A DNA stretch of 51,340 bases. It comes from Candidatus Scalindua sp. (lineage in GTDB: Bacteria; Planctomycetota; Brocadiia; Brocadiales; Scalinduaceae). Positions 1 to 51,340 of this stretch are shown here, piece after piece. Location of the stretch: the NCBI GenBank assembly GCA_021776915.1, contig JAIQZU010000075.1, forward strand, positions 1 through 51,340, written 5' to 3'. Below the pieces are notes generated by a model, which saw nothing but the letters and a program-made list of their open reading frames with translations, made no database searches and was not told the origin of the DNA. The position numbers and the translations under genes were made by a program. How positions within the stretch are numbered: the stretch's first letter is position 1; every line of letters begins with the position of its first letter.

Positions 1-82
1 GAATTGCATATCCACGAATGATTATATCTCACCCCGGCACACTTCCGCTCAGCCTCATTCTCTCCAAATAGAGCCTTGCCCA

Positions 83-150
83 CCTGTCTGCGTGCCTGCC
101 TGAGCAAGAACGCTCGCAGTCAGGCAACCTACAGGCAGACGCACAGGCAG
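83..150. repeat. GC-rich imperfect palindrome (dispersed repeat family)
   Basis: The words CTGTCTGCGTGCCTGCCTG and, further on, ACAGGCAGACGCACAGGCAG are roughly inverted around a core GAGC..GCTC hairpin at about 102-114. The word GACGCACAGGCAG recurs in the repeat near 14.3 kb, so this is probably a fragment of the same dispersed family. No gene overlaps it. Confidence 0.55.
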
Positions 151-266
151 ATGCGGTATTTAATGTCGTAGTTTGTGTCTTTCCTTAATCACTAATCAAG
201 GTTTGACGTCAGGACGTCCCTATGCTTTAGTGTTTTGACTCTTGTTAACCACATGTCATGTTTTAT

Positions 267-437
267 CTATTGCCCTTGCTTTTTCGACCAGAACTTGCAT
301 CCCTTATCAACAACTGTAGGAGTAATATCTTTATTACTTTTTCCAATAGTACTGAAATAAGTACAAATTCCCAGGAATGTATCTCCGCCAATTTGCTGAA
401 ACATACAGTTCCAACAAGACTGCTTCTCATCGCTCAT
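267..437 (-). CDS. Small four-cysteine protein (56 aa), unknown function
   Basis: This short ORF begins with ATG at 437-435, preceded at good spacing by the Shine-Dalgarno-like GAGGTGAT, and ends with TAG at 269-267. The product starts MSDEKQSCWNC and has cysteines at about residues 8, 11, 25 and 47 (C-x2-C, C-x13-C, then GC near the end), a pattern suited to binding zinc or an Fe-S cluster. It has no signal peptide or membrane segment. It is on the same strand as, and downstream of, the DUF3800/nuclease-like pair, separated by a predicted terminator. A strong hairpin (463-488) lies in its presumed 5' leader. I do not recognise a named family. The ribosome-binding site and the cysteine spacing are the reasons to believe it is real. 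Confidence 0.6.
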   Translation of the reverse strand: MSDEKQSCWNCMFQQIGGDTFLGICTYFSTIGKSNKDITPTVVDKGCKFWSKKQGQ

Positions 438-462
438 ATATCACCTCAACAATTTCAAGATT

Positions 463-488
463 CGTTCCCAAACTTCAGTTTTGGAACG
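463..488. repeat. Palindromic hairpin CGTTCC..GGAACG
   Basis: CGTTCCCAAAC and GTTTTGGAACG form an 11-bp stem with one mismatch around a TTCA loop. The form resembles the widespread 'GTTCCCAAAC..GTTTGGGAAC' palindromes of many bacterial genomes. It lies just upstream of the small four-cysteine ORF, in its probable leader. Confidence 0.6.
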
Positions 489-552
489 AGCAAAAATAGA
501 GATCATAGACCAGACCGTCTATGACAGACTCAAGGGTTGCCTTTTTAACGGT

Positions 553-600
553 CGCTGTCCCTAATTTCCCCCGCTGTCCCTAATTTCCCCCTAATTTCCC
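553..600. repeat. Short direct repeats CGCTGTCCCTAATTTCCCC
   Basis: Two near-perfect units of about 18-19 bp (CGCTGTCCCTAATTTCCCC) are followed by a third partial unit CTAATTTCCC. The core CCCTAATTTCCC resembles the CCCTATTTCCTC repeats beside the transposase at 37-38 kb. It may be an orphan end of a related REP/RAYT-type element. No transposase lies nearby. Confidence 0.5.
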
Positions 601-663
601 GAATAATTTGTCAGAGTAAAGAATTATACCTATTTGCCGATAATTGCATTATGAAGATTTTCC

Positions 664-690
664 TTGACGAAACCGGACAAAAGATATAAT
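664..690 (+). promoter_or_regulatory. Candidate sigma-70 promoter
   Basis: TTGACG (664-669) and a perfect TATAAT (685-690) are separated by 15 bp, slightly short of the ideal 17. The start point would be near 697, leading to the terminator at 735-769 with no convincing coding sequence between. Confidence 0.4.
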
Positions 691-696
691 ATTGAT

Positions 697-769
697 ATGT
701 TCTCTGCCAGTGGCAGCAGAATCTACAAAGGCCTCCGCCGAGCCAGCCTGGCTAATCGGCGGTTTTTTT
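697..769 (+). ncRNA. Candidate small RNA (about 70 nt)
   Basis: A promoter-like pair (664-690) is followed about 70 bases later by a strong intrinsic terminator. Between them is a small hairpin, CTGCCAGTGGCAG, near 708-720. An ATG at 697 opens a frame but has no ribosome-binding site and runs through the terminator, so a noncoding transcript is more likely. The 3' end touches the stop codon of the convergent nuclease-like gene, so the transcript would be adjacent, not antisense, to that gene. I know no matching RNA family. Confidence 0.33.
735..769 (+). terminator. Rho-independent terminator
   Basis: CCGCCGA (735-741) pairs with TCGGCGG (756-762), with inner AGCCA/TGGCT pairing, and is followed by seven T residues on the plus strand. 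The same stem lies just after the stop of the minus-strand gene ending at 768, but the poly-T is on the wrong side for that gene. Confidence 0.75.
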
Positions 770-1214
770 ATAACCATTTTGGGCCACTACGTATCAGGTC
801 AATTGCTGCTGGCCGACCCTTACTTCCTCCTGTATCAGCAAGATATGCAGTTATAAAATTTGCCTTGTCAGAACCCGTAAGCTGTATAATAACAACATAA
901 TTTCCCATCACTATAGCTACTCTTCGTTTTTTGTTGTAACGTTTCTTTTTCCTGTCCCAACCTACATACTTCTCGCTACTCGGATCTTGTAGTGCTTTTT
1001 TGATCCAATCAATTCGCTCCGCTCGTTTTATAGAAAATGTATCTTTATTCGTGTCCCGACGTGATGATTCGAAGAAACAGTGATCAAACATACTTTTGTG
1101 AAACCTGACTGTTATTCCGTCAAATGTCTTAATTGGACCTTTGCAATAAACCCGCTCGAAGTGCCGCCTGTATTCTGCTTCGGTCCCATATTGGGCCAAC
1201 AGAGAGTATGGCAC
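768..1214 (-). CDS. Small nuclease-like protein, possibly BECR/PBECR type
   Basis: This 148-residue protein starts at GTG (1214) one base after the stop of the DUF3800 gene. A good GGAGG site lies about 10 bases upstream, so the two are translationally coupled. The sequence has an FDGITVRFHKSMFDHCFFE segment, a basic middle (RKKKRYNKKRR), a beta-rich NYVVIIQLTG stretch, and an ITAYLAD-x-GG end. This order (an ST/FH core, 'RAERI.WI..AL.DP', then 'F.TAY..D') resembles phage-associated Barnase-EndoU-ColicinE5/D-RelE (BECR) nuclease domains. That family call is from memory of sequence style and is tentative. No signal peptide is seen. Linkage to DUF3800 and the type I restriction operon suggests a defence or toxin-like role (inference). 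Confidence 0.6.
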   Translation of the reverse strand: MPYSLLAQYGTEAEYRRHFERVYCKGPIKTFDGITVRFHKSMFDHCFFESSRRDTNKDTFSIKRAERIDWIKKALQDPSSEKYVGWDRKKKRYNKKRRVAIVMGNYVVIIQLTGSDKANFITAYLADTGGSKGRPAAIDLIRSGPKWL

Positions 1215-1215
1215 T

Positions 1216-1917
1216 TTACCAGCCTCCCTCTAAATCGATTACAAAAACATTAAATTTCTGTTCACTTTTCCATGTGTGTCCTATTTTTTTATTAAGATGT
1301 TCTTCCAGCCTTCCTGCTATATTCCACTTCGCACTACCATCAATAAGTGTTCCATTTAATCGAGCTGCCGCTGCACCTGTCAGCACATCCGTCAATTGGG
1401 TCAGAACTGATTCTCTGGAACGAACGGCCTGAACCTTTATAATTGAGGAAGAAAGATTCGAGAGTTCTAAGCATCGCTTTAGAACATGCAGCCTGTCACG
1501 TTGACGATTACTTTTAAAATCACAAAATACAGCGTATTCGTTAAAATCCAGAATCCAATGATGGAGCAGCTGATAGTAGAATTTGTAAAAACCTAGCTCC
1601 TGGTCACTGTCATGATAGTGTAGAAGATTCACTTTTTGATGTTCAACAGCAATACACCGAAACCTTAGACTATCTCCCTGTTTATAAAACCAGTCAACAA
1701 GTTCTAAATAAAAAGGAAGCCTAGAAGGTGACGCCTTCTGCCATTTAAACTCTCCGCCAACCAGATATTTATTGCGTAGATCATGTATACCATTTTTATA
1801 TGCAACCCGGTTGTCAGTTTTCAACCAGAGACTGCCAATCACCATAAATTTAGATGTTGGATTCTTCGATGAAAGAAGATCCGGGCGGCTTTCATCACAG
1901 TAAATATCAAAATTCAT
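1216..1917 (-). CDS. DUF3800 family protein
   Basis: This 233-residue protein opens with NFDIYCDESR, the 'xIDESG'-like start typical of DUF3800. Later come VFCDFKSNR (about residues 130-138) and a QLTDVLTGAAAA helix, in the order expected for the family. DUF3800 is thought to have an RNase H-like fold with acidic residues at the active site. The aspartates in CDES, CDFK and LTDVL would be those residues. Family members are often found beside restriction systems and phage-defence genes. Here it lies 75 bp downstream of hsdR on the same strand and is coupled to the nuclease-like gene. The exact substrate is unknown. Confidence 0.8.
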   Translation of the reverse strand: MNFDIYCDESRPDLLSSKNPTSKFMVIGSLWLKTDNRVAYKNGIHDLRNKYLVGGEFKWQKASPSRLPFYLELVDWFYKQGDSLRFRCIAVEHQKVNLLHYHDSDQELGFYKFYYQLLHHWILDFNEYAVFCDFKSNRQRDRLHVLKRCLELSNLSSSIIKVQAVRSRESVLTQLTDVLTGAAAARLNGTLIDGSAKWNIAGRLEEHLNKKIGHTWKSEQKFNVFVIDLEGGW

Positions 1918-1992
1918 AAATCTTGCACCCCTCTCTATTCAGAATTTGCAAAAAACTCTTAACGTGATGATTCATAATTATAAAACCTTATT

Positions 1993-4900
1993 CTACGCCG
2001 CCCACTTCAACCCCTTAGATGCATATTCATACACTAACTCATATATTTGATCACACGTCTTCTTAAACTCGACTCTGTCATAACTCTCTGGCAAATCTTT
2101 ATCTAATACATCCTCAATTGCACTTCTTACCTTTCTCTGGCTTTGGCTATCTTTGTGCCAGTCCTGAACAAGGACCCTTGGATGCTCTTCCACCAATCTA
2201 TGCAGTAAATCTTTTGCTGCAAGTTTTACCTTCTTTTCCTCATCCTTAGTTATTTTATCTTTTTTAAGGATATCAAAGATCTCAAGTTCATCTTTTGATA
2301 AGCCTTCCCTAATATGGCGTTCATCTTCATTCTTTAAGTTTTCAGCAAAATTGACAAGATCGTCAAAATAGTTCTCTGTTGATGAACCACCTGCATTATA
2401 GTTATCAATAATCTCCTGTAGTTTTTGTGCATAATCAGTTCTTGTTGAGTTGTCCCGCAGCATCATTTCAAGCTTGTTTTCTATGAAAGAACGCAGATCA
2501 GCTATCTCAATATTCTTATACTCCTTCTCCTTAAACTCTTCCTTGAGTTTATCAAAGTTGATTTTGCTCAGATCCCACGTCATCCCTTTCTGAATAACCT
2601 GAAATTCTGCCAGATGCTCCCTTAAAGGACTTCCTTCATTGTCCGTTACAACACTCTGATCGAGAAGGTCTGATATTTTCTGTTTAACCTTATCAATATC
2701 TGCCTGTCCTACAATGCTGTCAATTACTCCACGCAGGTACTGAAATACAAAAACCAATGGACGGGCATTATCTGTTAAAATCTCAGGCTTACATGCCTCA
2801 TAAAGTGAGGATATAGTGTTCTCATAAACAAAGAACTGCTTCTTGTACTCATCTTTTTCAAGAAGCTTGTTTGCAAAACCATTAAACTGTTCAATATTCT
2901 TAAATACCTCTCGTGATGAAAGAATATCTTTCAGATCTATTTTATGTTCCCGGCAGAATACAGCCCCCTGTTCAAGCGCATCATCAAGCAGGTCAAATAG
3001 GACAGATTTTTCCTGTACAGGCTCTTCCTCTTTTCCCTCTTCGCTTCCTAGGGCATAAACAGCCAGGGCCTTCTTCATATTCCTGAAGACATTATAGTAG
3101 TCAATAATCTCTCCATTCTTCTTACTGACATCATTTATTTTATAAGAACACACACGGTTTGCTCTGGCAATAGTCTGCATTAAGTTATGATCTTTCATTG
3201 GTTTGTCGAGGTACAGTGTTGAAACGGTTGGAGCATCAAAGCCGGTCATCCACATGGCACATACGAACACAAGCTGCAGTCTGTCTGCAGGGTCTTTGAA
3301 ACGGTACTCTATATCGTGCCCGTTTTTGTCAATTGAATTGATCTTTTTCCGATGTGGACGAATATCAATACCCTGTTTATCAAAGCGTTCTTCTTCCCCT
3401 GCCTCTTCACTTATTACAAGCGACATCTCTACAGTACGCATATAATCAACCACTTTCTGTAGTCTTGATTTTTCAGCTTCCGCAGACGCCCTTGATACCT
3501 GACCGACCAGTCCTTTGATTTCTTCCTTCCAGTGATGCTGTACCTTCTCAAGCATCTTTACAGAAGTGTATTTGTCTACGGAGACAACCATCCCTTTTCC
3601 GAGATAACCCCTGCGGGGGAAATGATAGACAATATCTTTGGCAATCGTTTCCAGCCTGTCATCGCGTTTAATCACCTCTATCTCTGTTGAAAACTCCTTT
3701 TCAAGCTTTGCCTGCTGATTCTCATCAAGGTTTTCATCCTCAAGTATCTGATAAAATTCATCACTCAGATTTTCGTTCTGAATAAGAACCTCAGGCACCC
3801 GTTTTTGATAAAAAAGCGGTACTGTCGCTCCGTCATCAGTTGATTGCGAAAAGTTATATTCACTGACATAATCACCGAACCAAGCGTTTGTCTTTCTCTC
3901 TTTACCAAGAAGAGGTGTTCCCGTAAAGGCAAAATACTGAGCGTTTGGAAGCCCTTTCCTCATATTTTCAGCAAGGCTCTTATACTGAGTGCGGTGAGCT
4001 TCATCGACGATGACAATTATATCGTCACGATCAGAAAGGAGAGGATACTCCTTGCCTTTGTCATAACGGAATTTATGTATGAGGGTAAAAACAAAGCGCA
4101 TATTCCTGGAAAGAAATTCTCTCATTTGTGTACTGTTCTTAGGTTGAGCAGCCTCGTTTTTCCTGACCGTATCAGTGTTAAGGAAATTGCGGTAGATTTG
4201 ACCGTCCAGATCGTCACGGTCTGTTATGATGACGAAGGTATAATTCCCGGTAAACTTCCTGAAAATCTTGCGGGAAAGAAAGATCATGGAAAAACTCTTT
4301 CCAGAACCCTGTGTATGCCAGAAAACACCAAGCTTTCCCTCTTTTTCTTTCCGCTCGGAAAAGGAGACAATCGCCTTGTTTACGCCGATAAACTGATGGT
4401 TCTGCGCGACAATCTTGGTTGTCTCTTTGTGATAGATAATGAAGTTTTCTATATAGTCCAGCAGCCTGTCCTTAGCAAGCAGACCGGAAACAGCTATTTC
4501 AAGACTTGTACCTTCACGTTCTAATTTTTTACGGTCTATCTTCTCCTTTTCGTCAGTAACACGAAACCAGTTGAAAAAGTGTTCCCATCCTGCACTGAAA
4601 GATCCCACTTTAGTTTCAATGGCATTGGAAAGGATACAAAAGGCATTATATTGAAACAGTTGAGGTATGTCCTTTTTGTAATTGGTCAGATTATCATCAT
4701 AACCGTTTCTAACCTTTACATTGGAGTTTTTAAGCTCAATGAAGACTAGCGGAAGCCCATTGATATAGATGATTATATCCGGTCTTCGCGGATAGCGTTC
4801 TCCCTTTATCCATAGCTGGGTAACGGCAAGATAATCATTGTTTTTCGCGCTGTTAAAGTCAATCACTTTAACAGATTCGTGCTCTCTCTTTCCGTCATCA

Positions 4901-5256
4901 CCATCGTATTCGACCGGAATGCCGTTACGAATGAGATTATACACTTCACGATTTGCCAGAACCGGTGACATTGCGTATCTGGGTTTAGTTAGCTGAGAAA
5001 GGGCGTCCTTTATTACCTTTTCCGGTATTCCTTTATTTAGCGATACAGCCTTTTCCCTCAGTACCTCAGGAAAGACTATCTCCTGCTTTGTGGGACGATG
5101 AGAACCGTCATTCAAGTTGTCCACATCCGCTGTGAAACAGTTAATGGTCGTATAGCCTAGTTTGTCAGTCAAGGTTGCAACAATAGCTTTTTCTATCTGG
5201 TCTTCAGAGATGAAATTAGGCAGCGTCCGCCTCCTTTCCTTCTGTAGGATCGACAT
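1993..5256 (-). CDS. hsdR: Type I restriction enzyme, endonuclease/translocase subunit HsdR
   Basis: The 1087-residue motor and cleavage subunit joins HsdM2-HsdS to translocate DNA and cut unmodified foreign DNA. The N-terminal nuclease site PD-x13-ELK is visible (P159-D160, E174-K176). The helicase part carries Walker A QGSGKS (316-321), DEAH (418-421) and FTGTP (445-449), followed by the long helical C-terminus that docks to the methylase. All key residues look intact and the length is normal. The start at 5256 overlaps the end of hsdS by 41 bases. The next in-frame methionine is too far inside, so 5256 is kept despite a weak ribosome-binding site. It is the last core gene of hsdM-hsdS-hsdR. 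Confidence 0.95.
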   Translation of the reverse strand: MSILQKERRRTLPNFISEDQIEKAIVATLTDKLGYTTINCFTADVDNLNDGSHRPTKQEIVFPEVLREKAVSLNKGIPEKVIKDALSQLTKPRYAMSPVLANREVYNLIRNGIPVEYDGDDGKREHESVKVIDFNSAKNNDYLAVTQLWIKGERYPRRPDIIIYINGLPLVFIELKNSNVKVRNGYDDNLTNYKKDIPQLFQYNAFCILSNAIETKVGSFSAGWEHFFNWFRVTDEKEKIDRKKLEREGTSLEIAVSGLLAKDRLLDYIENFIIYHKETTKIVAQNHQFIGVNKAIVSFSERKEKEGKLGVFWHTQGSGKSFSMIFLSRKIFRKFTGNYTFVIITDRDDLDGQIYRNFLNTDTVRKNEAAQPKNSTQMREFLSRNMRFVFTLIHKFRYDKGKEYPLLSDRDDIIVIVDEAHRTQYKSLAENMRKGLPNAQYFAFTGTPLLGKERKTNAWFGDYVSEYNFSQSTDDGATVPLFYQKRVPEVLIQNENLSDEFYQILEDENLDENQQAKLEKEFSTEIEVIKRDDRLETIAKDIVYHFPRRGYLGKGMVVSVDKYTSVKMLEKVQHHWKEEIKGLVGQVSRASAEAEKSRLQKVVDYMRTVEMSLVISEEAGEEERFDKQGIDIRPHRKKINSIDKNGHDIEYRFKDPADRLQLVFVCAMWMTGFDAPTVSTLYLDKPMKDHNLMQTIARANRVCSYKINDVSKKNGEIIDYYNVFRNMKKALAVYALGSEEGKEEEPVQEKSVLFDLLDDALEQGAVFCREHKIDLKDILSSREVFKNIEQFNGFANKLLEKDEYKKQFFVYENTISSLYEACKPEILTDNARPLVFVFQYLRGVIDSIVGQADIDKVKQKISDLLDQSVVTDNEGSPLREHLAEFQVIQKGMTWDLSKINFDKLKEEFKEKEYKNIEIADLRSFIENKLEMMLRDNSTRTDYAQKLQEIIDNYNAGGSSTENYFDDLVNFAENLKNEDERHIREGLSKDELEIFDILKKDKITKDEEKKVKLAAKDLLHRLVEEHPRVLVQDWHKDSQSQRKVRSAIEDVLDKDLPESYDRVEFKKTCDQIYELVYEYASKGLKWAA

Positions 5257-6577
5257 TACTCATTCCCGGTGGAAAGGTAATATCCAGTTTTTCCACGTCC
5301 AGTTTGCCACTGATGAGACGGGGGAGGAGCAGGTCACGGGATTGTTTCAAAGTACTATTCTCTAAAGATAGAGCATCTTTTTCTTCGATTATAGGTTGAA
5401 CAGTATTTTCAAATTTGCTTTGTGTCGTTATATCAGGCACATTAAGAGTTTGAAAATTTAAAAAATCTTCAAAATGATAATTGCTAATGCCTGTTGATTG
5501 AGTCTGAAATGTACCAACCATACCTGTGTCATAATAAAGTTTAAAGAAATATTTTAAGAATAAAGGATTCACGTTTTTTTGATTAGGCCTAATTAATTTA
5601 CAAAAACTTGCACAAATAACATTACTATTAAAAAATTTTAATAGATCCTTGGTAATTAATAATGTCCTTCCTAATAGTTGGTCTTTACTTCCACCGGACA
5701 CCTCAAAAACAATATCATCTTTAATTAATTGTCTAGTCTTAAAATTAGAAGCTTTGTGGTATCTTAATATTTCATGCTTAAATATACCGTCATTTAACTT
5801 TGGAATGTCTGTTCCTCTAATTACATAGGCAGGTTTATAAAATTCGATATTCTGATAGTCGTTTCCCCAGCCCCCTCCAATATAGTATGAGATCAAATCT
5901 CGAAATCTTTTAAGTTCCCACCCTTCAGGCACACCTTTCACCACCTTCACCTTCTCATGCCCAGGAAATCGCATGCGTACAAACCACTCGCGGTAGATTT
6001 CCTCGGCCATCTTTTCCAGAATGGCAATACGTCGGTTATTGTTTTCAATTAGTTCGTCATATGCGGAAAGGATAGCAGCAATCTTCTTTTGGATGGAAAG
6101 AGGAGGGAGAAGAATATCTAAATTTCTTACTGCATTTTTTGTAATGGTTACTGCTGCTGTACCAGTGGCAAATGTTTTTATATAATTTTCATTACATTTC
6201 AAATATTTATACACGTATTTTTGATTTGCAGTTTTGGTATTAATTCTGAGCAAAAACAGGTTCATAGCCAAAGAAACTGGTTGTCGTAATTTCGGCACGT
6301 AATAAACACTACCAGCATTAGCAATTTTATTCATTAAAATGTCACCAGCATGTACTTTTGATTTCTTTAGGAAGTTGTAGGCATTCTCTGTAATGTATTT
6401 GAGTTTTTGAGTAAAATCGTTATTTTCAAAGTTTGTTGTCCTTATCATAATTGCATAGTCAGGATCATCCTTCAATTCGACATGCTTTTTTAGAATTTCA
6501 TATGAGCCGTTAGCATGATAATCTGTCAAGAGTATTAAGTGTTCCCCTAATTTATATTCTTTAAAGAGGACGCTCAT
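5216..6577 (-). CDS. hsdS: Type I restriction enzyme, specificity subunit HsdS
   Basis: This 453-residue protein chooses the DNA target for both methylation and restriction. It has two target-recognition domains: one at about residues 1-150 and the other starting at VPEGWELKRFRDL (about 220). They are joined by the central conserved helix 'PPLSIQKKIAAILSAYDELIE...', and a second helical region (FENTVQPIIEEKDALSLENSTLKQSRDLLLPRLISGKL, described here only by its start and end) closes the protein. It starts with an ATGA overlap on hsdM. The target sequence cannot be read from the protein alone. Confidence 0.93.
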   Translation of the reverse strand: MSVLFKEYKLGEHLILLTDYHANGSYEILKKHVELKDDPDYAIMIRTTNFENNDFTQKLKYITENAYNFLKKSKVHAGDILMNKIANAGSVYYVPKLRQPVSLAMNLFLLRINTKTANQKYVYKYLKCNENYIKTFATGTAAVTITKNAVRNLDILLPPLSIQKKIAAILSAYDELIENNNRRIAILEKMAEEIYREWFVRMRFPGHEKVKVVKGVPEGWELKRFRDLISYYIGGGWGNDYQNIEFYKPAYVIRGTDIPKLNDGIFKHEILRYHKASNFKTRQLIKDDIVFEVSGGSKDQLLGRTLLITKDLLKFFNSNVICASFCKLIRPNQKNVNPLFLKYFFKLYYDTGMVGTFQTQSTGISNYHFEDFLNFQTLNVPDITTQSKFENTVQPIIEEKDALSLENSTLKQSRDLLLPRLISGKLDVEKLDITFPPGMSNVDPTEGKEADAA

Positions 6578-8619
6578 TCTTCCCCCGCAATCTGAGCAAT
6601 ATTATTCCCGATCACAGCTTCCAACTTCCTTGCTTCTTTATTCAATACCTCCAAATCATCATTCAGCCCCACAATTTCAGCAATAAACTCCTCCTCGGTC
6701 TTGCCATCCTCTTCAATCACAACACCTACATAACGTCCGGGATTGAGAGAGTAGTCCTGCTCTTTTACCTCATCAATTGTAGCCAGTTTACAGAGACCGG
6801 TAACATCGTCATATCTGGCATCTGGAAAGCGATCCTGAAGCCAGTTAATATGGGCAAAGAAATACTCTGTTTCCTTGACTTCCCTGTGCAGTTCTTCCAA
6901 TTCAGTTTTCAAAACTTTCAAGTCTTTCTTATTAAATGCTGAGTCAGCCGAAGCATCTTTTTCAATATGACGAACCTCTTTATCAACGGTTTTAAGCAAC
7001 TGATGTAAACTCTCAAAAAACGGCTTTACCTGCTGAGCAAGTTTAATCTGCTCCTTATTTGACTTATCAATATTGCCAGCAGAATAGTTTTTTTCATATT
7101 TCTGAAATGCTTCCATCAATGTCTTAGCACTGTCGATAACAGGTGAAAAATCAGGAATATTCTTTACCTTGTATTCTGCCAGAAACCCTGTAACTTTTTT
7201 TGATACATCTTTAATGGAAGACCCGTTCTCTTTCAGTCGTGAAAATCCATTTTGAAAATAGCTGTGAACAAGTTCAACATAACTTTCTCTATTACCTTTA
7301 TGAAGCCGGCTGATAACAGCGATATTCTGTACCTGTTCCTCAGAGAATTTGCGATGTGCCCGGTCAATCTGGGTAAAGATATTCCTGGCATCAATAAATA
7401 AAATCCTGTCATCAGCTTTTGCTTTATCAAAAAACCAGAGAGTTGCAGGCAGTGTTACGGTATAGAACATATTTGAGGGCAGGGTCAGCATGCCGTAAAT
7501 CAGATTGTTTTCTATGAGATTCCTTCGGATATCCGCTTCACTATGCCGGGCGTCACTCGCAGAGTTGGCCATAACAAGCGCTGCCCGTCCATTTTTCTTC
7601 TTTAACGAGGTGGCAAAGAGGTTAATCCAGAGATAATTTCCGTTAGGACAGGTATCTTCTCCTTTCTTTTTTGTCTTTGTCTTATTGCGGGGAATACCGT
7701 AGGTGTTAAATCTCCTGTCCTGCTCCACTTTTCCAAGATTAACGTCGTCCACATTAAAGGGAGGATTAGCAAGTACATAGTCAAATCTGTCAAAGCTATC
7801 GTGAGGGTCTTCATAGTAAGTATTAGACTGCCGTATGTCACCCCGAAGTCCGTTAACGGCAATATTCATCTTGGCCAGTTTGACCGTCTCCAGCGTCTTT
7901 TCCTGACCATAAACAAAGAGACTGGTGTCTGCCTTTTTCGATTTTGTCCTTTGCTCTACAAAATGAGCAGATTGAACAAACATTCCTCCTGAACCACAGG
8001 CAGGGTCGAAGACCGTACCGTGATGAGGTTCAATGATTTCTACCATCAGGCGTACTACAGAACGTGGTGTAAAGAACTCTCCTCCACCCTGCCCTTCTGC
8101 CAATGCGAACTTACCAAGAAAGTACTCATAAATCTGTCCGAACATATCACCCGTTGCTTCTCTGGGTATATCAGCAAAGTTTTTTAATAACTGTTTTGGA
8201 ATAACACGGTATTCCGGTTTCCTTACCAGACGAAAATATTCATCCTGAGGAAGTATGCCTTTTAATTCAGGCTTATACTCTTCAATAGAAACCATTGCAT
8301 CTTTTATTGCCCTGGCAATATCCTCTTCTTCAGGCAGATTAAGAAGATATTCATATCGTGCGTTTTTCGACAGGAAGAAGCCGCATTTCTCAATCGCTAT
8401 TTCAGAAAGAGGTTTTTCCCTCCTACTTCCCTTAAGTTTTTTATATTCCCTGTTTATTGCATCCTCAAACTGGCTGTACTTATTATCAGCAAATCGCAAG
8501 AATATCAAACCAAGTACCGGAGTAGAATACTCGGAAGATTTCAAGTCAGAGTTAGCACGCAACGTATCAGCCGTCTGCCAGAGATTATTTTCAAGTTTTT
8601 TAAGTTCTTCAGGTGTCAT
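6574..8619 (-). CDS. hsdM: Type I restriction enzyme, N6-adenine methyltransferase subunit HsdM
   Basis: The 681-residue modification subunit transfers a methyl group from S-adenosylmethionine to adenine in the target site. After the HsdM N-terminal helical domain come SAM motif I DPACGSGGMF (205-214) and the catalytic NPPF (285-288). A long C-terminal extension (about 450-681), rich in Lys and Glu, probably forms coiled coils. It is the first gene of the operon. An AAGGA-like site precedes the ATG. The stop codon overlaps the hsdS start by 4 bases (ATGA), so the subunits are co-translated. Confidence 0.95.
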   Translation of the reverse strand: MTPEELKKLENNLWQTADTLRANSDLKSSEYSTPVLGLIFLRFADNKYSQFEDAINREYKKLKGSRREKPLSEIAIEKCGFFLSKNARYEYLLNLPEEEDIARAIKDAMVSIEEYKPELKGILPQDEYFRLVRKPEYRVIPKQLLKNFADIPREATGDMFGQIYEYFLGKFALAEGQGGGEFFTPRSVVRLMVEIIEPHHGTVFDPACGSGGMFVQSAHFVEQRTKSKKADTSLFVYGQEKTLETVKLAKMNIAVNGLRGDIRQSNTYYEDPHDSFDRFDYVLANPPFNVDDVNLGKVEQDRRFNTYGIPRNKTKTKKKGEDTCPNGNYLWINLFATSLKKKNGRAALVMANSASDARHSEADIRRNLIENNLIYGMLTLPSNMFYTVTLPATLWFFDKAKADDRILFIDARNIFTQIDRAHRKFSEEQVQNIAVISRLHKGNRESYVELVHSYFQNGFSRLKENGSSIKDVSKKVTGFLAEYKVKNIPDFSPVIDSAKTLMEAFQKYEKNYSAGNIDKSNKEQIKLAQQVKPFFESLHQLLKTVDKEVRHIEKDASADSAFNKKDLKVLKTELEELHREVKETEYFFAHINWLQDRFPDARYDDVTGLCKLATIDEVKEQDYSLNPGRYVGVVIEEDGKTEEEFIAEIVGLNDDLEVLNKEARKLEAVIGNNIAQIAGEE

Positions 8620-8850
8620 AATCCTTAGCTAATTACTTTTCCTTTATAATAATCGTAGATTTTAAACAGAAATGCAAGATGAGCCAATAGCTTGCCTTCG
8701 AATATAGAGTGTATATGTAAAATCTTACTTATGTAAACAAGTAAAACTATCTTTTTGAAGATATATAGAATGTGGTAAAACGAATTGCAACAATTGCTTA
8801 TTGCCAGTTATTATAAAAGAGTAGGGGTGTTTTGCAAGACAAAAGACTAT

Positions 8851-9069
8851 TCACCGCTGAGACGCAGAGAGCGCAGAGAAAGACTAAAATATAGGTAAAA
8901 AGACGCGAAAGACGGGTTTCACACAAAGCCACTCCCCGGACAAACAGCGCTCCCCGGACTGGAAAGCGCCGAGGACAAGCGAGGGCGAGTAAAAGGCACT
9001 AAGTGACACTAAAAGAGAAAAACAAATAGATTATTCACCGCTCCCCGGACAAAAGGCGCCGAGGACAAG
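8851..9069. repeat. Intergenic direct-repeat patch (CTCCCCGGAC / GCGCCGAGGACAAG)
   Basis: The 8620-9167 gap contains no convincing gene. CTCCCCGGAC occurs at 8932-8941, 8950-8959 and 9041-9050. GCGCCGAGGACAAG occurs at 8966-8979 and 9056-9069, and TATTCACCGCT at about 8849 and 9033. A 'GAGACGCAGAGAGCGCAGAGAA' type word (here from 8859) is a known style of dispersed bacterial repeat. The patch looks like nested, decayed short repeats. Confidence 0.6.
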
Positions 9070-9167
9070 AAGACGCGAAGAGCGCAAGGGAAAGAGACAA
9101 GAAACGAAAGATAAAAGACAAAATGAATAAGTAATATGAAACATCTTAAATTCTATTTTATTCTTGC

Positions 9168-9710
9168 TTAACATTTCTGATTCCATGGCATCCTGGCTAA
9201 GGCCATTGCCATACCACATGTATCCGTTACTGCCGCAAAAATGAGCCCAGCCCCCACTATAGCCGGTAATATTAAAAACATTGGGTTGAAAACAAATGAT
9301 AAGATAACTCCAAGAAGGACTAATAAGCCTGCTGTGAACCTTACCTGCCTCTCAAGTGACCAAACCCTGCTTCCTCCCTTTTCAACCGGATAACCGGCAT
9401 CGATCCACGACTTCAGGCCTCCCTTTACAACAGAAACGTTTTCATATCCATTTTCCAGTAATTGTTCTGCATAGTTTTCTGCCCTTTTTCCTGACTGGCA
9501 AATTATGTATGAGTGACGATTTCTGTCTATTCTCCTGGAACTTTCTTTAAACCTTGACAGTGGCGCTGAGGTTGCACCCTTAATCTTTTCACTTCCGTAT
9601 TCAGATGTTTCCCTTACATCAACTATTTGCAAATCATCCTCGTTCTTGATCATATCATATAATTCTGCTACGGTAGAGAAACTTATACCGCCTGTATCTT
9701 TGGCATTCAT
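9168..9710 (-). CDS. Membrane-anchored rhodanese (YgaP-like)
   Basis: This 180-residue protein has an N-terminal rhodanese domain (about 1-110) with the persulfide-forming cysteine at Cys71 in IICQSGKRAE. It is followed by a DUF2892-type segment with two membrane helices (about 125-163) and a CGMAMALARMPWNQ tail, the same architecture as E. coli YgaP. Rhodaneses carry sulfane sulfur on the cysteine. The gene is divergent from the CoA-disulfide reductase/rhodanese fusion at 9861 with a shared 150-bp region, so the two may act together in sulfur or persulfide handling (inference). The ATG has a G-rich site about 8 bases upstream. Confidence 0.85.
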   Translation of the reverse strand: MNAKDTGGISFSTVAELYDMIKNEDDLQIVDVRETSEYGSEKIKGATSAPLSRFKESSRRIDRNRHSYIICQSGKRAENYAEQLLENGYENVSVVKGGLKSWIDAGYPVEKGGSRVWSLERQVRFTAGLLVLLGVILSFVFNPMFLILPAIVGAGLIFAAVTDTCGMAMALARMPWNQKC

Positions 9711-9860
9711 TTCGTTGCCCCCATTAAGCTTGTGTAAATAATATTTGTTTAATAGTGAAGCATTTTGTACTATACCCGTTCAGGATACCATATGTAGACG
9801 CATTTTCTATACTATAATTCTCACCTTATCTCTTGATGAGGGACTGAGAGAGAAGAAAGA

Positions 9861-11528
9861 ATGAAACTAAAACGTATAGTCATAATTGGCGCTGTTGCAT
9901 CCGGGACAAAGACTGCCGCAAAGGCCAGGAGGGAAGACCCTGATGCAAAGATAACGCTTATTACGGAAGAGGCTCAAATCTCGTATGCATCCTGCGGAAC
10001 ACCTTATTTCATTTCAGATATAATCAAAGACAGCCACTCCCTCATTGTAAGAGAACCTGATTATTTCAGGAAGATGCTTAACATTGATGTTCTGACTGAA
10101 CATCGTGCAGAGTCAATCGATCTGAAAGCAAAGAATGTAGAGGTCAAAGATCTCAAAACAGATCAAACTATTACTGTAGCTTATGACCGGCTTGTCCTGG
10201 CGGTTGGAGCAAGTCCGAACATTCCAGAATTTGAAGGCGTTGAGCACGGAAACATTCTTACGTTACACAATATCCCAAGTGCAAATCAGATCAAATCACT
10301 CATCCGGCAAAAGAAGGTAAAAGATGCCTTAATTGTTGGCGGTGGATTTATAGCCCTGGAGATGGCAGAGAGTTTGATCGCACATGGAATCAATACCAGA
10401 CTGATTATACGCCGTGACCAGATACTTTCTAATTTTGATAAAGATATTGCAATTTTAGTTCAAAATTATATAAAGACAAAAGAGGTTCAGATCCTTGAAG
10501 AGGACGAGGTAATGGAATTTAAGGCTGATACGGATGGTAATGTTACAAGTGTGGTTACAAAGAAACAGACTCTCCCCGCAGAATTTGTCCTGTTGGCAAC
10601 AAGCATAAGACCCAACGTTCAACTGGCAAAAAAGGCCGGGGTTGAGATTGGCCGGACTGGCGCAATACGCGTAAACGAAAAGCTGGAAACAAATATTCCT
10701 GATATATACGCCGTCGGTGATTGTGTAGAAACGGCTCATCTCCTTACCGGAAAACCTGTCTGGATTCCACTGGCAACAACCTCCAATAAACATGGGCGGG
10801 TTGCAGGGATTAATATTACCGGAGGTAATGATACATTCCCGGGAATCCTGGGGACGTTTGTTGTCAAAGTGTTTGACTGGACTGTTGCCAAGACCGGACT
10901 ATCTGAGAATGAGGCCAACAAGAACGGATTTGTAACAGAAACTATAATCGTTCCTTCTAATGATAAGACTCATTATTATCCCGGCTCTAAAAGGATTATC
11001 GTAAAGCTGGTAGCTGAAAAAGAAAGCGGGCTCTTACTGGGCGCTGAAATTGTCGGAGATGGTGTTGTTGATAAAAGGATTGACGTCGTCGCCTCTGCCT
11101 TAACGGGAAAGGCAACTATTGAGCAACTGTCAAAATATGATTTATCATACGCCCCCCCCTACTCGTCCCCGATGGATCCTGTTATTACAGCGGCAAATGT
11201 CCTACGCAATAAACTGGAGGGAAAAACAAACAGCATATCTCCTCTTGAGGTCAAAGAAAAGATGGACAGGAAGGATGATTTCATCCTGCTGGACGTTCGT
11301 ACGAAACCGGAATATGATAGCGGACACCTGGAAGGTTGCCTTCACATACCCTTAAACGAGCTTCGGTCAGAAATGGATCAGTTAGACAGATCAAAGGAGA
11401 TTGTCACATACTGCGGGGTGGGGTTGAGGGCATCTCATGCTCATCGTATATTAAGAAACGCAGGGTTTGAAGATACAAAATTCATGGAAGGGAGCATGGC
11501 TGCATGGCCATATGAAATAGTAAAATAG
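9861..11528 (+). CDS. CoA-disulfide reductase family flavoprotein fused to rhodanese
   Basis: The 555-residue protein consists of a pyridine nucleotide-disulfide oxidoreductase (about 1-450) with a C-terminal rhodanese domain (about 460-555). The FAD site is IVIIGAVASG (6-15), and the single redox cysteine is Cys45 in SYASCGTPYF, as in CoADR/Npsr/NADH oxidase members. A second nucleotide site is LIVGGGFIALEMAE (about 153-166). The rhodanese cysteine is in TYCGVGLRASHA. Fusions of this kind reduce CoA-persulfide or polysulfide with NAD(P)H. The first glycine-rich motif has Ala where relatives usually have Gly, a conservative change. It ends 3 bp from the convergent rpiB gene. Confidence 0.88.
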   Translation: MKLKRIVIIGAVASGTKTAAKARREDPDAKITLITEEAQISYASCGTPYFISDIIKDSHSLIVREPDYFRKMLNIDVLTEHRAESIDLKAKNVEVKDLKTDQTITVAYDRLVLAVGASPNIPEFEGVEHGNILTLHNIPSANQIKSLIRQKKVKDALIVGGGFIALEMAESLIAHGINTRLIIRRDQILSNFDKDIAILVQNYIKTKEVQILEEDEVMEFKADTDGNVTSVVTKKQTLPAEFVLLATSIRPNVQLAKKAGVEIGRTGAIRVNEKLETNIPDIYAVGDCVETAHLLTGKPVWIPLATTSNKHGRVAGINITGGNDTFPGILGTFVVKVFDWTVAKTGLSENEANKNGFVTETIIVPSNDKTHYYPGSKRIIVKLVAEKESGLLLGAEIVGDGVVDKRIDVVASALTGKATIEQLSKYDLSYAPPYSSPMDPVITAANVLRNKLEGKTNSISPLEVKEKMDRKDDFILLDVRTKPEYDSGHLEGCLHIPLNELRSEMDQLDRSKEIVTYCGVGLRASHAHRILRNAGFEDTKFMEGSMAAWPYEIVK

Positions 11529-11530
11529 GT

Positions 11531-11995
11531 TTACAAATTATCATTCTCCAGCTTCTTAATCTTCTCAATCCTTCTTTTATGCCTCTCTTCATTACTGAAC
11601 GGAGTTTCCAGCCAGATCTTCACTAGCGCCTTTGCCTTATCAATGCCTAATGTTCTGGTTCCTAAAGATATTATGTTCGCATCGTTATGCTCTCTAGACA
11701 TCCTGGCGCTGTATTCATCATAAACAACCGCGGCTCTGATGCCCCCTACCTTATTAGCAACTATCGCCTCACCCTGACCGGAACCCCCAATAACTATCCC
11801 TCTTGTGTCCAGGCCTCTGGCTATTTCTTCAGCCACTGCCTTAACAACCGGCCAGATGAAATCAGGATAATCATCAGCTTCATTAAACTCATACGCCCCC
11901 TTATCCTCTACTTCACAGCCCATGTTACCAAGGAAGCCCTTAAGCTCCTCTTTCAGTTCAAAACCTGCATGATCTGTACCGATATATATTTTCAT
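11531..11995 (-). CDS. rpiB: Ribose-5-phosphate isomerase B (RpiB/LacAB family)
   Basis: This 154-residue enzyme interconverts ribose-5-phosphate and ribulose-5-phosphate in the pentose phosphate pathway. The family start GTDHAGFELK (6-15), DYPDF (42-46), GGSGQGEAIVANKVGG (70-85) and EHNDANIISLGTRTLG are present. The active-site cysteine of E. coli RpiB is absent. The loop instead reads GGSGQGE with Glu76, matching the Mycobacterium-type enzyme in which a glutamate is the base. It lies downstream of the alcohol dehydrogenase on the same strand, with a palindrome in between. Confidence 0.92.
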   Translation of the reverse strand: MKIYIGTDHAGFELKEELKGFLGNMGCEVEDKGAYEFNEADDYPDFIWPVVKAVAEEIARGLDTRGIVIGGSGQGEAIVANKVGGIRAAVVYDEYSARMSREHNDANIISLGTRTLGIDKAKALVKIWLETPFSNEERHKRRIEKIKKLENDNL

Positions 11996-12015
11996 AAGTA
12001 CCTCTACGGATTATC

Positions 12016-12059
12016 CTTCGACTCCGCCTAGGAAAACGTCACACTGAGCGGAGTCGAAG
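12016..12059. repeat. Inverted repeat CTTCGACTCCGC..GCGGAGTCGAAG
   Basis: A perfect 12-bp inverted pair with a 20-base centre lies between the alcohol dehydrogenase and rpiB. The wording (TTCGACTCCGCTCAGTGTGACG on the minus strand, split here by its arms) is a common dispersed bacterial palindrome. It lies in the rpiB leader and could end or slow transcription, but there is no poly-T tract. Confidence 0.7.
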
Positions 12060-12108
12060 TGTTGTCAAAATCGAAATTACTATACATTAAATCAGCGACA
12101 AACGAGCA

Positions 12109-13137
12109 CTAACTTATCATTAGAACTTTTGCGCCACGAATCTTCTTTGCCTTTAGCTCTGCCAGCGCCTCGTTTGCATCTTCCAGTTTGAATTCCTGTA
12201 CTTCTGGCTTTATGGGGATTGCCGCTGCAAGCTTCATAAACTCGCTGATATCACTACGACTCACATTAGCCACAGTTTTTATCTCTTTCTCCATCCAGAG
12301 ATGAGCGGGATAATCCAATTGCAAAAGATATTCTTTGTCAATCTCTTCCTTGCGAATAGCATTGATTACTAATCTTCCTCCCGGCCTGAGATTCTTCAAG
12401 GCATCTATTATCGGTTTCCACACCGGAGTGGTATCAATGATACAATCCATCTTTTCAGGAGGTTCCTCTTCCGTAGCGCCTGCCCATACAGCGCCAAGCT
12501 CCCTGGCAAATACCCTTTCATTTTCACTCCTGGCAAACACGAAGATTTTGGAGTTCGGAAAACTATGTCTGGCCATCTTCACTACGAGATGAGCCGAGGC
12601 CCCAAATCCTGTAAGCCCAAGATTCTGTCCGTTCTTGAGACCTGTCAACCTGATTGATCTGAAGCCAATCGCACCGGCGCATAAAAGAGGTGCTGCTTCT
12701 GAATCTGAAAACAGCTCCGGAATTCTGAAAGCAAACCCTTCCGGTACTGTCATGTATTGTGCATACCCCCCATTTACATCTCTGCCGGTAGCACAAAACT
12801 CATTGCATAAATTTTCCTTACCTTCCAGGCAAAACCCGCACCTCCCGCATGATGAATGAATCCAGCCAATTCCAACCCTGTCGCCAATAGTAAAGTTACT
12901 GGCATTGTTACCGGTTTGTTCAACCCTGCCAATAACCTGGTGTCCCGGGATTACAGGCAGATTCGGTGGTGGTGTCCTTCCCTCGATTTCGTCCAATTCG
13001 GTATGACATACCCCACATGCTGATACCCTGACCAGAATTTCGGTCTCTCCGGGTACAGGATCAGGCATGTTTGCCAATTCCAGAGGCGCCTTGTTCTCTG
13101 AGAAACTTCCAACTTTTTTCAACAACATTGCCTTCAT
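12109..13137 (-). CDS. Zinc-dependent medium-chain alcohol dehydrogenase
   Basis: This 342-residue protein is an NAD(P)-dependent MDR oxidoreductase. The catalytic zinc site is seen as CGVCHTELDE (about 41-50) and PGHQVIGRVE (about 63-72), where relatives often have GHE. The structural zinc site is CGRCGFCLEGKENLC (about 97-111). The cofactor loop reads GLTGFGASAHL (about 173-183), with GFGAS in place of the usual GxGGxG. It matches the AdhP-like 'zinc-dependent alcohol dehydrogenase family' style. The substrate is unknown. Its start overlaps the stop of the LOG gene by one base (TAATG). Confidence 0.85.
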   Translation of the reverse strand: MKAMLLKKVGSFSENKAPLELANMPDPVPGETEILVRVSACGVCHTELDEIEGRTPPPNLPVIPGHQVIGRVEQTGNNASNFTIGDRVGIGWIHSSCGRCGFCLEGKENLCNEFCATGRDVNGGYAQYMTVPEGFAFRIPELFSDSEAAPLLCAGAIGFRSIRLTGLKNGQNLGLTGFGASAHLVVKMARHSFPNSKIFVFARSENERVFARELGAVWAGATEEEPPEKMDCIIDTTPVWKPIIDALKNLRPGGRLVINAIRKEEIDKEYLLQLDYPAHLWMEKEIKTVANVSRSDISEFMKLAAAIPIKPEVQEFKLEDANEALAELKAKKIRGAKVLMIS

Positions 13138-14183
13138 TAATTCCCCAAAGTATTCAAAAACCTTAACATTTCATAAAGCTTACCATAATCTCGTCGATTA
13201 AAATCCATTACCAGCCTCGGTAACTCTAAAAACTCCCCACCCTGCTGCTCGGCAGGCAGAGGTTCAGTCAGTTTTATTTCTCCTGAACGGAGGATATTGG
13301 CATATTTCTTATTAAGTTCATCAATATTTTCACTGTTCAAAAGCGAGTTGAGCCTGACAACAGTTTTATCTCCAATGTATCGAATTGAATGATAAACCCT
13401 GTAAAATTGCAGGATCTCATCAATCGCCTTCTCTACAGAATTTACATGTACAAACAAACTCATATCATTACGCGAAATAAAACCTCCTCCTGCCAATTCT
13501 CTTGTTACAAAACCAAGCCAGTGACCCCAGTATTGAGAATCAGGTGGTTCGATCAAGATAATCGGACGTGGTTTGCTTTTGCCGGTCTGGACTAATGTAA
13601 GATTTTCAAAACCCTCATCCATGGTGCCAAAACCACCCGGAAAGAGTACGGTCGCATCGGACTCTTTAAGAAAGAATAGTTTCCTGTTAAAAAAGTACTT
13701 GAAACTGATAGCCTTTTTATCACCGGCTATGTATGGATTGTGCTTTTGTTCAAAAGGAAGTTTGATATTTAGACTGAAGCTGGCTTCACGTCCGGCCCCC
13801 TTATTACCGGCCTCCATTATTCCCGGTCCCCCACCGGTAATCACCTTAAAACCATTTTCAACAATCAGCCTGGACAGCTTTACCGCCATCTTATATTCAT
13901 CAGAATCTTCCCGGGAACGCGCGGAACCAAAAATTATAACCTTTCTCTCTTTCCGGTACGGGGTAAATATTTTTGATGCATAACGCAGCTCCTTCAATGC
14001 CATATTAATCAATTTCAGATCACCTCTATCGTTACTCTCGACGCCCAATTTTGCAATAGTTGTCAGCATCTCCTCAATCAGGTCAACATTATCACCAGAA
14101 TGGCAATCCCCTGCTAAATCGGCAATAATCTTATCTATATCGTCTCTGCCTGTTTTATATTCCCTTTTATTTTTGTTTTTCAT
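13137..14183 (-). CDS. LOG family protein (TIGR00730-like, possible nucleotide 5'-monophosphate phosphoribohydrolase)
   Basis: This 348-residue protein has the lysine-decarboxylase-like Rossmann core of the LOG family: GSARSREDSDEY (about 91-102), GGGPGIMEAGNKGA (about 117-130) and PGGFGTMDEGFE (about 182-193). PGGxGTxxE is the family signature. Characterised members hydrolyse cytokinin nucleotides or AMP to base plus ribose-5-phosphate. That product would suit the nearby rpiB, though the link is inference. Flanking N- and C-terminal extensions make it longer than the minimal (about 190 aa) enzymes. A repeat element lies just upstream of the start. Confidence 0.82.
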   Translation of the reverse strand: MKNKNKREYKTGRDDIDKIIADLAGDCHSGDNVDLIEEMLTTIAKLGVESNDRGDLKLINMALKELRYASKIFTPYRKERKVIIFGSARSREDSDEYKMAVKLSRLIVENGFKVITGGGPGIMEAGNKGAGREASFSLNIKLPFEQKHNPYIAGDKKAISFKYFFNRKLFFLKESDATVLFPGGFGTMDEGFENLTLVQTGKSKPRPIILIEPPDSQYWGHWLGFVTRELAGGGFISRNDMSLFVHVNSVEKAIDEILQFYRVYHSIRYIGDKTVVRLNSLLNSENIDELNKKYANILRSGEIKLTEPLPAEQQGGEFLELPRLVMDFNRRDYGKLYEMLRFLNTLGN

Positions 14184-14211
14184 TAAAATTAAAGCCTTTC
14201 TTACTCATAGT

Positions 14212-14420
14212 GCGGCATAGCCGCCCGCCTGAACCTATTCGGGCAGGCAACAAAGTTTGAAGTGTCTAAAGTGAACTAAAGTGCCTAAAGCTAAAAAAAT
14301 ATTTTTTCCACCCGTCTGCGTGCGACGCACAGGCAGGCAACTTTAGCTCACTTCAAACTTTCTGCCCCCGCCAGAATGCAAGTCGGGCTGGCGAACTGAT
14401 TGGCAGGCGGGTAGGCACTT
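14212..14420. repeat. Dispersed palindromic element (AAGTTTGAAGTG family), copy 1
   Basis: A perfect 13-bp inverted pair, AAAGTTTGAAGTG (14252-14264) and CACTTCAAACTTT (14349-14361), encloses GC-rich palindromes such as GTGCGACGCACAGGCAGG and TAAAGTG-type repeats. The segment starting GCGGCATAGCCGCCCGCCT at 14213 is matched by copy 2 at about 34.7 kb. Both copies lie 20-30 bp upstream of a minus-strand start codon (LOG gene here, histidine kinase there). Confidence 0.65.
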
Positions 14421-14548
14421 TTAACTTTTTATGGCAATATCATAATAGAAATTTATAGTCATTTAAGCAAGTTTTTATATTTATGATACTTGTCATAACA
14501 CTAACCTTACAACTGGACCAGAATATGCGGATTTGGCCTCTATTTATC

Positions 14549-14687
14549 TTATACCTCAATTGAGTGATTTTGTAGCCGCAACCTTGAGGTTGCGTAACTT
14601 ACGTGAACCCATCAAATGGTGAAAAACGCAGGCTAAAGCCTGCGGCTACAATGGCATGTAATATGAAATCGCTCAATTTAGGTTATA
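14549..14687. mobile_element. MITE-like element, copy A (with flanking TTATA duplication)
   Basis: The element (14554-14682) runs from CCTCAATTGAGTGATTTT to AAATCGCTCAATTTAGG and is about 129 bp. Inside are hairpins GCAACCTTGAGGTTGC and GCAGGCTAAAGCCTGC. It is flanked by TTATA at 14549-14553 and 14683-14687, a candidate 5-bp target duplication. It is in the opposite orientation to copies B and C and encodes no protein. It lies in the 620-bp gap before nifU. Confidence 0.75.
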
Positions 14688-14817
14688 TTATCTGCAGTAA
14701 ATTGAGATGCTTCATAACAAAATAAAGTCTTGTGTTTGTTAGACACAATCAGCTTGCATTTTTGTTTTACTCAGCTTAAAATTAAAGCAAAGTTATGTTA
14801 TTCTTTTGAGAAAGATT

Positions 14818-15678
14818 ATGTGGGATTATACAGATAAAGTAAAAGAGTATTTCTTGCATCCTAAAAATGTAGGGGTTATTGAGAATGCCGATGCAGTTGG
14901 CGATGTCGGCTCAATAACCTGTGGAGACGCTCTTAAACTGATGTTAAAGGTCGAAGATGGGACAGAGAAGATCATCGATGCTAAATTCCAGACATTCGGG
15001 TGTGGCAGCGCTATAGCATCCTCTTCGGCTCTGACCGAGATGATTATAGGAAAAACGGTAAAAGAGGCTGAAAAAATAACTAACCAGGATATAGCGGATT
15101 ATCTGGGAGGACTGCCTAAAGAGAAGATGCACTGCTCTGTAATGGGAAGAGAGGCCCTTGAGGCCGCTATAGCCAATTACCGAGGCATTGATCTGGAACA
15201 GCTTAAAGAAGATGAGGGTCCCCTTGTCTGCCAGTGTTTTGGTATCCACGAAAAATTTATCGAAAAGGTCGTCATGGAAAACAGCTTGAAGACCGTAGAG
15301 GAGGTGACAAACTATACCAAGGCAGGTGGAGGATGCCAGTCTTGCCATCCGGCCATAGAGGATATAATAGAAAAAGTGTGGAAGGAAAAGGGACAGTATC
15401 TTCATGTCAGAGAAGAGACTCCCAGGCATAAACCGGCTATGACAAACCTGCAGAAAATTACTCTTATCACCGAGACCATAGATAAAGAGATAAGACCCAA
15501 CCTGGTGCAGGACGGAGGTGACATCGAGCTTATAGACATAGTTGGTAATGAGGTCTTTATTGCTCTGAGAGGACAGTGTGCCTCATGTACCAGCGCAGCC
15601 TATACAACAACCAGCATTGAAGACAAATTAAGAGAAATGGTAGCTCCGGATATAGTAGTACATTTAGAGAGTGATTGA
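14818..15678 (+). CDS. nifU: NifU, three-domain Fe-S cluster scaffold
   Basis: NifU assembles [2Fe-2S] and [4Fe-4S] clusters with sulfur from NifS. All three classical domains are present. An IscU-like domain has cysteines in TCGDALKL, FGCGSAIAS and HCSVMGREA. A central [2Fe-2S] BFD-like domain has VCQCFGIHE and GGGCQSCHP. A C-terminal NfuA-like domain has GQCASCTSAA. The TTG at 14806 also opens this frame, but the ATG at 14818 (MWDYTDKVKEYFLHPKN) matches the family start and has a GAGAAAG site. nifS follows on the same strand after 370 bp. No nitrogenase gene is in view; in many anaerobes this pair is the general Fe-S system. Confidence 0.93.
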   Translation: MWDYTDKVKEYFLHPKNVGVIENADAVGDVGSITCGDALKLMLKVEDGTEKIIDAKFQTFGCGSAIASSSALTEMIIGKTVKEAEKITNQDIADYLGGLPKEKMHCSVMGREALEAAIANYRGIDLEQLKEDEGPLVCQCFGIHEKFIEKVVMENSLKTVEEVTNYTKAGGGCQSCHPAIEDIIEKVWKEKGQYLHVREETPRHKPAMTNLQKITLITETIDKEIRPNLVQDGGDIELIDIVGNEVFIALRGQCASCTSAAYTTTSIEDKLREMVAPDIVVHLESD

Positions 15679-15769
15679 TAAAGCGCCTAAAGTTGAGGTA
15701 AAAACCAATTCAGGGATTTAGGAATTGAAGAACCAATTAATCCCTTAATTATAATTAAGGAGTCCTTCA

Positions 15770-15832
15770 GTGACGAATGTTATATACATGGATAACAACG
15801 CCCCACTGGTTGGCTATATCTACGGCACTTAA
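15770..15832 (+). pseudogene. Broken duplicate of the nifS 5' end
   Basis: A GTG preceded by AAGGAGTC opens a 20-codon frame V-T-N-VIYMDNNA-P-L.. that stops at 15832. Its 24 bases GTTATATACATGG..GCC (15779-15802) are identical to the start of the real nifS at 16060-16083, and the ribosome-binding site region is similar too. Only the first dozen codons are matched. The rest is unrelated and is followed by an AT-rich repeat. It is a remnant, unlikely to make a functional product. Confidence 0.75.
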
Positions 15833-15837
15833 ACACG

Positions 15838-15964
15838 AAATCCGAGTTCCTAAAACCGAAACAATTTTCAAAATTAAAAATTCAAATGACCAAAACTCTG
15901 TTTATAATTTCTGTCATTCGACATTCGAATTAGTTTCTAATTTCGATATTCGGTATTCGGATTT
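15838..15964. repeat. AT-rich repeat with AAATCCGA/TCGGATTT ends
   Basis: AAATCCGA (15838-15845) and TCGGATTT (15957-15964) form inverted ends around AT-rich sequence with several ATTCGA/TTCGATATTCGG words. This is the style of a dispersed bacterial palindromic repeat. It lies between the nifS remnant and intact nifS, so it may have come in with, or after, the duplication. Confidence 0.45.
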
Positions 15965-16050
15965 GATCCTATTGCTAGTATGTTTCTATTACACTAAAGA
16001 TCAAATGGAAATCTCAATACAATCAGGTTAAACAAAGAGGAGTCTTTTCT

Positions 16051-17250
16051 GTGAATAAAGTTATATACATGGATAACAACGCCACTACAAAGGTGGATGA
16101 AGAAGTTTTCGAAGAGATGAAGCCATATTTTACCGGCCTGTACGGAAATCCATCAAGCATGCATACCTTCGGCGGGCAGGTAGGCAAAAAGATTGATGAA
16201 GCCAGGGAAAGGGTTGCCAGGCTGATTGGCGCCAAATATTCAACAGAGATAATTTTTACAAGCTGTGGTACAGAGAGTGACAGCACAGCAGTTTTTTCAG
16301 CGCTTCAGGCCTATCCGGACAGGAAGGAGATCATTACAACCAGGGCTGAGCATCCGGCCATCATGTCATTGGTACCACACCTTGAAAAACAGGGTATTGC
16401 AGTGATACAGCTTAAGGTAGATAAATATGGCAACCTTGACCTGAATGAATATGGTCGTTATCTTAATGAAGACACTGCCCTGGTTACTGTCATGACTGCA
16501 AACAACGAAACAGGCGTCATCTTCCCCGTAGAGAAGATGGCACAGATGGCAAAGGAGAAGGGAGTTCTTTTCCATACCGATGCTGTCCAGGCGGCAGGAA
16601 AGGTCCCGATAAATATGAATGACAGCGCAGTAGACATGCTTTCCATTTCGGGACACAAACTCCATGCCCCGAAAGGTGTTGGGGCGCTCTATCTGAGACG
16701 TGGGTCGAGATTTCGCCCATTTCTGAAGGGTGGACATCAGGAGAGAAACCGAAGGGCAGGAACTGAGAATGTAACTTCTATTATCGGACTTGGAAAGGCC
16801 GCAGAGATTGCTCAAGCCCATATCGATGAGGAAAACACTGTAGTAAAAGAGATGAGAGACAGGCTGGAAGAGGAAATCCTTAAAAGAGTTCCAAGAACCA
16901 TACTGAACGGCGACAAGAAGAACAGGCTTCCAAATACGACTAATATAAGCTTTGAGTTTATCGAGGGAGAGGGAATACTCCTCCTCCTTAACGAACTTGG
17001 CATAGCGGCGTCCTCAGGCTCCGCCTGCACTTCCGGCTCATTAGAACCCTCTCATGTCTTGAGGGCAATGGGAGTCCCATTTACTGCGGCTCATGGTTCC
17101 ATAAGATTTTCCCTAAGCCGGTACAACACAATGGAAGAGGCAGACTATGTTATAGAAAACCTCCCTCCGGTAATCGAAAGGCTCCGCTCAATATCACCCT
17201 ACTGGAAGGACGGCCGCCCAACCCTGGAATTTGAACCCCAGTTTAATTAG
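16051..17250 (+). CDS. nifS: Cysteine desulfurase NifS
   Basis: This 399-residue PLP enzyme removes sulfur from cysteine for Fe-S assembly on NifU. It starts at GTG with GAGGAG 9-10 bases upstream, giving the family start NKVIYMDNNATTKVD. The PLP lysine is Lys203 in SISGHKLHAPKG. The persulfide cysteine is Cys326 in SSGSACTSGS, on the short-loop NifS/IscS type. The cofactor-binding TxHxA-like and N-ETG (NNETG, 151-155) motifs are present. It is 370 bp after nifU on the same strand, and a remnant of its own 5' end lies in the gap. Confidence 0.95.
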   Translation: MNKVIYMDNNATTKVDEEVFEEMKPYFTGLYGNPSSMHTFGGQVGKKIDEARERVARLIGAKYSTEIIFTSCGTESDSTAVFSALQAYPDRKEIITTRAEHPAIMSLVPHLEKQGIAVIQLKVDKYGNLDLNEYGRYLNEDTALVTVMTANNETGVIFPVEKMAQMAKEKGVLFHTDAVQAAGKVPINMNDSAVDMLSISGHKLHAPKGVGALYLRRGSRFRPFLKGGHQERNRRAGTENVTSIIGLGKAAEIAQAHIDEENTVVKEMRDRLEEEILKRVPRTILNGDKKNRLPNTTNISFEFIEGEGILLLLNELGIAASSGSACTSGSLEPSHVLRAMGVPFTAAHGSIRFSLSRYNTMEEADYVIENLPPVIERLRSISPYWKDGRPTLEFEPQFN

Positions 17251-17258
17251 CTCACTGT

Positions 17259-17591
17259 TTACAACCTGCCTGAACGTAATATTGCTATGGCTAACCCTAA
17301 TCCCAGGATACTTGCCACAAGAAAACCGATAATGCCCAGCACTGGAAACCCCAAAAACAGAGGGCCTTTATCTGTCTGCATTATTATGGACGAGCCGATA
17401 ACCAAAGCCGCAATAATCAAACTAAATGCAATCCGATTGCTTACTTTATCCATATGCAAAATAAAGTTCTCTAATCCATGGTGTTCAAAATCTATATTTA
17501 GAGTCCCTTTTTTTATCTTACTGAGAATTATGTTCAGGTCTTTTGGGAATGTGCTTTTAAATCTATACAAGTCCTTTGCAAATTTCCTTAT
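17259..17591 (-). pseudogene. C-terminal part of UbiB/ABC1, separated by an in-frame stop
   Basis: Translation of the 110 codons after the TAA at 17594-17592, in the same frame, continues IRKFAKDLYRFKSTF.. and ends in two membrane helices and ILRSGRL. This is the usual C-terminus of AarF/UbiB proteins (helix, GLE motif, two hydrophobic segments, ILRSGR). It therefore belongs to the upstream ORF and is not an independent gene. A TTG at 17570 could in principle restart translation. Together the parts give 561 codons, the normal family length. Confidence 0.85.
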
Positions 17592-18944
17592 TTACTTTGC
17601 GATCTTCTTAGGACTATATCTCGATTTTAGCAAATTTTCTACAAAAGGCTTTGCCTGGACGGTCATATTGAATTCAGGATTCAAGCTTCTACTTACACTT
17701 TCGATAGTCAGCATAGTTTTTGCCAGAAGAAACAAATCCGGCGGTATTTTCATTTTGTACTGAGAAACAAGCTTTACTATGCCCACCAGAAGCGGCCCTA
17801 TCCTTAACTCATTTAAAGGAACCCCGTGATAGCTATCCATAAGTTCGGCAAAACCTATATTCAGTTTTCTAATATCCACTTCATCTATTATACCCATTGC
17901 CATAAAGGCATCACTTATTTCCGGAACGTCTCGCTCAATAATGGCAGTCAAGATATTAGCAAGTTGGTCTTTTGTCGCTTCATCAATGCGCCCTATCATG
18001 CCATAGTCCAGGAAAACAATTTTATTGTCTTCTATGACAAATATATTACCAGGATGCGGGTCTGCATGGAAAAAACCGTCGACAAATATCTGCTTCAATA
18101 CAGCATCGGCCACATTTACGGATATTTGTTTCCTGTCCAGACCTGATTTCTCTATACTTTCTATATCTGTTATTTTTGTTCCTTCTATCCTTTCTATAGT
18201 CAGCACCCTTCCGGTTGACAAATCGTGAAATATCTTTGGAACATATACTGTATTGCTATCTTTAAAATTCAACTGAAATCTAACAATATGTGTCGCTTCT
18301 GCATTGAAATCAATTTCTTTCAGGATCGTTTCTTTAAATTCATTTACAATTCCTACAGGATTATAAATCTTGCCTTCCTCAATGTGCTTCTCAATTGATT
18401 TAGCCAACCCATCCAAAATCTTTAAATCTGTAGTAATAACTTTTCTTATATCCGGCCGCTGAATTTTCACAACACCCTTTTCGCCTGTTTTCAACTCGGC
18501 AAAATGCACCTGTGATAATGAGGCTGCCGCTACAGGCGTGCGTGAAAAATTATTAAATATTGTGTCGACAGGGTTCTTAAGCTCATTCCTGATCACTTCT
18601 TCTACTTTTTTATATTCAAAAGACGGAACATCATCCTGCAGTTTCTCAAATTCTTTACAAAGTTCCAAAGGTATGACGTCCGGCCGGGTACTTAAAATCT
18701 GGCCTAACTTAATGAATGTAGGCCCAAGCTCCTCTAATACTTTGCGAGCCCTGACAGGCACAGGCATACCAAAAATATCAAGCTTCTTCACAGGCCCGAA
18801 CCTGATAAGACCCTTGCTTACTATATTCTGGTCTATCTTTAAGCGGTCAATAATATAACCAAAGCCGTATTTAGCGAGAACCTGAAGTATATGGCGCAGT
18901 CTGTCTATATTTTGAATCTTTTGTGTGATATCTCCGAGAAACAA
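17592..18944 (-). CDS. ubiB: ABC1/UbiB (AarF) family atypical kinase, cut by in-frame TAA
   Basis: UbiB-type proteins are membrane-associated atypical kinases/ATPases needed for ubiquinone or related quinone metabolism. The core is intact: KLGQ motif (FIKLGQILSTRPD), Ala-rich loop PVAAASLSQVH, lysine in VVKIQRP, catalytic loop FFHADPHPGNIFV, and metal-binding LDYGMIG. The ORF stops at codon 451 (TAA, 17592-17594). Without this one codon it would run on in frame into the expected membrane C-terminus. The stop may be a true mutation, a sequencing error, or a read-through site. It lies 20 bp downstream of the phasin-like gene, a common pairing. Confidence 0.9.
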   Translation of the reverse strand: MFLGDITQKIQNIDRLRHILQVLAKYGFGYIIDRLKIDQNIVSKGLIRFGPVKKLDIFGMPVPVRARKVLEELGPTFIKLGQILSTRPDVIPLELCKEFEKLQDDVPSFEYKKVEEVIRNELKNPVDTIFNNFSRTPVAAASLSQVHFAELKTGEKGVVKIQRPDIRKVITTDLKILDGLAKSIEKHIEEGKIYNPVGIVNEFKETILKEIDFNAEATHIVRFQLNFKDSNTVYVPKIFHDLSTGRVLTIERIEGTKITDIESIEKSGLDRKQISVNVADAVLKQIFVDGFFHADPHPGNIFVIEDNKIVFLDYGMIGRIDEATKDQLANILTAIIERDVPEISDAFMAMGIIDEVDIRKLNIGFAELMDSYHGVPLNELRIGPLLVGIVKLVSQYKMKIPPDLFLLAKTMLTIESVSRSLNPEFNMTVQAKPFVENLLKSRYSPKKIAK

Positions 18945-18964
18945 ATTGAAACTCCTGTTTTAAT

Positions 18965-19261
18965 TTACTTATTCAGCTTTTTTCTTAATTGCTCAATCTC
19001 AGATTTAACTTCATTGAGTTCTTTGCGGGTGGGCAGATTCAATTTCTCCGTAACACTCTTAACAATCTTTTCAATCTTATCCTCTACTTCATTCAAACTC
19101 TCTTCTCCCTTTTCAATCAACTCATTGACCAGATTCCTGCCCTCCTCTTGACCAAGCTCACCCTTTTTAACCAATTCGTTCACAACATCCTCTATTTTAT
19201 CTTTAGATACCAACAACGCTCCAAGTCCTAAACTAAGTGCTTTCTTTAAAAGATCCTGCAT
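18965..19261 (-). CDS. Phasin-like coiled-coil protein
   Basis: This 98-residue, highly charged protein starts MQDLLKKALSLGLGALLVSKD and continues as Glu/Lys-rich amphipathic helix ending in a heptad-like EIEQLRKKLNK. It resembles the short phasin/PhaF-superfamily proteins often encoded just before ABC1/UbiB genes. A perfect AAGGAGG lies 9 bases before the ATG. Possible roles are polymer-granule or membrane association. No residue proves either, so function remains open. Confidence 0.75.
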   Translation of the reverse strand: MQDLLKKALSLGLGALLVSKDKIEDVVNELVKKGELGQEEGRNLVNELIEKGEESLNEVEDKIEKIVKSVTEKLNLPTRKELNEVKSEIEQLRKKLNK

Positions 19262-19492
19262 AATTCATAACCTCCTTTTTAATAAATTTCTATTTCCTTA
19301 AAATACCAGCCAATCACATTGTATAGAGTTTTATTCTATAATCGTTGCCATAAAACATCAAATTGTAACTATTCATCATTTTTTTCTTTAAGGATTATTT
19401 GCCTGCATGCACACACTGTTCTTACTGCCAGAACCAAAGTCTCACTCCAACATTATAATACTTGCATTAATTAATACAAAAGAGTATTTTTC

Positions 19493-20782
19493 TTATTCCC
19501 CCCTGGACTTTTCACTACAGTACAGTGAAATGCGTGCCAACAATCGGAAAAATGGTACAAGATGTAATCCCAATAACGCTTTACCGGTATTGAGAAGTGA
19601 TACTGAAATATCACGATCAGAGTCCGCCCAGCACAAGATATTGCTGAATCCAAGATGTCCAAATGCATGTTGGGTAAATGGCCCATACATACCAAACGGA
19701 CTGCTTCCAAGTATCAAACCGGCGCTGTAGCGCATGGGAAACATTACCGTGCGGTCTATCTCAGGCTTCCCTGCCTCCATAGTTGCGCGGCGGATAGTGA
19801 TTGGCTCGAATACACGCACACCGTCCAATTCTCCTCCATTCAGCAACAGTTGAAAAAACCTCGACACCTCATCGGCAGTGGATACTATGTTTGCAGAGGG
19901 AATAATCTCCTTCATGAAGCGCGCGTCATTGGAAATACGCACAATCTCTTTCCAGGAAGAACCGAGCGCTCTTTTAGCATAGATTGAAAATGGGAAAATC
20001 ACAGGGCAACCTGTATAATAATTGACGGCAACCTTGTCGTTATCTTCATCACATGTGCCATAATTAAAATAGCTGAAACCGAGCGGTCTTTTCAGTGTCT
20101 CGACCAGTAGCTCCCTGATATCCTTACCCGTAACACGGCGCACAATTTCACCCAGGATAAAACCACCGGTTATTGCATGATACGCCATCCGCCGCCCACC
20201 ACGTGACACAGGCTTAGATTTAAATAACAACTTCGTGAATGCATCGTGATCAAACACAATTTCCGGGTCTATATTTCGAGGAATGTTTGGAATGCCGCCG
20301 CGATGTGAAAGGATGTGACAGATAGTGATATCTTCTTTTCCAAAGGAAACAAACTCAGGGATATAATAGCTGACAGGGTCCATTATATTTATTTTGCCGC
20401 GTTCTGCCAGCAGATGTATAAGCATCGCAGTAACTGCTTTAGAAGCAGAAAACAGACAGATTGGCGTATCAGGTGTAGCCGGTATCTTTTCAATATCCGG
20501 TCCATCACCGGGGCCATTACCTCTGGCATACCCGATTGCCCGTTTAAGCACAACTTTACCGCGGCGACGAAGACAGAATGAAATTGCCGGATGAATCCCT
20601 GTGCAGTAGAGGTCTTCTACAGCCGACCAGATGGACTCCACCCCCCTCTTACTCATGCCGGCGTCAGATGGATCTACTTCATCTTCCGGCCTGTAACTGG
20701 TAACGTTCTTTAACTCTTTCGGTACTTTAATCGTTTTGTACAAATACCGGTTCAATGGTAAATCTCTAATTGACATCAACAT
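19493..20782 (-). CDS. Serine hydrolase, beta-lactamase/esterase (class C-like) family
   Basis: This 429-residue protein has the penicillin-binding fold signature: SASK at 112-115 (Ser112, Lys115), tyrosine motif YHAITGGFILGEI (Tyr201) and a late FGHLGFSN in the HxG position. Relatives of this type (EstB, LACTB-like) are mostly esterases or peptidases, and beta-lactam hydrolysis should not be assumed. No signal peptide is evident at the N-terminus (MLMSIRDLPLNRYLYK), so it may be cytoplasmic. GAGGT lies 7 bases before the start. A MITE-like element is directly upstream. Confidence 0.85.
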   Translation of the reverse strand: MLMSIRDLPLNRYLYKTIKVPKELKNVTSYRPEDEVDPSDAGMSKRGVESIWSAVEDLYCTGIHPAISFCLRRRGKVVLKRAIGYARGNGPGDGPDIEKIPATPDTPICLFSASKAVTAMLIHLLAERGKINIMDPVSYYIPEFVSFGKEDITICHILSHRGGIPNIPRNIDPEIVFDHDAFTKLLFKSKPVSRGGRRMAYHAITGGFILGEIVRRVTGKDIRELLVETLKRPLGFSYFNYGTCDEDNDKVAVNYYTGCPVIFPFSIYAKRALGSSWKEIVRISNDARFMKEIIPSANIVSTADEVSRFFQLLLNGGELDGVRVFEPITIRRATMEAGKPEIDRTVMFPMRYSAGLILGSSPFGMYGPFTQHAFGHLGFSNILCWADSDRDISVSLLNTGKALLGLHLVPFFRLLARISLYCSEKSRGE

Positions 20783-20809
20783 ATGCAGACCTCGTTGGAT
20801 AACTTTATT

Positions 20810-20945
20810 TTAACCTCATAGCGATTTTATATTACATGCCGTTGTAGCCGCTGGCTTTAGCCTGCGTTTTTCCTCACTTGATGGGTTTGCGTAAGTTACG
20901 CAACCTCAAGGTTGCGGCTACGAGATCGCTCAATTTAGTCTTTAA
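20810..20945. mobile_element. MITE-like element, copy B (with flanking TTTAA duplication)
   Basis: Between TTTAA (20810-20814) and TTTAA (20941-20945) lies a copy of the element at 14554-14682, in the opposite orientation. The right end ATCGCTCAATTTAG is clear, while the left end (CCTCATAGCGATTTT) has lost a few bases. The internal hairpins GCTGGCTTTAGCC and GCAACCTCAAGGTTGC are present. It is between the serine hydrolase and the uspA promoter. Confidence 0.7.
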
Positions 20946-21020
20946 TATAGAAATATGACATATATTCTAATGAAATATTAAGCATTTTCAACAGTTTCCA
21001 TTCTGTCGCGAGTAACATGC

Positions 21021-21050
21021 TTGACAAAGAATTTATTGTTATAGTATAAA
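21021..21050 (+). promoter_or_regulatory. Sigma-70 promoter of the UspA gene
   Basis: A perfect TTGACA (21021-21026) and TATAAA (21045-21050) are 18 bp apart. The start point would be near 21057, giving a leader of about 35 nt with GGAGGGAG ahead of the ATG at 21091. Confidence 0.7.
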
Positions 21051-21090
21051 TGGAAGGCTTAACTGTTAATATAATGGAGGGAGAAACGTA

Positions 21091-21558
21091 ATGAAACATA
21101 TTCTAGTGACAACCGATTTTTCAGAAGCGGCTGAATCGGCATTTAATTATGCAAAGGGACAACTCAAGCTGGCGGGAAAAGAGAAGAGCAGGATCACTCT
21201 TTTAAAGGTGATTGACGTCGTGCCGCCGGCAAATATTAAATTTGAGTACGGCTTGGCGATTGCTGACAAAAAGGGAATGCTGGAGAAAATATACAAACAG
21301 GCTTCAGAGAAAATTCGGGAAATAGCTAAAAAACACTTTCCCGCTTTACCCGTAGATACCGTAGTCATTAAACCAAAGAAAGCTACATACCAGGAAATAA
21401 TTAATTTTGCAAAAACTCATAATGTGGACATGATAGTGATTTCAACTCATGGAAGAACCGGGGTGAAACACTTTCTTCTGGGAAGTGTAGCAGAGCGTGT
21501 TGTACGCCGGTCTCCGTGTCCAGTCATGGTAGTCCCGGCAGGAATCACAAAGAAGTAA
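21091..21558 (+). CDS. Universal stress protein (UspA family)
   Basis: This single-domain 155-residue protein begins HILVTTDFSEAAESA, the family start. It ends with STHGRTGVKHFLLGSVAERVVRRSPCPVMVV, which contains the ATP-binding G-x2-G-x(7-9)-G-S motif. It is therefore of the nucleotide-binding UspA class. Such proteins support survival in stress or starvation. It stands alone with its own strong promoter and a GGAGGGAG ribosome-binding site. Confidence 0.92.
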   Translation: MKHILVTTDFSEAAESAFNYAKGQLKLAGKEKSRITLLKVIDVVPPANIKFEYGLAIADKKGMLEKIYKQASEKIREIAKKHFPALPVDTVVIKPKKATYQEIINFAKTHNVDMIVISTHGRTGVKHFLLGSVAERVVRRSPCPVMVVPAGITKK

Positions 21559-21661
21559 ACTTATGCCTTAAAAGATATAGAAAAGGCCAGGATGATGTTA
21601 ATCATGATCAGGTCGTAGTGTAGAATATTATTCATTCAAAAGACTATAATTGTGTAGGGTA

Positions 21662-23692
21662 TCAACGGAATCTTATTTCTCCACCTACTGCAAATAGATG
21701 ATCTGTATAGTCGTCTATGTCGGCGATATGGGATTCATCATAATCGTATAAGCTATATTTACTCCACAAAGTCATATTCTTTCTAATCTTATGTTTCACT
21801 CCCAGCGTTAATGTCTGCAGTGTATAGTCGTGTTCCAGTGGCAAACCTATAGGATCCGGTGCATAATCAGTAACACTTTCATCATAGTTGCCGGCCAGAG
21901 TTGCCTGGTAGTCTGCGGAGAACTCAGTCTTTTCATTCAGAGCGAATATAGCTGTATTCACAAAGGTGGTAGAACTGCCCTCAAAGGCCCGCAGCGGCGC
22001 CCTTGCATCCCATCTGGCCCTTGACTTCGCCACAAGGTTCTGATGCATAACCATGCTGGTTAGGAAAAGATTGCTGAAGGGCGTAACTGTCACACTGCCG
22101 CTGAAGGTCTGCGTATCAGTATGTGCCTGCTCACTGCTCAGACCTTCCATCTTTGAATCTATCTCCTGACCCCGGTATTCATACCGGAATGTAGTTGACA
22201 CTGCACTTACCGGATGTGACGTCAGTCTGATTGTGTAGATATCAGTATCAATATCCTGCTCTTCAATAAATGCAGAGTAGCCTCCGGAAATGTTTCCGGC
22301 CTCAATGTCAAGATCATCATCGTATTCGTTTTTCTCAAATTCCTTACGATATTGGATGGAACCACTAAACCTTTTGAAGGGATAAAAACTCAGACCTGCC
22401 GTATATGTCTGTCTGTCATAATCCATATCTGTATCCCTCTGGAAGAAATCGGTCATACTTTCCTTTTCCTTTACTTCGATATCGTCCTGCTGCCACCCGG
22501 CCTCAAAGTAAGGGACAATACGTGGTATCCTTTTATAAGTAACTCTAATAGCCTCGCCAAAGGTTGTATTATTAGTCCTTGCCGTAATGTCATGTTCTTG
22601 AACAGGTGCTCTATCATTTTTATATGACGAAACACTATCCCTGTGAACATTCTTTAACCTGAAAGAGCCCTGGACAGTAAGATCTTTTATGGGGCTGGCC
22701 AGAACATTGAAGTTCCATAGATGCGAGTTTACATCACTATCGGAATCTGAATCAAACCAGTTATTTCTGAATCCACCCGGATTAATTGCCCCGGCAGAAT
22801 TAAAGGTTTGAATACTTGTCTCTGAGTCATTGTCTACCTTGGTATACCTGTAACCTCCGGAGATACTTAATTTTTTGTTAATAGTTTTATCTATCTTCAC
22901 CGTAGTTTGAGAAGATTCATAATAGGTAGCTTTTTCATCAATAACAGTGGCATCAGCTGCACTTGGGAGTCCATTAGTAAAGTTTTTTTCTGTCCTTGTT
23001 GTTTCTACGTCAGTAAATTCCCAACGTTGTTCTACCTCTATATTAGCAATATCGTGTTTGTATTCAGATCCTATCTTGATAATATTTGCGTTGTCATCAA
23101 CGTCTTTAATTGTAGGAACAATATGGCGGTTAACAGTTTCAGTAGCTTCACCCCACGTGAGAGAAGAGATCTCTCCGTCTCTTAACTTTTTTTCATAACT
23201 GAATGTAAAAATGGGAAGATCCGGAAGTGTCAGGCCAAGCTCCAGGAGGAAGTTCTGCCTGTCAGCTATGGGTTCTTCAGGTATTACAAAAAAAGGCGTG
23301 TTAAAATTCTTATACACACCTCCGCTGCTATCGTAATAGTGCGGAAATCTTTTATAATTAAGGCGGGCATAAAAGAGGTCTTCCTTCAACACCTCTAATC
23401 TCAAATCGTGGTTTCTCTGACCCGGCAGGGTTTTTATCTCTGACTTAATCAGCCAGCCATCTTTTAAGGGATAACGCAGCTTTAAATGCTCAAGTCCTCC
23501 AATAAATGAATCGTCCCTTAACTGCCAGTCCTCACGGAATTTCTCCTTGTCCCTGCTCCTGGCGATATCCCCTCCATAAAAAGATGTAGAAAAGTAAGCG
23601 GGAGGCTGTTCCGCTGACACTATAGACGTATGTAAAAATCCAAGAGAGGCAAGGATTATTCCTCCGAATATAGTTGCAAGGTATTTATACAT
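21662..23692 (-). CDS. Outer-membrane beta-barrel of MtrB/PioB type
   Basis: This 676-residue protein has an N-terminal signal peptide (to about residue 27, SIVSA-E) and then repeated amphipathic beta-strands to a terminal aromatic/charged strand ending GGEIRFR, as expected for an outer-membrane barrel. The start of the mature part (QPPAYFSTSFYGGD) and the length match decaheme-associated MtrB/PioB-family proteins. In those systems the barrel is a sheath that holds a periplasmic multiheme cytochrome through the outer membrane. The gene follows, by 10 bp, an octaheme DmsE/MtrA-type cytochrome, which supports this reading. The exact number of strands is not determined here. Confidence 0.8.
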   Translation of the reverse strand: MYKYLATIFGGIILASLGFLHTSIVSAEQPPAYFSTSFYGGDIARSRDKEKFREDWQLRDDSFIGGLEHLKLRYPLKDGWLIKSEIKTLPGQRNHDLRLEVLKEDLFYARLNYKRFPHYYDSSGGVYKNFNTPFFVIPEEPIADRQNFLLELGLTLPDLPIFTFSYEKKLRDGEISSLTWGEATETVNRHIVPTIKDVDDNANIIKIGSEYKHDIANIEVEQRWEFTDVETTRTEKNFTNGLPSAADATVIDEKATYYESSQTTVKIDKTINKKLSISGGYRYTKVDNDSETSIQTFNSAGAINPGGFRNNWFDSDSDSDVNSHLWNFNVLASPIKDLTVQGSFRLKNVHRDSVSSYKNDRAPVQEHDITARTNNTTFGEAIRVTYKRIPRIVPYFEAGWQQDDIEVKEKESMTDFFQRDTDMDYDRQTYTAGLSFYPFKRFSGSIQYRKEFEKNEYDDDLDIEAGNISGGYSAFIEEQDIDTDIYTIRLTSHPVSAVSTTFRYEYRGQEIDSKMEGLSSEQAHTDTQTFSGSVTVTPFSNLFLTSMVMHQNLVAKSRARWDARAPLRAFEGSSTTFVNTAIFALNEKTEFSADYQATLAGNYDESVTDYAPDPIGLPLEHDYTLQTLTLGVKHKIRKNMTLWSKYSLYDYDESHIADIDDYTDHLFAVGGEIRFR

Positions 23693-23702
23693 TGGAATTC
23701 CC

Positions 23703-24464
23703 CTAATACCTTAAGTGATCATCAAAATTTGAGCCGTGCACGGCGGTATGGCATGCAGCGCTGAAACAGGATCCTCTCGGCATACGGTTGTCGTGATCAG
23801 AGTCTCCTATCCAGAATCTGCTGGGATCTGTTTGGGTTTGAAAGTGGCACCGGAGACAAAGATTAGAATCCCTTGCAATAAGGAGTTTGTCATTCACAGA
23901 ACCATGTACCTTATGACAGATAGAACAGCCTTCTCTCATCGCTTCGTGCTCGAATACAAATGGCCCCCTTTGCTCAGGATGGCATTTGAAACATATCTCG
24001 TTAATATCCAACTGAGAGGTTAGTGACCATGGACGCGCATGCATCTGCCCCATAGGGTTGTGGCAGTCTGCACAACTTACTATTCCCTCGAGCACAGGAT
24101 GGTGATATTGCAACCTGAATTCCGCTTTCTTGTCCAAGTGGCAGCGAAAACATATTTCTGGATTCTTATTCGGATTGATGATTAGATCTGGTTCATACTC
24201 ATTCTCCATATGCAGGCTTCCAGGCCCATGGCATATACCGCAACCCAAGCCTTCCTTTTCCATATCCTTAGCAGAAATACGGGCATGTGTAGTATTTTCA
24301 AAAAACTCAGATTGCTCTTTGTGGCAGGGTTTGCATTGGCTTATCTTTGTATATTCTGCCCCAGGTATGGTTAAGGGAGGCACTACAGAGGTTTTCTGAT
24401 AGATACCGCATGAGACAGCCCCCAAAGTCAATATTAACACAAAAATCTGCCATAATTCTTTCAT
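23703..24464 (-). CDS. Multiheme c-type cytochrome, DmsE/MtrA type (about 8 hemes)
   Basis: This 253-residue protein carries seven CxxCH heme sites (CKPCH, CGICH, CFRCH, CADCH, CFKCH, CSICH, CLRCH). An eighth, unusual CFSAACH site near the C-terminus has four residues between the cysteines. The sequence ends HGSNFDDH, typical of DmsE-like periplasmic cytochromes. The N-terminus has a hydrophobic stretch ending GAVSC (Cys19), a possible lipobox. It overlaps the tetraheme gene by ATGA and lies 10 bp before the barrel gene. Predicted role: carry electrons from the periplasm into the outer-membrane barrel. Confidence 0.9.
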   Translation of the reverse strand: MKELWQIFVLILTLGAVSCGIYQKTSVVPPLTIPGAEYTKISQCKPCHKEQSEFFENTTHARISAKDMEKEGLGCGICHGPGSLHMENEYEPDLIINPNKNPEICFRCHLDKKAEFRLQYHHPVLEGIVSCADCHNPMGQMHARPWSLTSQLDINEICFKCHPEQRGPFVFEHEAMREGCSICHKVHGSVNDKLLIARDSNLCLRCHFQTQTDPSRFWIGDSDHDNRMPRGSCFSAACHTAVHGSNFDDHLRY

Positions 24465-25060
24465 TTCTTTATCTCTTTAACAGGTTTATGATGTTCTATC
24501 ATCATCTTGCGTAGAGGGTAATAAAAATCCACCTTTCCTCCATCAGGTGTTGAATCCCTCTCAGGATTCCAGGTGGGGCTTTCAGGATTATGACACTTCC
24601 GGCATGTCTCTTCGGTAGACATTGTTAACCCATTCTCCCTGGCCTTATCAATATTCTCCATAATCTCCAAATACATATATTCTTCCCCGGGACCATGACA
24701 CGATTCACACTGCACCCCGTCCTCAACCCTCAAGTCTTCGCTTACTTTTTCCTCGGTAAACTCGTAACAAGTGGCATGGCAGCGCAGACACTTTCCGCTC
24801 TGTTGAGGATCTCTTATCCCCAGACCGGAGGCAATCTCTCTGGCCTCAGGGGTACCCAATGTGTAAAAAGCCTTAGAATGGGCGGTGTTGGTCCAAATAT
24901 CGTACTGGTCACCCAATTCTTTTTTCTTGTGGCACAGTTTGCACATTTCTACACCGACATAATTATGCCTCATGGGAGTCCCTGAAAGAACTTCGATGGG
25001 CTGAAAGATTGGTGTAATCATCAACAAAATCAAAAAAATTATCCTGAGCACTTTATACAT
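24461..25060 (-). CDS. Tetraheme c-type cytochrome (cytochrome c554-like)
   Basis: This 199-residue exported protein has a signal peptide (about 1-26) followed by four heme sites: CKLCH, CLRCH, CESCH and CRKCH. The spacing and the WTNTAHSKAFYTL and CESCHGPGEEY segments resemble cytochrome c554-type proteins. It is the first gene of the three-gene operon and probably passes electrons to the octaheme cytochrome. AAGGGCG lies about 8 bases before the ATG. The electron donor is not identifiable from this window. Confidence 0.9.
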   Translation of the reverse strand: MYKVLRIIFLILLMITPIFQPIEVLSGTPMRHNYVGVEMCKLCHKKKELGDQYDIWTNTAHSKAFYTLGTPEAREIASGLGIRDPQQSGKCLRCHATCYEFTEEKVSEDLRVEDGVQCESCHGPGEEYMYLEIMENIDKARENGLTMSTEETCRKCHNPESPTWNPERDSTPDGGKVDFYYPLRKMMIEHHKPVKEIKK

Positions 25061-25261
25061 ATTTTTCGCCCTTAAGTTATTTTCAAATTACCACAGCTAA
25101 TTAGCATAGTCAATAGGTGGTTTAATCAATTAAGATAACATAAACACATTATATAATCAGCTTAATCTTTTAAGTTTCTGGTGATACCCGATAAACCGCA
25201 GCTAACCACATGAACAAAAATAAGCAGCTTCTTTCTAAAAGAACATGGAGACTAAACAAAT

Positions 25262-25705
25262 TTAATTCTCTTTGAAGATAATATCGTCATAATACAACTC
25301 TATCTTGTGTTTGTGTTTCAATTCTTCCTGTGCCAGAATCCTGCATAAATTTTTCATATCTTCATTATCTGATGATTGGGACATGCTGACATAAAAGTTA
25401 TACGCCTGCTGCTCCTTCTTCATAGCAACAATCAACACATCCTGAAAGTCCTTTATGTCCGTAACATCCTTGTCAATCAGGTATTCCGTAATGTGAAGGT
25501 CTTGTGTCTCATCAGGTTCAAATTTTGTTACTTTTGAAGTATCAAAATTTTGCAGCATTTCCTTGTGTTTTACCTCTTCATCGGCAAGTTCTTTTAACCA
25601 CACCTTTGATGCTGAGTCTTTTGTAATATCTATCGCTTCCATATAAAATCTATAAGACTTCTCTTCTTCTTCTGCAGCCTTAATAATAAGTTCTTTTACA
25701 TCCAT
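25262..25705 (-). CDS. Ferritin-like diiron protein (rubrerythrin-type)
   Basis: The 147-residue four-helix protein has two ferritin-like diiron half-sites: an early E..EEKSYRFY with DEEVKH, and a second KKEQQAYNFY with AQEELKH. It lacks the rubredoxin domain of classical rubrerythrin, so it belongs to the short rubrerythrin-like group often tied to peroxide or oxygen defence in anaerobes. A perfect AAGGAGG lies 9 bases before the ATG. It appears to be a single gene. Confidence 0.88.
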   Translation of the reverse strand: MDVKELIIKAAEEEEKSYRFYMEAIDITKDSASKVWLKELADEEVKHKEMLQNFDTSKVTKFEPDETQDLHITEYLIDKDVTDIKDFQDVLIVAMKKEQQAYNFYVSMSQSSDNEDMKNLCRILAQEELKHKHKIELYYDDIIFKEN

Positions 25706-26007
25706 TTTTGCTATTCCTCCTTATATTTGCCTGTTTTTACAAATAAATTAAGCCCTGGCAGTTTACATTGCCGACTCTACGCCTGAAAGAAACCTGGCAG
25801 GCGGGAAGCGAACGCATCGAAACGACCATATCGTAAATTATACTCATAAGCTTAATAATTTCCTTAGATTTCTTTTTATTTGTTTTAGTTATTTTGTTAG
25901 AAATATAAAATTATGTGATAAAATCTGAAAATCATTGAAATCTTGAGCCGCTTTGTTAGAATGTTCACTCTGATAAAAATAACGATTACTGTTCATCCAG
26001 TTTTGAT

Positions 26008-26997
26008 ATGACATATTTAATTACGGCAAAAGAGGTGCAATCTGTACTGACATATCCGCTCTCTTTGAAGACGGTTGAGTCTGCATTCAAGGCTTTTGGA
26101 CAGGGCATGGTTTGCCTGCCTCCAAAGTTATACCTGACATTCAAAGATGGCGACCTGCGTTCAATGTCTGCTTATATAAATGCTCCGGCCATGAACATTG
26201 CCGGAATTAAATCAGTTAATGTCCATCCTGACAATCAAAAGAAATTCGGCCTGCCAACCGTAATGGCTACTATCCTCTTAACAGACCCGAAGAACGGGTT
26301 TAACATTGCCGTATTAGATGGCACACACATTACAAATATGCGTACCGGTGCAGCAGGCGGTGTAGCAACTAAGTACTTATCTAGAAAAAACAGCAAAGTT
26401 ATGGCCTTGATCGGTGCGGGCGCTCAAGCCCGCACTCAATTACACCATATCATGCTTACCAGAAAACTGGAAGAAGTCCGCGTACACGCACGTCCCGAAA
26501 TGTCCATTATTAAATTCTGCAGGGAGATGTCCAGGGAATATCCAGAAGTCACTTTCATTCCTGAGCCTGACGGCAAGAAAGCCTGCTCTGGCGCAGATAT
26601 TGTTACCACAGCCACAACTGCAAGAAAACCAATTATCAGGAAATCATGGATCGATCAGGGTACGCACATTAATGGTATTGGCGCTGATGCTGAAGGAAAG
26701 CAGGAACTGGAGACTGCCTTGACTATATCCTGTAAGATTGTAATTGATGAATGGCAGCAGGCCTCTCACTCAGGAGAAATCAATGTTCCAATTTCCAGGG
26801 GCAAACTAAAGAAAAAAGACATCTACGCAGAACTTGGAGCAATTGTTGCCGGCAGAAAAAAAGGCAGAACATCAGACAAAGAAATCACTTTATTTGATTC
26901 AACAGGTTTAGCTATACAGGATGTTTCTACTGCATACGTTGTATACAAAGCATTAATGAAGAAACGAAAGAAACCAAAGCAGATAAAGCTGTTCTAA
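26008..26997 (+). CDS. Ornithine cyclodeaminase / mu-crystallin family dehydrogenase
   Basis: This 329-residue NAD(P)-binding protein has the family order: substrate half with GIKSVNVHPDN and LTDPKNGFNIAVLDGTHITNMRTGAAGGVATKY (key residues in the TNMRTGAA stretch), then the nucleotide site ALIGAGAQA (about 132-140), and the closing LFDSTGLAIQDVSTA. Relatives are ornithine cyclodeaminase, archaeal alanine dehydrogenase and ketimine reductase, and the substrate cannot be chosen from sequence alone. The ATG lacks a clear ribosome-binding site. Pairing with an amino-acid dehydrogenase 6 bp downstream suggests a role in amino-acid oxidation. Confidence 0.87.
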   Translation: MTYLITAKEVQSVLTYPLSLKTVESAFKAFGQGMVCLPPKLYLTFKDGDLRSMSAYINAPAMNIAGIKSVNVHPDNQKKFGLPTVMATILLTDPKNGFNIAVLDGTHITNMRTGAAGGVATKYLSRKNSKVMALIGAGAQARTQLHHIMLTRKLEEVRVHARPEMSIIKFCREMSREYPEVTFIPEPDGKKACSGADIVTTATTARKPIIRKSWIDQGTHINGIGADAEGKQELETALTISCKIVIDEWQQASHSGEINVPISRGKLKKKDIYAELGAIVAGRKKGRTSDKEITLFDSTGLAIQDVSTAYVVYKALMKKRKKPKQIKLF

Positions 26998-27003
26998 TAA
27001 GAA

Positions 27004-28110
27004 ATGGAAATTAAAATCCACAATATTGGCGACAACATCGGGCCAGGAAAAATACTGTTGTTACGACAGCCACAAGCAGGCCTGGAAGCCCTCGTAGTAG
27101 TTGACAACATGGCCTGTGGGCCAGCCATTGGAGGAGTGCGCATGGCGCCGGATATAACTTTAGATGAAGTCTGTCGACTCTCTCGTGCCATGACACTAAA
27201 GAATGCGGCGGCTGGCCTCCCATATGGAGGAGCCAAATCCGGAATTATCGCCGACCCTGCCTGCAGTCGTGAGCAGAAGGAGAAACTGGTGCGTACTTTC
27301 GCCCGTATGATAAGAGAGCTGACAGAATACATCCCCGGCCCTGATATGGGAACAAACGAAGAGTGTATGGCATGGGTTAAGGATGAAATCGGCAGAGCTG
27401 CCGGTCTCCCAAGGGTACTGGGAGGCATACCGCTAGACGAGATTGGAGCTACAGGATTTGGAGTAGCTGTATCTGCTGAAGCTGCGGCCTCAGAAGCCGG
27501 AATTTCTATCAAAGGAAGCAAATTTGCCGTGCAGGGGTTTGGCGCAGTTGGCAGGCATGCCGCTAAATTTATTGGCAAACTGGGCGCAATACTGGTTGCT
27601 GTTTCCGATAGTAAAGGGGCAATCCAGAACCAGGACGGCCTGGACATAGACGCACTTATCAATCACAAGAAGGATGGTTCTCCGGTACAAACATTTCCCG
27701 GCGGGCAGGCAATGGACAGCGATGAACTAGTTGGAACAGAATGTGATATCTGGATTCCGGCAGCGCGGCCGGATGTACTTACAGAAAACAACGTGGATCA
27801 ACTCAAGGCAAGGCTGGTTATACATGGAGCCAACATACCCGCCACAGAAACCGCTGAACAACTGATGCACAAAAGGGGAATCTTGAATATCCCCGACTTT
27901 ATAGCCAATGCTGGCGGAGTCATTTGTGCGGCTGTTGAATTTAACGGAGGGACTGAAAGTCAGGTTATGAAGACTATTGAAGAAAAGATCCGCACCAATA
28001 CTCTTGAGACATTGGAAAGATCAAAGAAGGAAAACCTGCTGCCCAGAGAGGCAGCGGTCAAAATGTCATTGAGCCGCATAAAGGAAGCAATGACTTACCG
28101 CGGTACCTGA
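27004..28110 (+). CDS. Glu/Leu/Phe/Val dehydrogenase family protein
   Basis: This 368-residue protein oxidatively deaminates an amino acid to its keto acid with NAD(P)+, or the reverse. The substrate domain contains MACGPAIGGVRM, Lys66 in AMTLKNAAAGLPYGGAKSG and catalytic Lys78, then PGPDMGTNEECMAW. The Rossmann site is VQGFGAVGRHAAKF. The length and the 'AIGGVRM' start resemble leucine/valine dehydrogenases more than hexameric GDH. The gene begins 6 bp after the previous stop, so co-expression is likely. Confidence 0.9.
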   Translation: MEIKIHNIGDNIGPGKILLLRQPQAGLEALVVVDNMACGPAIGGVRMAPDITLDEVCRLSRAMTLKNAAAGLPYGGAKSGIIADPACSREQKEKLVRTFARMIRELTEYIPGPDMGTNEECMAWVKDEIGRAAGLPRVLGGIPLDEIGATGFGVAVSAEAAASEAGISIKGSKFAVQGFGAVGRHAAKFIGKLGAILVAVSDSKGAIQNQDGLDIDALINHKKDGSPVQTFPGGQAMDSDELVGTECDIWIPAARPDVLTENNVDQLKARLVIHGANIPATETAEQLMHKRGILNIPDFIANAGGVICAAVEFNGGTESQVMKTIEEKIRTNTLETLERSKKENLLPREAAVKMSLSRIKEAMTYRGT

Positions 28111-28143
28111 GTTGTGATAAATGGATTTGATTTGTGCTTTTAT

Positions 28144-29949
28144 TTAATTCGTGATTGAGCACGGAGATACTTCTACCCTGTCCGGTGATAATATATCCTT
28201 CAGAAATTGTGTAGCGTCTTCTGAAGGTAAGGGACGGCCGAAATAGTAACCCTGCATAAGACCACACTTGTGCTCTTTCAGAAAGCTGAACTGTTCATTT
28301 GTTTCCACACCTTCTGCTACGGTCTTCAATCCCAGGCTGTTAGCCAGCGTGATTATAGCCTTAATAATTTCTTCATCATTATTGTCTTTACCTATACCCT
28401 GCACAAAAGACATATCTATCTTTATGGCATCAATCGGTAATCGCTTCAGGTAATTCAAAGACGAATATCCTGTACCAAAATCATCAACTGAGATGCTTAT
28501 ACCCAACCCATGTATTTTCTCAAGCAGGACAATAGTTGTTTTAGGGTCATCCATTATAGAACTCTCGGTAAGTTCTATTTCTAAATTACGAGGATCCAAT
28601 CCTGTCACTGATAGTATTTTCTGTAACATATCCCAGAATGACTCCTGTTTCAACTGTCGAAGGGAGATGTTTACTGCAATTGTTGCGTCGTCTGCCAGGT
28701 ACAGGTTTTCCTGCCACTCACGAACCTTTAAACATGCAGTATGTAATACCCATTCGCTGATAGGATCTATTATACCTGTCTTCTCTGCGATAGGAATAAA
28801 CTGCCCTGGATTTACCATCCCTAATTTGTTGTGCTGCCAGCGAATCAGGGCCTCCATACCAACTACTTTTCTATTCATATCTACCTGGGGCTGGTAGAAG
28901 AGACTGAACTCTTTTAAATCGAGAGCTCTCCGAATGTCACTTTCAAGATGTATACGCTGCATTGTCTGAGCATGTAATTCCGGTGAAAAGAACTGGTAAT
29001 TGTTTCTTCCCATTTCTTTTGCATGATACATTGCCGTATCCGCAGACTTGCATATACTTTCAGGATCATCACCTGCTTCCGGACACATTGCAATGCCGAT
29101 ACTGGAGGTTATAAAAACCTCTTTGCCGTCTAACCAATGAAATGGTGAAAGAATATCAAGTATGTTTACTGCAATATGAGCGGCATCGTCAGGACTACAA
29201 TCGTCAAGGAAAATTGCAAATTCATCACCTCCCATACGAGCCACCAGATCATTATCACGTACACGGCTCTCTAGCCGTCTTGCAACACTTTTAAGTAATA
29301 AATCACCTACATTGTGCCCCATGGTATCATTGATATCCTTAAAATGATCCAGATCCAGAAACATCAAAGCAAAAGTCTTCTTGTTCCTGCGAGTCTTAGC
29401 CAGAGCCCTTAAAAGAATTTCTCGAAAGAGCGTACGGTTAGCTAACCCTGTAACATTGTCATAACGTGCAAGCTGTACTAATTGTTCTTCTACCTGCTTA
29501 CGAACTTCTATTTCCTCTTTAAGCTGACTCAGGGCACGTTTATTACTTTCAAGGGCAGAAGTAACATTTGTCTCGTCCTGTATTGCAAAAAAGGCATAGA
29601 ATTCTCCCTCTTCCTGTGCAGGAATGCGGGTAATAAATGTGTTTTGAATACGAAATTTTCCTCCAGGCAGAGGTGATGGTATAAAATGCTGATTAAACTG
29701 GGATGAAAATATGATGGGCAAGGTGGAATGGAATGCTTTTCTTATGCTTTCTGTATACTTGTCACTACCAAGGTGTGGAAAGTGAGTAATCAGGTCTGTT
29801 CCAACAATTTGATCCTTCGAAATACCTGTCCAGGTTTCCATGCATTTGTTCCAGAAGATAACTACAAAATCATTCCTGAGTACAAATTGACCAATTGGAG
29901 AGTGATCAAGTATATCAAATTGCGCAGCCTTGTTCTTAATATCATCCAT
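28144..29949 (-). CDS. PAS-GGDEF-EAL protein (cyclic di-GMP turnover)
   Basis: This 601-residue, soluble protein has a PAS sensor (about 8-130), a diguanylate cyclase domain with intact GGDEF (240-244), and a phosphodiesterase domain with EAL (366-368). The latter also has ELTESSIM, DDFGTGYSSL and EGVET, so both active sites appear complete. The I-site RxxD is at the expected place just before GGDEF (RDNDLVARMGGDEF). No membrane segment is found. It probably sets c-di-GMP levels in response to a PAS-bound ligand or redox cue. It converges on the dehydrogenase gene 33 bp away. Confidence 0.94.
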   Translation of the reverse strand: MDDIKNKAAQFDILDHSPIGQFVLRNDFVVIFWNKCMETWTGISKDQIVGTDLITHFPHLGSDKYTESIRKAFHSTLPIIFSSQFNQHFIPSPLPGGKFRIQNTFITRIPAQEEGEFYAFFAIQDETNVTSALESNKRALSQLKEEIEVRKQVEEQLVQLARYDNVTGLANRTLFREILLRALAKTRRNKKTFALMFLDLDHFKDINDTMGHNVGDLLLKSVARRLESRVRDNDLVARMGGDEFAIFLDDCSPDDAAHIAVNILDILSPFHWLDGKEVFITSSIGIAMCPEAGDDPESICKSADTAMYHAKEMGRNNYQFFSPELHAQTMQRIHLESDIRRALDLKEFSLFYQPQVDMNRKVVGMEALIRWQHNKLGMVNPGQFIPIAEKTGIIDPISEWVLHTACLKVREWQENLYLADDATIAVNISLRQLKQESFWDMLQKILSVTGLDPRNLEIELTESSIMDDPKTTIVLLEKIHGLGISISVDDFGTGYSSLNYLKRLPIDAIKIDMSFVQGIGKDNNDEEIIKAIITLANSLGLKTVAEGVETNEQFSFLKEHKCGLMQGYYFGRPLPSEDATQFLKDILSPDRVEVSPCSITN

Positions 29950-30299
29950 GGCTATTACGAATAAAGCTTGTCAACAGTTTATAAAATTTTTTCAAAAGTA
30001 CCAAACTCGAGATTATGATAAATTATTATGTAATACTTTGCAATGCTATTTATGTGCCAAAAATTAATTTAAGACACGCAACCCGAATATTTTTCCAACA
30101 ATATTCTAACTGCCTATTTATCCGATAGTTAGGTGGTTAGCATTTTAAATTTTGCCGTAATGCGACCATTTGTTCCAGGTACAAAAATGAGCCTGTTGTC
30201 TAAATATTAAACGCACTGGTGTACTTTTATGTATCACAAAAGGATAACCGGTATATTTGCATACTACCACAAGAGTTACGTTTATTTCACAAACAATGT
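29950..30299. other. Gene-free AT-rich gap
   Basis: No ORF with a start site and family-like sequence is seen. The only notable item is the 14-mer TTAAGACACGCAAC at 30069-30082. The identical 14-mer is at 43615-43628, just before the DUF362 gene. Confidence 0.5.
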
Positions 30300-31418
30300 T
30301 TAAGGTGGCTTAATGCTTAGTACTTTGCAAACAAACTGTGCTGCTTCTGCAGCCCCATTTGGATCGTTTCGCTTTATACCAGGCAGCGACAGGATTTCTG
30401 GAAGAAAAGACGTCCAACTCCCATCTCGAAATTGCGACTCAGAAATAGAGCAGCCGTTCATTTGATGATTTACAAACGCCTCAAGTACTTCTGATTCCTT
30501 AAAAGTTGAGCGAGGAATGTAACCGTAAGGGACACCGGCATGATAGATCTCGGCAAGCGTGCTATAACCCAGCTTCCCGACCACGGCGTCACAAGCATTG
30601 ACAATATCCGGATGGAAAAAATCAGAGTGATGGGGTAATAATACTAAATTATCAATAACCTGCATGGATTGACTACCACCTGGAATTATAAAATAGATAT
30701 TATTCTGGTGTTTTAATTGCGTTAAAAACTTGTACTCTTCCGGTATTCCTCCCATCGTAATCAGCACCACCTTAACTCCATCGGGGATGCCCAGCCTCTG
30801 TCGCATTTGTTGCGGAGAGACCCTCACTCTTCGGCTGATCGGAGCTGTGGTAAGGTCTGCATTCCGATATTGGCAAACCGGTTCTGCCTGAATGTGATAA
30901 TTTACAGAATTAAAGATCTCCCTCAAGTATTGAATATGTTGATTTACGGGAAAATTATCACTTACATAATTTTCATAGATCCAGTCCCATGTAAAATTTT
31001 CAATTAATACAGAAGGGATATTGGACGTCTGTGCTACGGCAATCCCCATCGGTGATATATCGCAGATAATTAACCGGCATTTTGCACTGCTTACTTCTCT
31101 TGATAAGCTCTCGATCTTAGATCCATCATACGGCAGAAAATCATTTAATTCTCGAAGAGTCTCCGTCAGGTCTTCACGCAAAGGCGTCTCCTGAACCATG
31201 CCAATATCTGTCAGAAAACTGTGATATGTAAATGGCCCTGAAAGTGATTGTAGAAAAAACCACTCAGGAATTGTTGTAAATATCTCAAATCTTATTGAGT
31301 GATTTATATCATGAATGGCCGCCATAACAGCAGATGCCCGTGCGGCATGACCAAACCCATGGGGTGAAATAAAATATCCTATACTATAGCCGGCAAGACT
31401 GATTTTAGAATTCTTCAA
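30300..31418 (-). CDS. Glycosyltransferase-like protein (GT-B fold, MurG/arabinokinase N-domain style)
   Basis: This 372-residue protein begins with GYFISPHGFGHAARASAVMAAI, the 'GHGxGHxxR' loop of GT-B glycosyltransferases and of the N-terminal domain of plant L-arabinokinase. Later it has VVLITMGGIPEEY and CDAVVGKLGYSTLAEIYHAGVPYGYIPRSTFKE (key: GKLGYST..E), the usual nucleotide-sugar binding end. It has no membrane segments. It is the last gene of the minus-strand set with a two-component system. The sugar and acceptor are unknown. Confidence 0.75.
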   Translation of the reverse strand: MKNSKISLAGYSIGYFISPHGFGHAARASAVMAAIHDINHSIRFEIFTTIPEWFFLQSLSGPFTYHSFLTDIGMVQETPLREDLTETLRELNDFLPYDGSKIESLSREVSSAKCRLIICDISPMGIAVAQTSNIPSVLIENFTWDWIYENYVSDNFPVNQHIQYLREIFNSVNYHIQAEPVCQYRNADLTTAPISRRVRVSPQQMRQRLGIPDGVKVVLITMGGIPEEYKFLTQLKHQNNIYFIIPGGSQSMQVIDNLVLLPHHSDFFHPDIVNACDAVVGKLGYSTLAEIYHAGVPYGYIPRSTFKESEVLEAFVNHQMNGCSISESQFRDGSWTSFLPEILSLPGIKRNDPNGAAEAAQFVCKVLSIKPP

Positions 31419-31478
31419 CTTGTTTTTACTTAAAAATCCTGAAATGACATTGATTGGCCTGAAATGACAGGGTGTTGT

Positions 31479-31724
31479 CTACATTACAAACATCCATATA
31501 AAGGCCAGAATAGTCATGATTGCCACTACGTACAGAAGAAATTTATTTTGAAACAGAGATTTTGAAGTATTTTCCCCTGTCTCTTCAAACGCAGGGAGGT
31601 CAAGACCATCATACATCGTATCCTCAGACCAGCCGGTTTCTTCGTCTGACCCACATTCAGGACATGACAGTGCCTTTATCGGCACCTCTGATCCACAATT
31701 TGGACAATTGAAATAATCTGACAT
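31479..31724 (-). CDS. Zinc-ribbon membrane protein (81 aa)
   Basis: The first 25 residues form a zinc ribbon with two CxxC pairs (CPNCGSE and CPECGSD). A short acidic linker follows, and then one C-terminal membrane helix (about 62-80). It is therefore probably anchored with the ribbon in the cytoplasm. It starts 1 bp after the stop of the sigma-54 regulator gene, so it is co-translated with it. Its function is not known. A regulatory adaptor role is possible. Confidence 0.8.
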   Translation of the reverse strand: MSDYFNCPNCGSEVPIKALSCPECGSDEETGWSEDTMYDGLDLPAFEETGENTSKSLFQNKFLLYVVAIMTILAFIWMFVM

Positions 31725-31725
31725 A

Positions 31726-33075
31726 CTAATAAGGAATTTTGTAAGATTTTAGTTTGTTATACAGAGTCTTTATAGATATGCCAAGAGTTTCAGCAACACG
31801 TGTCTTATTACCATTCATTTTCGCCAGGGTATTTATTATGTGTTCTTTTTCAATATCTGACAGAGAAGCATCAGCATCAGGAGTATAATCAATCGTACCC
31901 GAATATCCTCTGATTCCTTCAGGCAAATTGCATACACCTATCTTTTCATCATCTACAATAATCATCAGGTTTTCCATCAAATTCTCAAGTTCGCGGATAT
32001 TACCAGGCCAATTATATTTCGTCATGCACTCCATTGCATCCGGACAAACCTTCTTTTCACTCAAATTAATTTTGTGTGTCTGCAAAAAGTGTTCTATAAG
32101 TAAAGGAATGTCCTCTTTTCTTTCTCTCAGAGGCGGCAGGTATACGTGAACTATATTAATTCTGAAAAAGAAATCCTCACGGAAAGCACCCCTCTTAACC
32201 TCGGATGCAAGGTCCTTGTTTGTAGCCGTTATAATTCTGGTATCAATAAAGATTGACTTGCTGTCTCCCAGCCTGCGAATTTCTCCTGACTCCATTACCC
32301 TCAGCAGTTTTGCCTGAATACTTATTGGCAGATCACCAACTTCATCCAGGAATAATGTCCCCCTGTCTGCAACCTCAAACAGACCCATACGGTTCTCATG
32401 GGCCCCTGTAAAGGCGCCCTTAACATGGCCAAAAAGTTCGCTCTCGAGAAGGGTCTCCTGAAGGGCGGCACAGTTAACGGCAACAAATGGATGTCTGTTA
32501 CGTTTGCTTTTCTGATGGATGTCTCTGGCAACAAGCTCCTTCCCTGTACCACTTTCACCCTGTATAAGCACAGTAGAATCTGTTGCGGCAACCTTGTTTA
32601 TAAGATTAAATACAGGTTTCATTTTGTTGCTCCGGCTTATCATTGTCTTATTCTGTTCTCTACTGGTAGCCAATCTTCTTAAAGATACATTTTCTTTAGA
32701 AAGTAGTCTCTTCTCATAAGCTTTCTTTAAAAGTATATCTAATTCATTAAGCCTGCATGGCTTTGTAATGTAATCATACGCTCCCATCTTCATTGATTCA
32801 ACGGCACTTTCAATGGTTGCCCGTCCTGTCAGCATTATTACCTCCACCTCAGGGTCCGTTTCCTTCACACTCTTCAGCGTATTAAGTCCGCCAATACCCG
32901 GCATCTTTATATCCAGGATTATTACATCAAAGTTACGCTTCTTTAATGCCTCGATAGCGGCCTCACCACTACCGACACAAATGACAGAGTAGCCCATACG
33001 GGATAATTCTTTTTTCATAACCTTGCTGAAGGTTTCGTCATCATCCACAAAAAGAAGCTTCTGTTTATTTTTCAT
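31726..33075 (-). CDS. NtrC-family sigma-54 dependent response regulator
   Basis: This 449-residue regulator has a receiver domain (phosphoacceptor Asp55, Lys105), an AAA+ domain with Walker A GESGTGKE (173-180) and the sigma-54 contact loop GAFTGA (220-225). A C-terminal Fis-type helix-turn-helix follows ([20 protein letters not shown]). All functional motifs are intact, so it should activate sigma-54 promoters when phosphorylated. The histidine kinase 46 bp upstream is the likely partner. The target genes are not evident. Confidence 0.95.
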
Positions 33076-33121
33076 AATGTAATGAATTTCTATAATAATC
33101 TACGTCAACAGGGCACTAAGA

Positions 33122-34693
33122 TTATGAAGCTTCGTCTCTTCGTACCTTTGCAGCAACAGGTAGAATAATTGTAAATACAGTGCCCTCCCCTGCTCCGTCA
33201 CTGCTAACTAATATCTTGCCTTTGTGTTCTTCTATAATACCATAACAAATGGATAGTCCCAGGCCGGTACCTTTACCCGGAGCCTTAGTAGAAAAGAATG
33301 GTTCAAAAATCTTGTCTAAATTCTCAGATGCAATACCGCATCCTGAATCTTCAAACTTTATTTGAGCTTCGTCATCACTTCTGCCTGTAGATATTCTGAT
33401 TTTCCCTCCATCCTCGATTGCATCAATAGCATTCAATATCATATTCAGGGAAACCTGCTTGAGTTGATTGAAATCTCCATAGATTACGAGAGGTTCAGAA
33501 CTGAAATTTAACTCAATACTCAACTTGTTTAGTTCTTTCTGCCGCCTCAGCAACGTAACGACATCAGATAATAAACTGTTTATATCCACCTTACCAGGGA
33601 CAGGCACTTGTCTTCTTGAAAAATCCAATAACTTGGAGATTATTGACTTGCATCTATAAGTCTCATCACAGATTGTCTTCAGGTAATCAGGAAAAACATC
33701 TTCATCATCCTTTGACTTGAAATCTACATTGTCTATACGGTTAATGAGGCCCTCAGCACAACTTGCAACGGAGGCTAGAGGATTGTTTATCTCATGCGCA
33801 ACTCCTGCCGCCAGGGTTCCTATCCCGGCCAGCTTTTCAGATCTGTTCAGGCGCTTCTGTGCCTCCTGCAGCCTTTCGTAAGTTTGCTTAATCTCCTGTG
33901 TCCTCTCCCCTACCTTCTCCTCCAGATGATCCCTGGCCTCAACAAGCTGGTCTGTCTTTAAACATATAACACTGGATGCTTTCTTGATAATCATGAGCAG
34001 TATAAGAAACATTAGCCCCATACTTGAACCAGTTATTATGACAGCCTTTCTATGTGCCTTTGTTATCTGAATATCCAAATCCTTCATATTCTGATATATC
34101 TCCAGGACACCTACCTGTTTTTCCCTGTTAATAGCCCCTTCGTTAAATTCATAAACAGGATAATAACTCTCAAGTAAAGATTCCTCAACATTGACACCTT
34201 TTGAATCCTTCATCCCGGGATATTGAAGTGCAGAAGCCGGAGCACCTTTTATGGCTGAATCCAACTGCATATTACTGCCCCGCTCCAGTACATAGCCTAC
34301 ATGCTCTGAAATATTACTGTAAATAATCTGGCTGTTCATATCAAAAAGATAAACCTTCTTTAAGTTGAAACCGTATATGTTGCTCTTGATAACCTTGTCT
34401 AGTCTTTCAAATTGGTCCTGATTATTCTCAAGGTCGATGTAACCATACTTACCAATTGTAGGAGTAAAAAAATCTTCGTACATCTCATGATTAATGTGAC
34501 CTACAATATATCCCGCATATTTCTCACTCCTCTCTATCAAATCATTCTTCTCTATCCTTGAGAAAACCTCACCAACCAGAAAACTCACGATGCCTATAAC
34601 AATGAAGCTCGTAATGGAGTAGTACAGCATCAGGTGAAATTTTTCAGGGTGAAAGATAGAAAACCATCTTTTGTTTTGGTGGTTGTTACTCAT
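33122..34693 (-). CDS. Membrane sensor histidine kinase
   Basis: This 523-residue protein has membrane helices at about 22-44 and 216-237 flanking a periplasmic sensor of about 170 residues, and a coiled coil (about 245-290). A HisKA domain follows with His300 in [13 protein letters not shown]. The ATPase domain has the N box ([11 protein letters not shown]), G1 (DSGCGI) and G2 ([13 protein letters not shown]). It resembles NtrB/AtoS-like kinases paired with NtrC regulators. It probably autophosphorylates and passes phosphate to the regulator just downstream. A dispersed repeat lies immediately upstream of its start. Confidence 0.94.
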
Positions 34694-34711
34694 TTGAGAA
34701 CGCTCAAGTCT

Positions 34712-34910
34712 TAGCGCGACATAGCCGTCCGCCTTAATTACTCATAATAAGTTTGAAGTTTAAAGTGCCTACCCGCCTGCCAGGCAGTTCGGGCAGGAAG
34801 TGAGCTAAAGTTGCGGAAACCACGCTAAGCGTGGCAAACAATTTATTTAATTCTAGGCACTTTCCTTGCCTACCGGCAGGCAGGAGTTCACTTCAAACTT
34901 TAGGCACTCT
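34712..34910. repeat. Dispersed palindromic element (AAGTTTGAAGT family), copy 2
   Basis: AAGTTTGAAGT (34749-34759) and ACTTCAAACTT (34890-34900) are inverted ends. Between them are CCCGCCTGCCAGGCAG-type palindromes and a tight hairpin CCACGCtaaGCGTGG (34820-34834). The left border GACATAGCCGTCCGCCT resembles the left border of the copy at 14.2 kb. It fills the gap upstream of the histidine kinase. Confidence 0.65.
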
Positions 34911-34928
34911 GTTGAGTTTAGAGTTTCC

Positions 34929-36467
34929 TCAATCCCTCAATCTATACAATGTAAGCTTATGATATGGATTATTAATATACCGATTATTTTTAAATTCAAC
35001 AACTGTGCCTGAACTGCCCACAATAGAATCAATTCCATCAACCTTTGAAGTAGATAGTATTATTTCCGGTGTAACCAAAGATGCCCCTATATCATACTGT
35101 ATATCATCAATATTCCTGGCTCTCCTTGCATCCCACAAAGGAGCATAGTACGCAAAAAACCTCTTCGTCTCCCAGCAATAAATGCGTGTTGACGAACCGT
35201 TGTAATTGTTTTCTACGTAATCCAGTAGTTGTATTTGTGCTACCGGCTCACTTTTATGGGCATATACAAGCCTTATAGATATGATACTCATACTCATGAT
35301 TAAAATGCCAATAAATAAATTGTACGGTGAGAAATATTTATACCTGCTAAATCCTGGACTTGAGTATGTGTGTTTAGAATCTCTCAGCCTTGCCAGACCT
35401 GCAGAGACAAAGATTATGATAAACGGAATCAATGGTAATACGTGGCGCGGCTTTTCCAGATTCTGACCAAAGAAAATCCACAGGAAGTATGGCGCCATAT
35501 AAAACGTTATGAATCTTGTTTTGAAATCAAACTTTGCGTGTCTTAGAAAAAATAATATACCAAGCCCCATTATAATAGATGGCAGGACACGAAAGAGAGA
35601 CGTGTCATAACACCAGAATCCAAGTCCATTACAGAACATGCACCACATGAAATCCGAGAACCTCGATAGTATATTCTGCGATGTTACTACCGATCCTCCC
35701 CAATCACCAAAATGCCCAAACGCAAAGCTGAATCCATTTACCATGAGTGACTTAAATCCCGTATAACACGCAAGGGGAATCAACCAGATAGATATTCCGG
35801 CGACGAATCCAAACACTCCATAACCTATCACTCTCTTCCTACCGTTAGATTTCGATAACGCATACAACACATAAAGCCAAAGGATAATAAATGGAAAATA
35901 GCTGAGCCTTACACCCAGACATATTCCCAGGATCACACTACCCGAAATCAAATACCTCAATTTATACGCGCTGGATGTAGATGCATAAAACAGCAACTGG
36001 GCGGATAGTATTACAAAGAACAAACCAACTGCATCCGATAATGCTTTTACTGATTGTAACCAGCATAAGGGATTGACAATATAAATGAAGGCCGTAAGTA
36101 AAGCGACCTTTTCAGAAAACATCCTCTTTGCCAGATAAAATAGTGGCGCCAATACCGCACTGCCCAGTACGGCGCCGGGTACTATTAATGCGATTGTATC
36201 ATTGTCGGTAGAAAGATGAACCAACCAGCACAGGAACATATACACAGGATATCCCGGGAAATGAGGCTGATAATACGCAATATCATAATCACGCAGACCC
36301 AGGGCAAAATCAATACTATCCCACCCTTCAAGATATTCCCCTATAAACAACAATCGGCTGACTAGACATATAACTACAAGGGCAGCCAGGATTATTATGG
36401 TATTACTTTGTGAATTCATTAATTTATTGTATTCTTTTAACATTTTCCAGAGCTCAACCCAGGTCAT
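34929..36467 (-). CDS. PMT/GT39-type integral membrane glycosyltransferase
   Basis: This 512-residue protein has about ten hydrophobic segments. After the first helix comes EYLEGWDSIDFALGLRDYD, the place where dolichyl/undecaprenyl-phosphate sugar transferases keep an acidic residue, then HFPGYPVYMFLCWL (PxGYP-like). A soluble C-terminal part follows (about 415-512). It probably transfers a sugar from a lipid carrier on the outside of the inner membrane. In-frame methionines at codons 1, 9 and 17 are all possible starts and none has a strong ribosome-binding site. The promoter at 36491-36518 supports the first. Confidence 0.8.
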   Translation of the reverse strand: MTWVELWKMLKEYNKLMNSQSNTIIILAALVVICLVSRLLFIGEYLEGWDSIDFALGLRDYDIAYYQPHFPGYPVYMFLCWLVHLSTDNDTIALIVPGAVLGSAVLAPLFYLAKRMFSEKVALLTAFIYIVNPLCWLQSVKALSDAVGLFFVILSAQLLFYASTSSAYKLRYLISGSVILGICLGVRLSYFPFIILWLYVLYALSKSNGRKRVIGYGVFGFVAGISIWLIPLACYTGFKSLMVNGFSFAFGHFGDWGGSVVTSQNILSRFSDFMWCMFCNGLGFWCYDTSLFRVLPSIIMGLGILFFLRHAKFDFKTRFITFYMAPYFLWIFFGQNLEKPRHVLPLIPFIIIFVSAGLARLRDSKHTYSSPGFSRYKYFSPYNLFIGILIMSMSIISIRLVYAHKSEPVAQIQLLDYVENNYNGSSTRIYCWETKRFFAYYAPLWDARRARNIDDIQYDIGASLVTPEIILSTSKVDGIDSIVGSSGTVVEFKNNRYINNPYHKLTLYRLRD

Positions 36468-36490
36468 ATTTAAGTTTATTGAGTCAAAAA

Positions 36491-36518
36491 ATTATACTAA
36501 ACTTAAGACAATCATCAA
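36491..36518 (-). promoter_or_regulatory. Candidate promoter for the GT39 gene
   Basis: On the minus strand TTGATG (36518-36513) and a perfect TATAAT (36496-36491) are 16 bp apart, ending 23 bp before the ATG at 36467. The predicted leader is therefore very short. Confidence 0.45.
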
Positions 36519-36605
36519 GTCAAATAGGCATACATAAAGAAATATCAAAGTACTAATATTTTTTTAAATATTATAGAGTGGAGAGCAGGCTAAGCTTGGC
36601 TTTTG

Positions 36606-36798
36606 CTGACGAAAAAACCCCCTTTCGCTGTTAACAAGCTACCGCTAGCAACGATCCGTCAGACTAACAGCTTGAAACAGTATCTACATTAAAAAAATCA
36701 CTAATCATAATTCACAAATAATACTCACACACCCCATTTCAATAGTGTGCCACAACACATATGTGAGCAAGAACGCTATCGTGTCATGACACACTATT
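36606..36798. other. Intergenic region with inverted repeats
   Basis: The 36519-37020 stretch has no convincing gene. CTGACG (36606-36611) and CGTCAG (36657-36662) are inverted. AATAGTGTGCCACAACAC (36741-36758) and GTGTCATGACACACTATT (36781-36798) form an 18-bp inverted pair with three mismatches. The word GAGCAAGAACGCT inside it is also found at 102-114. These may be remnants of short mobile repeats. Confidence 0.45.
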
Positions 36799-37023
36799 TG
36801 TCTGAAAAATACCTTCTCCAATTATCTAACACAATTTAAAAACCACTTAACACTTTACATAACATCTTATATTATAATCTATTAAGACAACACAGCATTT
36901 ACCAGGAAAGATGGTAAACAACAATCTATTTTTGTGGCACATTTTTTGGTAATACAAACATCACTTAATTTATCTTTTATGTTACTCCTACAATGGAGAC
37001 AAGAATTACATCGTTATGTTAAA

Positions 37024-37059
37024 CCTAAATTGAGCGATTATTGTAGCAGCATCCTCTAG
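37024..37059. mobile_element. MITE-like element, copy D (truncated)
   Basis: CCTAAATTGAGCGATT followed by TTGTAGCAGC matches the left end of copy A, then the similarity ends at the first repeat of the transposase element (37061). The other end is not found nearby. It looks as if the transposase element arrived in, or deleted part of, this copy. Confidence 0.6.
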
Positions 37060-37060
37060 G

Positions 37061-37109
37061 GAAAGAATAGGGTCAGAAAGAATAGGGTCACACAGAAAGA
37101 ATAGGGTCA
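37061..37109. repeat. Three 15-bp direct repeats at the left end
   Basis: GAAAGAATAGGGTCA occurs at 37061-37075, 37076-37090 and 37095-37109, with a CACA spacer before the third. The third merges into the 18-bp inverted sequence of the transposase unit. Confidence 0.9.
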
Positions 37110-37155
37110 GGTCTTTATTGTTGATATGGCAGTAATTATATGATATACATACTAC

Positions 37156-38013
37156 ATGACCAGACCATTAAGAATAGAATATGATGGCGCTTTATATCAT
37201 TTAACATCCAGAGGAAATGCAAGGAAATCTATATTTGCAGGTGATGAGGACCGTAAGATATTTCTTGATACATTAAAGAATGTTAATGAGAAATATAATT
37301 TTCTTTGCCACGCATATTGTCTTATGAACAATCATTACCATCTACTTATTGAAACTCCAGATGGTAACCTCTCGAAAGGAATGAGACAGTTAAACGGTGT
37401 TTACACACAAAGGTATAATAGGCGAAACAAAAAGACCGGTCATGTATTTCAGGGAAGATATAAAGCCATATTAATACAGAAGGAGACTCATCTTCTTGAA
37501 GTTTGTCGATATATTGTTTTGAACCCTGTAAGAGCAAGAGCAGCTAAGCTTCCTAAAGAATGGAAATGGAGTAGTTATAAGGCTACCGCTGGGTTTGAGA
37601 AGCAACACAACTGTCTTACAACAGATTGTATATTGGAACAATTTGGAGAAAAAAGGAGGGATGCTGAGAAAGAGTACAGGAGTTTTGTCCGATCTGGAAT
37701 AGGAGAGAAAACGTTGTGGGAGAAATTGAAAGGTCAGAGTATTCTTGGTGATGTTGATTTTGTTGATAGGCTAATTGTATATATTAAGGAGAGTAAAGAT
37801 ATAATTGAAATACCAAGGAATCAAAGGTATGCCGATAGGCCGAGTCTTAGAGAATTATTTAAAGAAAAACAAAGAAGAGACAAAAGGATGGCGGAGGCAG
37901 TATACGAATATGGATATAGCCAGAGAGAGGTTGCAGACCATCTTGGAATACATTATACAACAATAAGTAGGTTGCTGAACAAAGAAGGCAAACTATCAAG
38001 ATTAAAGACCTGA
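37156..38013 (+). CDS. REP-associated tyrosine transposase (Y1_Tnp / RAYT)
   Basis: This 285-residue HUH single-strand transposase has metal-binding HYH at 60-62 (MNNHYHLLIETP), the catalytic tyrosine Tyr119 in CRYIVLNPVRA, and the family start MTRPLRIEYDGALYHLTSRGN. A C-terminal helix-turn-helix (about 250-275, SQREVADHLGIHYTTISRLL) probably binds the flanking repeats. The gene looks complete and has no frameshift. RAYTs act on hairpins of REP-type repeats and often stay single copy. No clear ribosome-binding site precedes the ATG. Confidence 0.95.
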   Translation: MTRPLRIEYDGALYHLTSRGNARKSIFAGDEDRKIFLDTLKNVNEKYNFLCHAYCLMNNHYHLLIETPDGNLSKGMRQLNGVYTQRYNRRNKKTGHVFQGRYKAILIQKETHLLEVCRYIVLNPVRARAAKLPKEWKWSSYKATAGFEKQHNCLTTDCILEQFGEKRRDAEKEYRSFVRSGIGEKTLWEKLKGQSILGDVDFVDRLIVYIKESKDIIEIPRNQRYADRPSLRELFKEKQRRDKRMAEAVYEYGYSQREVADHLGIHYTTISRLLNKEGKLSRLKT

Positions 38014-38015
38014 CC

Positions 38016-38199
38016 CTATTTCCTCTCTATTTCCTCTCTATTTCCTCTCTATTTCCTCTCTATTTCCTCTCTATTTCCTCTCTATTTCCTCTCTATTTCC
38101 TCTCTATTTCCTCTCTATTTCCTCTCTATTTCCTCTCTATTTCCTCCTATTTCCTCTCTATTTCCTCTCTATTTCCTCCTATTTCCTCTCTATTTCCTC
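38016..38199. repeat. 17-unit tandem repeat CTATTTCCTCT
   Basis: Units of 11 bp (CTATTTCCTCT) run without interruption from two bases after the transposase stop codon. Units 12, 15 and 17 lack the last T (10 bp). The array continues the right inverted sequence (ACCCTATTTCC), so it looks like amplification of the element's outer end. There are no spacers, so it is not CRISPR. Confidence 0.95.
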
Positions 38200-38217
38200 C
38201 TAAAGAAGTACGATAAT

Positions 38218-38361
38218 ATGTTGATCTCAGGTTGTGAAAGGTGTGACAACTCTAGTGATTGCTCTGTTTGTATTGCTAGAACTAGTCCAAAAAGGAATGA
38301 TAAGGGTGAAATTATTAGTTTAGTTGCAGATATGAATCTTTGTATAAATGCGGGTAGGTGA
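38218..38361 (+). CDS. Small cysteine-rich ORF (47 aa)
   Basis: An ATG 18 bases after the tandem repeat opens a frame for 47 residues, starting MLISGCERCDNSSDCSVC and ending LCINAGR. It has five cysteines, two in CxxC pairs (CERC, CSVC), and no membrane helix. The upstream AAGAAG is a weak ribosome-binding site. It may be a genuine small metal-binding peptide or the tail of a broken gene. It ends at the left arm of a 10-bp inverted pair (38361-38370/38387-38396) and lies about 90 bp before an attC-like site. Confidence 0.35.
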   Translation: MLISGCERCDNSSDCSVCIARTSPKRNDKGEIISLVADMNLCINAGR

Positions 38362-38449
38362 AATAGGGTGTATTTGTAAATAATATCACCCTATTTGTAG
38401 TTCTTATTGTATATATTATAGACAAAAAAATAGGCGCTTATAATTAGCC

Positions 38450-38521
38450 GCTAACAAAAAAATCGAGAGGGACTTTTGTTTCGCTTCGCTCAAAAAAATC
38501 CCCTCATTTTATGTGTTAGGT
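38450..38521 (+). other. Integron attC-like recombination site
   Basis: The 72-base segment folds like an attC site. CTAACA (38451-38456) pairs with TGTTAG (38514-38519), and the end reads GTTAGGT, a perfect R' core (GTTRRRY). GAGAGGGA (38465-38472) pairs with TCCCCTC (38499-38505) with one unpaired A, the extrahelical base typical of the L'' arm. The loop holds TTCGCTTCGCTC. The R'' end (CGCTAAC) fits the consensus imperfectly. No integron integrase is in the window, so this could be a relic or a distant cassette array. Confidence 0.5.
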
Positions 38522-38561
38522 GAAGATAATTAATTAAATTACTATGAATCCTGTCAAGTGA

Positions 38562-38801
38562 GCAATCGAAATACTAAAACTGAAGCCTGGCCGAACTCTT
38601 CCTGTTGTAATTCTCACAGGACTTGTCTTGACCATGCCTGATAAATGGCTTGACACACTTGGTATCACAACACTCGTAAGCGATTATCGCCAATGGATCA
38701 GCAGAGCTTTGCAGGATCAGACCTTGAAAGGCAGAGCTTTGCAGGGTCAGACCTTGAAAGCAGAATGCACTTTAAAAGCCTTTATCAGCAACAAGGAATA
38801 G
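38562..38801 (+). pseudogene. Remnant of a response-regulator receiver domain
   Basis: An open frame without a suitable start codon reads AIEILKLKPGRTLPVVILTG, then DKWLDTLGITTLV and a short helix. It resembles the second half of a receiver domain (PVVILTG at beta 4, 'LGI..LV' at beta 5), but the expected KP motif is replaced by SDY. A TGA lies directly upstream in frame, and there is a 30-bp internal duplication. The similarity is by eye and could be wrong. Confidence 0.35.
38701..38760. repeat. 30-bp tandem duplication
   Basis: The two 30-base halves, each starting GCAGAGCTTTGCAGG and ending CAGACCTTGAAAG, differ at one base (A at 38715, G at 38745). The unit is a whole number of codons, so it does not change the frame of the receiver-like remnant. 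Confidence 0.95.
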
Positions 38802-38923
38802 GAATAGTGTCAGGCCATGACTTGATACATAAAGCGTTGAATACAAAATGAATCACTATTAAAAATGCAGTTTTTTGTTTACGAAGTCATTTTTGAAACC
38901 AGACAGACACCAAAGCGATGTCA

Positions 38924-40279
38924 CTATTTTGAGTTCTGTACAATCTTCGCAGCTTCAAAACCCATCTCCATCGCTCTGTCCATAAAGATGTAGCGAAAGA
39001 GGCCGTTTCTTCCGCTAGTGAGGATGTTTTCTTTGCTGTCCAAAAATGAAGTCAGTTCCTTAAGATGGTGTTTGTAATCCAAATGGTATATGGGGTAGGC
39101 GTGTTTTTCTCTTGTGTAGAAATAATCGATCACTTTATCATTAACATCGATACCTGATTCAAGAAGGTCATTAATACACCTTTTAAATAATAAATCATCC
39201 GGCATATTCCACACCTCATCATTATAAAAACATGGAATCTCCAATATTAAAGAAGTCATACCATCAGGAGCATTATATGGACTCCTTTTTCCGGGCTCCT
39301 GTATCCTCGTCATAATATATTTCCCATCCGGTATGTATGTCCACGTGTTCTTGCCTATCTCCGGTTTATCAATAAGAATGTTAAGGAACCTCAGACTGCG
39401 GTATCTGAGAGAGCGGACGGCCTCGCTTACACCCTGCCATTCTTCCCCCCTATCCGGATTGCAAAGCAAATCAGTTATTGGTATAGTTGAGATAACCCAA
39501 TCGCAGTCAATTGCTTCATCTTTCCCATTGATGTCATAAATTATTCCTTTTACCCTTTCTCCCTCAAACAGAAGCCTTTTAAATCCGGCATTAAGGATTA
39601 TGCTGCCTCCATTTCCTTTAATTTCATTGGCGATAAATTCAAATATCTGGCCGATACCCTGCTTTGGATAAAAGAAGTTTCTAGTGTAAGTCCTGGGAGT
39701 GTTTTCCCCAAACCCGCATAACCTCAAAACAACATCCCAGAGGTTAAGGAGAGAAATCCTTTCCGCCGCCCAATCTGACGATAACTTGTCCGGCGGTATT
39801 CCCCATAGTTTACGTGTATAGTCTTTAAAAAAAGTATTATACAATTTCTTTCCAAATCTATTAATTACCCAATCTTCAAACGAAGTATCCGGAGAATGTT
39901 TGATTCTTTTATAAATACTCTGGTATGCGTAATCTATCAGACATCCTGACAAAAATCTTATATCTGTTTGCCTCAGAATATCACCGGCAGAGAGAGGATA
40001 CTGAAATTCCCGGCCATTTAATCTTATCGCACTGATCCTTTCTGATACTAACAGCTCATCTCCCATTAGTACCTTTATCTTATTTATTAACTCATCATTC
40101 TCAGAGATGAATCTATGTCCGCCCAGGTCAAAATTAAATCCCTTGTAACTTATTGTCTTGCACAGGCCGCCTAATGAGGACTGCGCCTCAATTATTACAA
40201 CATTTTTACCTGTCCCGGAAAGTTCCCATGCTGCACTGAGCCCGCATGGACCACCACCTAAAATGACTACTGTTTCCAT
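38924..40279 (-). CDS. FAD-dependent oxidoreductase (UDP-galactopyranose mutase / amine-oxidase-like)
   Basis: This 451-residue flavoprotein starts with the dinucleotide-binding VVILGGGPCGLSAAWEL (4-20) and GG-L-CKT motif (about 37-43). It continues NFDLGGHRFISEN (about 49-61), typical of the UGM/protoporphyrinogen-oxidase-like group acting on sugar nucleotides or carotenoid-like substrates. The C-terminus NILTSGRNGLFRYIFMDRAMEMGFEA is the closing FAD motif. The substrate is unknown. It is the last gene of the porin/secreted-protein set and starts 4 bp after the porin stop. No signal peptide is seen. Confidence 0.82.
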   Translation of the reverse strand: METVVILGGGPCGLSAAWELSGTGKNVVIIEAQSSLGGLCKTISYKGFNFDLGGHRFISENDELINKIKVLMGDELLVSERISAIRLNGREFQYPLSAGDILRQTDIRFLSGCLIDYAYQSIYKRIKHSPDTSFEDWVINRFGKKLYNTFFKDYTRKLWGIPPDKLSSDWAAERISLLNLWDVVLRLCGFGENTPRTYTRNFFYPKQGIGQIFEFIANEIKGNGGSIILNAGFKRLLFEGERVKGIIYDINGKDEAIDCDWVISTIPITDLLCNPDRGEEWQGVSEAVRSLRYRSLRFLNILIDKPEIGKNTWTYIPDGKYIMTRIQEPGKRSPYNAPDGMTSLILEIPCFYNDEVWNMPDDLLFKRCINDLLESGIDVNDKVIDYFYTREKHAYPIYHLDYKHHLKELTSFLDSKENILTSGRNGLFRYIFMDRAMEMGFEAAKIVQNSK

Positions 40280-40283
40280 GTCA

Positions 40284-41405
40284 TCACCATCTGATATTCA
40301 TTTGAATAAACCCCTTATTTTCCTTGTCCTCAGTCGCCTCGTTTTCCATCTCGTACTCCAGCTTGAGTATGAAATGGTGCGATGGTGAATAATTAATACC
40401 CACTGCAATCCTGTCAGCATCACCCTCATCAGTTACAAGATCGTCGGGATCAACAGAATCGAATCTCCCTACAAATTCAACATATTTCATATAATTAATT
40501 TCAGGAGAGTATTTATATGAGGTCTGGATGTAATAACCATCACGATCAAAACTTCCACCGGCAGATGTTGACCGTTCAACGTTACTCCTTATATATTCAC
40601 CCCGTATCTCAAAACCGCCTCTCCGGAATGACGCATCTGCGCCTGTAAAGTCCATCCTTAGCTTTTCATCGTCGTCATATTTCCCGGTAGAATAGGAACC
40701 GCCAATTTCCAGCCCAGGCAATAGCTCAATACCCAGCCGCCCTCCCAGGGAGATGTTATCATTATTGTCATCTAAGTGCTGCTCCCCTTTTCCTTCGTAA
40801 CTGGAAAGCCCGTTAGTTGCTGCAAACTCATATTTCAGTCTTGCTTTATAAAGTAAAGGAATATTTCCGTATACCTCAATACCTTCGTCTGAATATGTGC
40901 CTGGAATAATCTTTATAGACGGATTTGGCCTGTCTATAAGCTTATTATTTACGGCATTTTCCACCAGTCTCTCAATACCAAAGGGATAATAAAATTTGCC
41001 TATCCTGAAAACACATCTATCATTAAATATATTCCAATCCAGTGCAAATCTCTCAATCACAAACTCTTCAAAGCCCTCCTCTATCTCAAGCTCTGTTACA
41101 AACGACAGATTCTTAAATATCTGTACTCCAGACCAGAGGGTTATTTCCGTCTGCTTAAAAACATTTGATGAACCCTTTTCAGATTCGTCCAGGCCTTCAG
41201 AAAACGGCGCACCTAAGCTGATATTGCCATGAAATTCCGGCCTTAACAACCCCGGTTCTTCAAGTTTCACCGCATCTATATCAAAAAAGTGCTCATCGCC
41301 TTTTTTGCCTGATTCGTTATCATCGCCAAGAGCGAATATCGTTGAATTAACTAATAGCAATAAAATTAAAATTGATTCCCGAATTATTTTAGGTAAATTT
41401 ATCAA
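40284..41405 (-). CDS. OprP/OprO-like outer-membrane porin
   Basis: This 373-residue protein has a signal peptide (about 1-28, IFALG-D) and a beta-barrel of alternating strands. The last residues, FIQMNIRW, are the aromatic-terminated strand expected for outer-membrane insertion. KFYYPFGIERLVENA and RFALDWNIFND match phosphate-selective porin O/P family proteins. It may carry anions or other small solutes. Its start overlaps the upstream secreted protein by ATGA, so the two are co-translated. Confidence 0.82.
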   Translation of the reverse strand: MINLPKIIRESILILLLLVNSTIFALGDDNESGKKGDEHFFDIDAVKLEEPGLLRPEFHGNISLGAPFSEGLDESEKGSSNVFKQTEITLWSGVQIFKNLSFVTELEIEEGFEEFVIERFALDWNIFNDRCVFRIGKFYYPFGIERLVENAVNNKLIDRPNPSIKIIPGTYSDEGIEVYGNIPLLYKARLKYEFAATNGLSSYEGKGEQHLDDNNDNISLGGRLGIELLPGLEIGGSYSTGKYDDDEKLRMDFTGADASFRRGGFEIRGEYIRSNVERSTSAGGSFDRDGYYIQTSYKYSPEINYMKYVEFVGRFDSVDPDDLVTDEGDADRIAVGINYSPSHHFILKLEYEMENEATEDKENKGFIQMNIRW

Positions 41406-42049
41406 TATGTTATCTCTTTGCCACTCTCAAAATAAGGAAAGACTATAAGAAGTTTTTGTTCAATTTCCTTTGTAATCCTTTCAAATTCTTCTGGTCTCGG
41501 GCTGACGGCCCCTGCCCCAAGAAACCCTATACTACCCAGGCTCTTTCTGGCTTCAGAAAACTTATTAAATATCTCATCATGGAATTTCGTGCCATTAAGG
41601 TTATCGTATCTCCTGACATTTCCGGATAGAAGTAAAGTATAATACTCCTCTGTAAGCCTGAGCCTGACATTTGCCCTCGCAAACATCCTGAGACCTTCAG
41701 TAAGGTTCCAATAATATTTCTCCCGTATAGCAAGAAATACAAAGTTCGCCATTACCTTTATGACTTCCTGGAAATCATGCTGAGATATCCCGGCGTCAAG
41801 TTTTGCTGTGAGATTAACGTCAAAGAGATTCCGAACATCATCAAACCTGTCACCGATGGTATCCGTGTCTGACCTGACCCTTGCCCAGTCATTGTTCTTT
41901 CCATAGAAAATGGTCGATTTGAAAACCGTAATAATCGGGTCATCATTCCTTCCATAGCCGTATCCCATAGAAGATCTCGGGCATATTACTATTACAGGGA
42001 GAAAGAAAGCGATAAAAATGAAATGTATCAGCTTTAATTGAATGGACAT
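41402..42049 (-). CDS. Exported protein of unknown function
   Basis: This 215-residue protein has an N-terminal hydrophobic segment (about 9-24) that may be a signal peptide, then a mainly helical, charged region with no motif I recognise. It is the first gene of the set and overlaps the porin gene by 4 bases, which suggests a periplasmic partner of the porin. Two ILGI/LGAGA glycine patches near the end are not diagnostic. Confidence 0.7.
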   Translation of the reverse strand: MSIQLKLIHFIFIAFFLPVIVICPRSSMGYGYGRNDDPIITVFKSTIFYGKNNDWARVRSDTDTIGDRFDDVRNLFDVNLTAKLDAGISQHDFQEVIKVMANFVFLAIREKYYWNLTEGLRMFARANVRLRLTEEYYTLLLSGNVRRYDNLNGTKFHDEIFNKFSEARKSLGSIGFLGAGAVSPRPEEFERITKEIEQKLLIVFPYFESGKEITY

Positions 42050-42120
42050 ATAAATATGGTATACAGTCTGTGTTTAGGGTACAGAATTCTTTTTAAAATC
42101 CATGAGAATTTAAAACTATC

Positions 42121-42259
42121 AGGAACCTAAATTGAGCGATTTTATATTACATGCCATTGTAGCCGCAGGCTTTAGCCTTCGTTTTTCACCATTTGATGGG
42201 TTCACGTAAGTTACGCAACCTTAAGGTTGCGGCTACAAAATCGCTCAATTTAGGAGGAA
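42121..42259. mobile_element. MITE-like element, copy C (perfect ends, AGGAA duplication)
   Basis: This is the best-preserved copy. CCTAAATTGAGCGATTTT at 42126-42143 and its exact complement at 42237-42254 make perfect 18-bp terminal inverted repeats. AGGAA flanks it at 42121-42125 and 42255-42259. Inner hairpins GCAGGCTTTAGCC and GCAACCTTAAGGTTGC match copies A and B. It encodes nothing. Confidence 0.85.
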
Positions 42260-42479
42260 TTAACTTTTTCTATTGCCTAAGTGGATAATTATGACAATAC
42301 AATAGAACGTCATCTTCCGTAATTATTATAAATATCTACATTACATCAAGGTAGAGTTTTAAGGACGTCCAGGTTTCCTAATTAAAACAGGAAGGATTAT
42401 CATATTCAATCATAAATATCTGAATGCGAAAAGATCAGGATTTGTTCTTAAAACAACAAATTAATCAATAAATTCGTAC

Positions 42480-42508
42480 TTGACATAAATTTAGCTATTT
42501 GATAGATT
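42480..42508 (+). promoter_or_regulatory. Candidate sigma-70 promoter for the coiled-coil gene
   Basis: TTGACA (42480-42485) and TAGATT (42503-42508) are exactly 17 bp apart. The ATG is at 42577, preceded by AAAGGAG at a good distance. Confidence 0.5.
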
Positions 42509-42576
42509 AACGCAGAATTTATGATTAAAACTCCATTTATTATTTATTGATATCACGTTGAAAGGAGAAGGAAACA

Positions 42577-43116
42577 ATGGCCCAGGAAAATTCTAAGTTA
42601 TTTGCCATAACTACTGCTTTATTTGTTGTCTTAGCCATAATATTTTTTACTCTTTCCATAACTTCAATTGGAAAGTACACAGCTCAAAAGAAAAGGGTTC
42701 ATCACATGGAACTGCAAATGCTGGCAGGTAAAAGTGAGATAATGAAGGTGCCTGAGATAATTGGAAAACTGAGGGTTGCTGACAAATCGAACAAAGAATT
42801 AGAAGGTCAGGTTGCTGATCTTACCGAGTCAAGTGAAGAGATGACGTCAGAATTTAATGAACTCCAGAAAAAATTAACAACCGTAACAATAGCAAAGCTT
42901 GTCCTTGAAACAGATAGGGCCGGTTATACAAAAAATCTCATAGAAGCAAGACAAACAGTAGAAGAGTTGAGAAATCAGCTAAGTACGAATGATGGAGGCT
43001 CCAACATAGATGAGGTGGATGAGATTGAAGAGACACTGATAGAATCTTCGCATGAAGCTACACATTCACCCGAAGTGAGCGGTAAGAAGATACCATTAAA
43101 AAATGTATGGGAGTAG
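42577..43116 (+). CDS. Membrane-anchored coiled-coil protein (179 aa)
   Basis: The protein has one hydrophobic segment (about 9-31) near the N-terminus and then a long charged helical region (about 60-140) with Leu/Ile heptad spacing, followed by an acidic disordered tail. A single-pass inner-membrane anchor with a coiled-coil body is likely. I do not recognise a family. It has a good AAAGGAG site and its own promoter. The low-complexity tail (IDEVDEIEETLIESS) suggests it is not an enzyme. Confidence 0.75.
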   Translation: MAQENSKLFAITTALFVVLAIIFFTLSITSIGKYTAQKKRVHHMELQMLAGKSEIMKVPEIIGKLRVADKSNKELEGQVADLTESSEEMTSEFNELQKKLTTVTIAKLVLETDRAGYTKNLIEARQTVEELRNQLSTNDGGSNIDEVDEIEETLIESSHEATHSPEVSGKKIPLKNVWE

Positions 43117-43248
43117 TGCTAAAATAACCTGCTTTAACATTGATCGGTAGAATAACTGTAAATATTTAGATTAGCTCAATGTACAAACCACCAATCTCCA
43201 CAGTTTTGTTGTATATCAGGGGAGATAGAGGGCAATAAGAGTGGATTA

Positions 43249-43386
43249 CTATGCAGATGTAAGTACGGCTTGAAGTAAAGCCTGGGATAGATCAGCAAAA
43301 AAAAGGATTTGCCAAAAACTCTCTTCAGCTTGTATAGCATGTTTTGGAATATGCGACTCCACTCTATAAGGTTCTGGCAATCCCAT
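43249..43386 (-). CDS. Small ORF with strong ribosome-binding site (45 aa)
   Basis: ATG at 43386 follows AGGAGGGTG (43403-43395) by 8 bases, a near-ideal ribosome-binding site, and the frame closes at TAG (43249). The product reads MGLPEPYRVESHIPKHAIQA and then EESFWQILFFADLSQALLQA, with a short amphipathic or hydrophobic helix near 24-42. I know no family. A longer TTG-started frame at 43433 also overlaps this region in another phase but has no such site. Confidence 0.4.
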   Translation of the reverse strand: MGLPEPYRVESHIPKHAIQAEESFWQILFFADLSQALLQAVLTSA

Positions 43387-43649
43387 AATATTTTCACCCT
43401 CCTGAAAACTGAAAGAAAATAATACTTACCCAAAACAACACTCCTGTCGAAACATATCTATAACAGCAATTTATTGACACAAGGCCGGATTTTGCTATAA
43501 TGACAAGGCTTTACCGGTATGTACATACACACACAAAAGCAGAGAGTCGATATAATCGACTGATAAAGCAAAGCTAACAAACAAGGTTTAAACTTTTCTA
43601 CAATTTCACAAATCTTAAGACACGCAACTACAAAAACGTAATTAAAACC

Positions 43650-44672
43650 ATGTCTATCAAAAGATCAAGGAGGGAGTTCCTTAAAGAAGTCACTACTATA
43701 GGCACAGGACTTTGTACATCAACTCTTCTGTTATCTAACAATAATATTCTCCGAACACTCTATGCAGGAGAGGATATTTCATTAAAATCCATGGTAATAC
43801 TTGCAAAAGATAAAAGATTCGTAAATGTTAATGGTAAAGCAGATTCCACTTTAATCAATATGGCTATTGATAGCGCATTAATGAAAATTACTAATTCAGA
43901 AAAACCATTGGATGCATGGAGAAGCCTCTTTAACAAAGACGATATAGTCGGCATAAAACTTAATTGTCTGGCTGGAAAGAGGTTTTCACCTCATACGGAA
44001 ATAGTCGAAGCTGTTATAAACGGTGTTGAATCTGCCGGAGTAAGAGATAATAACATAATAATATTTGAAAGATTTAATAGAGAGTTGGAAGATGCCGGAT
44101 TTAGTATTCGAAAAAATGACAGTGGTTTCAGGTGCTTTGGCACAGATGCGCTTCCTTCCGGAGGTTACGATTCACAACCACAGATTATCGGCAGTGTTGG
44201 AAGTTGTTTCAGCCAGATAGCCTCATCACACTGCACTGCAATAGTAAATATACCCGTCTTGAAAGATCATGACCTTGCCGGGGTATCAATAGGAATGAAA
44301 AACTTCTACGGAATCATACATAATCCCAACAAATATCACGATGGAAATTGCAACCCCTATGTTGCCGACCTTAACAGTCATCCATACATAAAGGATAAAT
44401 TGAGATTAGTTGTTTGCGATGCCCTGAAGGCTCAATACCATGGCGGTCCCGCCTTTAAGCCTCAATGGGCCTGGGATTTCAGAGGAATTCTGATCAGCAC
44501 GGATCCGGTTGCACTTGATCGTATCGGGGCTGACTTTATCGAGAAAAAAAGGAAAGAGGTAAATATGCCATCTCTTAAAGAGGCAGGGAGAGAACCAAAG
44601 TATATTAAGACTGCTGCGAATCTAGGACTGGGATTTGATGATCCCTCGTTAATAGATATTATTTCAACATAG
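43650..44672 (+). CDS. DUF362 family protein with Tat signal
   Basis: This 340-residue protein begins SIKRSRREFLKEVTT, a twin-arginine signal (R-R-E-F-L), followed by a hydrophobic stretch to about residue 37, so it is exported folded. The body has the DUF362 features: VGIKLNCLAG, FSPHTEIVEAVINGVESAG and PVLKDHDLAGVSIGMKNFYG (key residues in this stretch), with a DPVALDRIGAD end. Some DUF362 proteins are Fe-S proteins, but no cysteine cluster is obvious here. Its cofactor is unknown. No clear ribosome-binding site precedes the ATG. Confidence 0.8.
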   Translation: MSIKRSRREFLKEVTTIGTGLCTSTLLLSNNNILRTLYAGEDISLKSMVILAKDKRFVNVNGKADSTLINMAIDSALMKITNSEKPLDAWRSLFNKDDIVGIKLNCLAGKRFSPHTEIVEAVINGVESAGVRDNNIIIFERFNRELEDAGFSIRKNDSGFRCFGTDALPSGGYDSQPQIIGSVGSCFSQIASSHCTAIVNIPVLKDHDLAGVSIGMKNFYGIIHNPNKYHDGNCNPYVADLNSHPYIKDKLRLVVCDALKAQYHGGPAFKPQWAWDFRGILISTDPVALDRIGADFIEKKRKEVNMPSLKEAGREPKYIKTAANLGLGFDDPSLIDIIST

Positions 44673-44675
44673 AAA

Positions 44676-44700
44676 GTAATCATGGAAAATCAATGATTAC
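44676..44700. other. Perfect 8-bp hairpin after the DUF362 gene
   Basis: GTAATCAT (44676-44683) and ATGATTAC (44693-44700) form a perfect stem with a 9-base loop, 4 bases after the stop codon. There is no T-run after it, so it may stabilise the transcript end rather than terminate it. Confidence 0.45.
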
Positions 44701-44865
44701 CTAACGTAAATAGATTCTGGCAAGAAGAAGACGGTAAGGAATAATCATGTCTTGTTCAAACTGAGGTAGCAAAATGTATTTCGTAAAGAAAGCAAATGGC
44801 GGAGAATTTAAATGATTATTCTTTAAATCCTCCTTTTTAATAGACAAAGCCGAAAGGTGGAGCAG

Positions 44866-45918
44866 ATGTTCAAAAACTTATTAGTTACCGGTGGATGTGG
44901 TTTTATCGGAGCAAACTTTATCCGCTATCTCCTTGAGGATTCAGATTTCTCAGGAAGAGTTATCAACATAGACAAACTGACATACGCCGGCAATCCTGAA
45001 AACTTGAGTGGAATCGAAAGCAACTATCCCGGTAGATATCTATTTGACAAGATTGATATATGCGATAAGGATGAGGTTGCAAACATATTTGAAAGTTACC
45101 AGATTGACAGCGTATGTCATTTTGCAGCGGAGTCTCATGTAGACAGATCTATTGTCAGACCTGACACTTTTATTCAAACGAACATAGTTGGTACCTTTAA
45201 TCTTTTAGAAGTTGCAAGAAACCACATTAACAACATCCAACTTTTCCATCACATAAGTACGGATGAGGTTTTTGGCAGTCTGGGCAAAAAAGGTTATTTC
45301 ACTGAAGACACACCCTATAAACCCAATAGCCCTTATGCTTCATCCAAGGCTGCCTCTGATCACCTGGTGAGGGCATATCATAAAACTTATGGCATGCCAG
45401 TTACTATATCCAATTGCTCCAACAATTACGGGCCTTATCAGTTTCCTGAGAAGATGATACCCCTCATGATTCTCAACGCATTTGAGGGAGAACCATTGCC
45501 TGTTTATGGAGATGGCCTGAATGTCAGGGACTGGCTTTATGTTAGTGACCACTGCAGTGCCATCTGGATGATTATGAAAAATGGAGTACGTGGTGAAACA
45601 TACAATATCGGCGGCAGTAATGAACTGGAAAATATAAAACTGGTGAAGATGATATGTGATATATTAGATGAACACCAGAGATTGCCAGACAATCAACCAA
45701 GAAATGAATTGATTACGTTTGTTACGGACAGACCCGGCCATGATAGAAGGTATGCAATAGATTTCGGCAAATTAAAATCTTCTCTAGGTTGGTCGCCAGA
45801 AGAAACCTTTGAGTCAGGTATCAAGAAAACCATTCAATGGTACCTTGACAACTCAGATTGGATAGACCGCGTTAAGAGCGGTGAATACCAGTCATGGGTC
45901 AAGGAACACTATGGGTAA
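44866..45918 (+). CDS. rfbB: dTDP-glucose 4,6-dehydratase
   Basis: This 350-residue short-chain dehydrogenase makes dTDP-4-keto-6-deoxyglucose. The NAD+ site LLVTGGCGFIGANF is near the start, and THR-like STDEVFGS and the catalytic Y-x3-K in SPYASSKAASDH are present, with GRPGHDRRYAID-type end (here DRPGHDRRYAID). A GTG at 44857 also opens the frame, but the ATG at 44866 has the AAAGGTGGAG site and matches the family start. rfbC follows after 84 bp. rfbA and rfbD are not in the window. Confidence 0.94.
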   Translation: MFKNLLVTGGCGFIGANFIRYLLEDSDFSGRVINIDKLTYAGNPENLSGIESNYPGRYLFDKIDICDKDEVANIFESYQIDSVCHFAAESHVDRSIVRPDTFIQTNIVGTFNLLEVARNHINNIQLFHHISTDEVFGSLGKKGYFTEDTPYKPNSPYASSKAASDHLVRAYHKTYGMPVTISNCSNNYGPYQFPEKMIPLMILNAFEGEPLPVYGDGLNVRDWLYVSDHCSAIWMIMKNGVRGETYNIGGSNELENIKLVKMICDILDEHQRLPDNQPRNELITFVTDRPGHDRRYAIDFGKLKSSLGWSPEETFESGIKKTIQWYLDNSDWIDRVKSGEYQSWVKEHYG

Positions 45919-46002
45919 AATTGTCATGGACGTATAATCAATAAAAATCTTAATGTGGTTTGCAGGAAAAGAAATATTTATATAAGGATGAGGACATAGA
46001 AA

Positions 46003-46563
46003 ATGTCTATAAAGAATATTAAAACAAAACTACCCGGTGTATTACTGGTTGAACCAAAAGTATTTAAAGATTCCCGTGGTTTTTTCCTGGAAACATTCCA
46101 TCAGAAGAAATATGCCGAAGCGGGCATAGATCATACCTTTATACAGGACAACTATTCACATTCAACACAAGGGACACTGAGAGGTCTTCACTATCAACAT
46201 AAACATCCTCAGGGGAAATTGATTTATGTTATTACAGGAGAGATCTTTGATGTTGCCATTGATATACGGCAAGGATCCCCTACATTTGGCCAATGGGTGG
46301 GACAATATCTCTCCGATCAAAACAAACGTCAGATTTTCATACCTGAAGGTTTTGCTCATGGCTTCTGCGTTATCAGTGAAACTGCAGATGTTTTGTATAA
46401 GGCGACAGACTTATATAATCCTGAAGATGAATATGGTGTATTATGGTCTGACCCTGATATTGGAATTAATTGGCCTGTCAAAGCTCCAATTGTGTCAGAT
46501 AAGGACAAACAGTATCCTCGATTAAGAGATGCCTTAGAGACACAGTTGCCTGTTTATGAATAA
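46003..46563 (+). CDS. rfbC: dTDP-4-dehydrorhamnose 3,5-epimerase
   Basis: This 186-residue cupin enzyme epimerises dTDP-4-keto-6-deoxyglucose. Family motifs are visible: DSRGFFLETFHQKKYAEAG, FIQDNYSHSTQGTLRGLHYQ, GEIFDVAIDIRQGSPTFGQW and FIPEGFAHGFCV. The general base histidine (GLHYQ) and the tyrosine needed for epimerisation are in place. It is downstream of rfbB with AAGGATGAGG before the ATG, so both should be expressed together. Confidence 0.94.
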   Translation: MSIKNIKTKLPGVLLVEPKVFKDSRGFFLETFHQKKYAEAGIDHTFIQDNYSHSTQGTLRGLHYQHKHPQGKLIYVITGEIFDVAIDIRQGSPTFGQWVGQYLSDQNKRQIFIPEGFAHGFCVISETADVLYKATDLYNPEDEYGVLWSDPDIGINWPVKAPIVSDKDKQYPRLRDALETQLPVYE

Positions 46564-46597
46564 AGAAGCTTTTCCGTTTATGTACAGCTTTTAAATC

Positions 46598-47983
46598 ATG
46601 AGTAAATTGAAGGAAAACTCAAATCTTGAACTGAAAAACGGGGCCAGGATTGCAGTCTTAGGTGGCGGCCCTGCAGGCTCATTCTTCAGCATTTTTGCCC
46701 TCAAATTGGCAAAGCAAATTGGCAAAGACATTGATCTGACTATTTTCGAACAAAAAAGCTTTTTAAATGAAGGACCTTCTAGCTGTAATATGTGTGCGGG
46801 AGTTGTTTCAGAGTCTCTTGTACAATTATTGGCAATAGAGGGGATTATTCTAAAACCACCTATACTTCAACGTGCAATTGATACCTACAATTTCCAAACA
46901 ATTAGTGGAGACGTACTTCTAAACAGTCCCAGTCTACAAAGGGGAATTGCCACTGTTTATAGAGGTGGAGGCCCAGTTAATAAATCAGCTTCAGAAACAA
47001 ACGGAGATGACACACATAAGAAAATAAGCTTCGATGACTTCCTAATCGATTGTGCTAAAAAGGAAGGAGCTAAAGTTGTAAACATAAGAATTGACAAAAT
47101 AGAACTAAATAATGACAAACCTGAAATATTTTCAAAGGGGGAGAAACTATTTGATGCCGATCTTGTGGTAGGTGGCTGTGGAATAAATGCTACAACCGCA
47201 AAGATGTTTGAAGGGCTTGGAATCGGATACACACACCCTTCTGTAATCAAGGCATTCCAGTCAGAAATACACCTAGGCAAAACAAATGTATTGACAAGGT
47301 TTGGTAATGCCATACATATTTTCCTTATCAACCAACCCGATGTAAAATTTGCAGCCATAACGCCAAAAGGCTCTTATGTAACTGTTAGTATGCTCGGCAA
47401 GGACATAACCAAACAATCTGTAGTAGACTTTCTAAGCAATCCTTTGGTCAAGAATAAATTCCCTGATTCATGGAGTACTCCCGATGCTTTCTGTCGTTGT
47501 GTACCGAAAATAAATGTGGGTGCCGCCAGGCATCCTTTTGCAGATAGAATCGTAATGATTGGAGATGCGAGTTCAGCACGTTTATACAAAGATGGAATTG
47601 GTTCTGCTTATATGACTGCAAAGGCTGCGGCAAATACTGCTATCCTCTATGGTATAAGTGATACAGATTTTCATAAACATTATTATCCAACGTGTAAAGC
47701 AATAAACAGGGACAACTTTTTTGGGAGCTTAATGTTCGCAGTTACAGATACGGTTAATAAGACTCCAATCATTCGTGAGTCACTATTAAGACTATTAAGA
47801 AATGAACAAAAACATCCTGAATCAGGTTACAAATGCAGTACAGTATTGTGGGATATGTTTACGGGCAATGAACGATATACAGATATTTTTGTACGAGCAA
47901 TTGACCCCAGGCTGTTACTAACATTTCTAATTAACATATTTAGCATCATTTTTATTCGGTTTAAGACTATATGGAGACAATAA
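46598..47983 (+). CDS. Geranylgeranyl reductase-like FAD-dependent oxidoreductase
   Basis: This 461-residue flavoprotein has AVLGGGPAGSFFSIFAL (FAD site, about 18-34), a CNMCAGVVSESL motif, and the late FADRIVMIGDASSARLYKDGIGSAYMTAKAA (the GD motif binding the FAD ribityl). This order fits the geranylgeranyl reductase family, which hydrogenates isoprenoid or other double bonds. A C-terminal hydrophobic stretch (about 440-455) may anchor it to the membrane. The substrate is unknown. The cNMP-binding gene starts 1 base after its stop, so they are linked. Confidence 0.8.
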   Translation: MSKLKENSNLELKNGARIAVLGGGPAGSFFSIFALKLAKQIGKDIDLTIFEQKSFLNEGPSSCNMCAGVVSESLVQLLAIEGIILKPPILQRAIDTYNFQTISGDVLLNSPSLQRGIATVYRGGGPVNKSASETNGDDTHKKISFDDFLIDCAKKEGAKVVNIRIDKIELNNDKPEIFSKGEKLFDADLVVGGCGINATTAKMFEGLGIGYTHPSVIKAFQSEIHLGKTNVLTRFGNAIHIFLINQPDVKFAAITPKGSYVTVSMLGKDITKQSVVDFLSNPLVKNKFPDSWSTPDAFCRCVPKINVGAARHPFADRIVMIGDASSARLYKDGIGSAYMTAKAAANTAILYGISDTDFHKHYYPTCKAINRDNFFGSLMFAVTDTVNKTPIIRESLLRLLRNEQKHPESGYKCSTVLWDMFTGNERYTDIFVRAIDPRLLLTFLINIFSIIFIRFKTIWRQ

Positions 47984-47984
47984 A

Positions 47985-48395
47985 ATGAAGGATGAAGAAA
48001 GTTCTTTAGGAAAGGATTACAAAGATGGAAGCATTATCTTCAAAGAAAACTCGGCTGGCAAGGAAATGTATATCATCATATCAGGAAAGGTTAAGATAAT
48101 GAAGGAAAAGGGTCCGGTAGAAACCATACTTGCAACTCTGGATGAAGGAGATTTCTTCGGAGAGATGTCACTGTTTGACAACTACCCGCGTTCTGCCACA
48201 GCAATGGCTTCAGGAGATGTTAAGCTTCTTGAAATAAACCAGAAGAATTTCCTGAAAAAAATCAGCAAAGATCCCAGTTTAGCATTCAGGATACTTGAAA
48301 AAATGAGTCAGCGAATCAGGTTAACGGACGAAAAGATACTAAACCATATATTTGAAATGCAAAATATAGCTAAAAATCCTTTTGTCTTTACATAA
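47985..48395 (+). CDS. Cyclic nucleotide-binding domain protein (136 aa)
   Basis: A single cNMP-binding (CAP-type) domain fills the protein. The phosphate-binding cassette FFGEMSLFDNYPRSATAMA holds the conserved Glu and Arg that contact the nucleotide. There is no DNA-binding domain, so it is not a CRP-type activator on its own. It sits directly after the FAD reductase, within a few hundred bases of the TPR-pseudokinase gene. It may sense cAMP or c-di-nucleotides and act through a partner. Confidence 0.88.
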   Translation: MKDEESSLGKDYKDGSIIFKENSAGKEMYIIISGKVKIMKEKGPVETILATLDEGDFFGEMSLFDNYPRSATAMASGDVKLLEINQKNFLKKISKDPSLAFRILEKMSQRIRLTDEKILNHIFEMQNIAKNPFVFT

Positions 48396-48556
48396 GCAAA
48401 GTTACTTTACACATTAAGGTTGTTTAAATATAATAAAACACTTTCAATAATGCCACTATATAATGCCTTATAATTGCCGAAAATATTAAGCTGACTCCAG
48501 TCGAAACTCTCTACACACTGCGCAAAACCCAAGAGGATAATCTCAGAAACACTATT

Positions 48557-50941
48557 ATGTTAAAGTCAAATCGTTATCATACAAATATTAATGAGCTTAT
48601 ATCATTAAATAACCTTGCGGTTAAATACTACAAAGAAAAGAATATACAAAAAGCTTATAAAGTCTGCAGAAAAATCTACGAATTGGAACCTGCTCCGGAT
48701 ATTCTAAAACAAAGTATTAATCTGGGCATAGAACACATGCGTCACCACATGATTTTAGGTGAAATTTATTATAAAAATGGTAATTATCCAGAAGCTCAGA
48801 AAATACTAAACAGCCTGAAATCCCTTGGTAAGCATTTCTCAGACAAATATATTTTCTTAGCAAAAATACATTTAAAAAATGATAATTACACAAAGGCACT
48901 TCTTGAATACGAAGAAATGACCAAAGAATGTCCTCAACGCTTTAAGTCGATATTGAACGGATTATTAGATATTATTAACCAATATCCTTTTGTTGAAAGA
49001 TCTTATGAGCTACTACATAATTTGTACAAAAATAGAGGAAAAGAAGATTCATTGATTCCTGAATTTGAACGTAAAGTCAAAGAAGATGAACACAACAGGC
49101 AATCCCTTCTTGTTACGCTTGAACATCTTTATTACCTTTTGGGACAAAATACCCAGGCTATTCCACTCCTGATTAAACATCAGGAGAGATACTCTAATGA
49201 TGCTAAGCCCTTCTACCTCTTAGGAAATATTTATCTGGAATCAGGCAAATATTCAGAAGCGATTATTCAATATAATCAAGTAATCAAATTAGACCCCTCC
49301 AAAAAGACATATATTATCTCATCAATAGAAAGAATGCCTGACTACAAAAATGCGGCTAACGATCTTATTAACTACCTTGTAAATCTTTATTTTGAAGAAA
49401 ATAAACTTGCGCAAGCTGAGGAGACGCTTGATCATCTTCTAAAAACTAAACCAGATATTGTTAATTACCAGAAGAAAATGGAACAGGTACTTCTTAAGAT
49501 AATTAAGAATTCGCTACTCAGTAACCTACTGGAATTCTGCATATCGAAGATCGAAAAGCTGATAAGGCTCAGGCCTGAAAACACAAGATACAGGGACAAA
49601 CTACAGGAAGTACTAAAACTGAATATTAGTAAAAAAGTCCCGGAATATGAAAAAAGATTGAGTTCTATCGAACTTCATGACAATGTTTCAGAAGCAATCA
49701 AAAAGGACGTAAAGATTTTCTCTACTGAACCTGATGATGTAAACAAAACTCGTTTTGATTTAGCAATGCTTTATATTAATGCTGGTACTAACGAAGAGCG
49801 TGCCATTTCACTTCTTCAAAAAGTATCTAAGTCAAACTCCGGCAAGAAAGTCGAAGCGCTTCTACAGGTAGGTTTAAATTTTCTCGCCAAAGGTTACAAT
49901 GATATTGCTTTTGATAATTTCAACAATATTCTTTCTCTATATATACCAGATAATGAAAAACTGCAATATTTATACAAAATTGCAATTGCCTGTGAGAAAA
50001 AGAATTTACACAATAAAGCAAAGTTCTTTTATGGCAAAATCCTTTCTATAGATTTACAGTATAAGGATGTGCCAGAACGTCTGAAAAAGATATCTGTTTT
50101 AACAAGCTCAGCAGCAAGTGAAGCTTTAATGACAAATATAAATCAAAAATTCGAAAATATTGAAAAGATAGGCGAGGGAAACATTTGGGTTTTTTACAAA
50201 GCTGTAGACAAATTACTCAAACGTAAAGTCGTTATTACTATAATCAAGGAGGACTTCAGGTATAACCCTGTGGCAATTGATCGTTTTATTATGGAGACAC
50301 AGCATCTCAGCGAATCACAGCATAATGGTATAATCAAAGTATATGACGTCAATATCGACATACTTCTCTATATAGTTATGGAACATATCGATGGTGAAAG
50401 TCTCCGGTCTATCGAAAAGAAAAGGTCATTTAGTTTGACAGAAGTTTTAAAAATTGCTATAGATACCTGTGATGCGATTAAAAGTGCTCATAAGCATGGG
50501 GTCATTCATAGAGACATAAGACCAGACAATATAAGGTTGACTGTAGATAACACTGTAAAAATTTCTGCTTTTGGGCTGGCACACATCACTAAAGCCCCAC
50601 AGTCAAATAATACAAAGCAGACTGCCGAAATGCCTTTTTATAAGTCACCGGAACAAATCAGAGGAGTGGATGAAGAAATAGATGAAAGAAGCGATATTTA
50701 TTCACTGGGAATCACACTTTATGAATTGCTTGTTGGACATTTACCTTTTCATGAAGGAGATATTGCATATCAGCACATAAATGAACCACCAAAATCCCTG
50801 AGTAAAGAAAATCCGGAGATACCAAGATGGTTAGACCAAATAGTACTGAAATGTTTGAAAAAGAGCCCTTCTGACCGTTACCAGGAAATTGGCCATCTGC
50901 AGAAAGTACTGGAGTCACATTCAAAATTTTACATAGATTAA
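48557..50941 (+). CDS. TPR-repeat protein with a degenerate Ser/Thr kinase domain (pseudokinase)
   Basis: This 794-residue protein has TPR-like helical repeats over about residues 15-510 and a protein-kinase fold over about 530-790. The kinase keeps HRD (651-653), the catalytic-loop Asn658, and the YSLG helix with Asp713. It lacks two essentials: the beta-3 lysine is Thr561 (KVVITIIK) and DFG is AFG (Ala671-Phe-Gly673). The glycine loop is also weak (GEGNIW, with Trp544). Catalysis is therefore unlikely, and it probably serves as a scaffold or regulator. Plain TPR-kinase fusions are common in planctomycetes. Confidence 0.85.
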   Translation: MLKSNRYHTNINELISLNNLAVKYYKEKNIQKAYKVCRKIYELEPAPDILKQSINLGIEHMRHHMILGEIYYKNGNYPEAQKILNSLKSLGKHFSDKYIFLAKIHLKNDNYTKALLEYEEMTKECPQRFKSILNGLLDIINQYPFVERSYELLHNLYKNRGKEDSLIPEFERKVKEDEHNRQSLLVTLEHLYYLLGQNTQAIPLLIKHQERYSNDAKPFYLLGNIYLESGKYSEAIIQYNQVIKLDPSKKTYIISSIERMPDYKNAANDLINYLVNLYFEENKLAQAEETLDHLLKTKPDIVNYQKKMEQVLLKIIKNSLLSNLLEFCISKIEKLIRLRPENTRYRDKLQEVLKLNISKKVPEYEKRLSSIELHDNVSEAIKKDVKIFSTEPDDVNKTRFDLAMLYINAGTNEERAISLLQKVSKSNSGKKVEALLQVGLNFLAKGYNDIAFDNFNNILSLYIPDNEKLQYLYKIAIACEKKNLHNKAKFFYGKILSIDLQYKDVPERLKKISVLTSSAASEALMTNINQKFENIEKIGEGNIWVFYKAVDKLLKRKVVITIIKEDFRYNPVAIDRFIMETQHLSESQHNGIIKVYDVNIDILLYIVMEHIDGESLRSIEKKRSFSLTEVLKIAIDTCDAIKSAHKHGVIHRDIRPDNIRLTVDNTVKISAFGLAHITKAPQSNNTKQTAEMPFYKSPEQIRGVDEEIDERSDIYSLGITLYELLVGHLPFHEGDIAYQHINEPPKSLSKENPEIPRWLDQIVLKCLKKSPSDRYQEIGHLQKVLESHSKFYID

Positions 50942-51058
50942 TTAATCTGTGAAGTTCTGTTGTTAATTCTAAATTAGGAGATGATTAATATATATGCTTT
51001 TTCATCATAATTCTTTTAATCCATATCTTTCATTAGACTATTGTAAGATTCTTGCTAA

Positions 51059-51340
51059 TTATTGATTGTTAGCAGATTTCTCTATCTTATATTTCTTTAT
51101 ACGATATCTTAAATTGTCACGACTAAGCCCTAATAAACGTGCAGCCATACTCTGATTCCACGAACACTCAAGCAGTGTTTTGCAAATCACATCTTTTTCC
51201 ATTTCATTAATAGATTTAGTTTTTTCAGGTGCTGCAATCTGTTTATTAAATATACCTTTCTTCCTATATTGAATTTCATCCGGCAGGTCATCGATACGAA
51301 TAACATCATCTTCCGCCAAAACTACAGCCCTTTCAACAAT
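51059..51340 (-). CDS. C-terminal part of a sigma-54 activator (Fis-type HTH), cut by the window edge
   Basis: The frame is open to the window edge and begins IVERAVVLAEDDVIRIDDLP, the usual end of the NtrC-type AAA+ domain. It closes with a helix-turn-helix (WNQSMAARLLGLSRDNLRYRIKKYKIEK). Only the 3' end is present. The upstream AAA+ and any receiver domain lie outside the window. Confidence 0.85.
   Translation of the reverse strand: MVERAVVLAEDDVIRIDDLPDEIQYRKKGIFNKQIAAPEKTKSINEMEKDVICKTLLECSWNQSMAARLLGLSRDNLRYRIKKYKIEKSANNQ

Follow-up and report, generated by a model that had tools for sequence, protein, structure and literature searches.

Why would an anammox bacterium keep a long, uninterrupted gene for a kinase-fold protein whose beta-3 lysine and DFG aspartate are both gone? 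The question is raised by one gene in a 51,340-nt stretch of Candidatus Scalindua sp. (GenBank assembly GCA_021776915.1, contig JAIQZU010000075.1), here called the window. A preliminary description had proposed that selection may retain the protein as a scaffold. Our analysis points the same way: the product is likely a non-catalytic TPR-scaffold pseudokinase of Scalindua-like anammox bacteria, in which the kinase-fold domain would serve as a docking or allosteric module. Scaffolding is a candidate function, proposed from sequence and model.

Domains and lost motifs

The gene and its changed positions are listed below. Residue states refer to 21 aligned sequences, namely seven loci of the genus and 14 relatives; PKA equivalences (A70, L173) were assigned by motif counting.

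48557..50941, + strand: TPR-pseudokinase gene (ORF, 794 aa; orthologue set of seven loci)
48587..50149, + strand: helical TPR array, residues ~11–531 (Pfam TPR matches; AlphaFold2 model)
50150..50884, + strand: protein-kinase-fold domain, residues 532–776 (PF00069; AlphaFold2 pLDDT 86)
50186..50188, + strand: Trp544 replacing the third glycine of the nucleotide loop (W in 7/7 pseudokinases, G in 14/14 relatives)
50231..50233, + strand: Val559 replacing the VAIK Ala (PKA A70, adenine contact/C-spine; V in 7/7, A in 14/14)
50237..50239, + strand: Thr561 replacing the beta-3 Lys, codon ACT (T/M/N/K among the seven)
50513..50521, + strand: HRD Asp653 (kept) to Arg655 (catalytic-loop Lys replaced; 21-sequence motif table)
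50534..50536, + strand: Arg660 replacing Met/Leu/Ile (PKA L173, C-spine adenine floor; R in 7/7)
50567..50569, + strand: Ala671 replacing the DFG Asp, codon GCT (A/G in 7/7, D in 14/14)

The ORF starts with ATG and contains no internal stops, in agreement with the first account of an intact, long gene. The N-terminal part matched several TPR families in Pfam, and residues 11–531 were all-helical in the AlphaFold2 model, with a pLDDT mostly >85. The kinase fold was just as clear as had been stated: PF00069 matched residues 532–776 with 142 bits against a curated cut-off of 31.7 (E 2.6e-41), and the model gave a full-length fold. By sequence, the best solved relatives were PknB, StkP and PknA; by structure, the modelled domain matched PknA, Stk1 and PknB with Z of about 30–31 (AF2/VIA). 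The placement of the array relative to the kinase domain is uncertain in the model (pTM 0.51).

Both previously reported losses, Lys to Thr561 and Asp to Ala671, lie where they had been placed (VVIT(561) and AFG(671–673)), as does the retained HRD (HRDIRPDN at 651–658). Four further losses had been overlooked: Gly to Trp544, Ala to Val559 (VAIK), Lys to Arg655 (HRDxK) and Met/Leu to Arg660, the last of these two residues past the metal-binding Asn658. The residues kept are the alpha-C Glu580, HRD His/Arg/Asp 651–653, Asn658, Phe672-Gly673, Pro-Glu 698–699, Asp709 and Arg774. With Thr561 and Ala671, the protein falls outside the competent Hanks-type Ser/Thr kinases, Asp653 and Asn658 being kept. 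A WNK-style relocated lysine was rejected: the glycine loop holds no lysine, and K548, being the usual lysine of YKA, is not a clear substitute.

Five Pkinase matches above the cut-off were found in the window genome: two TPR-pseudokinases, a 462-residue kinase on contig C62 and two short proteins on C81. The C62 kinase was the one seen with the full VALK/HRDIKPSN/DFG set; of the C81 pair, motifs were read for the protein other than L105, which has HCDIKPGH/DYE. The window pseudokinase has the second-best-scoring kinase domain in the genome, and automatic annotation would therefore label it active. The best score belongs to a near copy on contig C26 (1–7563), which shares 86% protein and 85% DNA identity with the window over ~6.6 kb of synteny but has no sigma-54 activator gene downstream. 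One end of C26 is identical to an end of C64 over 141 bases, which would fit a branch in the assembly graph; the second copy may be a paralogue or a co-binned relative.

Further paralogues (L016, L041 2510–4678, L042 1766–3970, L043 and L044) carry the same TPR array (~25–28% identity) with the kinase replaced. Their C-terminal domain resembles a class III cyclase by eye, but with a PF00211 score of 12.5 bits, below the cut-off, we call it only cyclase-like.

Distribution, descent and selection

Carriers were confined to one Scalindua-like genus of ocean and groundwater (anammox, Brocadiales), with full-length copies in six of 13 genomes (G000, G002, G004, G005, G007 and G008) and two loci in G000. 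As MAGs are incomplete, absence from the other genomes of the genus is not proof. A gene present in only 6/13 genomes is not essential there. The locus has named relatives in MAGs of Ca. Scalindua, in one MAG from Hainich groundwater and in one from a RIFCSP aquifer; among plasmid records, no full-length copy was found. The full-length TPR array and the kinase homology (36–86% identity) place the protein in the Brocadiales TPR-kinase family.

The two catalytic losses behaved differently across the genus. In the order window, C26, G004, G005, G002, G007 and G008, the beta-3 position reads T, T, T, K, K, N and M, and the DFG Asp position reads A, A, A, G, G, G and G. R replaces the catalytic-loop Lys in six loci and G replaces it in the seventh, against K in all 14 relatives, which also have the beta-3 Lys and the DFG Asp throughout. 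The proposed check on conservation among orthologues thus came out positive for loss of the DFG Asp and negative for Thr561, which is found only in the subgroup to which the window belongs, two genomes keeping Lys. With a catalytic residue lost and the DFG Asp absent from 7/7 loci versus present in 14/14 relatives, the proteins fall among bacterial STK pseudokinases in the general sense. Asp653 and Asn658 are retained in six of the seven loci; G007 has also lost the HRD Asp, the catalytic-loop Arg and the Asn, and its motifs are the most degraded.

Outside the genus, the closest gene is that of Ca. Scalindua rubra, in which GEGGMG, VAIK, HRDIKPDN and DFG are all intact. The motifs are also intact in 12 of 13 more distant relatives, and one lacks the HRD Asp. 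This one is a b-type TPR-kinase of another genus (G059, L059 7863–10274) reading HRN for HRD, apparently a separate loss of the catalytic Asp. The preliminary description had held that intact orthologues would indicate a recent loss or an error. Intact genes do exist, in S. rubra and in other families, but the loss is common to the whole genus clade. A sequencing error, chance or a recent loss in a single genome was rejected, as the seven loci that show the pattern come from several independent assemblies.

In the kinase tree, the seven pseudokinases were monophyletic (100/100) with S. rubra as the intact sister. In the TPR tree, G008 joined S. rubra (91/84). On fixed-topology trees, the pseudokinase stem had a length of 0.315 for the kinase part versus 0.000 for the TPR part, meaning that the kinase domain changed much on the stem branch; a further cause of the zero value is that the TPR tree places G008 with S. 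rubra and not with the other pseudokinases. Identity in 60-residue windows showed G008 nearest to S. rubra at ~131–430 and mostly nearest to the pseudokinases from ~431. Together with the tree discordance, this suggests that the gene is probably mosaic, so the statement of a single loss is valid for the C-terminal part: on the sequences compared, kinase loss there is of single origin. The domain discordance of G008 (L034 11639–13981) against L006 suggests recombination among TPR-kinase genes.

The dN/dS of the kinase domain (Nei–Gojobori) was 0.14–0.28 among pseudokinases versus 0.07–0.19 among active relatives, showing that the domain is under purifying selection. Across all 21 sequences, 32 kinase columns were invariant, including H651, F672, G673, P698, E699, D709 and R774. 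The proposal that a catalytically impaired domain is kept by selection is supported by both results. We also counted newly fixed residues, defined as identical in all seven loci and never seen in the 14 relatives: the 256 kinase positions contained eight of these and the 496 TPR positions one (Fisher p 0.001; the seven sequences are a small sample, are not independent and make about four lineages), and the short linker added two. Of the kinase eight, three (W544, V559 and R660) lie in the nucleotide pocket, a modest enrichment (p 0.026; the pocket list was chosen by us by PKA analogy, and the sequences are related). In G007, the kinase domain evolves faster than the TPRs, which counts against a constrained pseudokinase.

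A plausible course would be as follows. An active TPR-Ser/Thr kinase may have lost phosphotransfer once, on the branch leading to the genus. Both the DFG Asp and the catalytic-loop Lys would have been lost, with the adenine pocket rebuilt by Trp544, Val559 and Arg660. With the chemistry gone, the beta-3 Lys and the remaining glycines of the loop would have drifted lineage by lineage, while selection maintained the kinase fold, its C-lobe core, the alpha-C Glu and Phe-Gly in the DFG motif. By analogy with known pseudokinases, phosphorylation would be absent (PMC12599244, PMC4718504). The TPR array would gather partners, and the kinase-fold domain would dock or act allosterically, perhaps switched by an occupant of the pocket. 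Candidate partners are the canonical C62 kinase of the genome or a cyclic-nucleotide component.

Gene neighbours and rival explanations

The neighbouring genes in the window are:

46598..47983, + strand: FAD protein, geranylgeranyl-reductase-related, with a hydrophobic C-terminus (TIGR02032 E 7e-11, below the family cut-off)
47985..48395, + strand: stand-alone cNMP-binding domain protein, 136 aa, with an FGE...PRSATA pocket motif (PF00027 E 8.6e-24)
51059..51340, − strand: GAF/sigma-54-activator gene, 3' end, cut by the contig end (79% identity to the L030 protein, which has PF00158, GAF and Fis HTH domains)

The flavoprotein and cNMP-binding genes lie directly upstream of the pseudokinase in six of the seven loci and are themselves preceded by rfbB-like and rfbC-like genes; most loci have genes for a sigma-54 activator and NfeD downstream. 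The pair also occurs without the kinase in G009, in S. rubra (C168, another contig), in G053 and in G033. It is kept across Brocadiales (window 46598–48395; L098, L099, L100 and L101), and L101 has a response-regulator cyclase gene ahead of it. We regard the pair as a putative cyclic-nucleotide-linked redox module. In G002, an insert of ~160 bases (L031 2545–2833), absent from the close relative G005, separates the cNMP gene from the pseudokinase and may be a small mobile repeat.

Active a-type TPR-kinases of Brocadiaceae, Anammoxibacter and a KSB1 MAG overlap (by 4 bases) or adjoin a gene for a GAF-class III cyclase-PilZ protein. Such pairs were seen at L050 7884–11992, L051 7884–11989, L053 4888–9011, L055 4354–8437 and L060 7794–12394, with overlapping frames in four loci and adjacent ones in Anammoxibacter. 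In G054 and G055, cNMP-binding and AI-2E transporter genes also lie upstream. No GAF-cyclase-PilZ gene was found beside L054, the window-type loci, the b-type members or S. rubra; the arrangement marks most a-type members and not the whole family.

These neighbours bear on a signalling set, which the preliminary description had considered. As a cyclic-nucleotide module, the cNMP protein encoded upstream would bind the pseudokinase and relay cAMP or cGMP like a regulatory subunit. Its upstream position in 6/7 loci fits, as do the kinase-cyclase pairs of active relatives, two Brocadiaceae loci that also have a cNMP-binding gene upstream, and five class III cyclases encoded in the window genome, none of them at the pseudokinase locus. 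Against it, the pair is found order-wide without a TPR-kinase and is missing beside the G008 pseudokinase; as it occurs more widely than the pseudokinase, its presence next to it is weak evidence of joint function. In the window, a gap of 161 bp separates the pseudokinase from the cNMP gene and includes an 11/12 promoter-like match, but the site is not conserved and such matches are not evidence; no + strand terminator was found between the two genes. We consider this specific module distinctly improbable. Since a GAF-cyclase-PilZ gene comes immediately after the active TPR-kinase gene in relatives, a cyclic-nucleotide link is plausible, and some link to the pseudokinase is possible. The signalling set as first proposed therefore has only partial support.

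The same residues that disable the kinase could also have made a different binding site. ATP or another anionic ligand might be bound metal-free through Arg655 and Arg660, maybe with weak or different catalysis. Pseudokinases without the Lys or the DFG Asp sometimes retain ATP binding or catalysis (PMC4718504; PMC12599244), and metal-free nucleotide binding or altered catalysis was proposed for DLHK pseudokinases and ULK4. The genus motifs VVIT / HRDIRPDN / A-or-G-FG are nearly the DLHK signature AVLT / HrdlrpaS / GFG (PMC12599244), and R660 is invariant in 7/7 loci and R655 present in 6/7. However, the adenine site is probably narrower with Trp544 and Val559 in place, the loop glycines G539 and G541 vary in three of four lineages, and G007 lacks the HRD Asp, the Arg and the Asn. 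We consider metal-free binding possible but rather unlikely. Less probable still is a reading in which the rebuilt pocket (Trp544, Val559, Arg655 and Arg660) forms a newly made ligand site that may take a cyclic nucleotide or a nucleotide without metal, the protein being a sensor that replaced an active kinase whose gene had shared an operon with a cyclase gene. A decaying gene, its activity lost and its kinase domain drifting toward loss, would explain the patchy presence (6/13 genomes) as well as the degraded motifs and long kinase branch of G007. It is largely refuted by open full-length frames in 7/7 loci, a dN/dS far below 1 and an invariant core combined with newly fixed residues, and we give it very little weight. 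The non-catalytic scaffold is the reading we prefer.

Comparison with known systems

No paper on this TPR-pseudokinase protein was found in the literature. To our knowledge, conserved bacterial pseudokinase families are few, and the job is known for almost none. Among the solved kinases, PknB, StkP and PknA are the closest to the window domain in sequence and structure, but they are active, membrane-anchored and without a TPR array. EssB/YukC and MviN likewise use bacterial STK-fold domains without phosphotransfer; they differ in being membrane proteins of unrelated architecture with all three motifs degraded (PMC12599244). The bacterial pseudokinase review names no pseudokinase linked to a TPR array (PMC12599244).

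The closest residue pattern is that of the DLHK family (K to T, HRD with a loop Arg, GFG), known from the P. aeruginosa pseudokinase Q9I0B5 (Table 1), whose catalytic-loop Arg was proposed to hold phosphates (PMC12599244). The window protein shares the beta-3 Lys-to-Thr change and the HRD with loop Arg; it reads AFG where DLHK has GFG, and GFG occurs in four of the seven genus loci. Unlike DLHK proteins, it has no helicase or nuclease domain and keeps Asn658. The likeness looks convergent, because the window kinase nests among TPR-kinases with an intact sister: in trees without DLHK sequences, the kinase part grouped with the intact S. rubra TPR-kinase (99/96). This placement favours convergence over DLHK membership by descent, and the resemblance suggests that the same route was taken twice. 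The shared signature is also why metal-free ligand binding stays a candidate.

The nearest known systems are the active Brocadiales TPR-Ser/Thr kinases (S. rubra BSI-1 contig MAYW01000023, Brocadiaceae a- and b-type, Anammoxibacter, one KSB1 and one Nitrospinota MAG). They have the same full-length TPR array and C-terminal kinase (36–60% identity) but differ in their intact Lys, DFG Asp, loop glycines and VAIK Ala and in their gene neighbours. As an intact sister, stepwise losses and newly fixed pocket residues are all readable within one small clade, the order of the change from enzyme to pseudokinase can be worked out here.
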